Shown here one piece after another: positions 1-64,000 of a stretch of DNA of 64,000 nt. Made by a program: the position numbers and the translations under genes. The DNA lies in NCBI RefSeq assembly GCF_000214175.1, contig NC_015564.1:3720001-3784000 (forward strand), written 5' to 3'. Under the pieces are notes generated by a model. It did no database searches and was not told the DNA's origin. It worked only from the letters and a program-made list of their open reading frames with translations. Within the stretch, counting starts at the first letter, position 1. Each line of letters starts with the position of its first letter. The DNA is from Hoyosella subflava DQS3-9A1. GTDB taxonomy: Bacteria; Actinomycetota; Actinomycetes; Mycobacteriales; Mycobacteriaceae.

Positions 1-21
1 CACAACAAGGAGGGATCCCTC

Positions 22-1059
22 ATGCGTCACGGCGATATTTCATCCAGTCCAGACACAGTCGGCGTCGCGGTCGTCAACTACAAGATGCCGCGCCTGCATA
101 CCAGAGCCGAGGTACTCGAGAACGCGCAGAAGATCTCCGACATGATCGTCGGGATGAAATCCGGCCTTCCGGGCATGGATCTCGTCATCTTCCCGGAGTA
201 CTCGACGCAGGGCATCATGTACGACGAGTCCGAGATGTACGAGACCGCAGCGACGATCCCCGGTGACGAAACCTCGATCTTCGCCAAAGCCTGCCGCCAG
301 GCGCGCACGTGGGGGGTCTTCTCCATCACCGGCGAACAGCACGAAGATCACCCGCACAAGCCCCCCTACAACACTCTCGTCCTCATCAACGACCAAGGCG
401 AGATCGTTCAGAAGTACCGGAAAATTCTCCCGTGGTGCCCCGTCGAAGGGTGGTATCCGGGCGACACCACCTACGTCACGGCGGGCCCAAAGGGCATGAA
501 GATTTCCCTCATCGTGTGCGACGACGGCAACTACCCAGAGATCTGGCGGGACTGCGCGATGAAGGGGGCCGAACTCATCGTCCGCTGCCAGGGCTACATG
601 TACCCCTCGAAGGACCAACAGGTACTGATGGCCAAAGCGATGGCCTGGGCGAACAACTGTTACGTCGCAGTGGCGAACGCCGCGGGATTCGACGGCGTGT
701 ACTCGTACTTCGGCCACTCCTCAATCATCGGTTTCGACGGACGCACCCTCGGCGAGACCGGTGAGGAGGAATACGGAATCCAGTACGCGCAACTCTCGCT
801 CTCCGCCATCCGCGACGCTCGAACCCACGACCAATCCCAGAACCACCTGTTCAAACTGCTGCACCGCGGCTACTCCGGTGTGCACGCTGCTGGCGACGGC
901 GACAAAGGCGTCGCCGACTGCCCCTTTGAGTTCTACAAGCTCTGGGTTACCGACGCGCAGAAGGCTCAGGAGAAGGTGGAAGCAATCACCCGCGAGACAG
1001 TCGGCGTCGCAGAGTGCCGTGTTGGAAACCTGCCCATAGAACAAACGCGAGAAGCCTAA
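22..1059 (+). CDS. amiE: Aliphatic amidase (acylamide amidohydrolase)
   Basis: This cytosolic enzyme of the nitrilase superfamily hydrolyses short aliphatic amides to the carboxylic acid and ammonia. The 345-residue length matches the family. The catalytic triad falls at the textbook positions: Glu59 in FPEY, Lys134 in YRK and Cys166 in VCDD. A strong ribosome site (aaggaggga) precedes the ATG by 6 bases. Only 21 bases of upstream sequence are in the window, so promoter and regulator are not visible. The next gene, 25 bases downstream, encodes an AmiB-type ATPase, as in the Pseudomonas amiEBCRS operon. A nitrile-hydratase-like cluster lies 55 kb away and could supply amides, but linkage is inference. 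Confidence 0.96.
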
Positions 1060-1084
1060 GACCCAGGGGCAGTAAGGATCCGCC

Positions 1085-2155
1085 ATGCCGTTTCTGACCG
1101 ACATGTTCCACGAGAACAACAAGAACCACCCGACCGACTCGGCGGGCGGATCCGGCCCCCGCGCTGATGTCCCCGCATCCCACCCCTCGCGCGGAATCAA
1201 TAATGGGGGCTTCAGCCCGGACGTGCTGACCGCCAGACTCGGTGAGCGCATCATCGGGCAAGATGCTGCGATAGCAGCTGTGGTCAGGGCCGTTACGCTA
1301 GCGCAGTGCGGACTGTGTGATCCTGCGCGACCACTCGCGAACATCCTGCTCGTTGGCCCCACTGGCGTCGGCAAAACCGAACTGGTGCGACGTGTCGCGG
1401 CCGAACTGCGCAGCGGGCCGGATGATCTGTGCCGTATCGATATGAACGCGCTCGCACAAGAGCACTATGCGGCTTCTTTCTCGGGGGCACCACCCGGATA
1501 TGCGGGCAGCAAAGAATCCTTCACCCTATTCGACAAAGGAAGCATTGAAGGAGATCCTTACACTCCCGGAATAGTCCTATTTGACGAGATTGAGAAAGCA
1601 GACCGAACAGTCCTTCGGGCGCTGCTGCAAATTCTGGACAGTGGCGTATTACACCTCGCCAATGGAGAGCGCACGATATCGTTCCGCAATAGCTACATCT
1701 TCATGACCTCGAATCTTGGTTCACGTTCGATTTCCCAGTCCAGACGGCGAATCGCTTCTAGATTCGGGCTTGCACGAGACGGCGCCACAGTCGTGCGGCG
1801 AGAACTCGAGCGCTTCTTTGACCCCGAGTTCTTCAACCGGATAGATGAGACCGTGATTCTTAGGGAGTTCACTCACGAGACCGCAATGAGGGTGACACGG
1901 CTCGAGCTTGACCTCCTATCGCAGCGGCTCGCACGGCGGTCCGTCGTGCTCACCACGAGTCCGGCAGCTGTGAGCACCCTTGCCGACCGGGGCTTCGACC
2001 CCGTTTACGGAGCACGGGGGTTGCGCCGGGCCATTCGGGAGCTGGTGAGCGCTCCACTCGCGCGCGAACTAGTGCGGGTACGTCCAGTGGGAACCAAGCC
2101 GGTGACGGCCGCCGTCAACGCCACAGGCAAGGCGCTGCATGTGCAGGTCAGCTAG
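1085..2155 (+). CDS. amiB: AmiB-like AAA+ ATPase (Clp-type chaperone) of the amidase operon
   Basis: A 356-residue AAA+ protein. Walker A is GPTGVGKTE and Walker B is VLFDEIEKA, followed by a sensor-type TSNLGS and a C-terminal ClpB-D2-like small domain with GARGLRR. There is only one ATPase module and no peptidase-docking or N-terminal substrate domain, so it is much shorter than ClpA/ClpB. Position directly after amiE on the same strand matches AmiB of the Pseudomonas amidase operon, whose role has been proposed as chaperone or ATPase for amide use but is not settled. The first 45 residues are low in structure and lack the AAA fold. Confidence 0.85.
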   Translation: MPFLTDMFHENNKNHPTDSAGGSGPRADVPASHPSRGINNGGFSPDVLTARLGERIIGQDAAIAAVVRAVTLAQCGLCDPARPLANILLVGPTGVGKTELVRRVAAELRSGPDDLCRIDMNALAQEHYAASFSGAPPGYAGSKESFTLFDKGSIEGDPYTPGIVLFDEIEKADRTVLRALLQILDSGVLHLANGERTISFRNSYIFMTSNLGSRSISQSRRRIASRFGLARDGATVVRRELERFFDPEFFNRIDETVILREFTHETAMRVTRLELDLLSQRLARRSVVLTTSPAAVSTLADRGFDPVYGARGLRRAIRELVSAPLARELVRVRPVGTKPVTAAVNATGKALHVQVS

Positions 2156-2164
2156 CCTCGCGTT

Positions 2165-2668
2165 GTGGCAGTCCCCGATTTCGTCCTCAAACTTCGCCAG
2201 CACATCGGCCACGACATGCTCTGGCTACCGAGCGTGAGTGCCGTGATTTTCGATGATGCCGCGAACGTGCTGCTCGCCAAGCGTACCGACAACGGCCGCT
2301 GGGCAGTGATATCAGGAATTCTGGAACCCGGCGAGCACCCCGCCCCGGCAATCAAGCGGGAGATCAGTGAGGAAGCGGGCATCGAAGTCGACCTGTTGCA
2401 CCTCGCGAGCGTCGACGTCAGCCCCGAGATCGTCCACGCCAACGGCGACCAGTGTCAGTACTTAGACCTTTGTTTCACAGCTCGTTTCGTCGCAGGCACC
2501 CCACATCCGGCGGATGATGAGAACACGGCTGTCGCGTGGTTTTCACCGCACGATCTGCCGGAGGGTCTGAGCGAATCGTCACGGCTCCGGATACGTCGCG
2601 CTGTGGCTGCGCTTGCCGGTGCGCAGCCGCGTGAGAGTAAAGATGTGATTCCCTGGTTTTACAGTTAG
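2165..2668 (+). CDS. Nudix hydrolase
   Basis: A 167-residue Nudix-fold hydrolase, predicted to cleave a nucleoside diphosphate linked to another group. The Nudix box runs from GILEPGE through REISEEAGIEV (about residues 55-77) and contains the required Glu residues. The substrate cannot be told from the sequence. It starts with GTG only 9 bases after the amiB stop, so it probably shares the amidase transcript. The resemblance is to MutT/NADH-pyrophosphatase-sized single-domain enzymes common in actinobacteria. Confidence 0.88.
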   Translation: MAVPDFVLKLRQHIGHDMLWLPSVSAVIFDDAANVLLAKRTDNGRWAVISGILEPGEHPAPAIKREISEEAGIEVDLLHLASVDVSPEIVHANGDQCQYLDLCFTARFVAGTPHPADDENTAVAWFSPHDLPEGLSESSRLRIRRAVAALAGAQPRESKDVIPWFYS

Positions 2669-2903
2669 TAGCCTTCCGCAGCTGATTTGACACCGGACTG
2701 CTGGTTTTGCATGTGACTTTTGGGAGAATTACACGTTGTTAGTTTGATTTTCGATCACATTCATTACTGCCGAACGTCTTGATCTTGAACGGATGAGAAG
2801 GCAATATAAGCATCGAGCTGGGCCGGAGCAAGAAATACGGAAACACTCCATTTTCCTCGAGTTCCTCTGCGACGCTGATGTCATCGGATCGATCGAACTG
2901 TGC

Positions 2904-2972
2904 GATGACGAGGGTGACGACGCTGGAGATGAGAACGGCGACGAAAACGGTGACGAGACTGGGGACGAAACC
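2904..2972 (+). repeat. Tandem 12-base repeat, about 5.7 units
   Basis: Imperfect 12-base units of the form gaYgaNNNNGGN run head to tail from 2904. Read forward they encode repeated Gly-Asp-(Asp/Glu) tetrapeptides at the end of a 62-codon frame. Read in reverse they give Ser-Ser-Pro repeats. The length is a multiple of three, so copy-number change would keep the frame open. Confidence 0.75.
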
Positions 2973-3006
2973 GCCGCGTAGGCCGCTCCTAGACCTATGA
3001 CAGGCA

Positions 3007-3058
3007 CAGCAAGCCTGCTGAGAAGATCGCTATTGCGCTTCTCTTGGCAGGCTTGCTG
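3007..3058. terminator. Bidirectional hairpin terminator candidate
   Basis: Arms cagcaagcctgc (3007-3018) and gcaggcttgctg (3047-3058) are perfect complements. The stem continues inward, after a small bulge, through gagaag/cttctc. It lies 8 bases beyond the stop of the reverse-strand LysR gene and faces the Nudix transcript from the other side. No clear U-tract follows, as is common in high-GC actinobacteria. Confidence 0.7.
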
Positions 3059-3065
3059 GCTCTCC

Positions 3066-3971
3066 TCAGCTCCGTACTGCAATGTTCATCAGCGCTGCGT
3101 TCACTCCTGTCGGTCTAGCCCCGCGCCGCCAGATCGCACGGAATTCGCGACGAAGCACCGAAGAATCAGATAGCGCTACCGATACCAGACTGCCATCTTT
3201 CAGTTCCTCTTCGACGCTCAGTCGACTCAGCACGGCTGGTGCCACACCGGCCCGTGCAGCAGCCTTGATCGCGGCCGTCGACCCGAGCTCCGCCGCGGGA
3301 GCTGGCGGGTCACCAACTCGCCTCAACACGTCCCATACTGCTTCCCTCGTACCGGAACCCTTTTCCCGAAGGAGCAGCGGAGTAGCCGCAACCTCCTGAA
3401 TGTCCAGCGGACCCGATCGCACGGCCCATGCGTGGCCAGGCGCGACAACAGCGATGAGTTCGTCTTCACCCACCACCCGTGCCTCGAGTCCGTCGGCCAC
3501 GCTCGGCCCTTCGACGAAGCCGAGATCCACGTCGCGATTGTGGACAAGTTCCATCACCTGGTGCGAATTGCCCACTCGCAGCGCCACGCTGGTGTCCGGG
3601 AGTTCCCTGTGCAGCGCAAGGAGCCAACTAGGGATGCGATGATCCGCGATCGTCATCGAGGCGGCAATTCGCAACGATGTGCGCTGGTGGCCATGGAGCG
3701 CAGAGGCGCCCGCAACCAGCGCACGGGCTGCGTCCAGGACAGGAATGGCCCACTCGACTACCGCCGCGCCCGCGGGTGTCAGTTTTGAGCCAGTGGGACT
3801 CCTTTCCAGAAGCACCAGCCGCAACTGCGCCTCGAGCGCGCGGATCCGCATGCTCGCAGCGGGCTGACTGATTCCGCGTTCCCGCGCGGCCAGGCCTAGA
3901 CTGCCCAGTTCCGCGACTGAAACCAGGAGATCAAGCACGTCGAGGCGCGGTGTCTGCGGCGGCAATCTCAT
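3066..3971 (-). CDS. LysR-family transcriptional regulator (YeiE-like)
   Basis: A 301-residue LysR regulator. The N-terminal winged helix-turn-helix spans about residues 10-68 (LGLAARERGISQPAASMRIRALEAQL is its recognition region, quoted in part: ISQPAASMRI). The C-terminal periplasmic-binding-like effector domain fills the rest. It is divergent from a YeiH-type membrane protein, the classic YeiE/YeiH arrangement, so it probably controls that gene. No ribosome site precedes the ATG, which lies inside a palindrome (3969-3985); the mRNA may be leaderless. The effector is unknown. Confidence 0.9.
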   Translation of the reverse strand: MRLPPQTPRLDVLDLLVSVAELGSLGLAARERGISQPAASMRIRALEAQLRLVLLERSPTGSKLTPAGAAVVEWAIPVLDAARALVAGASALHGHQRTSLRIAASMTIADHRIPSWLLALHRELPDTSVALRVGNSHQVMELVHNRDVDLGFVEGPSVADGLEARVVGEDELIAVVAPGHAWAVRSGPLDIQEVAATPLLLREKGSGTREAVWDVLRRVGDPPAPAAELGSTAAIKAAARAGVAPAVLSRLSVEEELKDGSLVSVALSDSSVLRREFRAIWRRGARPTGVNAALMNIAVRS

Positions 3972-3985
3972 AAGTACAGCTTATG
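3969..3985. promoter_or_regulatory. LysR-type operator candidate
   Basis: A perfect inverted repeat, CATAAG-N5-CTTATG, contains the T-N11-A core of LysR boxes and overlaps the regulator's own start codon. It lies 85 bases before the start of the divergent yeiH-like gene, so one site could serve autoregulation and target control. Confidence 0.6.
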
Positions 3986-4069
3986 GCGTCATAGCGAACT
4001 GACGTCTACCGCGACCCGTACACGAAAGACAGGGTGAATGGTGCGCGCGGTAGGAGGAGGTGAGGCGCA

Positions 4070-5149
4070 GTGCACCATGTACGCACGGGTCCCCCCGCGA
4101 TGGACAGCCCGCAGAAAGTTTCCAGACGCAGCCGTTTGCTCCGGACACTCCCCGGGCTCGGTTTCGCCCTGCTGTTAGCAGCGGCCGCCACCGCGCTGGG
4201 CACCGCGGTGCCTGTCTTCGGCGCGCCGGTATGTGGCATCCTGCTTGGTGTTCTGGCGGGTGTGCTCCTGCGCCGTTGGTGCTATCCATTTCACGCAGCC
4301 GCGGGCTCGGGGGCGCGCGTGGCCTCGACCTACCTTCTCCAGGCCGGGATCGTCATTCTTGGCGTAGGTCTGCCTTTCACGTCCCTTGTGGATATCGGCG
4401 CCGCTATCGCTCCGATCATGCTCGCGACGTTCGCCGTGACGCTGTCCGGCGCCCTGTTGCTGGGTCGCCTGATGAAACTCGACCCCGAATTGCGCATTCT
4501 CATCGGCGCGGGCACCGCCATCTGTGGTGCCTCGGCTATCGCCGCGATCGCAGCGGTACTTCACCCGGCGAAGGACCGGATCGCGATCGCGCTGGGGACA
4601 GTGCTCACCTTCAGTGTTACTGGCGCGCTGATCTTTCCAGTGCTGGGGTCACTTGCTGGATTGAGCGACGAAATGTTCGGCATCTGGGCGGGTACTGCGA
4701 TCAATGACACCTCAACGGTCGTGGCGGCTGCCTACGCCTTCGGCGCCGCGGCAGGCACGTACGCAGTGGTGGTGAAGCTTGCCCGCAGTCTGCTGATTGT
4801 GCCTCTCTGCCTGGCCGTTCAAGCCTGGGTGGCGGTGCGGTCGCACCGACGCGGCACGCCTGTGAAGGGTGTCCTTCGATCTGTCCCGATCTTTGTTTTC
4901 CTATTCGTGGGTGCGACATTCCTGCCTGCCGCTGGCATCCTGCCTGCCGCAGCTCAAGAGGGAGCAGGGCTCGCTAGTACCTTCCTCGTTACTGCTGCGC
5001 TCGCGGCGATTGGCGTGTTGCTGCGGCCGGCTCAACTGACTGCGGCGGGTGTGCGGCCACTCGCTTTCGGTGGGCTCCTCGGCATCCTCGCGGGCGGGGT
5101 AAGCCTAGCGCTACTTACATTTTGGCCCGCCCTGACTGTGCCAGGCTGA
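4070..5149 (+). CDS. yeiH: YeiH/UPF0324 family putative sulfate exporter
   Basis: A 359-residue polytopic inner-membrane protein with about 10 hydrophobic segments, of the UPF0324 (YeiH) family. The repeated GAGTAICGASA and GTAINDTSTV motifs, typical of this family, sit near residues 143-153 and 206-215. Some members have been linked to sulfonate or sulfite export; the substrate here is unknown. The GTG at 4070 is chosen because ggaggaggtg lies 8 bases upstream; ATG 4100 is an alternative. Its tail overlaps the convergent DUF1206 gene by 35 bases. Confidence 0.88.
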   Translation: MHHVRTGPPAMDSPQKVSRRSRLLRTLPGLGFALLLAAAATALGTAVPVFGAPVCGILLGVLAGVLLRRWCYPFHAAAGSGARVASTYLLQAGIVILGVGLPFTSLVDIGAAIAPIMLATFAVTLSGALLLGRLMKLDPELRILIGAGTAICGASAIAAIAAVLHPAKDRIAIALGTVLTFSVTGALIFPVLGSLAGLSDEMFGIWAGTAINDTSTVVAAAYAFGAAAGTYAVVVKLARSLLIVPLCLAVQAWVAVRSHRRGTPVKGVLRSVPIFVFLFVGATFLPAAGILPAAAQEGAGLASTFLVTAALAAIGVLLRPAQLTAAGVRPLAFGGLLGILAGGVSLALLTFWPALTVPG

Positions 5150-5909
5150 ATATCCCGAACGTCACCATCGCGAGCGCGACCAGCCCGAGGAAGACGTACC
5201 CGTATGGTTGCGCCGCCAGAGTGCGCAACGCCGCATCGAGCCCGGCGGCTTCGTCTGGCTGAGAACGGAAGGTGGCAATGATGATGAGCACCCCTACCGT
5301 CGCGATTACGAGCCCCTTGCCGATGTACCCGGCAATGCCCAGCCCCATGAGCGGTACACCCGAACGGCCCACCAATTCACCGAGGAACTTGCGGTTCCCG
5401 CCCTTGTAGACGTGCGCACCACCTACGAAAACAACGACTAAACCGGCCACGACAAGGACGGCGCTGCCCGCTCCGGTTTGCATCAGCTGTCCAGTGAATG
5501 CCACAGCCTCAGCATCATCGGGCGCCTGACCGGAAGCGAACCTGAACGCGAGATATCCCAGTGCTGCCTGTACGGCGCCAACCGAAAGCGCGCTGATCCT
5601 GTCGAACAAACTCATGGTGTGAGGCGAGCCGTCCGATGCCCTCCCCATGACGGTTTCCACTAGCCGCCACAACGCCATCGCGGTAAAGCACGCGGTGGCC
5701 ATCCACAGTCCGATCCTGCCGCCGGGCTCGCGCGCAATTTCCGCAAATGCCCCGGTCGGGTCGGGGTCCGCACTTTCCTGCCCGCCTATCACGAGCTGAA
5801 TCGCCAGGTAGCCGATCGCAATATGCAGCAGGCCAGAGACAATGTACCCACTGCGTGCGGCCACCTCGAACGCGCTGTGCTGCGCCGGGTGCCGAAACGC
5901 GCTGTTCAT
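5115..5909 (-). CDS. DUF1206 family integral membrane protein
   Basis: A 264-residue membrane protein with six predicted transmembrane segments in three repeated pairs. Each pair carries a conserved small-residue motif, such as GYIVSGLLHIAIGYLA near the N-terminus, GALGYLAFRF-like in the middle and GYIGKGLV late. This threefold pattern defines DUF1206, which has no assigned function. It sits 37 bases downstream of nrdF on the same strand and may be read through from it. It is convergent with yeiH. Confidence 0.85.
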   Translation of the reverse strand: MNSAFRHPAQHSAFEVAARSGYIVSGLLHIAIGYLAIQLVIGGQESADPDPTGAFAEIAREPGGRIGLWMATACFTAMALWRLVETVMGRASDGSPHTMSLFDRISALSVGAVQAALGYLAFRFASGQAPDDAEAVAFTGQLMQTGAGSAVLVVAGLVVVFVGGAHVYKGGNRKFLGELVGRSGVPLMGLGIAGYIGKGLVIATVGVLIIIATFRSQPDEAAGLDAALRTLAAQPYGYVFLGLVALAMVTFGIFSLAQSGRAKM

Positions 5910-5946
5910 GTGCCGCCTTCACGGGCCACTCGGAAGGAAGGCTCGG

Positions 5947-7287
<1,341 letters not shown>

Positions 7288-8301
7288 ATGAAAGCAGCAG
7301 TTGTCCACGGCTTCCACACACCTGTCAGCATCGAGGATCGGCCGATTCCCGACGTGGGCCCCCACGAAGTCCTCGTGCGCGTCGAGGCCTCGGGCCTCTG
7401 CCACACCGATATCCACGCAGCGAACGGAGACTGGCCAGTAAAGCCCACACCGCCTTTCATTCCCGGCCACGAGGGTGTAGGAATCATTGAGCGCGCTGGC
7501 GCGAACATCACGCGGGTGGCAGTCGGTGATCGTGTTGCCGTGCCGTGGCTCGGCACGGCGTGCGGCGAATGCGAATACTGCATCACGGGGTGGGAAACGC
7601 TATGCGAGAAGCAGCAGAACACCGGCTACTCCATCGACGGCGGGTGGGCGGACTATGTCGTCGCTGATGGCAGATACGTTGTGAAAGTCCCAGAGGGCGT
7701 TGACCCCTTCGAGGCGGCACCGCTGACGTGCGCGGGCGTTACCACCTACAAAGCGGTGAAGGTTTCGGGTGCGCGTTCCTCGGACCTCGTCGCGATTTTC
7801 GGGATCGGCGGCCTCGGGCACCTCGCGCTCCAATATGCCCAGATCGCGGGTGCCCGCGTTGTCGCAGTCGATCTCGTCGATGAAAAGTTGGAGATGGCGC
7901 GGGAACTTGGCGCAACCTATACCGTCAACGCACGCGAAACCGATCCCGTCGAGTACATCAAAAGCCTGGGTGGCGCGGACGCGGCGATAGCCCTCGCCGT
8001 GAATCCCAAATCTTTCGAGCAGGCGTACGGCTCGCTCAAGCGGGGCGGCACTCTGGTGCTTGTCGGTTTGCCAGCTGAAAACCAGATGAACCTACCGATC
8101 TTCGAGACCGTCCTCAACGGCATCACCGTTGTCGGCTCGATCGTGGGCACACGCGCTGACCTGCAAGAAGTATTCGAGCTCCACGCGGCAGGTAAGACGT
8201 CGGTTCGTTACCACACGCGCAAGCTCGACGAAGTCAACGACGCGATTCGCGACGTCGAGCAAGGCAAGATCGATGCCCGTCTGGTGTTCGACATGTCGTG
8301 A
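7288..8301 (+). CDS. adhP: Zinc-dependent alcohol dehydrogenase, AdhP type
   Basis: A 337-residue medium-chain dehydrogenase that interconverts primary alcohols and aldehydes with NAD. Catalytic zinc ligands appear in GLCHTD (Cys37 region) and GHEG, and the structural zinc lobe is CGECEYCITGWETLC. The Rossmann motif is GIGGLGHLALQYA. The frame is open back to 7135, but the ATG at 7288, which starts MKAAVVHG as in E. coli AdhP and has gcggagag just upstream, is the true start. It stands alone between nrdF and a reverse-strand gene. Confidence 0.93.
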   Translation: MKAAVVHGFHTPVSIEDRPIPDVGPHEVLVRVEASGLCHTDIHAANGDWPVKPTPPFIPGHEGVGIIERAGANITRVAVGDRVAVPWLGTACGECEYCITGWETLCEKQQNTGYSIDGGWADYVVADGRYVVKVPEGVDPFEAAPLTCAGVTTYKAVKVSGARSSDLVAIFGIGGLGHLALQYAQIAGARVVAVDLVDEKLEMARELGATYTVNARETDPVEYIKSLGGADAAIALAVNPKSFEQAYGSLKRGGTLVLVGLPAENQMNLPIFETVLNGITVVGSIVGTRADLQEVFELHAAGKTSVRYHTRKLDEVNDAIRDVEQGKIDARLVFDMS

Positions 8302-8317
8302 ACCGAAAGGTCCGCGA

Positions 8318-9061
8318 CTACACCTGAATCAGATCAAGAATCTGCGCGGCGCATGCGCGGTCACCGGTTAGCTCGACACTGTCGAGCGGTGTCCGTCGCC
8401 ATACCGTAAGGAGCAAATCGGAGGCTGGCCCCCTGAGCACGGCCTGCGCCTCGCCGCCCCGGCCACGCCGGACACTCGGACCGGCGTCGCCGAGAGTGAG
8501 GGTCCACCGGGCTGACTCCGTTTCGGAGCATTCGAGGCGTAATGAGCTTCCTGAACCGCGCCCATCAGCCCGCGCACTCAGAATTCTCGGCACGAATACG
8601 GTGAGCCATTCTTCGCTGCCGTCGGCTGCAAGCGTCGCATCGATGCGTCCCGCCTGGCCGGGAGAGACCGCGTTCTCCGCGTCCCAGCGATGCACGGCAG
8701 TCTCGTGCGCCTGTCTGCGGAACCAGAATGCTGCCGTCCCTGGTCCCGCAAAGGTATCTGCTGGAGTGTCCGGATCCGTACGGGCCAGCTCCTCAACGAG
8801 GATCTCGAGCGACTCCTTGTACCATGGCAGGACGTCAGCCCCTCGCGGCGGCCGGTTGCCGCTCGACAGACCGGCTGCCGCTTCGGTCCCGTCAGCTAGG
8901 TACGCTGCGGCCCACCGGTGCACACGCCCGAGATGACCCACCAGGCGCTCGAGGTTCCAGCCCGGACACGTGGGCACGGGCACATCAAGTGAGTCAGAGG
9001 GCTGGGCCGCCATCAGCTCGCCCTCACGAACAATCGCGGCACGGTAGTCGTCGGGATGCAC
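8318..9061 (-). CDS. Mycothiol-dependent maleylpyruvate isomerase family protein
   Basis: A 247-residue protein with the DinB-like four-helix N-terminal domain of mycothiol-dependent maleylpyruvate isomerases, including the signature TCPGWNLERLVGHLGRVHRW at residues 31-50 with metal-ligand histidines. A smaller C-terminal SCP2-like domain follows. Most relatives are not true maleylpyruvate isomerases; the thiol-dependent reaction here is unknown. It starts with GTG, and lies 9 bases downstream of the marR-type gene on the same strand, so both may be one transcript. Confidence 0.85.
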   Translation of the reverse strand: MHPDDYRAAIVREGELMAAQPSDSLDVPVPTCPGWNLERLVGHLGRVHRWAAAYLADGTEAAAGLSSGNRPPRGADVLPWYKESLEILVEELARTDPDTPADTFAGPGTAAFWFRRQAHETAVHRWDAENAVSPGQAGRIDATLAADGSEEWLTVFVPRILSARADGRGSGSSLRLECSETESARWTLTLGDAGPSVRRGRGGEAQAVLRGPASDLLLTVWRRTPLDSVELTGDRACAAQILDLIQV

Positions 9062-9070
9062 GGATATAAA

Positions 9071-9538
9071 CTACGCCTTCGGCTCGGTGCGCGTCCCGAA
9101 GCTCTCCATCCCAAGGTCGTACAGCACAGCTTTCATGGTGTCGTAACGCTCCGGTCCGGCCTCTTTTCGCCACGCTCGCTCAACTGCCGCGATTCGGGCT
9201 GACACCTCGCGAGCGACCCGCTCGCCGTCGGCTGTTCGGACAACCACCCTCACGCGCCTGTCGGACGGCAGTTTCTCGCTCACGACAAGTCCGTCTTCTT
9301 CCATCGCATTGACGAATTCGCCAAGTGATTGCTTGGTCATCCCGGAAAGCGCCGCGAGATCAGTAATCCGGATCCCGCGCTCGGGGATCATCTGGAGCAA
9401 GCGCATGAATCCGCCGCGCGGATGGGGCGGATCCCCCGCCTCAAGCAGCTCACGGTGCATTCTGCGGTTCACCCCCTCAACCAAGACAAGAACGTGGTCA
9501 GGAAGATGGGACGCTGCCGACAATCGACCCTTGCGCAT
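9071..9538 (-). CDS. MarR-family transcriptional regulator
   Basis: A 155-residue MarR regulator. The winged helix lies at about residues 55-110 (ITDLAALSGMTKQSLGEFVNAMEEDGLVV contains the helix-turn-helix; key part MTKQSLGEFV). It is divergent from a kinase-like gene. Its ATG lies only 3 bases from two tandem palindromes (9542-9580), and the aagg inside the nearer palindrome is the only possible ribosome site. That geometry implies tight autoregulation and control of the divergent kinase. Confidence 0.9.
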   Translation of the reverse strand: MRKGRLSAASHLPDHVLVLVEGVNRRMHRELLEAGDPPHPRGGFMRLLQMIPERGIRITDLAALSGMTKQSLGEFVNAMEEDGLVVSEKLPSDRRVRVVVRTADGERVAREVSARIAAVERAWRKEAGPERYDTMKAVLYDLGMESFGTRTEPKA

Positions 9539-9541
9539 AGT

Positions 9542-9580
9542 AGTAAGGTTACCTTATTATTAATAGTAAGGTAGCCTTAC
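9542..9580. promoter_or_regulatory. Two tandem MarR operators
   Basis: Near-palindromes taaggttacctta (9544-9556) and gtaaggtagccttac (9566-9580) have centres 23 bases apart, about two helical turns, in an AT-rich 60-base divergent promoter. They share the core aaggtNNcctta. They also faintly resemble iron-box (IdeR/DtxR) half-sites, but the adjacent MarR gene is the simpler owner. Confidence 0.7.
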
Positions 9581-9598
9581 TCACAACGGGAGGGCGCT

Positions 9599-10795
9599 AT
9601 GTCCGCCCGATCCACGCACACCGAAACCGATGAGGACCTGTACCGGCTCGCGGAACTCAATACGCGAACGATGCACAGTGTCACGACACAGGCTGTGGGT
9701 GAGCCCGTCCACGTGCAGGCAGTGCGGCATTCGGCGTTCCCCTACCAGTGGGGGTCGGTTTCGACCGCGGGCCTCTGGAAGGTCGTCGTCAGTTATGCGA
9801 CATCGTCGCAGCGCAACGGTGATCACGCATTCTTTGTGAAACTTCTCCGGAATCCCCGGCTGTGGCCACAACTGAGCCTCCTCCCCGAAGCTATCCGTCG
9901 AGAATTTCTGGACTACCTGCCCTGGAAGTTCGAGTATGAAGTACATGAGAGCGGCATCGCCGAAGCGCTGCCGCCTGGCATGCGAATGCCGATCTTGCAC
10001 CACGCGGAACACACGCGAGACGACTGGCTGGCACTGTGGTGGGAATGCGTGGACGTGTCCCCTGAGCCCTGGCGCGCTGATGATTTCGCGCGAACTGCCT
10101 ATCTGCTCGGCCGCCTCGCAGCAAAGAGACGCCCGGGCGCAGCAGTTAATGCTCGGCTCCCCGCCATCTGTCATCAGCGAAGATTCGGAGGCGCGCTGCG
10201 CTACTTCGTGACGACGCGGGTCCAGCAAGTCCAACTGCCGATTCTGCGAGAACGCTCAACATGGCAGACCCCGCTGCTGGCACACGCCCTCGCCTTGGTC
10301 GACGACCCGGAGCTGCCTGGGGACCTCGCGCGGCTGGCAGACCGCCTGCACGCGATACTCGATCAGCTCGATCGACTGCCACACACCTTTGCGCACGGCG
10401 ATGCCAGCCCGCAGAACCTCCTTATCCCACGCGCGGACCGCGACGAACGAATCGTCATCGACTGGGGGTTCGGGACACTCCTGCCCATCGGCTTCGACCT
10501 CGGCCAACTACTTGTGGGCCTTGTCCACGCGGGCGAGATGGCACCTGCGGAGCTCGAGAACATTCAGTCCGTGATTGTTCCAGCGTACGTCGAAGGCCTT
10601 GCTGCAGATCACTACCCGTGTGCCGAGCGGGATGTACGCCAGGGCTTTCTCGGCTCACTCGTAGCGCGATCGGCACTGACATCAATCCCAACGGAGCTGT
10701 TGGACCAGCCACTGACCGACGACAATCAAGAGTTGGTCGTTGACCGCTTGCTGCTCACTCGATATTTGGTGGAGCTGGCGAAAGACCTCGGCTGA
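9599..10795 (+). CDS. Aminoglycoside/choline-kinase-like phosphotransferase
   Basis: A 398-residue protein with the protein-kinase-like fold of small-molecule phosphotransferases. The catalytic loop HGDASPQN (His-Gly-Asp, about residue 267) and the metal-binding DWGFG (about 288) are intact. The N-terminal 150 residues do not resemble a standard aminoglycoside kinase lobe, so the substrate may be another alcohol. A good ribosome site, cgggaggg, precedes the ATG. It is divergent from a MarR gene with shared operators, suggesting induction by the substrate or a related toxic compound. Confidence 0.8.
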   Translation: MSARSTHTETDEDLYRLAELNTRTMHSVTTQAVGEPVHVQAVRHSAFPYQWGSVSTAGLWKVVVSYATSSQRNGDHAFFVKLLRNPRLWPQLSLLPEAIRREFLDYLPWKFEYEVHESGIAEALPPGMRMPILHHAEHTRDDWLALWWECVDVSPEPWRADDFARTAYLLGRLAAKRRPGAAVNARLPAICHQRRFGGALRYFVTTRVQQVQLPILRERSTWQTPLLAHALALVDDPELPGDLARLADRLHAILDQLDRLPHTFAHGDASPQNLLIPRADRDERIVIDWGFGTLLPIGFDLGQLLVGLVHAGEMAPAELENIQSVIVPAYVEGLAADHYPCAERDVRQGFLGSLVARSALTSIPTELLDQPLTDDNQELVVDRLLLTRYLVELAKDLG

Positions 10796-10819
10796 ACGCT
10801 CGCCTTCTATCCTGGTGAC

Positions 10820-11206
10820 ATGCCTCAACCAGCCGAACAATCCAGCCGAGTGCGGGTGGACGTCTGGCTGTGGTCTGTGCGACTGGTGAAAACTCGCTCG
10901 ACCGCAGCGAGCGCGTGCCGCGGCGGTCACGTCCGGGTCAACGGCGCCCCAGCTAAACCGTCCCAGGCGATCGGGCCGGGAGACGAGGTTCGTCTGTGGT
11001 CACACGGAGTCCTGCGAATTGTCGAAGTCGTGGATCCGCTGAAGAAGCGTGTCGGAGCACCGGCGGCCGCGCTGGCCCTGATCGACCGCAGTCCGCCGCC
11101 ACCCCCGAAGGAAGTTCTCGCCTCGATCCCCCGCCGTGATCGCGGCGCTGGCCGCCCTACCAAGCGCGAACGTCGTCAGCTCGATCGATTGAAGTCCTTC
11201 GAATAG
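10820..11206 (+). CDS. S4-domain RNA-binding protein (Hsp15-like)
   Basis: A 128-residue protein whose N-terminal S4 domain (residues 8-70: RVDVWLWSVRLVKTRSTAAS and later GHVRVNGAPAKPS) resembles heat-shock protein Hsp15, which binds stalled 50S-nascent chain complexes. The basic C-terminal tail RPTKRERRQLDRLKSF is also Hsp15-like. It follows the kinase gene by 24 bases and may be cotranscribed. A long hairpin follows its stop. Confidence 0.9.
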   Translation: MPQPAEQSSRVRVDVWLWSVRLVKTRSTAASACRGGHVRVNGAPAKPSQAIGPGDEVRLWSHGVLRIVEVVDPLKKRVGAPAAALALIDRSPPPPPKEVLASIPRRDRGAGRPTKRERRQLDRLKSFE

Positions 11207-11207
11207 C

Positions 11208-11284
11208 ACACCGCCGGTCGTGTGCAGATACTTGCACGCATCGTGCGCGCAAGTTACTCAAATTTGCGCACGACCGGGCGGTGT
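11208..11284. terminator. Long bidirectional terminator between S4 gene and nrdE
   Basis: Outer arms acaccgccggtcgtgtgc and gcgcacgaccgggcggtgt pair with one bulge and one wobble. An inner hairpin has arms acttgc/gcaagt. It occupies almost the entire 83-base space between two convergent stops, so it probably ends both transcripts. Confidence 0.85.
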
Positions 11285-11289
11285 TTCGA

Positions 11290-13443
11290 TCACAGCATGC
11301 AGCTGACGCAGCCCTCGACTTCAGTCCCTTCGAGTGCCATCTGGCGCAGACGGATGTAGTACAGCGTCTTGATGCCTTTGCGCCACGCGTAAATCTGAGC
11401 CCTGTTCAGGTCACGCGTGGTCACCGTGTCCTTGAAGAACAGTGTCAGCGAAAGTCCTTGGTCGACATGCTGGGTCGCTGCCGCGTACGTGTCGATGATT
11501 TTCTCGTACCCGATCTCATACGCATCCTGGAAGTACTCCAGGTTGTCGTTCGTCATGTAAGGCGCCGGGTAATAGACCCGACCGATCTTGCCTTCCTTAC
11601 GGATCTCGATCTTTGATGCGATCGGATGGATCGAGGACGTCGAGTGGTTGATGTAGCTGATCGAACCGGTCGGCGGCACAGCCTGCAGGTTCTGGTTGTA
11701 GATGCCGTGTTCCTGAACGGACGCCTTCAGCTCGAGCCAGTCCTCCTGCGTCGGGATGTGGATGCCCGCGTCGTCGAACAGTTTCTGGACTCGGGGGGTC
11801 CGTGGCTTCCACTCCCGCTCGGTGTACTTGTCGAAGAACTCACCGCTGGCGTATTTCGAATCGGGGAAGCCCTTGAAGTACGTCCCACGCTCGATCGCAA
11901 GGTTGTTGGACGCCCGCAAGGCGTGGAACAGCACGGAGTAGAAGTAGATGTTCGTGAAGTCGACACCCTCGTCAGAGCCGTACTGGATGTACTCCCGCGC
12001 GAGATAACCGTGGAGGTTCATCTGCCCCAGACCGATCGCGTGGGAATCGTTGTTGCCCTTCTCGATTGACGGCACTGAGGTGATGTGCGTCTGATCCGAT
12101 ACTGCGGTGAGCGCCCGGATCGCGACTTCGACGGTTTCACCGAAGTTCGGCGAATCCATCGTCTTCGCGATGTTGAGGCTGCCGAGGTTGCACGAGATGT
12201 CCTTGCCGATTTCGCTGTACGACAGGTCATCGTTGTACAGGCTCGGAGTTGAGACCTGCAGGATCTCTGAGCACAGGTTCGAGTGGGTGATCTTCCCCTT
12301 GATCGGGTTCGCGCGGTTCACCGTGTCCTCGAACATGATGTACGGATAGCCCGACTCGAACTGCAGCTCAGCGATGGTCTGAAAGAACTCGCGCGCCTTG
12401 ATCTTGGTTTTGCGGATGCGCTTGTCATCGACCATTTCGTAATACTTCTCGGTGACGTTAATGTCCGCGAACGGCACCCCGTAGACCCGCTCCACGTCAT
12501 AGGGCGAGAAGAGGTACATGTCCTCGTTCTTCTTCGCCAGGTGGAAGGTGATGTCGGGGATCACCACACCGAGGGAGAGCGTCTTGATGCGGATCTTCTC
12601 GTCGGCGTTCTCACGCTTGGTGTCGAGGAACCGGTAGATGTCTGGGTGGTGTGCGTGCAGGTAGACCGCGCCCGCGCCTTGCCTGGCTCCGAGCTGGTTC
12701 GCGTAGGAGAACGAGTCTTCGAGGAGCTTCATCACCGGGATGACGCCCGACGACTGGTTCTCGATCTTCTTGATCGGCGCGCCATGTTCACGAATGTTGG
12801 ACAGCAGGAGCGCCACGCCTCCGCCGCGCTTGGACAGCTGCAGCGCAGAGTTGATGGCACGGCCAATTGACTCCATGTTGTCTTCGATTCTCAACAAAAA
12901 GCAACTAACTGGCTCGCCGCGCTGCTTCTTGCCTGAGTTGAGGAAAGTCGGCGTTGCTGGCTGGAATCGGCCGGAGATCATTTCGTCGACAAGCCGTTCC
13001 GCGAGGGGACGCTCGCCGGCGGCAAGGGTGAGCGCAACCATGCATACGCGGTCCTCGAACCGCTCGAGGTAGCGCTTCCCATCGAACGTTTTCAGTGTGT
13101 ACGACGTGTAGTACTTGAACGCGCCCACGAAGGTCGGGAACCGGAACTTCTTCTTGTAGGCGCGCTGGAACAGTGCCTTCACGAACTCACGGTCGTACTG
13201 GTCGAGCACCTCGGTCTCGTAGTAGTCGTGCTCGATGAGGTAGTCGAGCTTTTCATCGAGGTCGTGGAAGAACACCGTGTTCTGGTTCACGTGCTGCAGG
13301 AAGTACTGCCGGGCGGCTTCGCGGTCCTTGTCCAGCTGGATTTTGCCGTCCGGGCTGTAGAGGTTCAGCATCGCGTTGAGCGCGTGGTAATCGAGTTCGC
13401 TCTCCGCTCCGCGGGCCGGTGCGGCCGATTCCGGTGCAGTCAC
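11290..13443 (-). CDS. nrdE: Class Ib ribonucleotide reductase large subunit R1E
   Basis: NrdE carries the active and allosteric sites that reduce ribonucleoside diphosphates. About 717 residues, normal for actinobacterial NrdE. It has [11 protein letters not shown] and the active-site region with NLCSEI, and the C-terminal redox pair is CVSC, which is reduced by NrdH. The GTG at 13443 is chosen because GTGA overlaps the nrdI stop; a TTG at 13455 would add 4 residues. It is last in nrdH-nrdI-nrdE and partner of the separately encoded nrdF. Confidence 0.97.
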
Positions 13444-13865
13444 TGTCGGTGCCAAAACTGTTCCAATCCCTCGCGGACGCGCTCGACGTCCTCAGATGTC
13501 CCCATTAGCTCGAATCGGTACAAGTACGGCACTTTGCACTTCTTCGAGATGATGTCTCCTGCAACGCCAAAAGCGTCGCCAAAATTCGTGTTTCCCGCCG
13601 CGATCACTCCGCGAATCAGCGAACGGTTGTGCGGGTTGTTCAAGAACCGGATCACTTGTTTCGGCACGGCACCGACGTGCCTGCCCTGCGAATCTTTCCC
13701 GCCCGCGTACGTCGGGACCACCAGCACGAACGGCTGATTGACCTCAATATCGCCGTTCTGGCCATGGACGGGTATGCGAACGGCGGGCAAGTCGAGTTTA
13801 CGGACGAACCTGTGCGTGTTCTCCGAGACACTGGAAAAGTAGACCAGCATTTCCGCTCCACTCAC
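13440..13865 (-). CDS. nrdI: Ribonucleotide reductase maturation flavodoxin NrdI
   Basis: A 141-residue flavodoxin-like protein. In class Ib systems NrdI supplies the oxidant that forms the Mn2-tyrosyl radical in NrdF. Visible family motifs are [13 protein letters not shown] (FMN phosphate loop, residues 9-21), VPTYAGG and GNTNFGDAF. It starts with GTG, overlaps nrdE by 4 bases and follows nrdH by 49 bases. Confidence 0.97.
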
Positions 13866-13914
13866 ATCTCATCGAGGGCGGTTCTGGTGGCCCACTTTCC
13901 CTGGGTGCAGGAGA

Positions 13915-14148
13915 TCAGGCGGCGGCAGTCGCCAGCGACTTGATCTGGTCGGGGCGGAAGCCCGCCCAGTGGCTCTCCCCGGCCACCACCACGGGAGCCT
14001 GCAGGTAGCCCAGCGCCATGACAAAGTCGCGTGCCTCAGCGTCCTCGGTGATATCGACGACGTCATACGCCAGCCCCGCCTTGTCGAGGGCGCGGTAGGT
14101 CGCATTGCACTGAACGCATGCTGGCTTGGTGTAGACGGTGATGCTCAT
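13915..14148 (-). CDS. nrdH: Glutaredoxin-like NrdH redoxin
   Basis: A 77-residue thioredoxin-fold electron donor for NrdE. The redox motif is CVQC (Cys11, Cys14). The C-terminal half has the family's APVVVAG and HWAGFRPDQI motifs that fit the thioredoxin reductase site. It is the first gene of nrdHIE. The ribosome site is gagagg, 10 bases upstream of the ATG. Confidence 0.97.
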   Translation of the reverse strand: MSITVYTKPACVQCNATYRALDKAGLAYDVVDITEDAEARDFVMALGYLQAPVVVAGESHWAGFRPDQIKSLATAAA

Positions 14149-14519
14149 CTGCTACCGACCTCTCATGGTGAAGGGCGCACCAGAACCTTGTGGTGCTTGC
14201 ATCTGAAAACACTCATCGCCGCGCGGACTACCCGTCATCATTGATGAATGTGGTCGAACTTCACCCTTCACGAGCCATCGGCTGGCTTCCCCTCCGACCG
14301 CCGACCCTGTGGGTGCTGCTCTGCTCTAAACACTACACCTAGTGTCTGACACCGCAAGCGAATCGCATATCTAGTAATGACATTTTTGGAATTCGCAGGT
14401 TGTAACCCGTGTGACCAGGCATCCGTGGCGTGTCGAACTAGCCTCTGGCGTGTCGTCCACAGGCCTGTGGAAAGGCTGCGAACTACATCGCTGTAAGTAA
14501 GCTGCAGCAAACACGCACC
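14149..14519. other. 371-base region upstream of nrdH
   Basis: This region holds a good NrdR box (14330-14345) and a probable leader of about 180 bases with an 8-base inverted repeat (gtgaaggg 14168-14175, cccttcac 14264-14271). The consensus of the cobalamin riboswitch was looked for and not found. The downstream end of the reverse-strand membrane-protein gene begins at 14520 on the other side. Confidence 0.5.
14330..14345. promoter_or_regulatory. NrdR box upstream of nrdHIE
   Basis: The 16-base acactacacctagtgt is a near-perfect palindrome (acacta...tagtgt arms) matching the NrdR consensus. It sits about 180 bases before nrdH. A weaker counterpart precedes nrdF. Confidence 0.8.
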
Positions 14520-15470
14520 TCAGTCGCGTCGCCCACGCAGGACGCCCGCGAGGATCAGCAAGAGCCCCGCCAGTCCCCAAAATGCAAGCACGAGAGTCGG
14601 CTGAGCGGACCCCATACCGTCGAAGAAAGACACCGATCGCAACAAATCCGCGCCCGCACCGGGCGGCAGGAACTGGCCGACGGTCCCCCAGCTTCCGGGG
14701 AGCATTTCCGGCGCCACCGCGACACCCGAGAGCGGGTTCCCGATCAGAAACACAGTGACGGCACCGAGCGCGATACCCGCGTGGCCCAGCACCGAATGCA
14801 GGCCCACGAGTGTGATGCCAATCGCCCCGATTGTCAGCGCGATGGCAGCACTATTGATCCAGTAGCTTCCAGCCAGCACCCCAAGCCATCCCTGTGCGAC
14901 AAAGCCCGCAACGAGTCCGGACAGAGCCGCACCAAGCAGCACAGCAACCATCCTGCGCGCCGCTCCCGCGAGAGCCAGCGAGGAAGCGACGCCGATCAGC
15001 AGTCCGCCCATAACCATCGGAAGCGCAGCTGCCGCAAACCCCGCGCCGCGCGGGTCATCCGCCGTAAACGGCACGAGATCGTTCACGTCCGACATCGCCG
15101 GGCCGCTAGCGACCCCCGTCAGCAGGTGGGCCACCACAGGGCTTGCGGCCGAGGCGGTCAGCAAGGCTGGCGGCGAGCCTGGACTCAGTACGAACGCTCC
15201 GTAGACCTCGCGATCTGTGACGAGCGCCTCGGCCACCGACGCGTCATTCGCTTCGGTAATCGCGAACACCCCGGGGGCCCTGTCGTTCAGTTGGGCCGAG
15301 AACTCTGCGACAGCGGCCGGTGGGCCTGCTACTGCGATTGGAAGATCCGCGGGAGCCGAACGCGCCGCAGGCCAGGCGAAGGCAGCGAGTAGCAGACCGA
15401 CAACGAGGGACAGCGCGCAGGCAATCCCGATCGCCTTCGGCCACGGGGACGCGGTTGAGGTGGCATCCAT
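14520..15470 (-). CDS. Membrane protein resembling ABC-2 / YhgE-Pip type exporter half
   Basis: A 316-residue protein with one N-terminal transmembrane helix (about 15-35), an extracytoplasmic domain rich in Ala and Asp (about 38-145), then five or six transmembrane helices. This layout resembles ABC-2-type permeases and the YhgE/Pip or DUF3533 families, but no specific motif decides it. No ATPase gene adjoins it on its own strand. It is divergent from a TetR repressor with a shared palindrome, typical of drug- or lipid-efflux pairs. The ribosome site aggagg lies about 5 bases before the ATG. Confidence 0.6.
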   Translation of the reverse strand: MDATSTASPWPKAIGIACALSLVVGLLLAAFAWPAARSAPADLPIAVAGPPAAVAEFSAQLNDRAPGVFAITEANDASVAEALVTDREVYGAFVLSPGSPPALLTASAASPVVAHLLTGVASGPAMSDVNDLVPFTADDPRGAGFAAAALPMVMGGLLIGVASSLALAGAARRMVAVLLGAALSGLVAGFVAQGWLGVLAGSYWINSAAIALTIGAIGITLVGLHSVLGHAGIALGAVTVFLIGNPLSGVAVAPEMLPGSWGTVGQFLPPGAGADLLRSVSFFDGMGSAQPTLVLAFWGLAGLLLILAGVLRGRRD

Positions 15471-15488
15471 GACATCCTCCTATAAAAC

Positions 15489-15500
15489 GAACGACCGTTC
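15489..15500. promoter_or_regulatory. TetR operator candidate
   Basis: The palindrome gaacgaccgttc (GAACG-AC-CGTTC) lies between two divergent genes, just before a TATAAT-like -10 at 15504-15509. Repressor binding here would block the TetR promoter and the divergent membrane-protein promoter. Confidence 0.6.
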
Positions 15501-15573
15501 TCTTATAATGGCAGAGCGCCACCGCTCAAACAAGAGCGCGGCTTCGCTGGAGAGAACGGATAGGGTTCATCAC

Positions 15574-16200
15574 ATGCCACGCGTCTCTGAAGAGCACCTC
15601 AGCGCCCGGCGGGAACAGATTCTTTCGGCAGCGTGGCGCTGTTTCGCACGCAACGGCTTCCACATGACGTCGATGCAGGACATTCTTTCCGAAGCAGACC
15701 TCTCCGCAGGTGCCGTGTACCGCTACTTTCCGGGCAAGCTCGACCTGATCAAAGCCACTGCAGAACGGGTCTCCTACGGTCTCACTGCTGCGTTCGACAC
15801 GCTCGACGCCGTTGAGCCAGTACCGCCTCCCGCGGAAGCATTCGGGTTCTTTGCATCCACGATGCTGCAATACATCGCGTCGCAGACCGAAGACCTGACG
15901 CGCGTCGCCATGCATGTGTGGTCGGAGGCACTTCGCGAAAAGGAGATCAGCGATCAAGTCAAAACGGTCGGTACGGCGGTTCTTGCACGGTGGATGAATA
16001 CCGCCTCGCGCTGGAAGGACGCTGGCCATATCGCACAAACCGCCGAGGTACGCGATGTTGCCAAAGTGATGTACAGCGCGATGGTCGGCTTCATCGTCCA
16101 GCGAAATCTGCTGGGCGACCTTACGGTGGAACAATACGTTTCGGGCCTCGATGCGCTGATTCACAGTTCCGCGGCGCCGGTGAGTTCCGACACGGATTGA
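15574..16200 (+). CDS. TetR-family transcriptional regulator
   Basis: A 208-residue TetR regulator. The helix-turn-helix lies near residues 24-55 (MTSMQDILSEADLSAGAVYRYFPGK is its recognition region; core SAGAVYRYF). The frame is open far upstream, but ATG 15508 coincides with the -10 box tataat, so ATG 15574, preceded by ggatagg, is preferred. It is divergent from the membrane protein at 14520 and 67 bases upstream of an ABC exporter pair on its own strand, so it may regulate either or both. Confidence 0.88.
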   Translation: MPRVSEEHLSARREQILSAAWRCFARNGFHMTSMQDILSEADLSAGAVYRYFPGKLDLIKATAERVSYGLTAAFDTLDAVEPVPPPAEAFGFFASTMLQYIASQTEDLTRVAMHVWSEALREKEISDQVKTVGTAVLARWMNTASRWKDAGHIAQTAEVRDVAKVMYSAMVGFIVQRNLLGDLTVEQYVSGLDALIHSSAAPVSSDTD

Positions 16201-16267
16201 TTGCCCGGCACTCCGATCAGGCCCTTTTTGCGGCAGGCTGTCACTAACCAATTCAGGAGGCTTGCAC

Positions 16268-17026
16268 ATGTCTGAGCCCGCGCTCGCCCTCGAGGGACTG
16301 TCGAAATCATTCGGACAGAATCCAGCCGTCCGCTCCGTGTCACTGACTGTTCCGCGAGGGTCGTTCTACGGTCTCGTGGGACCCAACGGAGCCGGAAAAA
16401 CAACCACGCTCGCAATGGCCACCGGCCTGCTGCGCCCGGACATCGGGCGGGCTCAAGTGTTCGGCCACGACGTCTGGGCAGACCCGGTCACTGCAAAAAC
16501 ACTGTTCGGTGTTCTCCCCGACGGCCTCACCTTGATCGACCGCCTTACTGGGCGCGAGTTGCTGACATTTCAGGGCCTTCTACGCAGTATGGACAAGTCG
16601 ACTGTCGACCAGCGCAGCACTGAACTGCTGAACGTCCTTGGACTGAGCGATGCAGGAGACAAACTCGTCGCCGACTACTCGGCGGGTATGACCAAGAAGA
16701 TTGGCCTCGCCTGCGCGATGCTCCACGCCCCGCGGCTGCTGCTACTGGACGAACCCTTCGAAGCCGTCGATCCCGTGTCGTCCGCAACCATCCGGAAAAT
16801 CCTGCAGCGGTTCGTCGCGGGAGGCGGTTCCATCATTCTCTCGAGCCACGTCATGGCCACCGTCGAACAGCTGTGCTCGCATGTCGCGGTCATGTCCGAG
16901 GGCGCGATCGCCGCAAGCGGAACGATCGAGGAGGTACGCGGGAGCGAGCCGCTCGAGGATGTATTCGTGCGCCTCGTCGGCGGCCACACCGATGGCGGAG
17001 AGGAGCTGTCGTGGTTGCGCTCCTGA
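16268..17026 (+). CDS. ABC transporter ATP-binding protein
   Basis: A 252-residue ABC ATPase of the exporter (ABC-2) type. Walker A is GPNGAGKTT, the signature motif is the variant DYSAGMTKKIGLA, and Walker B is LLLLDEPFEAVD. The ATG at 16268 is preceded by aggagg with 7-base spacing; an earlier TTG at 16262 is too close to that site. Its last base overlaps the permease reading frame, so they form one unit. The substrate is unknown. Confidence 0.92.
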   Translation: MSEPALALEGLSKSFGQNPAVRSVSLTVPRGSFYGLVGPNGAGKTTTLAMATGLLRPDIGRAQVFGHDVWADPVTAKTLFGVLPDGLTLIDRLTGRELLTFQGLLRSMDKSTVDQRSTELLNVLGLSDAGDKLVADYSAGMTKKIGLACAMLHAPRLLLLDEPFEAVDPVSSATIRKILQRFVAGGGSIILSSHVMATVEQLCSHVAVMSEGAIAASGTIEEVRGSEPLEDVFVRLVGGHTDGGEELSWLRS

Positions 17027-18564
17027 TGCGTTTGCGGTGGGCGATTACCCGAAACAATCACACGGGTGGCCGCCTGGCGCTGTACATCCTGCTTGGGGTG
17101 CTCGGGCTTCTCGCAGGCATCGGATCCCTCCTTGTCGGGCTGGCCCAGTTTGACCGGCCAGGCGCGGAAGCGGACCTGATTGCGCTCGTAGCTGCCACCT
17201 GGGGTGTTGTCTGGATTTTCACGCCTTTTGTCGCCGGGACAGTAGGCGGTGCGCTTCGGCCCACGCAGTTCGCACTACTTCCGCTACCACCGCGCCAATT
17301 CGCGGTGGCCTTCCTCCTGACGTCGTTCGCGACCGCACCGGTCGCGTTTACCCTGTTGGGCCTCGGGGGACCTGTTCTGTACGCGCTCCGGACCGCGCCC
17401 GAGGCTGTCTTTGTCGCTGTCCCGGCGGTGGTGTTGCAAACTATCTTCGTCGTCGGACTTGCCCGCCTTGTAGGGATTTGGCTGACAGCACTTGCAAGTA
17501 CGCGCAAAGGCCGCGACCTGGCGATGCTGGCTGCCGTAGTTCTCGGTGCCGGGCTGTGGCTTGTGTACATGGCAATGCAGCTGATCGTCCCCGCAGTCAT
17601 CAACGCCGATGCACCCTGGCTGAACACGTTACTGCGCGCGGTCCCGTTCGGCTGGGCAGCGCACGCCACCGACCTTGCCATTGCAGGATCATGGATTTCC
17701 GCGCTGGGCATGCTGCTTGCGCTCGCAAGCCTCATTGCCGTCATATCCTGGGCGTGGACGCCCGTGGTAACGCGTCAAATGCTCTGGCCTGGAGGCGAAT
17801 CGGGTGCGGCTGAGAAATCACGACGCACCAGCAGCCGCGCACAGGGACCGCTGAGCGCTTCCGTGGGCAAAGAGTTCGCACTTCTGTGGCGTGACCCGCG
17901 CCGCAAAGCTGCGCTGCTGGTAGTGCCGATGTTCCTTGCGCTGGTATTCGTAGGCCCTTCGATCATGGAGGGATTTGACGCGTACCTCGCCGGTGCCCTC
18001 GTCATCATGACGATCGCGTTGCTCTCCGGCTTCCTCAACCTATACGGGTTCGATGGACCCGCGGTCTGGCAGGTTCTCGTGACGCCAGACGGTGCCCGTC
18101 ACGACCTGCGCGGCAAGCAGTTCGCCTGGGTGACACTCGCGGCCCCAATCCTGATGCTTGTGCTGGTCGGCCGCTACGTCCTGTACGACCGTGGGCTCGA
18201 CGCCCTCGCCTACGATCTCTCGAGTTACTTCGCGGCGCTGGGGGTGGGTGCAGCAGCGGTCGGACTGTCGTCGGTTCTCGCGCCCTATCCGGTGCCTTCC
18301 GCGAAACAGGGCAACCCGTTCTCGACGCGTGGCTCGTTCAATAGCGCTTCGCTTGCGTCACTCTTTTTGACCATCGCAGCCCTTGCTGCGGTCTTCACTG
18401 TGTTCGCGCTCCTGACCGCATCCGGCGGCTGGATCGCGTGGCTCGCGGTGCCCGTCGGCGCTGGTGTGGGATACGGCGCTTGGATCCTCGGCGGTCGGAT
18501 TTCGTCCCGTGCACTGGAGTCGCGGGGGCCGGAGATTCTCGCGGTAGTGCGCAAAGAACCCTAG
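17011..18564 (+). CDS. ABC-2 type exporter permease
   Basis: A 517-residue membrane protein with about 12 hydrophobic segments, the size of a duplicated ABC-2 permease. GTG 17011 is chosen for its gaggag site 5 bases upstream; ATG 17026, which overlaps the ATPase stop as TGATG, is the alternative. It pairs with the preceding ATPase to form an exporter. A hydrophilic, Ser-Arg-rich cytoplasmic loop lies near residues 255-285. Confidence 0.85.
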   Translation: MVALLMRLRWAITRNNHTGGRLALYILLGVLGLLAGIGSLLVGLAQFDRPGAEADLIALVAATWGVVWIFTPFVAGTVGGALRPTQFALLPLPPRQFAVAFLLTSFATAPVAFTLLGLGGPVLYALRTAPEAVFVAVPAVVLQTIFVVGLARLVGIWLTALASTRKGRDLAMLAAVVLGAGLWLVYMAMQLIVPAVINADAPWLNTLLRAVPFGWAAHATDLAIAGSWISALGMLLALASLIAVISWAWTPVVTRQMLWPGGESGAAEKSRRTSSRAQGPLSASVGKEFALLWRDPRRKAALLVVPMFLALVFVGPSIMEGFDAYLAGALVIMTIALLSGFLNLYGFDGPAVWQVLVTPDGARHDLRGKQFAWVTLAAPILMLVLVGRYVLYDRGLDALAYDLSSYFAALGVGAAAVGLSSVLAPYPVPSAKQGNPFSTRGSFNSASLASLFLTIAALAAVFTVFALLTASGGWIAWLAVPVGAGVGYGAWILGGRISSRALESRGPEILAVVRKEP

Positions 18565-18584
18565 AACCACTCCATCACAGAAAC

Positions 18585-18604
18585 TGATATCATATTGCTA
18601 GCAA
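18585..18604. promoter_or_regulatory. Double palindrome upstream of SPFH/RHH pair
   Basis: Two adjoining perfect palindromes, tgatatca (18585-18592) and ttgctagcaa (18595-18604), lie just before the ribosome site of the SPFH gene. The downstream ribbon-helix-helix protein, a fold that binds such short repeats, is the natural candidate to bind them. Confidence 0.55.
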
Positions 18605-18631
18605 CCAGCCTCAGAGAGGAGGTTTCTGGCA

Positions 18632-19561
18632 ATGACAACCGCACCCGCGCCCCAGAAATCACAGGTCCCACTGATTCCCGCACCTAAAATCAGTGAACGT
18701 GCCGCACCGAACACCAACGGGTGGCCGGTAGCTGGAGCGGTGCTAGTCGCTTTTCTGGCGGCACCTGCACTCATCGTTATGGGGGTGATAGCCCAATCGC
18801 CAGCCGGCTGGACAGCAGTCGGGGTCGGGGTAGTGCTCATCCTCGCCGCCCTCATCGTCGGCGCAGGGCTCACCCTCGTGGCACCAAACGAATCGCGGGT
18901 CTTGCAGGTCCTGGGCGGAAATTACAGCGGGACGTTGCGCACACCAGGATTTCGCTGGGTCAATCCCCTGACGCTTCGTAAACGCGTCTCCGTCCGCATC
19001 CGCAACCACGAAACCGGTCGCGCGAAGGTCAACGACGTTGACGGCAACCCCATCGAGATCTCCGCTGTTGTCGTGTGGCAGGTCGAGGACACCGCGCGAG
19101 CTGTGTTCGCGGTGGATGACTTTGTCGAATTTGTCGAATTTCAAACGGAAGCGGCGGTCCGTCACATCGCTGGGTCGTACCCATACGACGCGTCCGACAG
19201 GCTATCGCTGCGTGAAAACGCGGACGACATCAACGCGAAGCTTGCCGAAGAAATCGCGGTCCGTGTCAACGCTGCAGGTGTCCGCGTCATCGAATCCCGG
19301 ATCACCCGACTGGCATACGCGCCCGAAATCGCACAAGCCATGCTGCGGCGTCAACAGGCGGGCGCCGTGATCGCGGCACGCCAACGCATCGTCGAGGGTG
19401 CTGTCACGATCGTCCAGCAAGCGCTGGATCGCCTAGATAGCGACGGTGTTATCGAACTGGATGAAGAGCGAAAAGCAGCGATGGTCTCCAACCTGCTCGT
19501 CGTACTGTGCGCTGACCGCGACGCACAGCCCGTGGTCAACACAGGAACGCTCTACCAGTAG
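18632..19561 (+). CDS. SPFH (band 7/stomatin-like) domain protein
   Basis: A 309-residue protein with two N-terminal transmembrane segments (about 30-75) followed by an SPFH domain (about 85-290). The domain shows GTLRTPGFRWVNPLT and later the ESRITRLAYAPEIAQAMLRRQQA region typical of prohibitin/stomatin relatives. SPFH proteins form membrane-bound rings that organise microdomains. The ribosome site gagaggaggt is strong. The 9-base gap to the RHH gene indicates an operon; SPFH plus a small RHH protein is a recurrent actinobacterial pair of unknown role. Confidence 0.9.
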   Translation: MTTAPAPQKSQVPLIPAPKISERAAPNTNGWPVAGAVLVAFLAAPALIVMGVIAQSPAGWTAVGVGVVLILAALIVGAGLTLVAPNESRVLQVLGGNYSGTLRTPGFRWVNPLTLRKRVSVRIRNHETGRAKVNDVDGNPIEISAVVVWQVEDTARAVFAVDDFVEFVEFQTEAAVRHIAGSYPYDASDRLSLRENADDINAKLAEEIAVRVNAAGVRVIESRITRLAYAPEIAQAMLRRQQAGAVIAARQRIVEGAVTIVQQALDRLDSDGVIELDEERKAAMVSNLLVVLCADRDAQPVVNTGTLYQ

Positions 19562-19569
19562 GCCAGGCA

Positions 19570-19773
19570 ATGGCGACCGAGCGGAAGAAAATCTTGTTGC
19601 GGCTCGACCCCGCCGTCCATGATTCACTGGCGAAGTGGGCGGCGGACGAGTTGCGCAGCACCAACGCGCAAATCGAGTTCCTGCTGCGCAAGGCTCTGAC
19701 AGAAGCGCGGAGGATGCCCGATGCGGCACGGCCTGTCAGGCGTCAGGGCCGGCCGCCTAAATCTGACAGCTAA
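19570..19773 (+). CDS. Arc-type ribbon-helix-helix protein, SPFH partner
   Basis: A 67-residue basic protein. Residues 5-45 (KKILLRLDPAVHDSLAKWA then STNAQIEFLLRKAL) fit the ribbon-helix-helix fold of Arc/MetJ-like repressors. The tail is Arg- and Pro-rich. It lies 9 bases after the SPFH gene and probably autoregulates the pair through the palindromes at 18585-18604. It overlaps the convergent gene's end by 4 bases. Confidence 0.8.
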   Translation: MATERKKILLRLDPAVHDSLAKWAADELRSTNAQIEFLLRKALTEARRMPDAARPVRRQGRPPKSDS

Positions 19774-20462
19774 TCTCCGCTGTAGTCCGGATTTTGTGCC
19801 ATGTAAGCGTCCGCGCGAATACTCAGGGAGGTGGAAACACCAGAGTTGGGCAAGCTTGCCCGCACATTGACGACGGTGTTGAACGCACCCATCGGCCCCG
19901 CACCGGTCACCGCGGGCACCTTGAAGTTCGAGGCGGCGACGTTGATGTTTCCGATCGCAATCACTCCGGATGGAATGCCGTCGCGGGTCAGCTTGGGAAT
20001 GTGATCGTCACCCTCGATTCGCTGCATCCGGACAGTGAGCGGCTCGCTCGGTGTGCCGATGTAGCACTCACCCCCGACGAGCGGGTTCTGCACATGTATG
20101 CGGAGGAACAAGGTGAGATCGAAGGCAAGCAAATCGTTGAGCAACAGTGGCTTGACTGCCTGGACCTGTGCTGTCACATTGCCCATCGAGCCAAGCGCGC
20201 GGGACACGGCACCAACTCCGGTGACGCCGCCAGGTACAGCGAGCGACTTTCCATAGATACCGTGGCTCCCATCCGAGGGAGCCACGAACGTTCCGTTCTC
20301 AACTCCGCCACTGATCTTCAGGCCACCGTCCGAGATCGGAACAACGAAGTTCGCGCTGCGGAATTCCCCACCCCGAATCAGAACCGTAAGGCAATGCTGC
20401 GCCGTCGGCGAACTCGCGACGAACCCAGGGAAGTGGGACTTTGTTGCCTTTGATGTGGTCAC
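19770..20462 (-). CDS. Hypothetical protein of a secreted actinobacterial family, no signal peptide seen
   Basis: About 231 residues. Features such as ALGSMGNVTAQVQAV and NPLVGGECYIGTPSEPL resemble beta-rich secreted proteins common in Mycobacteriales, recalled only by general pattern. GTG 20462 is chosen because gaggag lies 6 bases upstream; the frame is open to another GTG at 20519 and closed by an in-frame stop just beyond. Neither start gives a signal peptide, and no signal peptide was found in the other frames upstream, so export is doubtful or the N-terminus has been lost. It lies 122 bases downstream of rpmJ. Confidence 0.55.
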   Translation of the reverse strand: MTTSKATKSHFPGFVASSPTAQHCLTVLIRGGEFRSANFVVPISDGGLKISGGVENGTFVAPSDGSHGIYGKSLAVPGGVTGVGAVSRALGSMGNVTAQVQAVKPLLLNDLLAFDLTLFLRIHVQNPLVGGECYIGTPSEPLTVRMQRIEGDDHIPKLTRDGIPSGVIAIGNINVAASNFKVPAVTGAGPMGAFNTVVNVRASLPNSGVSTSLSIRADAYMAQNPDYSGD

Positions 20463-20583
20463 CCGTGACTCCTCGCCGCTCGCCGCTGCGCGGTAGGTCG
20501 TGACAGCGTTGCTGCTCACTGTCTACCGCACCGCGGCGGCATCCGCGCGAAGTTCAGTCACACTATATCCACGCGCCCGGCGG

Positions 20584-20706
20584 TCATCCCTGCCGAGCTT
20601 TGAAACGTGGCTCCTTCTTGTTGATCACGAAAACTTTGCCCCGGCGCCGGACGACCTGCGCGCCTGGCTTGTTCTTCAGTGACCGCAATGACTTACGGAC
20701 CTTCAT
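20584..20706 (-). CDS. rpmJ: Alternative 50S ribosomal protein bL36, cysteine-free form
   Basis: A 40-residue protein, [20 protein letters not shown] followed by a basic tail ending FKARQG. This is bL36, but the Cys/His zinc ligands of the housekeeping form are replaced, making it the zinc-independent paralogue. Such paralogues replace the zinc form when zinc is scarce, freeing the metal. An aggaggg ribosome site and a Zur-like box lie directly upstream. Confidence 0.93.
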
Positions 20707-20722
20707 CCGCCCTCCTCTTATC

Positions 20723-20737
20723 CGATAATGATTTTCA
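20723..20737. promoter_or_regulatory. Zur-box candidate upstream of rpmJ
   Basis: cgataatgattttca on the forward strand reads tgaaaatcattatcg toward rpmJ, close to the actinobacterial Zur consensus (tgataatgattttca type), one arm base off a full palindrome. It ends 17 bases before the start codon, where bound Zur would block transcription when zinc is plentiful. Confidence 0.75.
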
Positions 20738-20762
20738 CTATAGCTAAGAGGGGCGGGTTTCC

Positions 20763-21344
20763 CTAGGCGACGAGGGCAACACTACCGGCGAGCGACACCA
20801 CTGCTTCCCGCACCTGTGTCACTGCCTCAGCGTCGTCGGCCGGGCGATTCTCGGCGAAACGCTGGTATGCGCCGCCAATCGAGACGGAGACCTCCTCGAC
20901 CACGCGGCCACCCGCGACTCCCACCGACCTGCGAGCATCATCATGGGCCCAGGTTCCGCCGTACTGGCCTGCCGCGATTCCCACCACAGCGACCGGCTTG
21001 TCTTTGATTGCACCTTCACCGAACGGGCGCGACAGCCAGTCAATGGCGTTCTTGAGTACTGCCGGAAGGGTCCCGTTATATTCGGGCGTGACAAGCAGCA
21101 GCGCGTCCGCAGCCTCGACGGCGGCACGGAGCTCTTCAGCAGGCACGGGAACGCCAGTGCGGCTGTCGACATCTTCCGAATAGAACGGCACGGTGCCCAG
21201 CCCATCCACGATCGAGACGTCGATCCCATCGGGGGCGTTGGTGACCGCGATTTCGGCGAGCTCTCTATTCAGCGAGCCCGCACGGAGGCTCCCCACCAGC
21301 ACTGCGACTTTCACGCCGTTCGAGGTGCCGTTCTTCGTTGCCAT
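20763..21344 (-). CDS. NADPH-dependent FMN reductase family protein
   Basis: A 193-residue flavodoxin-fold reductase. The FMN phosphate loop is [12 protein letters not shown] (near residue 18) and the second flavin motif is [19 protein letters not shown]. These enzymes reduce FMN, quinones, azo dyes or chromate; the substrate is not predictable. ATG 21344 is chosen because ggaggg lies 4 bases upstream; the frame is open to 21425. It is divergent from a TetR gene with a perfect 20-base palindrome between them. Confidence 0.88.
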
Positions 21345-21401
21345 GATGCCCTCCAGGATGTCCGATTGTTTTCGCAGCGGTCGCCGCTCGATACCGCGTA
21401 C

Positions 21402-21421
21402 AACCGGACCGCGGTCCGGTT
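21402..21421. promoter_or_regulatory. Perfect 20-base palindrome, TetR operator candidate
   Basis: aaccggaccgcggtccggtt is a perfect palindrome of two 10-base arms. It sits 58 bases before the flavin reductase start and 65 before the divergent TetR start, so one bound repressor dimer pair could silence both. Confidence 0.75.
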
Positions 21422-21486
21422 TCATCCCGATGCGGTTGGCGTGTGATTGAGGTCACAGATTGCCCCTGCCGACTACCATCCTTTAA

Positions 21487-22110
21487 GTGACAGCCTCCGG
21501 AAGTGACCCCGCGCGCCGGCTTCCGCTCATCGGTGCACCAGAATCGGAGCGCGCAGACGCTGTAAGGAACCGCGAACGACTGCTCTGCAGCGCGCGGCAG
21601 ATTGTGCGCACCGAGGGCGCGGAAGCGCTGACCATGGAACGCCTCGCACACAGCGCAGGCGTTGGCAAGGGCACGGTCTTCCGGCGATTCGGCAGCCGAT
21701 CAGGGCTGATGTTCGCGCTCCTCGACGAGGCTGAGCAGCAACTTCAGCATGCTTACCTGTTCGGCCCCCCTCCGCTAGGTCCAGGCGCTGCACCCGTAGA
21801 CCGACTGCTCGCGTACGGACGCGCGCGCCTGACTTTCCTCGACGAACACGGTGAACTGCAATTGCAAGCCGAGCGGCAGCCTATGAGCGCATACAGGTCG
21901 CCGCCGCACGCCGTCGAACACACCCATGTGATGAATCTCTTGATCCAAGCGCGAGTGACGATCAACCCACGTTTACTCGCCGATTCATTGCTTGCTTCAC
22001 TCACCGCCGGGCTTGTGCTGTATCAGCTTCGCACTCAACAGTTTTCCCTCGACGATCTTGTCATGACCTGGGAGCACTTGGTGCGCGCCACAGTGCCGCG
22101 AGCAGACTGA
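21487..22110 (+). CDS. TetR-family transcriptional regulator
   Basis: A 207-residue TetR regulator with helix-turn-helix near residues 46-75 (MERLAHSAGVGKGTVFRRFG; core VGKGTVFRRF). It starts with GTG. The C-terminal domain resembles TetR_C_11-like (SBP_bac/YxaF) types but the ligand is unknown. Divergent placement and the 20-base palindrome make the FMN reductase its probable target. Confidence 0.88.
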   Translation: MTASGSDPARRLPLIGAPESERADAVRNRERLLCSARQIVRTEGAEALTMERLAHSAGVGKGTVFRRFGSRSGLMFALLDEAEQQLQHAYLFGPPPLGPGAAPVDRLLAYGRARLTFLDEHGELQLQAERQPMSAYRSPPHAVEHTHVMNLLIQARVTINPRLLADSLLASLTAGLVLYQLRTQQFSLDDLVMTWEHLVRATVPRAD

Positions 22111-22166
22111 CTCCCCAACACGACTCGTGTGGCGGCCACCACTAGAGTTTGCATAGGCAAGTACTA

Positions 22167-22176
22167 CACGATCGTG
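22167..22176. promoter_or_regulatory. Short palindrome upstream of a marR-type gene
   Basis: cacgatcgtg is a perfect 10-base palindrome 20 bases before the start codon, a plausible autoregulatory site of the downstream MarR protein. It is short enough to occur by chance. Confidence 0.35.
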
Positions 22177-22195
22177 AAGGCTTAGCATTTTCGTT

Positions 22196-22672
22196 ATGGC
22201 CGACGATCGCACCCTCTTCGACGACCCCAGAATCACCCTGATGGGTCTTTTCGTCGAAGCTTACGGGGCACTGACCAGCAGAACCGCTAGCCAGATCAGC
22301 GAACACGACCTGGCCCCAGCCGAGTTCGAAGCGTTGCTTCGGCTGAGCAGAAGCGCGGAGCGGAGTCTTCGCATGTCCGACCTTGCCGCGCAGGCAGCGC
22401 TGACCAACAGTGGTGCGACCCGTTTAGTCGATCGTCTGGAGTCCCGCGGCCTCGTCACACGAGAAACTAGCCCTGACGATCGCCGTGGCACCACCGCCGT
22501 CATCACAGAGGACGGGCTCCGGAAGGTCACGGAGGTCCTGCCCGGCCATCTCAGCATCGTTCAGGACGCCTTCCTCGACGGGGTGCCTGCCGAAGCGCGG
22601 GCGCCGTTCTTCGAGGCGCTCCGCGCGATTCGGGACCATCTGCGACCGGAAGCCGAACGCGGCGCACGCTAG
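22196..22672 (+). CDS. MarR-family transcriptional regulator
   Basis: A 158-residue MarR regulator. The DNA-binding wing region includes MSDLAAQAALTNSGATRLVDRLESRGLV (about residues 60-88; core TNSGATRLVDRL), followed by the conserved DDRRGTTAVIT wing. It precedes nadE by 51 bases on the same strand, but NAD synthesis is not an obvious target and the neighbours give no clear substrate. Confidence 0.9.
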   Translation: MADDRTLFDDPRITLMGLFVEAYGALTSRTASQISEHDLAPAEFEALLRLSRSAERSLRMSDLAAQAALTNSGATRLVDRLESRGLVTRETSPDDRRGTTAVITEDGLRKVTEVLPGHLSIVQDAFLDGVPAEARAPFFEALRAIRDHLRPEAERGAR

Positions 22673-22723
22673 GGTGCCCGGCTGGCCTGCGGTGTCCCGC
22701 GGGCCCCGCTAAGGTAGATACGC

Positions 22724-23563
22724 ATGAGCGGCCTGCGTGAAGAGATTCAGCGTGAACTGTGCGTCACACCCCAGATTGACCCTGCAACAGAGATCCGGAA
22801 GCGCGTCGAGTTTCTGAAACAGTACGCAGCAGCTACACGGGCCTCGGGCTTCGTACTCGGCATCAGCGGTGGTCAGGACAGCGCACTCGCTGGCAAGCTC
22901 TGCCAGATGGCTGCTACCGAACTCCGCTCTGAAGGCACCGCTGCGCGTTTTGTCGCGGTACGCCTGCCGCATGGCGTGCAGTCCGACGAGTCCGACGCGA
23001 ACGCAGCGCTCGAGTTCATCGAACCCGACGATCTGACGACCGTGAACATCAAAGCAAGCACCGCCGCAGCCGCAACGGAAATTTCGCATGCGATCTCCCA
23101 CCTCGAAGGCGGGAACGAGGGCATCAGCGACTTTGTGCGGGGCAACGTCAAAGCGCGTGAGCGCATGGTCGCGCAATATGCCATCGCCGGCCAGCTCGGA
23201 ATGCTCGTCGTGGGAACCGACCATGCAGCGGAAGCAGTCACCGGGTTCTTCACAAAGTACGGTGACGGCGGCGTCGACCTCACACCTTTGGCCGGTCTGA
23301 CGAAGCGGCAGGGTAAACAACTTCTTCGAGAACTCGGATCGCCCGAGACCATCTGGAAAAAGGTCCCCACCGCTGACCTCGAGGACGGTCGGCCCGCACT
23401 CCCCGACGAAGCCGCGCTGGGGATGACGTACGAGGAGATCGACAGCTACCTCGAGGGTGGCTCCGTCAGCGAGGAGACCGCAGCACGTATTGAACGTGTC
23501 TACCTGGCAACGCGGCACAAGCGCACGGTGCCCGTTACGCCGTTTGACGACTGGTGGCGCTGA
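22724..23563 (+). CDS. nadE: Ammonia-dependent NAD+ synthetase
   Basis: This enzyme adenylates and amidates nicotinic acid adenine dinucleotide to NAD with ammonia. The 279-residue length fits E. coli-type NadE and lacks the glutaminase domain of the long form usual in mycobacteria. The ATP-pyrophosphatase loop is SGGQDS (48-53), with [20 protein letters not shown] and the C-terminal [13 protein letters not shown]. It overlaps the convergent VKOR gene by 29 bases. Presence of the ammonia form suggests either a second long NadE elsewhere or reliance on free ammonia. Confidence 0.95.
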
Positions 23564-23999
23564 CCGCCAATCTGATCGCCGCGATGAGGACCAGCGGCGT
23601 CACCGCCCACACCACGAGGCAGTACGGGCACAGCACCCGAATGACCGCAACGCTCTGATACACGAGCCACAGCACGAAGATGGACGCTGCGATCACCCCG
23701 CCAAGGTGGGTGAGCACGAACCACCGGGGCATTCGCACGTTTCCCAAAGCGAGCACCCCCACCGCGGTGACGAGCGGAAAGCCCGCTAGGCCCAGATACG
23801 TGTTGGGGAAACCCAACGCCTCCGCCTGCCAGGACGTCAGTACAGCTCCACACGTCAATCGCTCATTGACGTCGCACAGCGGCAGGTAGCCCGGCAAGGC
23901 GAGCATTCGTGTCCGTTCGACGGTAAGCAGGACGGCAGCAACAAATCCGGCAGCCCCTCCCCCGATCAGCATCCACCCCGCACCTCGCTGGTCAAGCAT
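23535..23999 (-). CDS. Vitamin K epoxide reductase (VKOR) family protein
   Basis: A 154-residue membrane protein with about four transmembrane helices. The VKOR cysteine pairs are present: Cys42/Cys50 in the loop and the CPYC centre (124-127). Bacterial VKOR reoxidises a DsbA-like partner using quinone, supporting disulfide formation outside the membrane. The ATG overlaps the stop of the upstream hydrolase gene by 8 bases, so they are translationally coupled. No DsbA gene adjoins. Confidence 0.9.
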
Positions 24000-24738
24000 C
24001 CACTGTCCGCAGAAAATCCAGCACCAGCGCATTGCACTGTTCCGCGTTCTCGGCGGGGATTTCGTGTTTCGCGCCCCGCAGAATGTGTAACTCCGCTCCT
24101 GGCAACGACCGGGCAATCAGCTCGGTGTGACCGGAGCGGACAACATCGCGCTGGCCAGCGATGACCAGCGCCGGGATATGCGCACGGCGGAGCCGTACCG
24201 GATCAATGTGCGGATGATCAGTCATCAGCACGATCTTTGCCAGCGCTGCTGCTGCCCGGCGCGATCGGCGTGCCGCAATCGATAGCGCGGCCCGCTGCAC
24301 AATCAGCACCGCGCGGGTCCACGGATGCAGGCCGGTTGGGTCCAGATTCGCACCCACCACCGACACGGATCGGACCCGCTGCGGGTGGTCCGACACGAGT
24401 TGCAGCGCGATGTTGCCGCCATCGCTGTAACCGAAAACATGTGCGGAACGGATGTTCAGTTCGTCGAGAACCGCAAGTACATCACGCGAGAAAAGCGGGA
24501 AGTCCCACGACTCGGTCCCACCGCTGGACCGGCCGTGACCGCGAGTATCAATCGCCACCACCCAGTGGTGGGCTGCGAAGGCCCGGATCTGAGTATCCAG
24601 GGTATGCAGATCCTCGCCATTTCCATGCAGCACGACGAGCGGGGCGAGAGCGCTGTCGCCGTACGTCTCGAAGTGAATGTGCGCCGTTTCGGTTCGAACA
24701 TGGCCCGCCGATAATGGCTCCCGGTCTGTTCCCGCCAA
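23992..24738 (-). CDS. Alpha/beta hydrolase
   Basis: About 248 residues with the alpha/beta-hydrolase fold. Visible are HGNGED (oxyanion loop), the nucleophile elbow GYSDGG and the late GAKHEIP histidine. TTG 24738 is chosen because a full aaggagg lies 8 bases before it; a GTG at 24771 would add 11 residues. The substrate is unknown. It is coupled to a downstream VKOR gene, and its start region faces the restriction endonuclease gene. Confidence 0.82.
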   Translation of the reverse strand: MAGTDREPLSAGHVRTETAHIHFETYGDSALAPLVVLHGNGEDLHTLDTQIRAFAAHHWVVAIDTRGHGRSSGGTESWDFPLFSRDVLAVLDELNIRSAHVFGYSDGGNIALQLVSDHPQRVRSVSVVGANLDPTGLHPWTRAVLIVQRAALSIAARRSRRAAAALAKIVLMTDHPHIDPVRLRRAHIPALVIAGQRDVVRSGHTELIARSLPGAELHILRGAKHEIPAENAEQCNALVLDFLRTVDA

Positions 24739-24830
24739 CGTCACAGCCTCCTTATGATCAACAGCCCGCACGTCAACTGCACGGCCGGTCGTATCGATCA
24801 GCGGGCGTTACAGCACATTACAGTGGCGGA

Positions 24831-25928
24831 GTGCACGACGACTCTAGCTTCCTGCCTCTGGACGCCTTCACGCGCGCCGCAGCACCGGCCACTAAGGGAT
24901 CGGACTGGCACACTGAGGCGCTGTTCGAACTCGCCCCGGCGGGCGCCTCCGCTGCGCCGCTTGAGATTGGTGACCGGGTAGTGCAGGAGATCGTCTCGTC
25001 GCTGCGACATGCGGACCCACAAGGTGAACGTTTCGCTGCCGTTTTCCGCGCCACGTTCGACCAGCTCTACGACGGGCAGCACACCGGCCGCTACTGCTGG
25101 GATCAGCTCTACAAAACCGAAAAGACCCACTTTGGGACGCTCATCGAAATCAACCTGCGCCGCGCGTTCGGAGATGTGCTGCGAGACGGTGAACTTCTCG
25201 ACTACAAGATCAACGGCTATGACGTGGACTGCAAGTTTTCGCAGCGGTCTGGCGGGTGGATGCTTCCGCCGGAGGCGTTAGGCCACGTCATTCTTGCGTG
25301 CACCGCAAGCGACCAGGCCGGGACGTGGAGCGTCGGAGTGGTGCGCGCGCGACCGGAAATCTGTCGGCTCAGCGTGAATCGCGACGGGAAGACCGCGCTG
25401 AGCCCGAAAGGTATAGCTGAGGTCGTGTGGCTGCACAAGGATGCCGAACTCCCACCCAATGTGCTGTTGAAAGTGGATCCAGTTGTGGTGGCTCGCATCT
25501 TCTCGCTTCCAACTGGCCAGCAGCGCGTCAATGAACTTTTCCGCCGTGTCACCAACCATCGCATTGGCCGCAATACCGTGGCGACGGTCGCGGAGCAAGA
25601 CGACTACATGAAGCGGGTGCGCGCGAACGGCGGGGCCCGCTCGACGTTGCAGGCAGAAGGAATTCTGATCGCCGGCGGCGACTACGTCGCACACAGGGCA
25701 GTGGCACACGAACTCGGTGCGGCGGTTCCGCAGCCTGGCGAGTTCGTCAGCATCCGTGTGGTGCCTGCCGCTCGTGGAGACCACGGCCCTGTCGCCGAGA
25801 TTGAAGGCACCCTGTGGCGCTGCGCGCGCCCGGGAGAGTCCGCGACCGCGGCCGCACCTACCATCCCTGCCTCGCGCCGCGGCTCACTCAAAGTCAGTGT
25901 CGATGACTCCGTCAGCCGACTGCTCTGA
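24831..25928 (+). CDS. NaeI-like type II restriction endonuclease
   Basis: About 365 residues, recalled to be closely similar to R.NaeI, which cuts GCCGGC after binding a second effector site. Conserved blocks include TFDQLYDGQ, WDQLYKTEKTHFGT, GGWMLPPEALGH and QQRVNELFRR. The catalytic PD-(D/E)xK core appears as Asp124 and DCK (Asp133, Lys135). The acidic residue upstream is either Glu106 or, at the alternative alignment, Asn108. The N-terminus is longer than in NaeI and has no good ribosome site, so the GTG start is uncertain. It is convergent with a C5 methyltransferase and overlaps it by 17 bases. Confidence 0.88.
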   Translation: MHDDSSFLPLDAFTRAAAPATKGSDWHTEALFELAPAGASAAPLEIGDRVVQEIVSSLRHADPQGERFAAVFRATFDQLYDGQHTGRYCWDQLYKTEKTHFGTLIEINLRRAFGDVLRDGELLDYKINGYDVDCKFSQRSGGWMLPPEALGHVILACTASDQAGTWSVGVVRARPEICRLSVNRDGKTALSPKGIAEVVWLHKDAELPPNVLLKVDPVVVARIFSLPTGQQRVNELFRRVTNHRIGRNTVATVAEQDDYMKRVRANGGARSTLQAEGILIAGGDYVAHRAVAHELGAAVPQPGEFVSIRVVPAARGDHGPVAEIEGTLWRCARPGESATAAAPTIPASRRGSLKVSVDDSVSRLL

Positions 25929-26931
25929 CAGGCTGCAAAAGCCGGTCTTTCCGCACCGCGGCCGCACGAGATCGGCGATTGGTCGCGGCGCCCCCTGCCA
26001 GCATCCGCCGGATGGAACCACCGATTGCGGTGGCGACCGGCGGAGGGAAGGCATTCCCGATCTGCCGGTATGCCGCCGTTTTGCGTCCCGAGAACTGCCA
26101 CTCGGGCGGGAAGCCCTGCAGCGCGGCGACCATTTCCAGAGTCAGTCGCGGAGTGAAATCCATCGGTGTCTCCGTTCCGGGCGCCGCGTCAGCGATGCCC
26201 CTCCCGTCTACCCCGAGCGCCAGCCACGCCGCGCGAGCGCGGGTCGGGCCTAGATCTGGACCACCATGCTTACGGGAACCACCCACGATCGTCGGGCCGA
26301 TTCCCTCCGCGCCTGCTGCCCAGTGGCCAGCCCCCGGCCAGCCATCCTGAGCCATGAAACGATATAGCGTTTCCCCCACGGTCGGCGGCGTTCCCTTCGC
26401 GCCAGGCCACTCGAAACGTCGCATGAAACGTCGTTTCGCCGCGACCAAGATGAATCGAGGACGCAATTGAGGCACGCCGAACTCGGAGGCGTTGAGCACC
26501 TGCCAGTCGGCGTTGTATCCGAGGGAATCGAGGCGGTCGAGAATGGACTGCCGATAAGGCGCGAATCGGGCTGTCGAGAGGCCGCGCACATTCTCGAGCA
26601 TCACGGCTGCGGGGCGCGCCTGCGCGACGAGACGCAGTGCCTCGGGGAACAAGTCTCGCTCGTCGTCAGCACCGAGCTGATGTCCCGCGATCGAGAACGG
26701 CGGGCACGGGACGCCTCCCGCTATCAAATCAACGCCGCGAAAATCCCTGCCGCGCACCTCCCGGACATCACCTTCATGTACCTTCCAGGAGGGGCGGTTC
26801 AGCCGAAGGGTCGCACAAGGTTCTGGCTCGATCTCCACAGCGAGTTCGTGACGGAACCCAGCGATCTCCAGTCCGAGCGACTGCCCACCTGCCCCCGCGC
26901 AGATCTCCAAGCACGTCAGCTCCTCCGTCAC
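25912..26931 (-). CDS. DNA (cytosine-5) methyltransferase of the NaeI-like system
   Basis: A C5 cytosine methyltransferase of about 339 residues. Motif I is EICAGAGGQSLGLE, motif IV holds the catalytic Cys in GGVPCPPFS, motif VI is ENVRG, motif VIII is QLRPRFILVA and motif X is IGNAFPPPVA. It protects the host from the convergent endonuclease, presumably at GCCGGC. GTG 26931, with aggagg 4 bases upstream and residues TEELTCLEIC, is chosen; ATG 26979 or the open frame to 27039 would lengthen it. No controller (C) protein was seen. Confidence 0.9.
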   Translation of the reverse strand: MTEELTCLEICAGAGGQSLGLEIAGFRHELAVEIEPEPCATLRLNRPSWKVHEGDVREVRGRDFRGVDLIAGGVPCPPFSIAGHQLGADDERDLFPEALRLVAQARPAAVMLENVRGLSTARFAPYRQSILDRLDSLGYNADWQVLNASEFGVPQLRPRFILVAAKRRFMRRFEWPGAKGTPPTVGETLYRFMAQDGWPGAGHWAAGAEGIGPTIVGGSRKHGGPDLGPTRARAAWLALGVDGRGIADAAPGTETPMDFTPRLTLEMVAALQGFPPEWQFSGRKTAAYRQIGNAFPPPVATAIGGSIRRMLAGGAATNRRSRAAAVRKDRLLQPVRAVG

Positions 26932-27186
26932 CGTTCCTCCTGCCACGCCAGCAATGCCCAGAAAAACAGGGCGCTTCATTTCGCCTCGCACCGTACGGTA
27001 TCGGTCTGACAGGTTTCTGCGGGCACACAGCCGCGGCATGTCTCAGAGGCTAATTACGCCCAGCACATCATCCGTTCATGAAAGCGACGACCCCCACATC
27101 GCATTGTCGAGGCGCACTCGCCATCATGGATGGAGGTCGGTCATCGAAATCGCGGTGCGCCGGATACTAGAGGGAGGGTCATCAGC

Positions 27187-28626
27187 ATGAGTGGATGGTC
27201 GCAGCGCCTGATGACGGCGCTTTTTGGGCCACCCAGCGCACAACCTGCCACCATCGACACTGCTGCGATCCCCGCGATCCTGCCGCTGCGGCCAATCGAC
27301 CTCAGCGACGACAGTGCGGTGACCGAGACCCTTGACCTCGCGGTCCGCGTGGGCTCGGTACTGCTCGACGCAGGAACCGGCGCGATCGATACCCAGACCC
27401 AGATTCAGTTCGTCGCCTCCACCTACGGACTCGAACAGTGTGAGGTAGACGTCACGTACAACTCGATCGTCATCACGGCGCATCGGGGCGCGTCTCTCCC
27501 ACCTGCGACCACGATGCGTGTCGTCCACCATCGATCGCTGGACTTCACACGGCTCTCGGCAGTCGATCAGCTGATTCGGCGGATGCGCCACCGCGCACTG
27601 ACACCGGCTCAGGCGCATCGCATTCTCGACACCATCGTTTCAGCCCCGCACCCTTACCCGCGCTGGGTCGCGACATCGGGGTGGGCGGGGCTCGCCGCAT
27701 CGGTCGCGGTCCTGCTCGGCGCCGGGCCGGTAATCGCGCTAGTTGCCTTTCTCACGACGATCGCCATCTACCGCACGAATCTTGCGCTGAACCAGCTCGG
27801 GCTCCCGCTGTTCTACCAGCAGGTGGTTGGCGGAATCATCGCCACGATTCCCGCGCCGATCATGTATCTCCTCAGTGGGCCGCTGGGGATTACCGTGCAC
27901 CCCTCCCAAATCGTCGCCACCGGGATCGTCGTGCTGCTTGCTGGCTTGTCACTGGTCGGCTCTGTCCAGGACGCCATTACGGGTGCGCCTATCACCGCGT
28001 CAGCGCGACTGCTGGAAGTCGTGATGATGACCGCGGGAATCATCACCGGCGTCACCCTTACCCTGCAGATCACCCAGCAGCTCGGAATAGACCTGCCGAT
28101 GATCGGAACGACCCTCGTCCAGGGCTTCACACGAATGCCGGTCCAGATCCTCGCGGGCGCCGTCGCCGCCATGTGTTTCGCGCTCGCAAGTTACGCCGAA
28201 CGCAGGGCCCTCACAGCTGCGGCGCTCGGCGGAGCAGCCGGAATGGCCACCTTCCTCACCACGGTAAACGCTGAGGCCGGGACCGTCGCAGCGGCAGGCA
28301 CCGCGGCGATCCTCGTTGGGTTCGCAGGTGGCCTTGTCGCGCGCCGCGCTCTCGTTCCTCCGCTTGTCGTGGCTGTCGCCGGCATCACTCCACTGCTACC
28401 CGGCCTCGCGATATACCGCGGGTTGTACGGGCTCGTTGCGGACGATCGGTTCGAAGGCATCTCAAACCTTGCCAACGCAATGGCGATTGGTGTTGCGCTC
28501 GCCGCGGGTGTCGTTCTCGGTGAGTGGATGGCGCGGACGTTGCGCCGGCCGCAGATGCCTTTCCGGCCCGACGTCGTGTCTACCCGGTTCCTGCCGCGCC
28601 CATGGGCGCGCCCACGCAGAAGCTGA
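27187..28626 (+). CDS. thrE: Threonine/serine exporter
   Basis: A 479-residue membrane protein matching ThrE of Corynebacterium glutamicum in size and order. A cytosolic N-terminal domain (about 1-150, with LDAGTGAIDTQTQIQFVA) leads into ten transmembrane helices in two blocks (ThrE and ThrE_2 domains). It exports L-threonine and L-serine using the proton gradient. ATG 27187 has ggaggg 8 bases upstream; the frame is open to 27130. It interrupts the restriction-modification and vsr genes. Confidence 0.9.
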   Translation: MSGWSQRLMTALFGPPSAQPATIDTAAIPAILPLRPIDLSDDSAVTETLDLAVRVGSVLLDAGTGAIDTQTQIQFVASTYGLEQCEVDVTYNSIVITAHRGASLPPATTMRVVHHRSLDFTRLSAVDQLIRRMRHRALTPAQAHRILDTIVSAPHPYPRWVATSGWAGLAASVAVLLGAGPVIALVAFLTTIAIYRTNLALNQLGLPLFYQQVVGGIIATIPAPIMYLLSGPLGITVHPSQIVATGIVVLLAGLSLVGSVQDAITGAPITASARLLEVVMMTAGIITGVTLTLQITQQLGIDLPMIGTTLVQGFTRMPVQILAGAVAAMCFALASYAERRALTAAALGGAAGMATFLTTVNAEAGTVAAAGTAAILVGFAGGLVARRALVPPLVVAVAGITPLLPGLAIYRGLYGLVADDRFEGISNLANAMAIGVALAAGVVLGEWMARTLRRPQMPFRPDVVSTRFLPRPWARPRRS

Positions 28627-28943
28627 TCTGGTTAACTTGCGCGCCCCGCAGTGGTGCCACTTGCCCACCGAATAGCGACAACCACCTCGAACATCGACCA
28701 GTTGTCGCTGCAAGGTGGGCGTGCGAACCCAGCACGTGTCACACCCAAACAATGACAACGACTATTGTCACAGTAAATGTTGTTCTATAGTATCGAGGAG
28801 ATTGTCGGCCAACGATGCCCCGATAAGTGGTCCGCGAGAACCGCGCAACAACGACGGCGAGTTCGTCCACTACGGACGTCGAGGGGTCTTGCCGAAGTCT
28901 GCGCGGCGGGTGGGGCCACCAGAGACCTGTGGAGAAGACCTCT
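28627..28943. other. 317-base gap between thrE and epoxide-hydrolase-like gene
   Basis: This gap holds the promoter at 28753-28793 and then a leader of about 150 bases. No terminator for thrE was recognised, and no small gene was supported. The downstream frame is open to 28827, but codon use before 28944 looks non-coding. Confidence 0.5.
28753..28793 (+). promoter_or_regulatory. Sigma70-type promoter with overlapping palindrome
   Basis: The -35 is ttgtca (28765-28770) and the -10 is tagtat (28788-28793), with the ideal 17-base spacing. tgacaa-N6-ttgtca (28753-28770) is an inverted repeat whose right half is the -35 itself, so a repressor would occlude it. This AT-rich patch stands out from its surroundings. 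Confidence 0.65.
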
Positions 28944-29894
28944 ATGATCAGCGCTGTGGACGTTCAACGACGAACTGTCACCAATGGTGACGTTTCCCTT
29001 GCGGTCTTCGAAACCGGCAACCCGGAAGGTGAGCCCATTGTCCTCGTGCATGGCTGGCCAGACACGCATGAGCTATGGCAGTACGTGGTGCCGCAGCTTT
29101 CCCACCGCTTCCGCGTTATCTCGTACGACACCCGTGGCGCCGGTGAAAGCACGGTTCCCGCTCGTGTGTCCGACTACGAACTCGCTGCGCTCGCCGCCGA
29201 CTTCTACGCTGTAATCGATGCCGTGAGCCCGGACGCTCCGGTCCACGTCCTTGCACACGACTGGGGCGGCGTAGAGGTGTGGGAAGCGCTCGCAACTGAG
29301 GACGCCGCGAGCCGCGTCGCCTCGTTCACAGTGACGTCCGGACCCAACCTCGACATTCTCATGTACTGGGTGCGTGACCGGCTCAGGCGGCCGACTCTCA
29401 GTAACCTCGCGGGACCGCTCGAGCAAGGCGTCGCCTCCTACTACACCTACCTTTTCCAGCTACCGTGGTTGCCAGAACTGGTCCTGCGCCGTGTCATGGC
29501 CGGAAACTGGGCCCGCTTCCTTGGCCTCTTTGATGGGCTGGACCCGGCCCGGGTTAAGTCGGCCGCCACGATTGCCGAGGATATGGCGAACGGCGTCAAC
29601 CGGTACCGCGCCAATATCGCGCGGCGCCTAATTCGTTCACAGCCGAAGCCAACGACGGTGCCAGTGCAAGTAGTCATCAACGCGCGGGACCGTGCGGTGC
29701 GGCCCGGCGGGTACGACGACTACGGGAAGTTCGCGTCACAGCTGTGGCGCCGGACAATCGATTCTGGTCACTGGTCCCCGATCTCGAACCCAGACGACCT
29801 GGTCCGGGCAACAGTCGAGTTCATCGACATGCTCAGTGGATCAGACCCATCCACAGAACTTGCAGAAGGACGCGTCAGCTACTCAGGTGAGTGA
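28944..29894 (+). CDS. Alpha/beta hydrolase, epoxide-hydrolase-like
   Basis: A 316-residue alpha/beta hydrolase. HGWPD is the oxyanion loop and HDWGG the nucleophile elbow with Asp, the signature of epoxide hydrolases and haloalkane dehalogenases, as in the N-terminal half of mycobacterial EphD. The late catalytic His lies in SGHWSP. ATG 28944, with ggag 9 bases upstream, is chosen. It lies behind the promoter at 28765 and between thrE and vsr, with no other obvious partner. Substrate unknown. Confidence 0.85.
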   Translation: MISAVDVQRRTVTNGDVSLAVFETGNPEGEPIVLVHGWPDTHELWQYVVPQLSHRFRVISYDTRGAGESTVPARVSDYELAALAADFYAVIDAVSPDAPVHVLAHDWGGVEVWEALATEDAASRVASFTVTSGPNLDILMYWVRDRLRRPTLSNLAGPLEQGVASYYTYLFQLPWLPELVLRRVMAGNWARFLGLFDGLDPARVKSAATIAEDMANGVNRYRANIARRLIRSQPKPTTVPVQVVINARDRAVRPGGYDDYGKFASQLWRRTIDSGHWSPISNPDDLVRATVEFIDMLSGSDPSTELAEGRVSYSGE

Positions 29895-29957
29895 CGCGAT
29901 GCCCGATAGCATCGGCCGGGGTTCGTCGGACGACCGCTGGAATGGCAGTGTGGCCCT

Positions 29958-30422
29958 ATGGACCCTGTGGACGGGCTGATAGCGCCGACTCCGGGCAGGT
30001 CGCGGAATATGGCGGCTATCAAGCGTGCCGGAACGCAACCGGAACGGCTCGTCCGTTCGGCGCTACACAGAATGGGCTACCGCTTCCGCAAGGACCTTCC
30101 CATCCGGGCAGACGGCATGCTGATTAGACCGGACATCGTCTTCACTAAAGCACATGTCGCGGTCTTCATTGACGGCTGTTTCTGGCACTGCTGCCCCGAA
30201 CACGGCACGAAGCCACGCACCAACTCCGCATACTGGAACCCGAAGCTCGCGCGCAACGCGGAGCGCGATCGCCGACAGAAACAGGCGCTTGAAACCGCCG
30301 GCTGGACCGTTCTCCGCATCTGGGAGCACTGCTCTGTCGAAGAAGCATGTGCTTCAGTAGTGTCAGCGCTTCGCTGCGAGGGAACACGGACCAATCCGGC
30401 ACCATCGGGCGAAAGATCGTGA
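29958..30422 (+). CDS. vsr: Very short patch repair endonuclease Vsr
   Basis: A 154-residue mismatch endonuclease that nicks at T:G mismatches made when 5-methylcytosine deaminates, usually at sites of a linked C5 methyltransferase. Family features are SRNMAAIKRAGTQPE (N-terminal region), RPDIVF, the zinc-site FIDGCFWHCCPEHG with its Cys/His ligands, and WTVLRIWEH. ATG 29958 keeps the N-terminal helix expected from E. coli Vsr, though its ribosome site is weak. The methyltransferase ends 3 kb upstream; the expected target is GCCGGC-derived mismatches. Confidence 0.93.
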   Translation: MDPVDGLIAPTPGRSRNMAAIKRAGTQPERLVRSALHRMGYRFRKDLPIRADGMLIRPDIVFTKAHVAVFIDGCFWHCCPEHGTKPRTNSAYWNPKLARNAERDRRQKQALETAGWTVLRIWEHCSVEEACASVVSALRCEGTRTNPAPSGERS

Positions 30423-30460
30423 CAGGCTTGATGTACCAGTGTCTTCAGAGAGGTGTGAGC

Positions 30461-30826
30461 ATGGACGCAAGCCAGGACACGGCCCTGGATGATGCAATCG
30501 CTAATGCCGAAAAGAGAGCAGGCGATACGTCGTCTCCGCTGGCGAAGCGCCTGGGCAAGGCGGCTCTTGTCGGGCTGACAGTCGCCCGCGGCCCGGTCGG
30601 AATCGGCCTTCTTGCGGCCCAGCGACTCCGCTCGGGGCGCAAAGCGGCAGAGACATCGAAGAAGCAGCGTTCCAAGAAGGTCAAGGTAATGCGCGGAACG
30701 ATCTGGGTGACGAGCGCGATCGGACTCGCGGGGCTTGCCGCGTACATGGCGAAGCACTGGGACGAACTGTCCGAAGGCGGACCAGAGTCGCCTCAGATCG
30801 GGCTCAGCTACGACACCCAGACGTAA
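30461..30826 (+). CDS. Hypothetical small protein with one transmembrane helix
   Basis: A 121-residue protein of no recognised family. The N-terminal half is Ala- and Lys-rich, the middle is strongly basic (KKQRSKKVK near residue 70), and a single transmembrane helix (GTIWVTSAIGLAGLAAYMA) lies near residues 82-100. ATG 30461 is preceded by gagagg. A longer open frame to 30347 is not supported. It lies 38 bases after vsr and 13 bases before the lipoprotein gene. Confidence 0.65.
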   Translation: MDASQDTALDDAIANAEKRAGDTSSPLAKRLGKAALVGLTVARGPVGIGLLAAQRLRSGRKAAETSKKQRSKKVKVMRGTIWVTSAIGLAGLAAYMAKHWDELSEGGPESPQIGLSYDTQT

Positions 30827-30839
30827 AGGCTGCCGTGGC

Positions 30840-31901
30840 GTGCGCGTGATTCGCTGGGCTGCGGCAGCGGTGTCCGCAGCTGTCCTGGCCGGTTGCGCGC
30901 AAGACCCGTCGCCCTCGAGGTCTGTTCCAGTTGACAATAACGCCTCTGCGGTCTCCATCGTGGCGGCAGAGCTACAGGTCCCCTGGGATGTCGCATTTCT
31001 GCCCAACGGTGATGCGCTGGTGACTGAACGCGACAGCGGACGTGTGCTTCTCATCGACGACTCGGGCACTCCCACCGAGGTACTTCAGCTCGACGGCGTC
31101 GAAAATCGGGGTGAAGGTGGCCTCATGGGAATAGCCGTATCCCCCGAGTTCGCCGACACCGCGCAGGTTTTCATTTACTACACCACTGAGGCGGAGAACC
31201 GCATTGTGCGTTTCACGTTCAGCGACGACGCTCTCACGGACCCCCAGCCGATCCTGACAGGCATTCCGTCGGGCACCATCCACAACGGAGGTGCGCTTGC
31301 CTTCGGCCCTGAGGGCTACCTTTACGCGGCGACCGGAGATGCTGGGCGACAGCAACTCGCGCAAGACGTCGATTCACTCGGCGGCAAAATCCTGCGACTC
31401 ACCACAGACGGGCGACCGGCACCCGACAATCCGTTCCCCGATTCGGCGGTCCTCAGTTACGGGCACCGGAACATTCAGGGTCTGGCGTTCGACTCCCGTG
31501 ATCAGTTGTGGGCGTCAGAATTCGGTGCTTCTAGCTGGGATGAACTCAACCTGATCGTCCCCGCTGGGAACTACGGATGGCCTGAGATCGAAGGCATCGG
31601 TGGCGATGACCGCTTCATCGACCCCGTCGAAGTGTGGCGGCCGGCCGAGGCATCCCCGGCAGGCCTGGCCATCATCGATGACGTCGTGTACATGGCTGCC
31701 CTGCGCGGCAATCGGCTATGGGAGCTCCCGATCGATAACGGCGCGACTGGTGACGCCCGAGCGTCGCTCGGGGAATTCGGACGCTTGCGGGCTGCGGTCG
31801 CTGCACCCGATGGCAGCCTGTGGGTAACGACGAGCAACCGTGACGGGCGCGGGCAGCCACGCCCGGACGACGACCAGATTCTGAGGGTCGAAGTTCCCTA
31901 G
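30840..31901 (+). CDS. Sorbosone/glucose-dehydrogenase-like lipoprotein (PQQ-type beta-propeller)
   Basis: A 353-residue secreted lipoprotein. The signal peptide ends at a lipobox LAGC with Cys19, and a six-bladed beta-propeller of the glucose/sorbosone dehydrogenase family follows. Motifs are PWDVAFLPNG, GEGGLMGIAVSP, HNGGALAFGPEGYLY, YGHRNIQGLA and GRQQLAQD. Many such proteins bind no PQQ, so dehydrogenase activity is not assured. GTG 30840 has aaagg 10 bases upstream. It is convergent with tdh, with only 4 bases between. Confidence 0.85.
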   Translation: MRVIRWAAAAVSAAVLAGCAQDPSPSRSVPVDNNASAVSIVAAELQVPWDVAFLPNGDALVTERDSGRVLLIDDSGTPTEVLQLDGVENRGEGGLMGIAVSPEFADTAQVFIYYTTEAENRIVRFTFSDDALTDPQPILTGIPSGTIHNGGALAFGPEGYLYAATGDAGRQQLAQDVDSLGGKILRLTTDGRPAPDNPFPDSAVLSYGHRNIQGLAFDSRDQLWASEFGASSWDELNLIVPAGNYGWPEIEGIGGDDRFIDPVEVWRPAEASPAGLAIIDDVVYMAALRGNRLWELPIDNGATGDARASLGEFGRLRAAVAAPDGSLWVTTSNRDGRGQPRPDDDQILRVEVP

Positions 31902-31905
31902 CTCA

Positions 31906-32931
31906 CTAGGTCCAGGTCATCATAGCCTTGGCCGCTCCCGCCTCCTCAAGAGAAGCGAAGGCGTCACGATAGCGATCGGCAGAGAAGCGGTGGGTAATGA
32001 TCGGAGAGATGTCGATCCCCGCTTCAATGAGAACGCCCATTTTGTACCAGGTCTCAAAGATCTCACGCCCGTAGATTCCTTTGAGATTGAGCATGTTGAC
32101 AACAACCACGCTCCAGTCGATGGCAAACGGTTCGGACGGCAAGCCGAGGATCGCGATGTTTGCCCCGTGGATGGTGTGAGCAAGGATCTGCTCCAGAGCT
32201 TTCGGGCTCCCAGAGAACTCCAGCGCAACATCAAAACCTTCCCGCATACCGAGGTCAGCCTTGACATCGCTCAATTTTTCCGACCGCACATCGACCACGC
32301 GGGTTGCACCCATCCGAAGCGCAAGCTGAAGACGCAGCGGGTTGAGGTCGGTAACCACGATCTTTCGGGCACCGGCGTGTCTGGCGACAGCGGTCGCCAT
32401 CAAACCAATCGGTCCCGCCCCCGTGATCAAAACGTCCTCCCCCACCATCGGGAATTTGAGGGCGGTGTGGACTGCGTTGCCGAACGGATCGAACAACGCT
32501 GCGATCTCAGGGTCGACGCGACCAGTATGTCGCCACACATTCGACTTGGGAATTAAGACATAATCCGCGAAAGCGCCGGGAAAGTTCACCCCCAGCCCTC
32601 TCGGTGCCCTGCACCGCCGCCGCTTGCCCGCAAGACAGTTTCGGCAACAGCCGCACACCACGTGACCTTCGGCGCTGACAAGTTCGCCCTCGACGAAGCC
32701 CGATACGTTGGAGCCCAATGCCGCGATATGACCCGCGAATTCATGCCCTATCGTCATGGGCGCGGGGATCGTGCGCTGCGCCCACGGATCCCACCGGTAA
32801 ATGTGCAAGTCAGTCCCGCAGATGCCGGTCGTATGAACCCGGATGAGGACGTCATCTGGACCTGGCACAGGGATTGGTACGTCTTCGAGGCGAAGACCGT
32901 GCTCGTCCGGGTGCTTGACCAGGGCCCTCAT
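31906..32931 (-). CDS. tdh: L-threonine 3-dehydrogenase
   Basis: A 341-residue zinc medium-chain dehydrogenase, 341 being also the length of E. coli Tdh. It oxidises L-threonine to 2-amino-3-ketobutyrate with NAD. Motifs: TGICGTDLHIY, GHEFAGHI, the zinc lobe CGCCRNCLAGKRRRC, the Rossmann GAGPIGLMA and LNLKGIYGREIFETWYKM, which is typical of Tdh. The usual partner kbl is absent here. thrE, a threonine exporter, lies 4 kb away on the other strand. Confidence 0.93.
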   Translation of the reverse strand: MRALVKHPDEHGLRLEDVPIPVPGPDDVLIRVHTTGICGTDLHIYRWDPWAQRTIPAPMTIGHEFAGHIAALGSNVSGFVEGELVSAEGHVVCGCCRNCLAGKRRRCRAPRGLGVNFPGAFADYVLIPKSNVWRHTGRVDPEIAALFDPFGNAVHTALKFPMVGEDVLITGAGPIGLMATAVARHAGARKIVVTDLNPLRLQLALRMGATRVVDVRSEKLSDVKADLGMREGFDVALEFSGSPKALEQILAHTIHGANIAILGLPSEPFAIDWSVVVVNMLNLKGIYGREIFETWYKMGVLIEAGIDISPIITHRFSADRYRDAFASLEEAGAAKAMMTWT

Positions 32932-32997
32932 TGCGCTAGCATCTCACATTCGACCAAGCCTGAATGCAGATATTCGGACATAACCGTCTGAGTGCGT

Positions 32998-33600
32998 CTA
33001 GTACTCCGCCGCATCGATCATCGGCCCGAGGTCCACGTCGCGCGCTTTCTGGATATGTGGTTTGTTCACTTCCTCCTTGATGTACTTTGCGACGAATCGC
33101 TTCACCTCCGATTCCATGCCCGACACGATTTGGAGGACGCTGGAGGCGAGACCCTCTGCGCGGATCTCTACCGCGACGTCGCTCTTGTCTGGTGGCTCAA
33201 CTTCGATCACGGCGCGCAACGGTTTCGCGGCGCGCGCCGTCAGTTTCAGATCGACAGCGACATCGGCCCGAAAGCGGTGCACCGTGCCAGTCAACCGGAC
33301 AACGAATTTCAGATCGACCGGGATATGCAGGTTGAAGCGGAGCGGCTCGTCCTCGGACACTCGCGTGACAGTGGGATCATTGACAATTCCGTGCGCGGTG
33401 ACCTTCGCGATACGCCCAGGACCAGCACCGATCGGCCCGAATTCGATCGGCGCTCCAGTGATGCCGGAAACGGCCGACAGTATTCGCTTCTTCGAGATGG
33501 CGCGGTCGAAGAACGCCAGGCCGAAATCTGCGTAGGTGAAGTATTCAGTCTTGGGCGCACCACGCTGCGCATCATGGTCAGCACTCACATTGTTGAACAT
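32998..33600 (-). CDS. Hypothetical protein, unknown function
   Basis: A 200-residue protein with no family I recognise. It has no signal peptide or transmembrane helix. The middle (about 60-150) is rich in alternating hydrophobic and charged residues, suggesting a beta barrel or sandwich, and the C-terminus is an amphipathic helix with many Lys and Glu. It lies 66 bases after tdh's start on the same strand and 15 bases after the methyltransferase, probably transcribed with it. Confidence 0.7.
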   Translation of the reverse strand: MFNNVSADHDAQRGAPKTEYFTYADFGLAFFDRAISKKRILSAVSGITGAPIEFGPIGAGPGRIAKVTAHGIVNDPTVTRVSEDEPLRFNLHIPVDLKFVVRLTGTVHRFRADVAVDLKLTARAAKPLRAVIEVEPPDKSDVAVEIRAEGLASSVLQIVSGMESEVKRFVAKYIKEEVNKPHIQKARDVDLGPMIDAAEY

Positions 33601-33615
33601 ACTCCGCGTGTTCGG

Positions 33616-34695
33616 TCACGACTGAACGAGTCGGTAGAACCGGAAGAAGTCATTCTCGATGTCGTAGATCTCTATCCCACTGAACCCCGCCTGACGTGCG
33701 TACTTGTCCAGCGTGGCCGGACGCATCACGGTTCCCGTACCAACCGAGTGCTCATGGGAAAGCCCGTCTGGAAGACAGCACAGCAGACTGTATCCGTACA
33801 TCAACTGCTCGACTTCGTCTCCCGGTGCGGTGAATTCGTGCGCCACGCGCTCGTCCATGACCAGCACTGTCCCGTCTGGACGCACAAGACGCCGCATCTC
33901 CCGCAGCACTGAAACTGGGTCGGACATGTCGTGGATGCATTCGAACGCGCATACGAGGTCGTACTGGGCGCTGCGGTCAGGGCCCGGCATCGTCGCGGAG
34001 AACGACACCCTGTCCGAGACTCCGTAGGACTCCGCGACGGCACGGGCTTTCACTATCGACGCAATATCGGTGTCAATGCCGTCGACAGTGGCATCTGGGT
34101 AGGCTTTTGCGATTCCAATGGAGGACCATCCGTACCCGCACCCGATGTCGGCGACGGTCCCGCCTGCACGGAGCGCCTGTTCGATGCTGGGAATCGACGG
34201 CAAGTATTCCTTACCCAATGGGCCGAGGAACAGGGGCCTGTTGGCGGCCGCCTGGCCCTCGCGTGCGTCCGTTCCGAACTGTTCCCAACTCACACCAGTT
34301 CCGGTGCGGTAGGCGTGGACCAGGTCTTCGAGCCGCTGACTGGTAGCTGCGAAAAGCTGGCTGAAGGGCGCGATGTAGTTCAGCGAACTTTCACGCGCGA
34401 GGACCTCCGCGTGCTCCGGCGGAAGCGTGAACCGGCGTTCCTCTTGGTCCGCGCTGACGTCGTCAACGTGTACGTAGCCGCACACCGCCTGGTGTTCTAG
34501 CCACTCCCTCGCGTAGCGGGGCGCCGTCTCGGTGCGGCGAGCCAGCTCTGCGGCGGTGAGCGATTCACCGTCACTCAGCGCTGTGTAGTAGCCAAGTGAC
34601 ATTCCGAGGTAGATGGCTTGCGTCTCCGCGGCTCCGAGCACTGAGCGGAAAACGCGTTCCGTAAACGCCTCGGTTACCGCTGCTGAAGTTGTCAT
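33616..34695 (-). CDS. SAM-dependent methyltransferase with N-terminal winged helix (Rv2258c-like)
   Basis: A 359-residue protein. The N-terminal winged-helix domain (about 20-90, LTAELARRTETAPRYAREWLEHQA) is followed by a class I methyltransferase domain with motif I VADIGCGYGWSSIGIA and the later DLVCAFECIHDM. This architecture is seen in Rv2258c and in O-methyltransferases of natural products. ATG 34695 has ggagg 8 bases upstream, inside a hairpin with the 3' end of the alpha-glucosidase region (34700-34763). Substrate unknown. Confidence 0.85.
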   Translation of the reverse strand: MTTSAAVTEAFTERVFRSVLGAAETQAIYLGMSLGYYTALSDGESLTAAELARRTETAPRYAREWLEHQAVCGYVHVDDVSADQEERRFTLPPEHAEVLARESSLNYIAPFSQLFAATSQRLEDLVHAYRTGTGVSWEQFGTDAREGQAAANRPLFLGPLGKEYLPSIPSIEQALRAGGTVADIGCGYGWSSIGIAKAYPDATVDGIDTDIASIVKARAVAESYGVSDRVSFSATMPGPDRSAQYDLVCAFECIHDMSDPVSVLREMRRLVRPDGTVLVMDERVAHEFTAPGDEVEQLMYGYSLLCCLPDGLSHEHSVGTGTVMRPATLDKYARQAGFSGIEIYDIENDFFRFYRLVQS

Positions 34696-34699
34696 GAAT

Positions 34700-34763
34700 G
34701 TGGCCTCCGTGTGTGTCGGTGCAAAGCGGTGGTGTACCCGCTCACCATCTACACGGAGGCCAC
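34700..34763 (-). promoter_or_regulatory. Hairpin that sequesters a ribosome site
   Basis: In the reverse-strand transcript, gtggcctccgtgt (complement of 34751-34763) pairs perfectly over 13 bases with the segment containing the methyltransferase ribosome site ggagg (complement of 34700-34712). The loop is 38 bases. It starts 11 bases after the alpha-glucosidase stop and could attenuate the methyltransferase or act as a terminator. Confidence 0.7.
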
Positions 34764-34774
34764 GTTCATTCGGT

Positions 34775-36427
34775 TCACTCAGATTCTTGGACCCACGCCG
34801 TCGCGTTCGGCGGCAGCCCGCCGTTTGTCGGCGCACTCGCCACCACAACCGTGCCCTCCGGAAGCGGTACTGCTTCAGAGCTGAAGTTCGTGATGCTGTG
34901 CCACCCGCCAGGGCGGGTGAAGTGCAGCACGGCGGGTTTGTCTGTGGCTACCCAGTCGAGCGATTCGTCGGTCTGCATTTTGTGCCGCGCTTCGAGCGCG
35001 GACCGATAGAGAGCAAGGGTGGAACTCGGGTCCGCTTCCTGGACCGACGCGGCCGCATCAGCGAACCACTCCGGCTGGGGAAGATGCGCATGTCCCGGTC
35101 CGAAACCGTAGGACGGGCCGTCAGGTGTCCAGGGCAGCGGCACGCGGCATCCGTCGCGGCCCTTCTCGATGCCGCGGTTACGGAAGAACGCGGGGTCCTG
35201 CATGACCTCTTCGGGAAGGTCGCCGACCTCATGGAGGCCGAGTTCCTCGCCCTGGTACATGTAGGTCGACCCGGGTAGTGCGAGCAGAAGCAACGCTGCC
35301 GCGCGAGCCCGGCGCACACCGAGTTCACTGTCGAGTTCCGGCTCCTGACCGTCGGTCATGAGCCACGACTTACCGTTCTTCGTTTCACTGTCCTGCGGTA
35401 GCCCATACCTGGTGGCGTGGCGAACTACATCGTGGTTCGACAGGACCCACGTTGACGATGCGCCGGACTCGGCGGACAGCTTCAAGTTGTCGTCAATGAC
35501 GTCCCGGAACTCTTCTGCGTCCCACGCTGCTTCAAGCAGGTCGAAGTTGAATGCCTGACCAAGCCCCTCCGCACTGGCATAGCGCGGGCGGCGCGGCCTA
35601 GGCACCCACGCTTCCGCGACCGCGGTCCGGGGCGGTTCATACTCGTTGAAAACCTTGCGCCATTCCGCATAGATCTCGTGGACCTCGTCGCGGTCCCAGA
35701 ACGGATGTGTGCCGTCTAGCGGAAGGTGTTCATGCATCAGATGACGGAGTTCGTCCCACGTCGGCAGCGGCTCCGAAAGGTCCTTCGTGAGCGCGTGGGC
35801 CACGTCGATCCGGAAGCCATCAACACCGCGATCGGACCAGAAGCGGAGAGTCTTGATGAAGTCCTCACGCACTTCGGGATTGTCCCAGTTCAAGTCTGGC
35901 TGCTCGGGTGCGAACAGGTGGAGGTACCACTGCCCGTCGGGCGTCTGGTGCCACGCCGGCCCGCCGAAAACCGACTGCCAATCCGTGGGCGGCAGGGATC
36001 CGTCCGGACCTTCCCCATCACGGAAAATGTAGCGATCGCGCGCGGCCGAGCCTGCGGGCGCCTGCAATGCTTCCTGGAACCACTCGTGCTGGTCAGAGGT
36101 GTGGTTAGGGACAATGTCGACAATGATCTTGATTCCCGCACTATGGAGCGCCGCGACCATCTCGTCGAAGTCCTCTAGGGAACCGAGGCGCGGATCGACA
36201 TTGCGATAGTCCGCTACGTCATATCCACCGTCGGCAAGCTCCGACGGGTAAAACGGGCTCAGCCACACCGCATCGACACCGAGATTTTTCAGGTAGGGCA
36301 CCCGTGAAGTGATGCCCTTGATGTCGCCCAGGCCGTCGCCGTCAGAGTCAGCGAAACTGCGCGGGTAGATCTGATATACGGCGGCTTGACGCCACCAATT
36401 GGGATCGGTCATAGCGGGGTCGGACAC
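34775..36427 (-). CDS. aglA: Alpha-glucosidase (GH13 oligo-1,6-glucosidase type)
   Basis: A 550-residue GH13 cytosolic hydrolase that releases glucose from alpha-linked oligosaccharides such as maltose, isomaltose or sucrose. Conserved regions: DIVPNHTS, GFRIDVAHAL (nucleophile Asp), VAEAW (acid-base Glu) and VLSNHDV (transition-state Asp). No signal peptide. GTG 36427 has aggagg 4 bases upstream; ATG 36412 is possible. It is divergent from a LacI repressor with a shared operator, and fits the nearby Entner-Doudoroff genes that use the glucose. Confidence 0.93.
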   Translation of the reverse strand: MSDPAMTDPNWWRQAAVYQIYPRSFADSDGDGLGDIKGITSRVPYLKNLGVDAVWLSPFYPSELADGGYDVADYRNVDPRLGSLEDFDEMVAALHSAGIKIIVDIVPNHTSDQHEWFQEALQAPAGSAARDRYIFRDGEGPDGSLPPTDWQSVFGGPAWHQTPDGQWYLHLFAPEQPDLNWDNPEVREDFIKTLRFWSDRGVDGFRIDVAHALTKDLSEPLPTWDELRHLMHEHLPLDGTHPFWDRDEVHEIYAEWRKVFNEYEPPRTAVAEAWVPRPRRPRYASAEGLGQAFNFDLLEAAWDAEEFRDVIDDNLKLSAESGASSTWVLSNHDVVRHATRYGLPQDSETKNGKSWLMTDGQEPELDSELGVRRARAAALLLLALPGSTYMYQGEELGLHEVGDLPEEVMQDPAFFRNRGIEKGRDGCRVPLPWTPDGPSYGFGPGHAHLPQPEWFADAAASVQEADPSSTLALYRSALEARHKMQTDESLDWVATDKPAVLHFTRPGGWHSITNFSSEAVPLPEGTVVVASAPTNGGLPPNATAWVQESE

Positions 36428-36467
36428 CTGTCCTCCTGATCAAGGATTGCATGGTTGGATGAAGCGT

Positions 36468-36485
36468 AGCTAAATCGAGTTAGCT
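36468..36485. promoter_or_regulatory. LacI-family operator candidate
   Basis: agctaaatcgagttagct is an 18-base palindrome with one mismatched base pair and the central CG of LacI-type operators. It lies between alpha-glucosidase and its divergent LacI regulator. A shorter palindrome, ctgtcagacag (36533-36543), overlaps the regulator's start. Confidence 0.75.
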
Positions 36486-36545
36486 CGAGTATCTTTCTCA
36501 TGACGGATCACTGTCAACCCCTTTGTCGAAAGCTGTCAGACAGAT

Positions 36546-37607
36546 ATGAACGCACCCCGAGTGACACTCGCTGACGTCGCCCTCAGAGCTGGGGTTTCAC
36601 GCTCCACGGCGTCGTTCGTGATGACCGGGCGCGCGGCCGACATGCGAATCTCAGAGGCAGCACAACGAAAAGTCCTCGAGGCCGCCGCCGATCTCGGGTA
36701 CCGCCCGAACCTCACCGCACGCAGCCTCCGCACGAACAAAACGCACACCATCGGTCTGATCTCGGACACCATCGCCACCACTCCCTTCGCTGGTGAAGTC
36801 ATTCATGGCGCGCTTGATGCGGCACTCGCGCACGGCCATCTGCTCTTCGTCGCAGAAACCGCTGGTAACGAGGCAGTGGAAGCCGACCTGATCTCGGAAA
36901 TGCTCGATCGGCAAGTAGACGGGATTATTTACGCGACGATGTTCACGCGCTACCAGAAGGCGCCCGCAGTGCTGTCGAAGGTGCAATCGGTCCTCATCAA
37001 CTGCCTGGATCCGACGTCCAGCTCCCCCCGAATAGTCCCGGACGAATATCAAGGAGGCCGCACTGCAGCGCGGGCTCTGACCAATGCCGGCCACCTGCAC
37101 GGCATATACGTCATCGGTGGGCGGCACGACATCCCTAAGACCCCCGGTGGCCTCTACGCAGGCGTGAATCGTATGCGCGGCGTGGAAGACGAACTACGCA
37201 CGTACGGCACCGAAGTCGCTCTGTCGTATGAATGCGAGTACGAACCCGCGTTTGGTTACCAGGCCACAATCGAACTTCTCAGCGACGGCCATCGGCCGCG
37301 AGCACTCCTATGCCTGAATGACCGCCTCGCCTTTGGCGCCTACCAGGCACTCGGAGAGCGCGGCATGCGTGTGCCTGATGATGTTTCCGTCGTGTCGTTT
37401 GATGCGTCAGACCTCGCTTCATGGCTTCGGCCCAGCCTGACAAGTGTCGCCCTGCCCCACTACGAACTCGGAAGGATAGCGGTCACTACGCTCCTCGATG
37501 CGCCCGCCGGGAAGGGCGGCGAGAGCAACGACGTTCTCGTCCCCATGCCGCTGCATGAGGGAGATTCAATAGCGACGGTGACTTCAGCCGGCCAGATTCA
37601 GGAGTAA
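36546..37607 (+). CDS. LacI-family transcriptional regulator
   Basis: A 353-residue LacI repressor. The N-terminal helix-turn-helix is TLADVALRAGVSRSTASFVM with the hinge that follows, and the periplasmic-binding-like sugar domain completes it. It probably represses the divergent alpha-glucosidase and itself, with a sugar as inducer. The ATG has no clear ribosome site; the GTG at 36561 (codon 6) is an alternative start. Its stop codon lies in the left arm of a terminator hairpin. Confidence 0.92.
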   Translation: MNAPRVTLADVALRAGVSRSTASFVMTGRAADMRISEAAQRKVLEAAADLGYRPNLTARSLRTNKTHTIGLISDTIATTPFAGEVIHGALDAALAHGHLLFVAETAGNEAVEADLISEMLDRQVDGIIYATMFTRYQKAPAVLSKVQSVLINCLDPTSSSPRIVPDEYQGGRTAARALTNAGHLHGIYVIGGRHDIPKTPGGLYAGVNRMRGVEDELRTYGTEVALSYECEYEPAFGYQATIELLSDGHRPRALLCLNDRLAFGAYQALGERGMRVPDDVSVVSFDASDLASWLRPSLTSVALPHYELGRIAVTTLLDAPAGKGGESNDVLVPMPLHEGDSIATVTSAGQIQE

Positions 37608-37653
37608 CGGGACAGACGCGTGCGTCATTTCCGCTGAGGCTGTCCTGTTACTC
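37602..37653. terminator. Hairpin terminator between LacI and ROK genes
   Basis: Arms gagtaacgggacag (37602-37615) and ctgtcctgttactc (37640-37653) pair over 14 positions with one G:T-type mismatch. The loop is 24 bases. It lies between convergent genes, beginning in the LacI stop codon. Confidence 0.75.
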
Positions 37654-37684
37654 GTGCGTTTGCCCGGCCCCGATAGCACCGCAC

Positions 37685-38866
37685 CTACGCGGCGGCTAGC
37701 AGCGAATCGACCGCACGCGGTGAGAAAATGTCGTCGAGGATCATCGTCGCGCATGCCGCCACGGAACCCTGACCGTGCAGATCGCTTGCCTCGATGCGCA
37801 GTTTCCGCGTGGCCATCGCGGTCGCACGCTGGTAAATGACTTCGCGCATGCCCGCGATTAGGGGCTCGGCCGCATACGCAAGGTCCCCGTCAACGAAGAG
37901 CAGTTCTGGATTGAGGAGATTGATCAGACCTGCAGCGACCTCACCGATATGACGGCCTGCCTCACGGATCATTCGCACCGCCGTCGGGTCCCCCGCACGC
38001 GCGAGGTCCGCGATATCAAGGGTGCGAGTCACCGGAAGCCCCGCAGCTGCCATTCTCGGTGCGAGCGCCCACCCGGACGCGACCGCTTCGAGACAGTCGA
38101 TGCCTCCGCATCGACAGAGCGCTCCACCGCCATTGCTGACCTTGATGTGGCCGATTTCGCCCGCCGCGCCCACCGCACCTCGAATGAGTGACCCACGGCA
38201 AATCAGGCCCGCACCGATGCCCGTGGAGGCTTTGATGATGATCAGATCGTCGACCTCAGGGTGGCGGCGCCGCTGCTCGAGCGCCAAAGCGTTGACATCG
38301 TTGTCGACAGTGATCGGCACCGGGAATTTGGCCGTGAAGTAATCTGGGAAGGGCACGTCGCCCCACCCTTGCTGGACGGGCGGGCTCACGCTCCGGCCGG
38401 TGACCACGTCGATCGCGCCGGGCACGCTCAGCCCGATTCCCCGTACGTTTTCTCTACTGAACCCGTTGTCGGTCAGTAACCGTTCGAATCGGGCGACCGC
38501 TGCACCAAGAACCGCATCGGGACCGTCGGTGAGGTCCACCATGAGTTCAGCTTCCGCGAGGGGCTTCCCTCCGAGGTCGCAAACCGCGACGATCGTGCGG
38601 CTGGCACCGAGCGCACCTGCGAGGACGACGCCGCCGTCAGCGTTAAGTTCAAGGCGTACCGGCGGACGCCCGCCAGTGGAGGCTCCGTCCGCGCGCTCGA
38701 CAACGAGCCCGCTGGCGAGCAACTGATCAACCCTCGCAGTCACGGCGGTCCGGGAGTGCCCGGTGAGGCGGCCGATATCGCTGCGCGTCAGGGGGCCACG
38801 TCTGCGCAGAAGCGCCAGGATCTCGCCCGCGGTCGCGCCCGGCACTACGGACAGCAGCTCCTTCAC
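37685..38866 (-). CDS. ROK-family transcriptional regulator
   Basis: A 393-residue NagC/XylR-type ROK repressor. The N-terminal winged helix (about 10-70, LTRSDIGRLTGHSRTAVTARV) precedes a sugar-kinase fold. The ROK zinc motif is CRCGGIDCLEA. The ATP-phosphate loop normally DxGGT is degenerate, suggesting regulator rather than kinase. It is divergent from zwf, so it probably controls the zwf-edd-glk-eda operon in response to glucose or a derivative. Confidence 0.9.
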   Translation of the reverse strand: MKELLSVVPGATAGEILALLRRRGPLTRSDIGRLTGHSRTAVTARVDQLLASGLVVERADGASTGGRPPVRLELNADGGVVLAGALGASRTIVAVCDLGGKPLAEAELMVDLTDGPDAVLGAAVARFERLLTDNGFSRENVRGIGLSVPGAIDVVTGRSVSPPVQQGWGDVPFPDYFTAKFPVPITVDNDVNALALEQRRRHPEVDDLIIIKASTGIGAGLICRGSLIRGAVGAAGEIGHIKVSNGGGALCRCGGIDCLEAVASGWALAPRMAAAGLPVTRTLDIADLARAGDPTAVRMIREAGRHIGEVAAGLINLLNPELLFVDGDLAYAAEPLIAGMREVIYQRATAMATRKLRIEASDLHGQGSVAACATMILDDIFSPRAVDSLLAAA

Positions 38867-38993
38867 CTCCAGCTCCCTTCGTCGTCACTACGTTAACCGT
38901 TTCCCGCTCAGCAGCCGTGTCGCGGTCGCCGATGGGCGGAACTGAATTCCGGCCTGCTGCGCGACACGACGGGCGGTAGAGGCCCCGACTCAC

Positions 38994-39025
38994 CTAGTAA
39001 TGTACAAGAAATACATAAGTACTAG
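38994..39025. promoter_or_regulatory. Operator candidate for the ROK regulator
   Basis: Arms ctagta (38994-38999) and tactag (39020-39025) enclose a smaller inverted repeat atgta-N7-tacat. The region is AT-rich against a GC-rich background and lies 72 bases before the zwf start and 128 from the ROK start. Confidence 0.5.
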
Positions 39026-39096
39026 CCACATCATACCTAAGTCCTGTAACGTGATGTGCGCCCCCTCACAATCAGTGGCAATTGAGGAGCCCCAAC

Positions 39097-40572
39097 ATGC
39101 TCACCACGCAACAGGTCGACACGTGCGACATCGTCGTATTCGGCGGCACCGGTGACCTGGCGATGCGCAAGCTCATCCCGTCGCTCTACCAGCGCGATCG
39201 CGATGGCCAGCTCACCAGCGACTCACGAATCATCGCCGTGTCCCGCGCGGGTCTTGACGGCCCGGGATACCGGGACAAGGTTGCCGCTGAGCTGCCGCAC
39301 TTCCTGCCGAAAGACACCTACGACAGCGAGACCGTCGACGCCTTCCTGACGCGGCTTCATCACGTCACACTCGACGTCACGTCCGCGGAGCCGTGGGAAG
39401 AGCTCGCCGCTCTCCTCACCGCAGTAGAGGACCGCGTCCGCGTGTACTACCTCGCGAGTGCCCCAAAACTCTTCGGTGGCATCTGCCACCGGCTGCAAGA
39501 CAACGGACTGGTCAGCCCCCAGTCCCGGGTCGTGCTCGAAAAGCCCATCGGCACAGACCTCGCCTCGGCTCAGCAGATCAACGACGAGGTGGGTGCCGTT
39601 TTCTCGGAAGAGCAGATCTTCCGCATCGACCACTACCTGGGTAAGGAAACCGTCCAGAACCTGCTGGTTCTGAGGTTCGCGAACACCCTGCTCGAACCAA
39701 TGTGGCGCTCGGCCGCAATCGACCACGTTCAGATCACCGTGAGCGAAACAGTTGGCGTGGGGAACCGCATCGGCTACTACGACGGTTCCGGCGCGCTTCG
39801 CGACATGGTGCAGAACCACATGCTGCAGCTACTCTGCCTAGTTGCGATGGAACCGCCGAACCACTATGACCGTGACTCTGTACGCGACGAAAAGCTGAAG
39901 GTCCTACAGGCGCTCAAGCCTCTGACCGGGCACAATGTTCACCGCAATACAGTGCGCGGGCAGTACGCCCCCGGCAGCATCGACGGCCAGTCCGTCCCCG
40001 GCTACTCCGAGGAACTCGAAGGGCAGGCCAGCAACACGGAAACATATGTCGCCCTGAAAGCCGAGGTCAACAGCTGGCGCTGGGCGGGCGTGCCGTTCTA
40101 TCTTCGCACCGGGAAACGCCTTGACCGTCGCGCCTCCGAAATCGTCGTGCAGTTCAAATCGGTACCGCATTCGATCTTCCCCGCCATTGATGACGAGATG
40201 ATCCCACCGAACCGCCTGGTCATCCGACTGCAGCCGGATGAAGCCGTCCGCCTGCACCTTGTCACCAAAGCTCCTGGCCCAGGTGGATTGCGGCTGCGCG
40301 AAGTACCTCTGAATCTGAGCTTCGCTGAAACCTTCGACGAGCGGCTGCCCGACGCGTACGAACGCCTGCTCATGGATGTTGTGCGTGGTAACCCCATGCT
40401 CTTCATGCGCCGCGACGAGGTGGAAGCGGCATGGGAATGGGCAGAGCCCATCCTCACCGCCTGGCAAGAATCACAGCACCTGCCCAAGCGCTACGCCTCC
40501 GGCAGCCACGGCCCGGCTGCCGCCACCGCTCTGATCGAGCGGGACGGCCGTACCTGGAACGACGAGGAATGA
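39097..40572 (+). CDS. zwf: Glucose-6-phosphate 1-dehydrogenase
   Basis: A 491-residue enzyme oxidising glucose-6-phosphate to 6-phosphogluconolactone with NAD(P). Motifs: [17 protein letters not shown] (coenzyme loop), RIDHYLGKE (substrate His-Lys) and [11 protein letters not shown] 39097 with gaggag 8 bases upstream is chosen; a TTG at 39082 is within the ribosome site. It is first in zwf-edd-glk-eda, each gene overlapping the next by 4 bases. No 6-phosphogluconolactonase gene is in the operon. Confidence 0.96.
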
Positions 40573-42422
40573 CCTTGACTGTTGACACCACCCCGATCAG
40601 CAACACACCCATTAACCCGACAGTTACCGCTGTTACCGAACGCATCGCTGAGCGCAGCCGGGAGACCCGAGCCGCATATCTTGAGCGTATCCGCGCCGCC
40701 GCCTCACAAGGGCCTGCGCGCGGGAAGCTCTCGTGCACCAACCTCGCCCATGGTTTCGCCGCGGTTGAGCCAGTCGGCAAGGACCTGCTTCGGCGTAGCT
40801 TCAAGCCGAACATCGCCATCGTGTCCTCGTACAACGACATGCTGTCGGCACATAAACCTTTCGAGTCGTACCCGCGGCGGATCAAAGAAGCCGTGATCGA
40901 TGGTGGCGGCATCGCCCAGTTCGCGGGTGGCGTGCCTGCGATGTGCGACGGCGTCACCCAGGGACGCGCAGGCATGGAGTTGTCCCTCTTCAGCCGCGAC
41001 GTCATCGCTATGTCCACCGCGATCGCGTTGTCACATGACATGTTCGACGGTGCGCTGATGCTCGGCGTCTGCGACAAGATCGTGCCCGGCCTCGTGATCG
41101 GGGCGCTCTCCTTCGGCCATCTGCCGACGATCTTCGTGCCCGCCGGACCAATGACGTCTGGCCTTCCGAACACGGAGAAAGCACGTGTGCGGCAGCTTTA
41201 CGCGGAAGGCAAGGTCGGCCGCGAGGCGCTGCTCGAAGCCGAGGCCCAGTCGTATCACGGTGAAGGCACCTGCACGTTCTTCGGCACCGCAAACTCGAAC
41301 CAGCTGCTGATGGAGGTCATGGGCCTGCACCTGCCTGGTGCGAGCTTCGTGAACCCGGGCACCCCGCTGCGCGACGCGCTGACCGAGGCGGCCGCGAAAC
41401 GGGTTGTCAAACTGACCGCGGGTGGTGACGAGTTCACACCGATCGGCGAGGTCGTCGACGAGCGCGCCGTCGTCAATGGTGTGGTCGCGCTCCTCGCTAC
41501 GGGCGGCTCCACCAATCACACGATGCATCTTGTCGCGATGGCCGCTGCTGCTGGGATCGATCTGCGCTGGGACGATTTCAGCGCATTGTCCGATGTGGTT
41601 CCGCTGCTCTCCCGGATTTACCCCAACGGCAGCGCGGACGTGAACCATTTCCACGCTGCGGGCGGCATGCCGTACCTGATTGGTGAGCTGCTTGACGCAG
41701 GTCTGCTCCATGCGGACGTCAAGACCGTCGCCGGTGGCGGGCTTGAAGCGCGTTACCGCAGTGAACCCACACTCGAAGAAGGAACGCTGACATGGCGGGA
41801 GGGCCCGCGGGACAGTCTCGACAAGCAGGTCCTTAGAAGTGCAGGTGACCCATTCTCGCCTGACGGCGGTTTGCGAATGCTCACCGGCAACCTGGGCAAG
41901 AGCGTCATCAAGGTGTCGGCCGTTAAAGCGGAGCACCGGGTAGTGAAGGCGCCCGCTGTCGTGTTCGACGATCAGGACGATTTCCTCACGGCGTTCAAGG
42001 CGGGCGAACTCGAGAAAGACTTCATAGCAGTGATCCGATTCCAGGGGCCGCAGGCAAACGGCATGCCGGAACTCCACAAGCTCACGCCGACGCTCGGCGT
42101 TCTGCAGGACCGTGGATTCGCGGTCGCGCTCGTCACCGACGGACGCATGTCCGGAGCTTCGGGAAAGATCCCCGCAGCAATTCACGTCACACCTGAAGCT
42201 GCAGCGGGTGGTCCACTTGCACGAGTGCTCGACGGAGATGTTGTCGAACTCGATGCGGAAGCCGGGACGATCACCGTCCTCACAGAAGATTTTGATCAGC
42301 GCGTGCCCGCCGAATTGGCCGACAGCACGACCTTCGGCACCGGGCGAGAACTCTTCGCCGCCCTTCGAGGTGCAGTGGGAACAGCTGATCGTGGAGCTAG
42401 TGTTTTTGGAGCAGCCCTATGA
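40569..42422 (+). CDS. edd: 6-Phosphogluconate dehydratase
   Basis: A 617-residue IlvD/Edd-family iron-sulfur dehydratase that forms 2-keto-3-deoxy-6-phosphogluconate. Cluster cysteines appear in [20 protein letters not shown] and CDKIVPG, with [15 protein letters not shown] and [15 protein letters not shown]. Length and the position between zwf and eda make it Edd rather than IlvD. The ATG at 40569 overlaps the zwf stop (ATGA), indicating translational coupling; its own ribosome site is weak. Confidence 0.96.
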
Positions 42423-43438
42423 CTTCGATCCCTTCAATCGAATCCCCCTGGCTCGTCGCCGATATCGGCGGGACCAACGCGCGGTTCGGTGTCGTCACTG
42501 AGCCCGGCGGTCGTCCCCACCAGGTCAAAAGCCTCACTGGGGCGGACTACCCGGACCTCGCCTCCGCGATCGAGACGTACATGGCTACCACTAGCGGCGT
42601 AGGCCGCCCTACAGTGGGCGGCGTGGCAGTCGCGGGTCCCGTCAGCGGTGACCGTTTCCGGCTGACGAACGCATCGTGGGATTTCTCTGTGAACGCGACG
42701 AAACAAGCGCTGAGTTTTAGGCACCTCGCGCTGATCAATGACTTCAGCGCGCTCGCTCTCGCGGTGCCGTATCTCGATCACAACGCGGTCGTCCCGCTCG
42801 GTGGAGGCGAACGCAACACGGACCTCCCCGTCGCTGTGATCGGCCCCGGGACAGGTCTCGGTGTCTCGGGCATCGTGCCGCATCAGGGCATGTGGATTCC
42901 CCTCGCCACCGAAGGTGGCCACGTGACCCTCCCGGTCGAGACGGACCTCGAGGCACAGATCGCCGCACTGCTTCGACGCCGGTTCGGCCGCGTCAGCGCT
43001 GAAACCGTGCTGTGCGGTGTCGGCCTGACCCGGCTGTACCACTGCATCGCAGCGATCAGGGGTGCAGAGTCGGTCATCATCTCGCCTGCGGACGTGTGCG
43101 CACGCGGCAGATCGGGCGCAGACCCTATCTGTGTGGAGACACTCCAGGTATTCTGCGCAATGCTGGGAAACTTTGCTGGCAACGTCGCACTCACCGTGGG
43201 TGCGCGCGGCGGGGTACTGATCGGCGGCGGGATTCTCCCGAGGATGCGTGACGTTCTCCAGCACAGCGAGTTCCGTGCGCGATTTGAAAACAAAGCCCCC
43301 ATGACGGGATACGTGTCCGCGATCTCCACCGAGCTGATCATCGCGGACTCACCTGCACTACTTGGCGCAGCCCAGTGGATAACCCAGTGGCTGGCTCAGG
43401 AACTGACCCCCACCACCTCTGAAGGAGCCCTGGTATGA
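42419..43438 (+). CDS. glk: Glucokinase (Glk family)
   Basis: A 339-residue glucokinase of the E. coli Glk family (not ROK). The phosphate loop is [11 protein letters not shown] (about residues 14-24), with [23 protein letters not shown] and [10 protein letters not shown]. It phosphorylates glucose, such as that released by the nearby alpha-glucosidase, feeding zwf. Start and stop overlap neighbours by 4 bases each. Confidence 0.95.
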
Positions 43439-44100
43439 CCGTGCCATCGACACCCACGATGCCCTCCCTGGGGACACCCCCCGCCGTGAGCTTGCTCGAT
43501 ATCTCCCCCGTCATCCCGGTGGTTGTCCTCAACCATCCGGACGAGGCGGTGCCGCTCTCGCGAGCCCTCATCGACGGCGGTATCGGAACGATTGAGGTGA
43601 CACTCCGTTCGGAGGCCGCGCTACCAGGGATTGAGCGCATCGCAGCGGAGGTGCCTGAGATGCTCGTCGGTGCGGGCACCATTCTCAACCCGGCAGACGT
43701 CCGCAACGCCGTCAATGCAGGGTCCCAGTTCCTTGTCAGCCCCGGTAGCACATCTCGGCTGCTCGCCGCGATGAGTGACAGTGGTGTGCCGCACCTGCCT
43801 GGCGTTTCGACGCTGTCCGAGATGATGACGCTGCTTGACCGTGGCATCACGGAGATGAAGTTCTTCCCGGCGAAAGCCGCAGGCGGGCACGCTTATCTGA
43901 GTTCCGTGGCGGGGCCACTGTCTCAGGTTCGCTTCTGCCCGACCGGCGGAATCACGCCGCTCACCGCCCGTGACTACCTGGCTTTGCCGAACGTGGGGTG
44001 TGTCGGCGGTACGTGGCTGGCTCCGAAGAACGCCGTCGCGAATGGTGATTGGGCAAGGATCACCGAACTCGCAGCACAGGCGTCGAGCATGGCTGGCTGA
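43435..44100 (+). CDS. eda: KDPG aldolase (2-dehydro-3-deoxyphosphogluconate aldolase)
   Basis: A 221-residue class I aldolase giving pyruvate and glyceraldehyde-3-phosphate. The catalytic Glu lies in IEVTLRSEAALPGI and the Schiff-base Lys in MKFFPA, with PTGGI and GGTWL. It has an extra 25-residue N-terminus compared with E. coli Eda. It is last in the operon, before tandem hairpins. Confidence 0.96.
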   Translation: MTVPSTPTMPSLGTPPAVSLLDISPVIPVVVLNHPDEAVPLSRALIDGGIGTIEVTLRSEAALPGIERIAAEVPEMLVGAGTILNPADVRNAVNAGSQFLVSPGSTSRLLAAMSDSGVPHLPGVSTLSEMMTLLDRGITEMKFFPAKAAGGHAYLSSVAGPLSQVRFCPTGGITPLTARDYLALPNVGCVGGTWLAPKNAVANGDWARITELAAQASSMAG

Positions 44101-44103
44101 GAA

Positions 44104-44163
44104 CCTGGCTTTTCCCGACTAGCCAGGAATCGGGTGCATGACGCAGTAGCGTCATGCACCCGA
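44104..44163. terminator. Tandem hairpins ending the zwf-edd-glk-eda operon
   Basis: First hairpin arms cctggct/agccagg (44104-44110, 44121-44127). Second hairpin has perfect 15-base arms, tcgggtgcatgacgc and gcgtcatgcacccga, with a 4-base loop (44130-44163). The second is among the strongest inverted repeats in the window. Confidence 0.9.
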
Positions 44164-44228
44164 CTTCTGTCTGGGCTCACCGGCGAGTGCGGTGCATGGC
44201 GTTGAGTTAAACGGGAAGGTATACCTCT

Positions 44229-45143
44229 GTGATGGCCTCTGCCCGGGCGACCCCGGTCGCACCACCAAAGCACAGCCGCGCGCGTGCGACGGATATTCTG
44301 CTGACGCTCATCGCCCCGGTCACCTGGGGTACGACGTACGTCGTTACGACTGAGCTACTGCCACCAGATCGCCCCCTGCTCGCGTCGCTGCTCCGTGCCC
44401 TGCCAGCGGGCGTGCTGCTGCTGGCCATTACCCGAGAGCTGCCGCGCGGTGACTGGTGGTGGAAAGCCGCCGTACTGGGGACCCTCAATTTTGGCGCGTT
44501 CTTCCCCTTGTTGTTCTTTGCCGCGTACCGGCTTCCCGGTGGGGTTGCGGCGACGATCGCCGCGGTGCAGCCGCTCGTGGTCCTCGCAGTCGCTTACTTC
44601 GTACTCAGGGCCCGGCCGTCAGGATGGGCGCTGGGTGCTGCGCTAGCGGGCGTCGTTGGCGTAGGACTACTGGTACTCACCGCTTCGGCGACGCTCGATC
44701 CACTGGGCATCATCGCGCAGATCACCGGAATCACCATGATGGGCACCGCGATCGTGCTTGCCAAGAGATGGGGCCGGCCCGCGGGAACGTCCATGCTGTC
44801 GATAGCTGGCTGGCAGATGACGATCGGGGGCGTGATGCTCATTCCCGTGGCACTGGTCTTCGAAGGCCTCCCCTCCTCACTCAGCGGTGCGAACGTGCTC
44901 GGGTACACCTATCTCACGCTTGTCGGTGGCGCCCTCGCATACGTGTTCTGGTTCAGGGGCATCGAACGGCTTCCGTCAACGTCGGTTGTGTTCCTCGGAT
45001 TGGCCAACCCGATGACCGCCACACTCGCGGGGCTCTTTCTTCTGGGCCAGACGCTCACGTCATGGCAAACGCTTGGTTTCGTCATCGCACTCGCCGCCAT
45101 GGTGACGTCCCAGATCACGCCGCAGGCATCTCGCCGCACGTGA
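44229..45143 (+). CDS. EamA/DMT-family permease
   Basis: A 304-residue membrane protein with ten transmembrane helices in two EamA repeats, of the drug/metabolite transporter superfamily (RhaT/RarD/YdcZ kin). Such proteins often export amino acids, purines or drugs; the substrate is unknown. It starts at GTG 44229 or the adjacent ATG 44232, behind ggaagg. An AraC-type gene follows 12 bases later and may share its transcript. Confidence 0.88.
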   Translation: MMASARATPVAPPKHSRARATDILLTLIAPVTWGTTYVVTTELLPPDRPLLASLLRALPAGVLLLAITRELPRGDWWWKAAVLGTLNFGAFFPLLFFAAYRLPGGVAATIAAVQPLVVLAVAYFVLRARPSGWALGAALAGVVGVGLLVLTASATLDPLGIIAQITGITMMGTAIVLAKRWGRPAGTSMLSIAGWQMTIGGVMLIPVALVFEGLPSSLSGANVLGYTYLTLVGGALAYVFWFRGIERLPSTSVVFLGLANPMTATLAGLFLLGQTLTSWQTLGFVIALAAMVTSQITPQASRRT

Positions 45144-45155
45144 GATCCTGTAGGC

Positions 45156-45836
45156 GTGTATACAGAGCGCCGGTCGACCATTCGCCATGCGGTGGTGTGG
45201 TCGGCGTCATCACCCGAAAGTGAAGACCAGCTGGTGCTGCCGGACGGCTGCATGGACCTGCTGTGGCACGACGATCAATTGTTCTTCGCCGGACCAGATA
45301 CCCACGCCTATGCCACCACCTGGACTGCCTCGGAGTGGGTTGGCATCCGGTTCGCCTGCGGCCAGGGACGGCTGGTCGCCGGAATACCGGCTGCTGAGCT
45401 CCGCGATACACGCATCACGATCGACGCACTCCTGCCCGCGGCCGAGGCCAGGCAACTCAGCGAACGGGTCGCCGAAGCCACCGACCCCGGAGTTGCACTG
45501 GAAAAGATCACTGCGGAGCGACTCTCTGTCGCGCCACACTCGGACGGGCTCGCGGAGCGCATGTACACCATGCTGTCTCGGGGTTGGCCGGTCGCGGACG
45601 TAGCCCATCACACTGGTCTCAGTTCGCGCCAGCTGCACCGGCGAAGTATCGATTCTTTTGGTTATGGACCGAAGACCCTTGGCCGAATCCTTCGGCTGAA
45701 TCGCGCGCTGGACCTCGCCCGCGCCGGGATGCCGCCCAGCGTGGCCGCAGCAAGATCCGGCTACGCGGACCAAGCCCACTTTGCGCGCGACGCCCGCTCG
45801 CTGACCGGCCAGACCGTCACGTCTCTGCTGAAATAG
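45156..45836 (+). CDS. AraC-family transcriptional regulator
   Basis: A 226-residue regulator. The C-terminal half has two AraC helix-turn-helix motifs (VADVAHHTGLSSRQLHRR and PSVAAARSGYADQAHFARD). The N-terminal half starts with VLPDGCMDLLW, typical of DUF6597-containing AraC proteins. GTG start. It is convergent with a VOC-family gene, overlapping its end by 20 bases. Confidence 0.88.
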   Translation: MYTERRSTIRHAVVWSASSPESEDQLVLPDGCMDLLWHDDQLFFAGPDTHAYATTWTASEWVGIRFACGQGRLVAGIPAAELRDTRITIDALLPAAEARQLSERVAEATDPGVALEKITAERLSVAPHSDGLAERMYTMLSRGWPVADVAHHTGLSSRQLHRRSIDSFGYGPKTLGRILRLNRALDLARAGMPPSVAAARSGYADQAHFARDARSLTGQTVTSLLK

Positions 45837-46224
45837 CGGGAAGCGGCGCGTAGAGATCCACGCCGTTGCCGTCAGGGTCGTTGATGACGGCATAGCGCTG
45901 CCCCCAGAATGCGTCCCAGGGCGCCATGTGGCTCTTGTAGCCAGCGTCAACGAGATCCTGATAGGCGGAATCGACGTCGCTGGGGCTTGCACATTCGAAC
46001 GCGAGACCTACCTGACCATGCCCGGGCGGCTCCCAGCCTGGGTCGAAAGTACGAATGGTGGCGATGTCATCCCACGCGAGACGAATGCCGCCCGCGAGTT
46101 CAAACTCCACATGTGGCTGAGAGTCTGCATCTGCAGGGATGTCCAGGCCCAGTTGCCGATAGAACGCCAGGGAGCGGCTCATGTCCGATACGACAAGGGC
46201 AATCACATTCAAACGCGGTTTCAT
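45817..46224 (-). CDS. Glyoxalase/bleomycin-resistance (VOC) family protein
   Basis: A 135-residue VOC-fold protein with paired beta-alpha-beta-beta-beta modules. Metal or ligand residues may include His35 region (QPHVEFELAGG) and the C-terminal NDPDGNGVDLYAPLP. The function of such single-domain members ranges from dioxygenase to drug binding; unknown here. Confidence 0.82.
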   Translation of the reverse strand: MKPRLNVIALVVSDMSRSLAFYRQLGLDIPADADSQPHVEFELAGGIRLAWDDIATIRTFDPGWEPPGHGQVGLAFECASPSDVDSAYQDLVDAGYKSHMAPWDAFWGQRYAVINDPDGNGVDLYAPLPAISAET

Positions 46225-46273
46225 GAACCCACCGTATGACCGCGTAGGGGATGCGTCTTGAATGTTTCGGACG

Positions 46274-46705
46274 TCAGTTCCGAACTAACGCGACAACCGG
46301 GATCGTGCGCGACGTCTTGGTTGTGTATTTATCGTAGTCGGGCCAGAACTCTGACATCGCACGCCAATTGCGCTCACGTTCTTCACCTTCGAGCAATTGC
46401 GGCGTCACTCGGAACTTGTCCTTACCCAGCTCGACCCAGCCCTCACCTCTGTCCCGAAGATTCAGGTACCACGCCGGATGGGTGTCACTCCCGCCGAATG
46501 ATGCGATGACGATAAGCCGGTCACCGTCTCGCCCGAAGAAGAGGGGCGTTGTTCGCTCTTTACCTGACTTGCGCCCCACCGTGGTGAGGAGGAGCTGCTC
46601 ATTCCCCATGAACTTCGATGTTCCACCCGACCTGCGGAAACGCCACGTTTCAACTTTGGCCCCCACGCGCATAACCAACTTGAAGACTCCACCGTGCTCG
46701 GTCAT
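46274..46705 (-). CDS. Nitroreductase family deazaflavin-dependent oxidoreductase (DDN type)
   Basis: A 143-residue F420H2-binding split-barrel protein. The DDN signature is LLLTTVGRKSGKERTTPLFFGRDGDRLIVIAS with GGSDTHPAWYLNL. Relatives use F420 to reduce quinones or activated drugs. ATG 46705 begins MTEHGG; the longer open frame to 46810 runs into a fragment of another gene. The ribosome site is weak. Confidence 0.85.
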   Translation of the reverse strand: MTEHGGVFKLVMRVGAKVETWRFRRSGGTSKFMGNEQLLLTTVGRKSGKERTTPLFFGRDGDRLIVIASFGGSDTHPAWYLNLRDRGEGWVELGKDKFRVTPQLLEGEERERNWRAMSEFWPDYDKYTTKTSRTIPVVALVRN

Positions 46706-46709
46706 GTGC

Positions 46710-46835
46710 TCAGCGTATCCGGCTCCGGCTCTGACTCTGGGATGCTCCCGCCAGGTAATTCGCTCCCCAGTCGTCGAGCATCTGAACGAGCGTAACGAGA
46801 GTGTGGCCAAGCTCCGTCAGTGAGTAACCCGGTCT
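46710..46835 (-). pseudogene. C-terminal remnant of an HxlR-family regulator
   Basis: In the reverse strand, a frame reads RPGYSLTELGHTLVTLVQML and then DDWGANYLAGAS, ending in TGA at 46710. This is the C-terminal part of an HxlR winged helix (YSLTELG and DDWG signatures). An in-frame stop lies directly upstream and no frame upstream carries the DNA-binding half, so the rest of the gene is gone. The neighbouring DDN-type gene starts 4 bases after this remnant's stop. Confidence 0.75.
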
Positions 46836-46928
46836 TCAGGCAGGCTGACTTTGGGCGCGCCGGAGCGCGGGGCGCCACAGTCAGTGACCAGTCGCACAAC
46901 CCGGACGGGCGACCTCGCCTAGCAACCC

Positions 46929-47150
46929 TCAGTAGTGGAAGAGGATATAAGGCGAATTAAGGAAACCGAGACAGTTCAATCGCCACTGCCCCGCCATGAG
47001 GTGCTCGTGCATGCCCATCAGGCATTCACCTTGGGTTGGGTACACGTGAAATCCCACACCTGGATGCGCCGAAGCGGTCGGTGCAGCCGCCAACGAGATC
47101 CCGGCTGCCATCAACACGGACGCGGCCAGCACCGTTGCCCTGCGTTTCAT
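46929..47150 (-). CDS. Small secreted protein
   Basis: A 73-residue precursor. MKRR precedes a 20-residue hydrophobic stretch ending at SASA-type cleavage (TASA-HP), leaving about 45 mature residues with two Cys that could form a disulfide. The family is unknown. ATG 47150 has aggagg 4 bases upstream; longer frames to 47207 are not supported. Confidence 0.7.
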   Translation of the reverse strand: MKRRATVLAASVLMAAGISLAAAPTASAHPGVGFHVYPTQGECLMGMHEHLMAGQWRLNCLGFLNSPYILFHY

Positions 47151-47363
47151 CGCTCCTCCTCGCGCAAGTACGAACCAAGCCGGATGACCCCTCACGTCGC
47201 GGACCATTCAGAAACGGCCTGACACCCTCCATTAGACCTGCCGGGTGACGTGGCGCACAATCCCCTAGTTTCAGGGCCCTGCCTGAATCCGCAGAACCTC
47301 AGGCGTTTCGATGCCTAAACGAGTACCTTCACGTCTATGGCGACAAACGGGTCATGACCGTAG

Positions 47364-48809
47364 ATGAAGATTCACATCGATGGGACTGACGGCTCACTCA
47401 CCGCTGTTGGTGCAGCGGTCCGCGCAATGGCCACTACCGCAGGTCTGCGCGAGGACTACGCAACGCGCTTTCGTGTAGTCGTTGAGGAACTAGTCCGCGA
47501 AGCGCTGACCCGTGAATGTGAAACCGATCAACCGGATGTCCAGGTCGCGGTGCTTGCGGAATCCGGCACACTCACCGTGACGGTCACAGATCAGGGCCTG
47601 CCCATGACCGGCGCACAGGCGCGCGCAGCACCCTCGCGCCGACTAGCGGCGCTGGGGTTCGTTGACGAACTCCACATCGCAAGCCACGGGCACGAAGGAA
47701 ACGTGGCCTCCTGCTCGATCCGTGTCGCCACCGCGAATATGCGCTACAGCGGGGCAGTCCTCGATGATACGTCGCAGCGGGTATCGGATGAGGAAGCGGA
47801 ATCGATCGTCATCCGCCGCATGACGCCCGCAGACGCCGAGGGACTCGTCCAATGCATCTACCGCTGCTACGGCTACACGTATAAGGACACCACCCTTTAC
47901 GAGCCACGACACATCACGCACCTGCTGCGACGCGGACTGATGCACTCAGTAGTCGCCGCGAGCCCCGAGCGGGGCATCGTCGGCCACGCGGCGCTGTTCG
48001 TCCAGCGCGAAGGCGACCCGGTGCCAGAGTCCGGCAAGCTTGTCGTTGACCCGCGCTACCGCGGCCGCCACTTAGCCGAACGAATGGCAGCGCTCCGGCT
48101 CGACATCGCCCGTGAAGAGGCCCTCCCCGGCGTGTGGGCTCAAGCGGTGACAAATCACCCCGGCAGCCAGAAGGAAGTCATCCATCTCGGCGGCCTCGAG
48201 GTGGGTGTTCTCATTGGCGCGTCACCCGCCACGGTGACCATGGCCGACTTAGAGAACATCAATCAGGGACGCCGGACTCTGATCGCGATGTACACCCCAC
48301 TCCATTCGCGTGCCCGTATTCTGCATCCTCCCGACCAGCTTGGTGACCTGATCACCGAGCTCACCACCTCGGCTCAACTCGAACGCAGCGTCGACAGCAG
48401 CTCGTCACTGCCGACTGGACGTGCCGGGCGGACGAAAGTTCGCGTAATGGCCGTCCCCAGCACTGCCACCGCCTATATTCGGGTAGCGCAGGTCGGTCCA
48501 GACGCCGGCAGTCGAATCGCGGAGGAACTGGACGGGCTCAACGCTTTTGATCTCGCGGTCACCTACCTTGACCTCCCGCTGACCGATGCCGCCGCTGGCG
48601 CGCTAGCGACAGAACTCGAGCGCCTGGGTTTCTCCTTCGCAGCGTGGCTTCCTGACTTCGCCCCCAGTGGCGATGTCCTTCGCCTGCAGCGCATCGGCAG
48701 CCACCCAGTTGACGTCGAACACGTTCGTTGCGCACGCGAGGAAGGCCAGCGAATATTCGATTTCGCTGTCTCGGAGTGGCGCCGTGTCCGCCGGGGTGGA
48801 CTGGTATGA
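47364..48809 (+). CDS. GHKL-type ATPase domain fused to GNAT acetyltransferase
   Basis: A 481-residue fusion. Residues 1-125 resemble RsbW-like serine-kinase anti-sigma ATPases (FRVVVEELVREAL helix and the nucleotide motif TVTDQGLPM), though the key Asn of the usual N-box is replaced. Residues 145-300 are a GNAT acetyltransferase with VDPRYRGRHLAERMAALRL at the acetyl-CoA loop. The last 150 residues are a second, divergent GNAT-like unit. The protein has no recognised partner beside it. The N-terminus has no clear ribosome site. It is described further under findings. Confidence 0.8.
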   Translation: MKIHIDGTDGSLTAVGAAVRAMATTAGLREDYATRFRVVVEELVREALTRECETDQPDVQVAVLAESGTLTVTVTDQGLPMTGAQARAAPSRRLAALGFVDELHIASHGHEGNVASCSIRVATANMRYSGAVLDDTSQRVSDEEAESIVIRRMTPADAEGLVQCIYRCYGYTYKDTTLYEPRHITHLLRRGLMHSVVAASPERGIVGHAALFVQREGDPVPESGKLVVDPRYRGRHLAERMAALRLDIAREEALPGVWAQAVTNHPGSQKEVIHLGGLEVGVLIGASPATVTMADLENINQGRRTLIAMYTPLHSRARILHPPDQLGDLITELTTSAQLERSVDSSSSLPTGRAGRTKVRVMAVPSTATAYIRVAQVGPDAGSRIAEELDGLNAFDLAVTYLDLPLTDAAAGALATELERLGFSFAAWLPDFAPSGDVLRLQRIGSHPVDVEHVRCAREEGQRIFDFAVSEWRRVRRGGLV

Positions 48810-49048
48810 GTTCCGGTAGGGCACCTTTCCCAATTTGTGGAATAAGGAAAACATTGCGGATTCCGATCGAGCAATTCAAACCCTAGCCTCGCATAATAGG
48901 AATGAACGACACCAAGTGCTATTTGCGGTAGCGGGCCATTCTTGTGGCGTCATGCCGTCGTCTGGTACTACTCTCAGCGAGAGGCACTCGCAAATGCCCC
49001 AACATTGAACGAGACCAATAACACACAACTGAGGCAAGGTGAATCACC

Positions 49049-49534
49049 GTGAGTACTGGCGGATACGATCCGGAAACCAACCCGCAGTTCACTGGCTCTG
49101 GATTCGGGACCAAACCAGCCGGAGTCGCGCCTCGCGGTATCGCGCGCCTCATCGACTGGGTGATAGCGGGGATCCTCGGCGCCATAGTCTTCTGGCTCCT
49201 CCGCCAAGGCGGCGAAGTCCCGGCCTGGGCGGCACTTCTCCCCGGCGCTGGATTCGGGTTTCTCTATTTCTTGGTGTTCGAAGTGACGACAGGCTCGACA
49301 CCCGGCAAGAAAATCCTTGGACTGCACGTCATGGGTTCCGGCGGCCGCTCGAAACCCAGCCTGAAAGAATCCGCGGTCCGCAACGCCTACATGCTGCTGA
49401 ATCTCATTTCCTTCGTCGGCTCGCTGCTGTGGCTTATCGCCGTGGTGGCGATCGGTTTCACAATCAGCACGAGCTCCGCGAAACAAGGCTTCCACGACCG
49501 CATCGCCGGCGGCACACAGGTCGTCAAGAAATAG
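49049..49534 (+). CDS. RDD family membrane protein
   Basis: A 161-residue protein with a short cytoplasmic start and three transmembrane helices. RLIDWVIAG carries the conserved Arg and Asp of the RDD domain, and GSTPGKKILGLHV matches its second motif. Function unknown; some relatives transport ions. GTG 49049 is the start. It has no clear partner. Confidence 0.9.
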   Translation: MSTGGYDPETNPQFTGSGFGTKPAGVAPRGIARLIDWVIAGILGAIVFWLLRQGGEVPAWAALLPGAGFGFLYFLVFEVTTGSTPGKKILGLHVMGSGGRSKPSLKESAVRNAYMLLNLISFVGSLLWLIAVVAIGFTISTSSAKQGFHDRIAGGTQVVKK

Positions 49535-49562
49535 GGGTCGTCAAGAAATTGGGCAGGCGGGT

Positions 49563-50156
49563 TCAGTGGAAGCTGACGTGCACGTGGTCGAAATGATTCT
49601 CAGTCGCTGAACCACGGTCTTCCATCTGCTGCCACTCGCCACCTGGGTAACGAATGCGCTGACGCCAAATTACGTACGAGACCCCAAACTGCCCAGCGTG
49701 CGCGAGCGCATAATCGGCGATCGCGTCACCCACGTCGCTACTGATCATGAAGTCGACAGCACGGCCGTGACCGTGATCACCCCCGTCGCCTGGCCGCAAG
49801 CCACCGAACGCAGTTACTTGAGGAAACAGCGCGCACACCGCACGGTAGACCATCGCCGCGTTCGCGGTCAGACCCAGACTCTCTGCCGAGCCGAAAGGGC
49901 ATTCCCGCAGGGCGATATCGACTGGGGACGGTGGCGGCGGCGGGGGCGGAAGAACCTCCGGAAGCACCGGAGGCGCTATCGTCCTCGGCACGAAAGTCTG
50001 TGCAGCCTCGAGGGCGAGTATGCCGACCGTGGCACGTTCGCTGGACATGGGTGCGGGAGCTTCAGCGACTGCCACATTGGTCGATGCCAAAACAATTCCC
50101 AGGGCTACCGCTACTTGTCCGCGCATCCTTGCTAAAGGGAGCCGGTGCATTTCCAC
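49563..50156 (-). CDS. Secreted VanY-like/ARB_07466-type hydrolase domain protein
   Basis: About 197 residues. An N-terminal signal peptide (residues 3-31) is followed by a Pro-rich linker of 8 consecutive prolines and a C-terminal domain with GGLRPGDGGDHGHGRAVDF and ENHFDHVHVSFH. These Asp/His motifs fit an M15-like (D-Ala-D-Ala carboxypeptidase-related) zinc fold, also called ARB_07466-like. GTG 50156 has aaagga 6 bases upstream; ATG 50150 is an alternative, and the frame stays open to 50294. It likely acts outside the membrane on peptidoglycan. Confidence 0.75.
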   Translation of the reverse strand: MEMHRLPLARMRGQVAVALGIVLASTNVAVAEAPAPMSSERATVGILALEAAQTFVPRTIAPPVLPEVLPPPPPPPSPVDIALRECPFGSAESLGLTANAAMVYRAVCALFPQVTAFGGLRPGDGGDHGHGRAVDFMISSDVGDAIADYALAHAGQFGVSYVIWRQRIRYPGGEWQQMEDRGSATENHFDHVHVSFH

Positions 50157-50421
50157 GTCATGTCCTTTCGAGGCCAAATCGCTTCCAGAACATACGTACT
50201 GCTTGAGGGAAATGCAAAGTTGATCTTTGTTGGTGAATTTCGGGCGGCACTCGATATAATTAGGTGCTGACCAGCTTTTTCCTGCTAATGACAAGCACGA
50301 TTGGAGCGTCCTGCTATGCGACGAGGATCACCTATAACGGTTCGATATCCTCGCAATTGGGCGCCCGCTTGCGCCACGCATAGGGACGTGAATAATCCGC
50401 CTCAGCAGCGGCAGGAATCGG

Positions 50422-51789
50422 TCAGTTCGCAGTCAGTCTGGCGAGTGCGCTCAGCGGGATCGGCAGCCAGCTTGGCCGGTTCTGCTGCTCATACCCCACC
50501 TCGTAGACGACCTTGTCCAGTTCAAATGCACGCAGTTCGGGGGGACGCTCGCGCAGGTCGCGTGTATCGCCACCCGCGGCTGTGTAGCCCTCACAGAACG
50601 CCCCGCAGTTGCGTTCCACCCACTCCTCGGCCCGGACTTCGCGCTGGTGCTCACCGCGCGCACCGCCCTCACCAACATGAAGGTGGTGGGCCGCGTAGTC
50701 GAAGGAACGCAGCATCCCCGCAACATCGCGAAGCGGGCTCCCCAGTGCCGACCGGTCCGCAAGGGTCGCTGCGGGCTCTCCTTCGAAGTCGATGAGCACC
50801 CACCCGGACGTGGTGCGCAGAACCTGCCCCAAGTGCAGATCACCGTGGATTTGCTGCAGAATCAGCGGGGTTGCGTTTAGTTCATCGAACGCCGCACGCA
50901 CCGTGGTTTCGTGCTCGGCGATCTTCGGCACCTGCTCGAGCACCTTATCGAGGCGGGCGTGCATCGACGCCACCATATTCGCGACCTGTTCGGGACTCGC
51001 GGCGCTACTCCCCCCGGCACGTGCAAGATCGGCGTGCACTGCCGCTACGGCAGCGCCCAGGCGGCGCGATTCACCAGCGAAATCACCGCCGACTTCCGAA
51101 GCATGTAAATCTCCCTCAGCCATCAAGTCCCGCACGCTCGCGCTCGCCGCAGCCCAGCCCTCTGTAGCGTCGGGCAAATACTGCTGCAGGAAACCGAGAA
51201 CCGTGTCTCGCGACTGAATGCTGCCCAGCGGCGCGGCAATATGGCGGCTGCCCGCGGCATGCAGCAGTCGGTGCAGCTGAAGATCGCGTTGCATGCCAGG
51301 ACGCGGCCGACGGTACAGCTTGAGAATGTACGCGTCGCCGAATATCAGCGACGTATTGCTTTGCTCCGCGCCGACACTCCTGGGGCGCAACCCGGTCTTC
51401 AGCCCCGTGTTCGGCCCGGTACCAGGCTCGGGGGCGAAGACCACGCCGTGGCGGTCCGCCCGGGCAGCGAAGAAGTCCAGCAGCGGCGCCAGGAGCGTTG
51501 GGTCCGCGGAGGCATCGAATGCAGCGAGGTCACCGACGTTGCCGATCACCTCGATATGCTCTGCAGGCTCGCTCGCCAGGCCGATCAGTAGTTGATAAGT
51601 CTCGGCGATATCCTGTTGCCGTACGGTCACCAAAGCGTGTACCACTCCGGGATCGCCGTCTTCCAGCCACACTGAAGTCTGGGGTTCGACGGCATCGATC
51701 GAGCGGTGTTTGCTGGCGAACCAGCGCTGCCGTGGCAGCCATTCGCGCAACGGCTCCGCCAGTGAGGTCACGATCTCATCGGCTTTCAC
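50422..51789 (-). CDS. mak: Maltokinase
   Basis: A 455-residue kinase that makes maltose-1-phosphate, the substrate of GlgE glucan synthesis. It has the protein-kinase-like fold with IHGDLHLGQ (catalytic loop) and VLIDFEG (metal site). The N-terminus has [11 protein letters not shown], typical of Mak. It overlaps treS by 4 bases, forming the TreS-Mak pair that channels trehalose into alpha-glucan. Confidence 0.95.
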
Positions 51790-53603
51790 TGCGCGTCGCC
51801 ACCCTCGACTGCATCAGTGACCTGGAACCAGTAGAAGCCGTGGCCCGGAAGGGTCAACAGGTACGGAAGCTCCCCGATCACGGGGAATCGCACGCCACCG
51901 GTGAGTTCAGTGGGCTGCCGACCCGCGTATCTGGAAAGGTCCAGTTCTACGGGCTGAGGGAACCGTGACAGGTTGTTCACGCACAACACCAGATCGTCCC
52001 CGTCGGCCGGATCGTTGTAGTGACGCAAGTACGCGAGGACGCTTGGGTTCGAGGAGCCAAGCTCGATGAACTCACCCAATCCGAAAGCGTGGTGCTGGCG
52101 CCGAATCTCAAGCATGCGGCGCGTCCAGTACAGCAGGGAGGACGCATTGTTCAGCTGCGCCTCGACGTTGACGCTCTGGTAGCCATAGACGGGGTCCGCG
52201 ATAGGCGGGAGATACATGCGCCCAGGGTTGCAAGTCGAGAAACCGGCATTGCGATCCGGAGTCCACTGCATGGGCGTGCGGACCGCATCCCGGTCCCCGA
52301 GCCAGATGTTGTCACCCATGCCGATCTCGTCGCCGTAGTACAGAACCGGAGATCCTGGCAGCGACAACAACATCGCGGTGAACAACTCCATCTGATTGAT
52401 GTCGTTGTCGAGCAGCGGCGCAAGCCGCCTGCGGATGCCGATGTTGGCCTTCATCCGCGGGTCTGTGGCGTACTCGGAGTACATATAGTCACGCTCGTCG
52501 TCGGTGACCATCTCCAGCGTCAGCTCGTCGTGGTTGCGCAGAAAGATCCCCCACTGCGCCCCAGCAGGAATGGGCGGCGTCTGTGCCAGGATCTCCGAAA
52601 TCGGATAGCGCGATTCCCGGCGGACGGCCATGAAGATGCGCGGCATGAGTGGGAAGTGGAACGCCATGTGGCACTCGTCGCCGCCCACGGCGGGGTCGCC
52701 GAAGTACGCGACAACGTCGGACGGCCACTGGTTGGCCTCCGCAAGCAGCACCCTTCCCGGGAATTCGTCGTCGACCACCTTCCGGCAGTGCTTGAGGAAC
52801 TCATGCGTGCGCGGCAGATTCTCGCAATTCGTCCCCTCCTCTTCGAACAGATACGGGACCGCATCCAGCCGGAAACCGTCGATGCCGAGGTCAAGCCAAA
52901 ACCTCAGGACATCGATCATCGCCTCACCGACCTCGGGGTTCTCATAGTTGAGGTCGGGCTGATGCGAGAAGAACCGGTGCCAGTAGAACTGACCGCGAAC
53001 GGGATCGTATGTCCAGTTCGACGACTCCGTGTCGACGAAGATTATCCGCGCGTCGGGATACCCCGTGTCAGTGTCGGACCACACGTAAAAGTCGCCGTAC
53101 GGACCGTCCGGATGATTGCGCGATTCCTGAAACCAGGGGTGAGCGTCCGAGGTGTGGTTGAGCACGAGGTCAGTGATGATCCGGATATTGCGCCGATGCG
53201 CATGCTCAAGGAGGTAGACGAAGTCATCGACGGTGCCGAACTCGGGGAGCACGGCACGGAAATCGGAAATGTCGTAGCCACCATCACGCAGGGGCGATGC
53301 GTAGAAGGGCGGCAGCCACAAGCAGTCGACGCCTAGCCATTGCAGGTAGTCAAGCTTGTCGACCAGGCCCCGCATGTCGCCGGTGCCATCGTTGTTGGAA
53401 TCGTGGAACGCGCGGACCAGTACCTCGTAGAAGACCGCGGTTTTGTACCACTCGGGTTCGCGTTTCGCCTCTCTCGCATGTGCGAACTCGTTGGCCTGCG
53501 GCTCAACCAGATGGCCGTCGTCAGTCATTTCCTCGCCGGTATGCGGAACACCCTCGAGTCCCAGGGCCGCATCGGGGCGTCGTTCGTGCGTTGGGATTGC
53601 CAT
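51786..53603 (-). CDS. treS: Trehalose synthase (maltose alpha-D-glucosyltransferase)
   Basis: A 605-residue GH13_16 enzyme interconverting trehalose and maltose. Motifs: [24 protein letters not shown] (nucleophile Asp), LLAEANQWP (Glu) and [11 protein letters not shown] (Asp), with [15 protein letters not shown] 53603 is used; ATG 53528 is possible. It is paired with mak. The GlgE/GlgB genes are not in this window. Confidence 0.96.
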
Positions 53604-53708
53604 CGCGGCACCGACTTCCCTTGATCGTTTCGCGGTCTCCCCCTACGTTGCTACCCAATCGCACGCACCGCAAGCATCTTGTGAAACATGCCGGATTCGC
53701 ACTGATAC

Positions 53709-54524
53709 CTACGCTCGTGCCCGCGCACGTTCGTCCACGAACAGCGATTGGCTCCCTCGAGCGACCGGACCGGCTATGTCGTGGATTCGCGAGTGCGCAA
53801 CCCCCGTCCCCTGACCGCCAAGCGTGGTGGTGGCTTCCAGCGCAACCCAACTGCCGACGGGTTCACGTTCAAGACTGATCGTGAGGTCGGAGTTCATGAA
53901 AACATGTGTCTCGTAGGAAACTTTCTGGCTGATGCCGTGCGCCCAGTCGGCGAGGGCCGTAAGTGTTTGCAGTGGCGTTGGGTCTTCACCAGCCACCAGC
54001 GGCCGGGTCATCGTGAGCCACGCAGTCGAGGGGCCAAGATTCCAGTCCCCGTGGACGAACCTGAGCTCCACAGCACCCGTGAACGCGCGCGGGTCAAGAA
54101 AACTTGGCATAGCGGAGATCGGGCAGTCGCCGGGCGGTGGAAGTGGTGTCTCGGCCGGAGCCGGCATAGCGCCGGCAACCGGGTCGGCAGACTGGCTACG
54201 TCGCATTCGCAGCGCGCTTGCGCGTGCTACGACCTCACCGTCCACGATTGCCGTGGCGGCGCAGGCTTGGATGCGGGCACCCGGACGGGTCACCTTCGCT
54301 GCGACCTCGACAACTGCCATTGGAGCCGGACGAAGCAACTCGATAGTGATCCGGGTCCACAGCATTGGAACTGGGTGCGGCAGACGTTCTAAGGCACGAA
54401 CAAGGACAGCTTCGAGTGCGCTGCCGTGGATGCTCCCGCCGTCCCACGGGCCGCGGGCCAGCAGCGTGGGCCGGAGAAGCGTGCCGTCGAGTTCGAAAAC
54501 CGCGCACGGGTCACTGGGCAACAT
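53709..54524 (-). CDS. TesB-like acyl-CoA thioesterase family protein
   Basis: A 271-residue double hotdog protein. The first hotdog has WDGGSIHGSALEAVLVRALE and the second ELRFVHGDWNLGPSTAWLTMT, matching TesB/4HBT_3 thioesterases. ATG 54524 overlaps the upstream DUF2236 gene by 14 bases, so both are coupled. Substrate acyl chain unknown. Confidence 0.8.
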   Translation of the reverse strand: MLPSDPCAVFELDGTLLRPTLLARGPWDGGSIHGSALEAVLVRALERLPHPVPMLWTRITIELLRPAPMAVVEVAAKVTRPGARIQACAATAIVDGEVVARASALRMRRSQSADPVAGAMPAPAETPLPPPGDCPISAMPSFLDPRAFTGAVELRFVHGDWNLGPSTAWLTMTRPLVAGEDPTPLQTLTALADWAHGISQKVSYETHVFMNSDLTISLEREPVGSWVALEATTTLGGQGTGVAHSRIHDIAGPVARGSQSLFVDERARARA

Positions 54525-55431
54525 CGATCTGTTCTTCGACGTAGTGGTTGCTGATCGATGGGGCGATCCCGATCGCCGCACCGTGCGCCGCGTATTCCTG
54601 ATTCGACGCCCAATTACGTCTGACGATCGTCCCTGATACGGAGCGCAGTTGCCGGGGCATCAAGCGGTCAACGCGACGCACAATGCTGGCGAAAGCTCGC
54701 AACCGGACCTCGTCAGCGTGAGTCCAGTCCGCGCCGAGAGTCTCCCGAAGTGCGGGTGGCAAAGTACCCACGGTAACGAAGGTTGCAAGCGGACCGACTA
54801 CGCAGTAACCGATCGGGGCCCACAACCAGCCGGGGACTCGCGGCGGAGCGGGCGGGTGGCGTAGCACGCCGAGCAGTTCCCGGGCCGTGGGGTGATTGAC
54901 GAGTCGGCGCATCGCTACTTCGTCGAGCCAGGCGACATGCGCTGCATGGTTTGCAGGCAGTGCGCGCTCCGGAATGCCGAAGGCAATTCCTGCGCGTTTC
55001 CAGGAACGGAAGACCTCTTCACGCTGCGAATCGGTCAGCGGTTCCCCAAATAGGTCCGCCGCCGTCTCACTGGCGTAAACGGCGGAAGCCAGCACCAGCC
55101 AGGAGGCTTCGGGGTCCCACGCGTGGTAGCGCCGGCCAGTATGGTCGACGCCCTGAATGCCGCGATGCAGTGCTCGCAGGTTGCGGCTGTACTCCCCCGC
55201 CTGTTCGCCCATGACGACCATGCTGAGCACAGGCCACACTGAGCGACGGAATCTTCCCCACGGGTCAGTCCTGTAGGTCGAGTACTGCCCTACACCTGCA
55301 CCAATCACCGGATGGCAGACCTGTAGCAGTAGCCCCGTTCCAACGAGCAAAAGGAACCGCCAGTCGGTAGCGAGTTCCTCTGCGATCGTCGTCGAAGGCT
55401 TCCGCACCGGCCGCTTCAGCACTGACAACAT
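54511..55431 (-). CDS. DUF2236 (oxygenase MpaB-like) protein
   Basis: A 306-residue DUF2236 protein, related to the latex-clearing-protein/MpaB group of haem oxygenases. Conserved blocks include QVCHPVIGAGVGQYSTYRTDPWGR, HRGIQGVDHTGRRYHAWDP and GTLPPALRETLG. ATG 55431, with gagggg 7 bases upstream, is chosen; ATG 55446 or longer frames are less likely. Divergent from a TetR repressor with a split palindrome, which probably controls it and the coupled thioesterase. Confidence 0.88.
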   Translation of the reverse strand: MLSVLKRPVRKPSTTIAEELATDWRFLLLVGTGLLLQVCHPVIGAGVGQYSTYRTDPWGRFRRSVWPVLSMVVMGEQAGEYSRNLRALHRGIQGVDHTGRRYHAWDPEASWLVLASAVYASETAADLFGEPLTDSQREEVFRSWKRAGIAFGIPERALPANHAAHVAWLDEVAMRRLVNHPTARELLGVLRHPPAPPRVPGWLWAPIGYCVVGPLATFVTVGTLPPALRETLGADWTHADEVRLRAFASIVRRVDRLMPRQLRSVSGTIVRRNWASNQEYAAHGAAIGIAPSISNHYVEEQIDVAQ

Positions 55432-55459
55432 TGACAGTCCCCTCATTAGTGGTAACGCT

Positions 55460-55492
55460 CGTTTCCAGAAGAGAATAACACTTCTGGAAACG
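55460..55492. promoter_or_regulatory. Split TetR operator, perfect 12-base arms
   Basis: cgtttccagaag (55460-55471) and cttctggaaacg (55481-55492) are perfect inverted arms separated by 9 AT-rich bases. They lie between the DUF2236 gene and TetR gene. The right arm ends 1 base before a possible ATG (55494). Confidence 0.8.
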
Positions 55493-55511
55493 CATGTGTC
55501 ACCATTGGGGT

Positions 55512-56201
55512 GTGGCCATCCAAAAGCGAACCTACGCCGGAGTCCCCGGCGCCGATCGCTCCCAGCAACGACGCACACAGCTCATCGAGGCTGGACTGGA
55601 ACTCATGGGATCCCAAGGTGTGGCAGCGACGACCGTCCGGGGAGTTATCAGCCAATCCGGTGTCTCGCCGAAGTACTTCTATGAGCACTTCACCAGCGTC
55701 GACGAGTTGCAGGTCGCCGTATTTGACGCAGTGATTGCCGAGGTGGAGCAGCTAGCCCTCGCCGCGCTCGCAAGCGCGCCGCGCAATGCCCGCAGCCGGA
55801 TCCGAGCGGTACTCGCCGCCATAACCGATCTGCTACTCACAGATCCGCGGAAAGGCCGCATCCTGCTCACAGAGGCGATCACCACGCCGGTGCTAGCTAC
55901 TCGTCGCCTCGCAGAAGTCACCCGGTTCTCTGGTCTCCTTGCCCACCACTCACGAACAGTCTGGCAGGGGCTCGCACACTACGAATCGACAGTGCTCACA
56001 ACCTCACATTTCGCCGTCGGCGGATATGCCGAAACTCTTGCATGGGTGCTCGAAGCTGGCGCCGACGTCGACCGTGCGCAACTTGTCGATGAGCTCACCG
56101 AACTCCTGCTGGGCACAGGAGATGCTTTTGCGCGAATTGTGCGACACCAGCGCGGCCAATCAGGTTCCGCCCCCGCGACCGCTGACGCGGGACGAACGTG
56201 A
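55512..56201 (+). CDS. TetR-family transcriptional regulator
   Basis: A TetR regulator of about 229 residues. The helix-turn-helix (TVRGVISQSGVSPKYFYEHF) is near residues 38-57. GTG 55512 is preferred to ATG 55494, which abuts the operator; 55494 would add 6 residues. It is divergent from DUF2236-thioesterase and convergent with the nitrile-hydratase-like genes. Ligand unknown, possibly an acyl-CoA or lipid. Confidence 0.87.
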   Translation: MAIQKRTYAGVPGADRSQQRRTQLIEAGLELMGSQGVAATTVRGVISQSGVSPKYFYEHFTSVDELQVAVFDAVIAEVEQLALAALASAPRNARSRIRAVLAAITDLLLTDPRKGRILLTEAITTPVLATRRLAEVTRFSGLLAHHSRTVWQGLAHYESTVLTTSHFAVGGYAETLAWVLEAGADVDRAQLVDELTELLLGTGDAFARIVRHQRGQSGSAPATADAGRT

Positions 56202-56213
56202 CGTGCCGCGTTG

Positions 56214-56585
56214 TTACGCCTCCAGTCTGGCCCGGATGCTCGCCAGTCTTTCCTGAAGTTCCGCCTCACTGATGAGGCCGCGCACCACGAGGGAATGCGC
56301 TAACGCGACGAGCTGATTCTCGGGATACGGCAGGCTGGAATACGACGATTCGGATAGGGCATCTTCCTCATCGCGTCGTTCTTTGAAATTGGGGACGCTC
56401 GTATCGCACGCGGCGTGGTCGAGAGCGTCGCACATGCCGTCGAGGCTGGTCTTCCACGGCGGCACAGGATTAGTGACGCCATACTTAGCGGCCATGCGCG
56501 GCCAGACCTGATTCCGTTCCACGATGCTTTTCAGTGGCGCGATATCGACATCGCTGATTGAGCGCGGTTCGTTCGGCGTACTCAC
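56214..56585 (-). CDS. Nitrile hydratase accessory-like small subunit
   Basis: A 123-residue protein. The C-terminal helix region (NQLVALAHSLVVRGLISEAELQ) matches the N-terminal helical domain of nitrile hydratase beta subunits and of activator proteins (NhlE/P14K type). The N-terminal half, with PPWKTSLDGMCDAL and two Cys, is not recognised. GTG 56585 follows the alpha-subunit stop by 14 bases. It may be a metallochaperone or a third subunit. Confidence 0.7.
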   Translation of the reverse strand: MSTPNEPRSISDVDIAPLKSIVERNQVWPRMAAKYGVTNPVPPWKTSLDGMCDALDHAACDTSVPNFKERRDEEDALSESSYSSLPYPENQLVALAHSLVVRGLISEAELQERLASIRARLEA

Positions 56586-56599
56586 GTGTGACTGCTCCG

Positions 56600-57307
56600 T
56601 CAGTTGGCTGGGTGGATAGCTGGACGGGTGTCGGTGATGACGTTCGTCGTTACGCCAGGCTTGGGCAGCGCAACCCCGATCAGGCAGTCGCGTGTGACAA
56701 TTTCCGCGAGCTGGTCTTCGTCCCATCCGTCGGTCCCCTCCGGACGGAGCGGCATCACCATAAATCGGTGCTTCTGGTTGGAGTCCTGCACGCGGATCGC
56801 AATATCATCGGGCAGATACAGTCCGAACTCGGCGAGCACCTGGCGCGGCCAGCGAACCAGACGCCGCCGATAGTTAGGTGTGCGATACCACTCGGGTGAA
56901 TTGCCAAGAATCGGTCGCGGGTAGCACGAGCACAGTGCGCAGACGATCACATTGTGCAGTGTTGGTGTGTCCTCGAGGATCTCAAACGCGGTGAAGTCGC
57001 TCGGCGTGCCGAAGCCGGTGGGTTCCATCCAGTCCACACCGACTTCTTTACTGGCGGCCATCGGGTCGGTGAGCGCGAGCGTTTTGAAGTCGGGGTCCAG
57101 CCACGCCCGGGCAACCAGGTTCGCGGCCGGCGTGGGGCCGATCTGCTCGGCGAACTCGGTGAACCGACGATGCTCCTCGGCGGTGAAAATGCCCTTCTCA
57201 ATGCACAGTTCGCGCAGGGCGATCTCCAGGACTTCGAAGTCGGTTATTTCGTCCACCATTGGCGCAACAGTGCGCTCGTGATCGTGATCATGATCGTGGC
57301 CGCTCAT
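56600..57307 (-). CDS. Nitrile hydratase alpha-like subunit with CALCSC motif
   Basis: A 235-residue alpha-like subunit that would hydrate nitriles to amides at a low-spin Co(III) or Fe(III) centre. The claw motif is CALCSC (Cys123, Cys126, Cys128) followed by YPRP. Typical enzymes have C(T/S)LCSC: Thr for cobalt, Ser for iron. The CSCY form points to cobalt, but Ala124 is unusual. The N-terminus is HDHDHDHE (residues 4-11), a histidine-rich metal-binding tail not typical of the family. Lies between beta and the accessory gene. Confidence 0.85.
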   Translation of the reverse strand: MSGHDHDHDHERTVAPMVDEITDFEVLEIALRELCIEKGIFTAEEHRRFTEFAEQIGPTPAANLVARAWLDPDFKTLALTDPMAASKEVGVDWMEPTGFGTPSDFTAFEILEDTPTLHNVIVCALCSCYPRPILGNSPEWYRTPNYRRRLVRWPRQVLAEFGLYLPDDIAIRVQDSNQKHRFMVMPLRPEGTDGWDEDQLAEIVTRDCLIGVALPKPGVTTNVITDTRPAIHPAN

Positions 57308-57361
57308 GGGATCCCTTTCTGACGAGGGTGCCGGATCATCGGAAACGGAAGGGACCGTCGC

Positions 57362-58201
57362 CTAGGGTGCTGCTTTCAGCCAGCGCTCGGGTAACTCCGT
57401 TTGCAGGCTGTCGTCCGTCGTGCCTGTGTAGCCATGCCACAACTCCGCCATGTTGAACCGGACGACGTAGAACCACTCCGCCTTCGCATCGGGCCGGTCC
57501 CAGGTCTCGTCCTCTGCGGCTGGGCTCTCGTACGCAACGGAAGCGATCTCCCCTTTGGCGCCGCGCACGTATTCAGGGGTGCGGGTATACAGCAGGGCGG
57601 GCAGTTCGCGCACCACCACTGGATCGCCGACCTGGAACTTCGGTTCACCGGCCTGGCCGGCATACACTTGCGGATCACCCTTGCCGACCGCATGCAAGTG
57701 GTGCTTGTTGCGTTTGACCTGGGAACCGTCACCCTCGAACTTGGGTTGCGCCGCGATCGCCTTGCCGTCGAGACCGCCCTCGTACCGGGCAGCAACCTCG
57801 GCCATCCGTTCGCTCAGCTCGCCGAGGCCAATGTGGTGTTTTTCGACAAGCACGCGAGCGACCGCCAACAGCCAGCGACCGTAGTACGGAATCCCCAGGT
57901 AGACCGCGCGCCCCACGTCGACATTGCCCATCCGGCGCCGCTCTTCCGACAACCAGATCCCGCGCCAGGCGAGCACCTCACAGATCACATAGGTGTTGTG
58001 CTCCCACACCTCGTACTGCTTGTTCTCGTACTTCATCGGCGCATCCGGTTCCCCGCCCACGTCGTGAACCGTCTTCATGTACGCGTTGAACCGCTCGTGG
58101 TCGAGGAGATCCGGAGTCGGTGCCTCCGGAATTTCCGGATAGGAGGATTTGAGCCGGGCCACCAAATCAAGACGGGCTGCACGTTCCGCCGCTGTACTCA
58201 T
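57362..58201 (-). CDS. Nitrile hydratase beta-like subunit
   Basis: A 279-residue beta-like subunit. HDVGG (46-50) corresponds to the usual beta N-terminal HDxGG, so there is an extra 45-residue extension. A helical segment with LLAVARVLVEKHHIGLGEL follows, then the SH3-like barrel (FQVGDPVVVRELP, PEYVRGAKGEI) with FNMAELWHG near the end. ATG 58201 has gggag 5 bases upstream; ATG 58213 has none. First gene of a three-gene unit. Confidence 0.85.
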   Translation of the reverse strand: MSTAAERAARLDLVARLKSSYPEIPEAPTPDLLDHERFNAYMKTVHDVGGEPDAPMKYENKQYEVWEHNTYVICEVLAWRGIWLSEERRRMGNVDVGRAVYLGIPYYGRWLLAVARVLVEKHHIGLGELSERMAEVAARYEGGLDGKAIAAQPKFEGDGSQVKRNKHHLHAVGKGDPQVYAGQAGEPKFQVGDPVVVRELPALLYTRTPEYVRGAKGEIASVAYESPAAEDETWDRPDAKAEWFYVVRFNMAELWHGYTGTTDDSLQTELPERWLKAAP

Positions 58202-58568
58202 GAAGGCTCCCATCGCTGCGAGGGAAAGGTGATGACTACTGGAGATCTGATGAGGGTCTTAGAAGACACCCGGGTGCTGTCGCATCACCCTGGGCAGGCC
58301 GATGGCCGCCATGCACGGCTGGCGACGAAGTAGCTTCGCTACAACGTTTCACAAAGACAAATTTATGCCTCATGAGCTGCTGGCGTATAGGTTTCTCAAC
58401 AAACGGTTCGAGGCAGAATGAGGGACTGGTTAGCAGTCTCATCCCGGCATCGCCGGACAGCCGGCCAGCGTCCGCTAATTCCCGGCTTGGGAACCGGGGT
58501 ATTCCGCGAGCGTCCGGCCTGCGAAAAGCGCTTACGCTGACATAAACGGAACCTCCAGGAGCAGTGCA
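58202..58568. other. 367-base divergent region, nitrile-hydratase-like / YdeI-like
   Basis: This region contains the promoter region for the nitrile-hydratase-like genes. A short hairpin gtagc-ttc-gctac lies at about 58331-58345, but no metal-box, riboswitch or regulator palindrome was recognised. No small gene is supported. Confidence 0.4.
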
Positions 58569-58994
58569 ATGACCAAGGAACGGCCTGTCGAAAACACATC
58601 CGCTTCGTCGGCAATCGTCTTCAACGGGCGCGTGCAGAAAGTCGGTGACCGGGCAATTCTGCGGTTTCCCGACAAGACGAGCGCACAACTGCCGTCGCGT
58701 GGCCAGGTCGCGGTAAAGGCCGTGTTGAATGGGCACGCCTTTGCAACGGTTGTCGAACCTGATGGCATGCGGGGCCATTGGCTTCCGGTCGAGAATTCGC
58801 TGATCGACCTTCTCGCTCTCGATGCCAACGATCCGGTGACGCTCGAAGTCGAACCGACCAAAGACTGGCCAGAGCCCGAACTGCCCGACGACTTCCGGGC
58901 CGCTCTACTCGAGGCTCCAGATATCGCAGAGGAATGGCGCACCATCACGTCGATGGCGCGCTGGGAATGGGTGCGTTGGATCAACGCCACGTAG
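58569..58994 (+). CDS. DUF1905/YdeI-like protein, interrupted by an amber codon
   Basis: A 141-residue product of a DUF1905-like N-terminal barrel and a YdeI/OmpD-type helical end (DDFRAALLEAPDIAEEW, then WEWVRWINAT). The stop TAG at 58992 falls inside the family's last region: the same frame continues with NPQTRARRVAVSISKL and RSGKRRPCC, the expected tail, to TGA at 59132. So the gene has a premature amber stop and its C-terminus is lost unless read through. Ribosome site agga before ATG. Confidence 0.8.
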   Translation: MTKERPVENTSASSAIVFNGRVQKVGDRAILRFPDKTSAQLPSRGQVAVKAVLNGHAFATVVEPDGMRGHWLPVENSLIDLLALDANDPVTLEVEPTKDWPEPELPDDFRAALLEAPDIAEEWRTITSMARWEWVRWINAT

Positions 58995-59195
58995 AACCCG
59001 CAGACGCGCGCGCGTCGCGTCGCGGTCAGCATCTCGAAACTGCGCTCTGGCAAACGACGCCCGTGCTGTTTCGATCTCTCGTCATGCACCGACCCGGAAT
59101 TGTCGAAAAGTGGCAAGCTCGCAGGCGCGTGACCAACTTGATGCCCCGAAATCGACCTCGTCGGCGCGGACCGAGCGACCATGTAGAGAGGAAGC

Positions 59196-59897
59196 GTGGC
59201 ATTGCTTCGACCGTGGGTGCTGACCGGCTTCGCCGCGCAGCTGGTGGTGCTGGCTGTCCTTGCCGGCTTCGTCCACGTGAGCGCGCTGGGATGGTTGGTC
59301 GGACTCGCATTCAGTGCCGTGGTCAACATAGTGGTCGCGAAGGGTCTTGACCGGGAGGGTCTTACTATTCTCGGGCCGGCGAACCAGGTCACGCTCGCGA
59401 GGGCCATCCTGGTCGGCGGCGTCGCCGCGCTGGTGGTCAGCGGATTCAGCACTGACATCCCGCCCGCCCTGCTCGTAGGCCTCACTGTGCCCGCCCTGAT
59501 CCTCGACGGAGTGGACGGCTGGGTCGCACGGCGCACCCGGTCGGTGTCGGCGACGGGCGCTCTCTTCGACCAGGAAGTCGACGCATTCCTGATACTCGTC
59601 CTGAGCATCCAAGTCAGCAGAACGCTCGGCGCCTGGGTGTTGGTGATCGGAGTGGCCCGCTATGCGCTCTGGGCCGCCGAGCGGCTGTGGCCATGGCTAC
59701 GAAAACCGGTACCGCCACGCTACTGGGGCAAGGTGGTGGCGGCGGTGCAAGGCATCGCGCTGATCATCGCGGTCGCGGATGTGCTGCCGCCGGTCGCCAA
59801 CATCATCATCGTCGGCGTTGCGCTGGCGCTGTTGTGTGAGTCGTTCGGTCGCTACATATTCTGGCTTTGGCGGAAGCGACCCACGAAATCGAGCTGA
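59196..59897 (+). CDS. CDP-alcohol phosphatidyltransferase family protein
   Basis: A 233-residue membrane enzyme with about six transmembrane helices. The active-site motif D-x2-D-G-x2-A-R-x8-G-x3-D-x3-D is present as DGVDGWVARR...GALFDQEVD. It moves a phosphatidyl group from CDP-diacylglycerol to an alcohol acceptor. Its end overlaps the convergent methyltransferase by 46 bases. The acceptor is unknown; see the right-edge cluster. Confidence 0.9.
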   Translation: MALLRPWVLTGFAAQLVVLAVLAGFVHVSALGWLVGLAFSAVVNIVVAKGLDREGLTILGPANQVTLARAILVGGVAALVVSGFSTDIPPALLVGLTVPALILDGVDGWVARRTRSVSATGALFDQEVDAFLILVLSIQVSRTLGAWVLVIGVARYALWAAERLWPWLRKPVPPRYWGKVVAAVQGIALIIAVADVLPPVANIIIVGVALALLCESFGRYIFWLWRKRPTKSS

Positions 59898-60754
59898 TGC
59901 GCGATGTAGACCAACTCCCCCGCGGCCAGTTGCCGACGGCGCTCGGCCAGCCAATCGGCAAGCTCCGCGGCTCCCACCCAATCCTGGCGAACCCGTAAAG
60001 CGTCCCGGATCGTGTCGAGGATGATGCGCACGAAGTAGGCCTCTTCGGCCGGATAGCTCCCGTCCGGGCCCGGGCACACAACCCAGTCCGACGACCCTGC
60101 TGCCAGCGCGGGCGCCCCCGCGTCCCGCAGGTAGTGAAACAGCCGTCGACCCGTGCGGCTTTCCCCCGCCGGACGTCCGTAGCGGACTCGCTCGTCCATG
60201 TCGCGGTGATACGCCCGCAGGACCTGGTCGTCGGCGGAGTGAGAGGGCTCGAAGATGCTTTCACCGTCGTAGTTGATCGTGAACCAGTAGACGCCGCCGG
60301 GGACGAGAAGCTGCAGCAAGCCGGGCAGGACCGTCGGCACGTCCACCAAGTCGAGGACGGCGTTGGCGATCAGCACATCCGCCCGCACCTCGTGAGCGGC
60401 CTCCACGTAACTCCCGAGCTCGGCCTGCACGAGGCGCACCCGAAGATCGCCCACCTGAAGCCCATCAGGCAGTAATTCGCTGCGCAGACCGCGAGCGGCC
60501 GCCCAATCGGACAACCATTGGCGAGAAGAATCCAGCAACTCCCGATCCGTGTCCAACAAAATGTACTCGCCGACGCTGACCACTCCCCAGTCCATCAGGC
60601 GGGCCACCATCGTCCCCAGCCCAGCGCCGACCTCCAGCACTCGCGGCGCATCCGCGGGCATCAGCCGCCGCAACTCGTCCAGGACGTGCCGGTTGAGCGC
60701 CCGGTCGTCGACGGTCGTCTTCGCCGCCAGATAGCGGCCATAGTCAAAGGTCAT
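59852..60754 (-). CDS. SAM-dependent methyltransferase, right-edge cluster
   Basis: A 300-residue class I methyltransferase. Motif I is VLEVGAGLGTMVARL; the acidic loop EYILLDTD and later DVLIANAVLDLV follow. It is the last gene of the reverse-strand cluster and overlaps the adjacent methyltransferase by 4 bases. Substrate unknown. Confidence 0.85.
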   Translation of the reverse strand: MTFDYGRYLAAKTTVDDRALNRHVLDELRRLMPADAPRVLEVGAGLGTMVARLMDWGVVSVGEYILLDTDRELLDSSRQWLSDWAAARGLRSELLPDGLQVGDLRVRLVQAELGSYVEAAHEVRADVLIANAVLDLVDVPTVLPGLLQLLVPGGVYWFTINYDGESIFEPSHSADDQVLRAYHRDMDERVRYGRPAGESRTGRRLFHYLRDAGAPALAAGSSDWVVCPGPDGSYPAEEAYFVRIILDTIRDALRVRQDWVGAAELADWLAERRRQLAAGELVYIAHQLDFVGRFRQSQNM

Positions 60755-61482
60755 TTCTCGGCCACCATCGCGAACTTGCGCACCCGCCCGCTGCCCAGCC
60801 AGTCACTCCACAGCTCATGGGACGTGATCAGATCGGCGGTAGCCTGTGTCCCGATCTCAGCGGCGATCTCACTGCGATGCGCTCGATAACTGAGAAACAG
60901 CGCGGTCGCCATCGCGTGATGGGAGGCGGTGCAGTCCTGCTGCCAGGTCACGGTCAGCCCAGCGTTGCCCAGCACGGCCGTCAGTTCCGGAAGCTCGATA
61001 GGCCAGACCGTATCGGCGGCGGGCATCCGCTCGCGCTCCTGGTGGGTCAGCGGGCGGCCTTCCTCGACCGTGAAGGCGAAACGTCCACCCGGCTCCAGCA
61101 CGCGCACCACTTCACGAACGAGGGCGTCTTTGTCGCGGAAAGCGAGCATCGTCTCCAGCAGAAAAACCACCTCGAAGTTGCCATCGGGCAGCGGCGGGAT
61201 GTCGATCTGCTCGAAACGGCACGGTAGGTCTTCGGCCCGCTCCCGTGCGGTGGACAGTGAGCTAGCGGAGCGATCGATGCCCAAGTAGTTGCACCCGAAC
61301 TCCGCGCTGATCATCCGGCCGGGGCCAGCGACCCCGCAGCACAGATCGAGCACTGAGACGCCGAGACCGACCCGGGCCTGGCGAGCCAGCTGCCGGACCT
61401 CGCCCGCCGACACAAAGCTCTCCTGGCCCACATACTCGGCCGCGGGGAAGGCAGACGCCCGCGCCCGTTCCAGCGCGCTCAC
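60751..61482 (-). CDS. SAM-dependent methyltransferase, right-edge cluster
   Basis: A 243-residue class I methyltransferase. Motif I is VLDLCCGVAGPGRMIS, with YLGIDRS and VVFLLETMLAF, similar to UbiE/cyclopropane-type Methyltransf_11 proteins. GTG 61482 overlaps the preceding stop (GTGA). The frame is open to 61575 upstream but the overlap decides it. Substrate unknown. Confidence 0.85.
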   Translation of the reverse strand: MSALERARASAFPAAEYVGQESFVSAGEVRQLARQARVGLGVSVLDLCCGVAGPGRMISAEFGCNYLGIDRSASSLSTARERAEDLPCRFEQIDIPPLPDGNFEVVFLLETMLAFRDKDALVREVVRVLEPGGRFAFTVEEGRPLTHQERERMPAADTVWPIELPELTAVLGNAGLTVTWQQDCTASHHAMATALFLSYRAHRSEIAAEIGTQATADLITSHELWSDWLGSGRVRKFAMVAEK

Positions 61483-62168
61483 GTGGCGAAGCGCGCTGAG
61501 AGCGCATAGCGCAACAGGACGACGTCGCCGATCTGACGCGTTTCGGCAAGCGTGGCGCGGTGGTCCGGATTCCACGGGAACTGTCCGTCGCCGACGAGGC
61601 GGCAGCCTCGTGAATCACCGACGAAGAACGGCGCCACGACTAGTTGCAGCTCATCCGCCAGACCAGCCGTGAGGAACTGAGTGAGGATCGTTCGTCCGCC
61701 CTCGACCATCAACCGGCGAACCCCTCGGTCGCCCAAATCGCTGATCAGCCACTGCATGTCAACGCCGTCACCCGCATCGACGACCGTGGCCACCGATTCG
61801 AGCCGTCGGGCCGCCTCTGTTGCGCTGGCCTTCGCGCAGTAGACGATCTTGTCGGCGGGACCGCAAGTGAAGAAGTTCGCGGCGGCGTCTAGGAGACCGC
61901 GCCGGGTTACCGTGACCTTGATCGGCGATGGCGACAACCCTCTTGCGACTCGCTGTTCCCGACGTTCGGCTGATCGGACCAGCAGCCTGGGGTTGTCGTT
62001 GCGGATGGTGTTCGCGCCGACGAGGATCGCATCGCAGGATGCCCGAACATCGTCGACCCGGTCGAAGTCGGCGTCATTGGACAGCAGAAGGCGTGGAGCT
62101 GTTGCGGTGTCGAGGTAGCCGTCGAGCGACATGCTGCAACTGAGCAGTGTGTAGGGACGTTCAGCCAT
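61479..62168 (-). CDS. RibD C-terminal/dihydrofolate-reductase-like reductase
   Basis: A 229-residue NADPH reductase of the RibD_C (pyrimidine/pterin reductase) family. Motifs: SCSMSLDGYLD, DAILVGANTIRNDNPRL and LMVEGGRTILTQFL. Such stand-alone domains reduce riboflavin precursors, pterins or similar rings. ATG 62168 overlaps the neighbour's stop by 8 bases. Confidence 0.88.
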   Translation of the reverse strand: MAERPYTLLSCSMSLDGYLDTATAPRLLLSNDADFDRVDDVRASCDAILVGANTIRNDNPRLLVRSAERREQRVARGLSPSPIKVTVTRRGLLDAAANFFTCGPADKIVYCAKASATEAARRLESVATVVDAGDGVDMQWLISDLGDRGVRRLMVEGGRTILTQFLTAGLADELQLVVAPFFVGDSRGCRLVGDGQFPWNPDHRATLAETRQIGDVVLLRYALSARFAT

Positions 62169-63030
62169 TCGCGGACGACCCTTCGAGGAGTTCACCAGAT
62201 CTCTGCAGCCGTCGATGTGGGACCAACAACATGATCGCACCGGGAAGTGCTGCTGCGATGGTGAATACGCCAAATGCGGTGGAGACGGCAAGCCCTTGCG
62301 CGCCGCCCAGCCCGGCCGCTCCGAACGCCCACACGGCCGCGCCCTCGCGCGGTCCCCAGCCGCCGACATTGACCGGAAGTGCCGCCACCACCAACACCAG
62401 CAAGGTCAGGGGCAGAAGGTGCGCCATCGAGACGTCAACTCCAACGGTGTGGGCGGCGAGGACGAAGGTCGCGGCGTGACCCACCACGACGGCTATTGAA
62501 GCAAGCACGATTCCCGGCCACGCGCGCGGTACGAGGCCGAACCGCCACACCACCGCAATCAGCCCGACGAGGACAACAGAGACTATGGCAAGCACCGCCA
62601 CAGGCACCGGGGACGGCAGAACGGCAAGCGCCACGACGGTCAGCGAAATCAACACGAGTTGACCGGCGACGCGTTCCTCCACGACCGCTCGTCCCGCACG
62701 CGGCACAGTGCCGACATCCAAACCATGCCGCACGGCGCGGTGAACGTCGCCGAGTACACCGCCGGGGAGCGCGATATTGAGGAACTGCGACTTGTAGTAG
62801 GCGGCAACGGCATCCCGCATGGGAAGTTTGAGGGCGAGGCCGTCTGCCACGAGCCGCCACCGCCACGCTGAACACACCGTGGTGGCGAGGGCGATTGTCG
62901 CCGCGATGGCGATCGACGGAATGCTGACCGCCTGAAAGCCCGCCACAAACGGTCCGGTACCGAACTGAACCACCAGTAGGACGAGGATCGCGACAGCGAC
63001 CGCGACCTGTAGGAAAACGCGCACTTTCAT
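62161..63030 (-). CDS. Lysylphosphatidylglycerol synthase TM-region (YbhN) family protein
   Basis: A 289-residue membrane protein of eight transmembrane helices, of the LPG-synthase flippase family (YbhN/UPF0104). Key motifs: RWRLVADGL, YYKSQFLNIALPGGVLGD and LPVNVGGWGPREGA. No lysyl-transferase domain. These proteins often sit with glycosyltransferases and probably move a glycolipid. ATG 63030 overlaps the glycosyltransferase stop by 3 bases. Confidence 0.88.
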   Translation of the reverse strand: MKVRVFLQVAVAVAILVLLVVQFGTGPFVAGFQAVSIPSIAIAATIALATTVCSAWRWRLVADGLALKLPMRDAVAAYYKSQFLNIALPGGVLGDVHRAVRHGLDVGTVPRAGRAVVEERVAGQLVLISLTVVALAVLPSPVPVAVLAIVSVVLVGLIAVVWRFGLVPRAWPGIVLASIAVVVGHAATFVLAAHTVGVDVSMAHLLPLTLLVLVVAALPVNVGGWGPREGAAVWAFGAAGLGGAQGLAVSTAFGVFTIAAALPGAIMLLVPHRRLQRSGELLEGSSANG

Positions 63031-64000
63031 CCGGCGAGTACCTCGGCAACTCGCTCGGTGGTTGCCTGCCATGTGGGCAGCGACCTCCTGCGGTCCCGTG
63101 CCGCGCTGCGGAGCCGGTGACGGAGCTGAGAATCCTGCAACCAGCGAGCCAATTCTGCGGCCAGTGCGCCGGCGTCACCCAGCGGTACAAACAGGCCAGG
63201 CGAAGTACCGTCAGCGGCGGTACCGACGGCCTCGGGGATGCCGCCCACCTCGGACGCCACCACGGGAACGCCCCGGGCAAGCGCCTCGCAGATCACCATT
63301 CCGTACGTCTCGCTCCGCGATGCCAGCACGAGTAGATCGGCAGTGGCGTACTTCTTCGAAACGGCATCTGTGTCGAGAGCCCCGGTGAAGGTGACCCGAC
63401 CGGCGATCCGCGAGGTGTGCAACTGCTGCCGCAGACGATCGACGAAGACGGGTTCACGATCCAGCGGACCGGCGAGGGTGCAATGCCATGACAGTTCGGC
63501 GATGCGGTCCAGCGCGTCGAGCAGAAGGTCGTGACCCTTGTGTTCGGCGACTGTCGCCACGCACAACAGCTGTCGCCCCTCCGGACTTCCACATGCGAGT
63601 TCAGCGGAGTCCACGCCGGGATGGGCCACGTGCACGCAACCGGGCTCCAGACCGTACTCGGCCAGCAGCTTCTCCCGCGTCCAGCGGCTGGTAGTGACGA
63701 TTGAGTCGGCTACCCAAAGCACTTCGCGCTCAAGCTGGTTCTCGGGGAGCATGTGCACCAGCACAACCAGCCGAAGGCGTCTGGCCGCCGACACAAGAAC
63801 CTGCGGCATGGCAGAGACGATGATGCCGTCGACGAGCACCACCGAGTCGTCCGGAATCTCGGCCGTCACCTCGGTGACTTCAACACCCTCGGGCCGCGGC
63901 CAGCAGCCCGCGACCGGCTGGACGCATACCTGCCACCCCAGCCGGGTGAGCCCCTCCGCGATCCGACGGTCGTAGTAATTGCCGCCGCTCGGACGGGCTG
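63027..64000 (-). CDS. Glycosyltransferase family 4 protein, 5' end beyond window
   Basis: A GT4-type retaining glycosyltransferase, cut by the window edge. The frame stays open from 63869 to the edge, with PSGGNYYDRRIAEGLTRLGW as its start region (GGNYYDRR is the N-terminal glycine loop). Donor-site motifs are VATVAEHKGHDLLLDAL and the EX7E region YGMVICEALARGVPVVASEVGG. First visible gene of a reverse-strand cluster. Confidence 0.9.
   Translation of the reverse strand, partial: ARPSGGNYYDRRIAEGLTRLGWQVCVQPVAGCWPRPEGVEVTEVTAEIPDDSVVLVDGIIVSAMPQVLVSAARRLRLVVLVHMLPENQLEREVLWVADSIVTTSRWTREKLLAEYGLEPGCVHVAHPGVDSAELACGSPEGRQLLCVATVAEHKGHDLLLDALDRIAELSWHCTLAGPLDREPVFVDRLRQQLHTSRIAGRVTFTGALDTDAVSKKYATADLLVLASRSETYGMVICEALARGVPVVASEVGGIPEAVGTAADGTSPGLFVPLGDAGALAAELARWLQDSQLRHRLRSAARDRRRSLPTWQATTERVAEVLAG

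Follow-up and report, generated by a model that had tools for sequence, protein, structure and literature searches.

What do three adjacent genes of Hoyosella subflava DQS3-9A1 specify, when the second of them carries a nitrile hydratase-type cysteine claw with an unexpected alanine (CALCSC) and starts with a run of alternating histidine and aspartate residues? The genes lie in a window of 64,000 nucleotides, the whole stretch of DNA analysed here (NC_015564.1, positions 3,720,001 to 3,784,000), from a genome of 4.86 Mb in 3 contigs. An initial annotation made from the letters alone had described a three-gene cluster of nitrile hydratase (NHase) type with a CALCSC claw and an HD start, and as literal statements about three minus-strand genes these hold. 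The cluster very probably represents a self-contained thiocyanate hydrolase (SCNase) operon, scnBA (fused)-scnC-activator, of this actinobacterium, and a candidate unknown metalloenzyme is thereby replaced by a named one. SCNase is a known enzyme type, and since actinobacterial members are well represented in a published SCNase tree (PMC10098168), its presence in this phylum is not news. What is new here is a fused-subunit operon with a claw alanine found across the lineage.

Gene layout, subunits and probable activator

The features are collected in Table 1. The order of transcription is the 279-residue, the 235-residue and the 123-residue gene, with intergenic gaps of 54 and 14 bases. The gamma protein begins MSGHDHDHDHE and its claw stretch reads VCALCSCYPRP. 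The gamma protein of Hoyosella altamirensis (L032) is 99% identical to it, and another genome of the genus (G439) holds a gene (L116) with start and scores equal to those of L032.

Table 1. Coordinates, in the window, of the genes and motifs of the scn operon
Feature	Position	Strand	Remarks
scnB-scnA fusion, SCNase beta (about 1-145) and alpha (about 164-279)	57362..58201	-	279 aa, ATG at 58201
scnC, SCNase gamma, catalytic, NHase-alpha-like	56600..57307	-	235 aa; 2dd4_C match, TIGR03887
His-Asp tail of scnC, SGHDHDHDHE	57275..57304	-	tail of similar kind in 2dd4_C
CALCSC claw codons of scnC	56924..56941	-	longer pattern CxLCSCYPRP at 56913-56941
Claw of scnC, C123-A124-L125-C126-S127-C128-Y129-P130-R131			translation, conserved columns
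Putative P15K-like SCNase activator, shortened beta-N paralogue	56214..56585	-	123 aa, GTG at 56585

The gamma protein scores 390.5 bits against TIGR03887, the NCBI model for SCNase gamma, and passes its cut-off of 291.45. The cut-off was exceeded by all eight of the SCNase-clade relatives scanned and by neither of the two outgroup proteins scanned. Among solved (PDB) structures the best match is the SCNase gamma chain 2dd4_C (2.9e-109), the best NHase reaching 2e-53. For comparative purposes 210 loci were collected, 209 of which match the window gamma; their scores show a gap, with 33 at or below 199 bits and 176 at or above 322, the latter reducing to 161 distinct proteins. This sample leans towards actinobacteria and towards genes sharing peptides with the window protein, part of it having come from the matches listed in a six-probe scan.

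Residues 10-143 of the 279-residue chain correspond to 12-145 of the SCNase beta chain 2dd4_B (1.2e-41) and residues 164-277 to 12-125 of the alpha chain 2dd4_A (3.3e-30), by comparison with 9.3e-10 for the best NHase beta match; the chain is thus a beta-alpha fusion. In terms of Pfam it contains NHase_beta_N (42-152) and NHase_beta_C (182-276). The 45-residue extension that had been ascribed to this chain exists, in that 41 residues precede NHase_beta_N, but it is no peculiarity, being the ordinary N-terminus of an SCNase beta subunit. Of the 161 distinct SCNases, 108 have the fused arrangement and 52 have separate beta and alpha genes, one being undecided. A count of beta-chain arginine motifs by regular expression was dropped because some of its matches possibly derive from the activator chain, and 15 of the 161 rows misfit the second expression. 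A man-made beta-alpha fusion NHase, which still required its activator for full cobalt loading (PMC4709657), would seem a useful parallel to the natural fusion. Judged by titles and the starts of abstracts, none of the open-licence papers found takes fused SCNases of actinobacteria as its topic.

The third gene had been described as a beta-type helical domain joined to an unfamiliar half, and so as a possible additional subunit. The first part of this stands: NHase_beta_N is its only Pfam match, a weak one (22.6 bits, cut-off 21.5) via its residues 55-118. Four homologues beside other scnC genes behave in similar fashion, two passing (34.0 and 21.6 bits), that of Thiobacillus thioparus DSM 505 falling under the cut-off with 16.0, and one giving no match. 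The second part does not, for by position and homology the gene appears to specify an SCNase-type activator and not an extra subunit of a new kind. P15K is said, in the 2006 work of Kataoka, to be the SCNase activator; the homologue from strain DSM 505 stands in here for P15K of strain THI115. In DSM 505 a 141-residue homologue, 45% identical to the window activator over the aligned stretch, follows scnB, scnA and scnC in that order. A homologue lies at the same locus and on the same strand as scnC in 159 of the 161 distinct SCNases (156 under a stricter filter requiring a downstream position and 90-200 residues), and was flagged in none of the 33 NHase-like outgroup loci, 21 of which are short stretches of at most about 3.5 kb. 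A structure model built from 45 sequences (pLDDT 85.8, pTM 0.77) is likest residues 58-144 of SCNase beta. Foldseek with this model returned 16 matches, none at E <= 0.001. In a comparison with 73 chains its top match was SCNase beta (Z 6.5, rmsd 4.7 over 86 residues), and ranks 1-14 all went to SCNase and NHase beta chains, though such Z values are middling for a helical protein. P14K, the activator of Co-type NHase, forms a complex with the catalytic subunit which takes part in cobalt insertion (PMC3511329).

The resemblance of the third protein to the beta N-terminal domain, and the fact that its gene travels with scnC, would also suit a structural subunit. We consider this very unlikely, as the alpha, beta and gamma chains of the solved SCNase are already accounted for by the other two genes, and a review draws the T. 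thioparus SCNase cluster as three subunit genes followed by the activator (PMC7193024). As drawn there the subunit order is alpha, beta, gamma; in the DSM 505 genome used here it is beta, alpha, gamma.

The claw alanine and the histidine-rich tail

With the third gene taken as an activator, the claw remains as the feature on which the initial annotation laid most weight. A DNA pattern for CxLCSCYPRP was run over 401 genomes of the family, and 113 of these gave a match, one each; all 113 loci are in the sample and all belong to its upper score group. The second claw residue is Ala in 59, Thr in 45, Ser in eight and Gly in one. Among the 161 distinct SCNase gammas the corresponding numbers are 80, 70, 10 and one, and 79 of the 80 Ala proteins accompany a fused beta-alpha chain, the last being on a stretch too short to tell. 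CALCSC is therefore not anomalous: of the SCNase genes recovered from this family, more carry alanine at this position than any other residue. Nor is it a sequencing error, a possibility which had been raised, because the separately sequenced H. altamirensis (L032) shares the alanine with half of the distinct gammas. In a wider survey of 396 genomes from across the phylum nine exceeded the TIGR03887 cut-off and 51 had any match, as against none of 14 control genomes. Searches of the literature for the text string CALCSC gave, among the matches listed, only unrelated uses.

C123, L125, C126, S127, C128, Y129 and R131 are invariant in all 161 distinct SCNase gammas. At position 124 the window gamma has Ala where the solved SCNase has Thr, which we counted against the SCNase reading. 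The printed motifs are CSLCSCT for iron and CTLCSCY for cobalt enzymes (PMC2770081, PMC2667541). CALCSCY keeps the tyrosine half of the cobalt motif. In the 2004 study of Miyanaga on the NHase of Pseudonocardia thermophila, T109S reportedly resembled the wild type and Y114T lost cobalt. The conserved tyrosine, taken with this behaviour, argues for cobalt and for a tolerant second claw position. Within SCNases the Thr/Ser letter of the claw says little about the metal, given that alanine outnumbers every other residue among the genes recovered from one large bacterial family.

On a quick tree calculated with the claw column left out, the residue changed at least five times; the number of origins of the alanine is not fixed because many forks are open. 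Within the Ala rows the drawing of this tree, with its many open forks, can be read as showing Thr regained twice and Gly arising once, which suggests a tolerant site. Two more ambitious readings can be weighed against these data. The first holds that the second residue is little constrained, with several moves among Thr, Ala, Ser and Gly, and that the fused Ala enzymes together with the CSLCSCY enzymes of Nocardia may make up a separate branch of SCNases in mycobacteria and their relatives, one that scavenges nitrogen and departs from the rest in its metal or in the oxidation of its claw; we regard it as unlikely. The second, that the Ala claw alters metal or substrate in an SCNase-like enzyme and so marks a functionally distinct subfamily, could draw on the number of Ala proteins and on their near-complete restriction to the fused type (79 of 80), but strikes us as highly improbable. 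Within the fused type no further gamma column separates Ala from Thr proteins (the test being more than 85% of one residue in the 80 Ala rows and more than 70% of another in 18 Thr rows), the repeated changes and apparent returns to Thr suggest tolerance, subject to the open forks, and Tyr129 of the cobalt motif (PMC2770081) is kept throughout.

Several minor variants were observed. Ten distinct gammas possess CSLCSCY, half iron- and half cobalt-type in its letters, and lack a His-rich tail; the named ones are from Nocardia (L010, L067, L068, L069, L155, L158, L159, L165, L168, L171). The single SCNase gamma with a glycine claw, CGLCSC (L134), passes TIGR03887 with 387.3 bits. In another genome of the family (G150:C1:1825330-1825719) the gamma match is broken into three segments that differ in frame, possibly the remnant of a decayed gene.

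The HD start had been taken as a novel feature and a possible metal-delivery tag. It is not special to the window, as the alignment with the solved gamma chain 2dd4_C begins within that protein's own HDHDHDH tail. At least four histidines within the 25 residues preceding the core were found in 67 of 79 Ala-fused, six of 18 Thr-fused, none of 10 Ser-fused and 20 of 52 Thr-split proteins, in addition to the one Ala protein of undecided arrangement and the one Gly protein. His-rich starts also occur in 24 of the 33 outgroup proteins (counted over 36 residues), in a sample which is partly biased towards tails since HDHDHDHE was one of the six scan probes. The His-rich tail is thus common, though not universal, in SCNases. 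In the fused NHases of eukaryotes a histidine-rich segment lies between the subunits (PMC3323583).

Relation to nitrile hydratases and other known systems

On the same quick tree, which holds SCNase and NHase-like rows, the 161 SCNases form one clade (SH-aLRT 100 for its branch), apart from the 33 NHase-like rows. Seven columns of the window gamma (P96, T97 and G100-D104) constitute an SCNase insert at which all 33 outgroup rows have gaps, and R142, R148, K179 and W195 are found in none of them. The arginine behind the claw is, by comparison, not unique to SCNases: the outgroup has Arg in 20 rows and Trp in 13, and 3vyg, a chain named as SCNase gamma, likewise has Trp at the position of Arg131. 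The outgroup includes an NHase-like clade (L012-L022, L024-L026, L029, L031, L088-L090), most members of which have split beta halves, and one of them (L013) passes the NHase alpha model. The genome of H. subflava holds a second, short match to NHase alpha (24.1 bits); no other full NHase alpha-like gene was found in it.

The NHase-like label of the initial annotation survives in so far as the Pfam domains NHase_alpha and NHase_beta are present in the gamma protein and the fused chain, but it was the SCNase gamma model that was passed. A nitrile hydratase with an atypical claw that makes amides from organic nitriles, an idea to which the shared superfamily and the His-rich starts of NHase-like proteins might point, merits next to no credence, given the insert, the place of the window gamma within the SCNase clade, and scores under the cut-offs of both NHase models (208.2 bits against 249.85 for TIGR01323, alpha; 84.1 against 152.2 for TIGR03888, beta), on which this identity is rejected. 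The suggestion of a different substrate, made by comparison with SCNase, was probably right in that an ordinary nitrile is not meant; the features on which it was built are ordinary for SCNase.

As an SCNase operon, the cluster has its closest solved relative in the T. thioparus enzyme (2dd4 A, B and C; the DSM 505 locus is L082). The gamma alignment runs from the HD tail as far as residue 225, and the beta and alpha domains, the Cys, Ser, Tyr and Arg of the claw and the activator homologue behind scnC are shared. The two differ in the beta-alpha fusion of the window operon and in the Thr of the T. thioparus claw. The DSM 505 genes are flanked by an ABC transporter set, a LysR-type gene and a cyanase-like ORF (read by eye), which are absent from the five scanned neighbours of the window operon. 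Organic nitriles are the substrates of the Co-type NHases (P. thermophila, 1ire and others). These are related through the claw and the overall chains, but lack the SCNase insert and, in the aligned chain 4ob1, show Trp at the Arg position behind the claw. In Mycobacterium smegmatis the adjacent genes msmeg_6266 and msmeg_6267 are likened to the window genes by their published names, SCNase beta and gamma (PMC4617892, PMC11001197); an alpha gene goes unmentioned in the passages in question, consistent with a beta-alpha fusion.

Proposed function and genome surroundings

What the sequence data show is homology, the order of the genes, their fusion, conservation of motifs and co-occurrence; by analogy with the family we infer a metal, a claw chemistry, a substrate and a role as follows. 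A mononuclear, non-corrin Co(III) would sit in the C-x-L-C-S-C claw of gamma, and two of the claw cysteines would be oxidised once cobalt has been inserted with the help of the P15K-like activator. The oxidised cysteines would in turn be held by arginines from the fused beta/alpha chain, and the anionic substrate site would be marked by Arg131, which follows the claw (YPRP). Thiocyanate and water would yield carbonyl sulfide (COS) and ammonia, the known products of SCNases; the title of Katayama's 1992 paper, cited in PMC5458468, names COS. The role would probably be to win nitrogen from thiocyanate, the COS being taken over by other enzymes, and possibly to detoxify thiocyanate. No dedicated COS hydrolase was found in the genome: the one Pro_CA gene found matches carbonic anhydrase 2a5v at 297.5 bits, but COS hydrolase 3vqj at only 26.5 bits. 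Use of thiocyanate by mycobacteria and their kin would be a modest point for nitrogen and sulfur cycling.

In M. smegmatis msmeg_6266 and msmeg_6267 were raised 3.68- and 3.42-fold in nitrogen- as against carbon-limited chemostats (PMC4617892), and in a PII mutant the rises were 2.37- and 2.35-fold (PMC11001197), a response of those genes that we count in favour of the proposed reading. The main text of the M. smegmatis GlnR regulon paper contains neither thiocyanate nor these gene names (PMC3662644). Upstream of 107 fused-type operons a strict GlnR-like box occurred once, against twice in the reversed control; for a loose box the numbers were 29 and 24, so that nitrogen control is not supported by the sequence here. 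The open-licence literature gave nothing on thiocyanate together with Hoyosella. Scans for promoters and terminators yielded no excess over shuffled sequence, and Rfam no match above the gathering score over positions 52000-64000.

The initial annotation noted the lack of an adjoining cobalt transporter, amidase or nitrilase, and the five scanned neighbours indeed include none. They are unrelated genes, namely TetR, mpaB-like, acyl-CoA thioesterase, DUF1905/OmdA and CDP-alcohol transferase. In 33 fused-type loci homologues of TetR were found in three, of the thioesterase in two and of the mpaB-like gene in none, while DUF1905 and the CDP-alcohol transferase each occurred in one, that of the sister genome L032. 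The 25 most widespread ORF clusters were listed for 48 SCNase loci, 33 fused and 15 split, each exceeding 9 kb. Every listed cluster with fused-type members maps to the scn genes themselves, including two that run antisense and are probably shadow frames; loci of the split type have additional gene families in common. A cobalt transporter, CbtA (229.9 bits), is encoded far from the operon (C3:351911), and no NicO or CbiM transporter was found in the genome.

Two alphaproteobacterial plasmid loci (L213, L214) have scnC with transposase genes nearby and lie near cobalt or nickel uptake genes. In these plasmids, of Roseomonas and Azospirillum, scnC is near annotated CbtA/CbtB or HupE/UreJ as well as TauE/SafE exporters, and each copy lies behind an 852-base SH3-like gene, the size of a beta-alpha fusion. 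Lastly, a region outside the window (L212, G000:C3:4392535) contains at 1050-1737 on the minus strand two small overlapping or tandem frames which by eye resemble nitrile-hydratase-leader (NHLP) RiPP precursors, beside an ABC exporter-like ORF.
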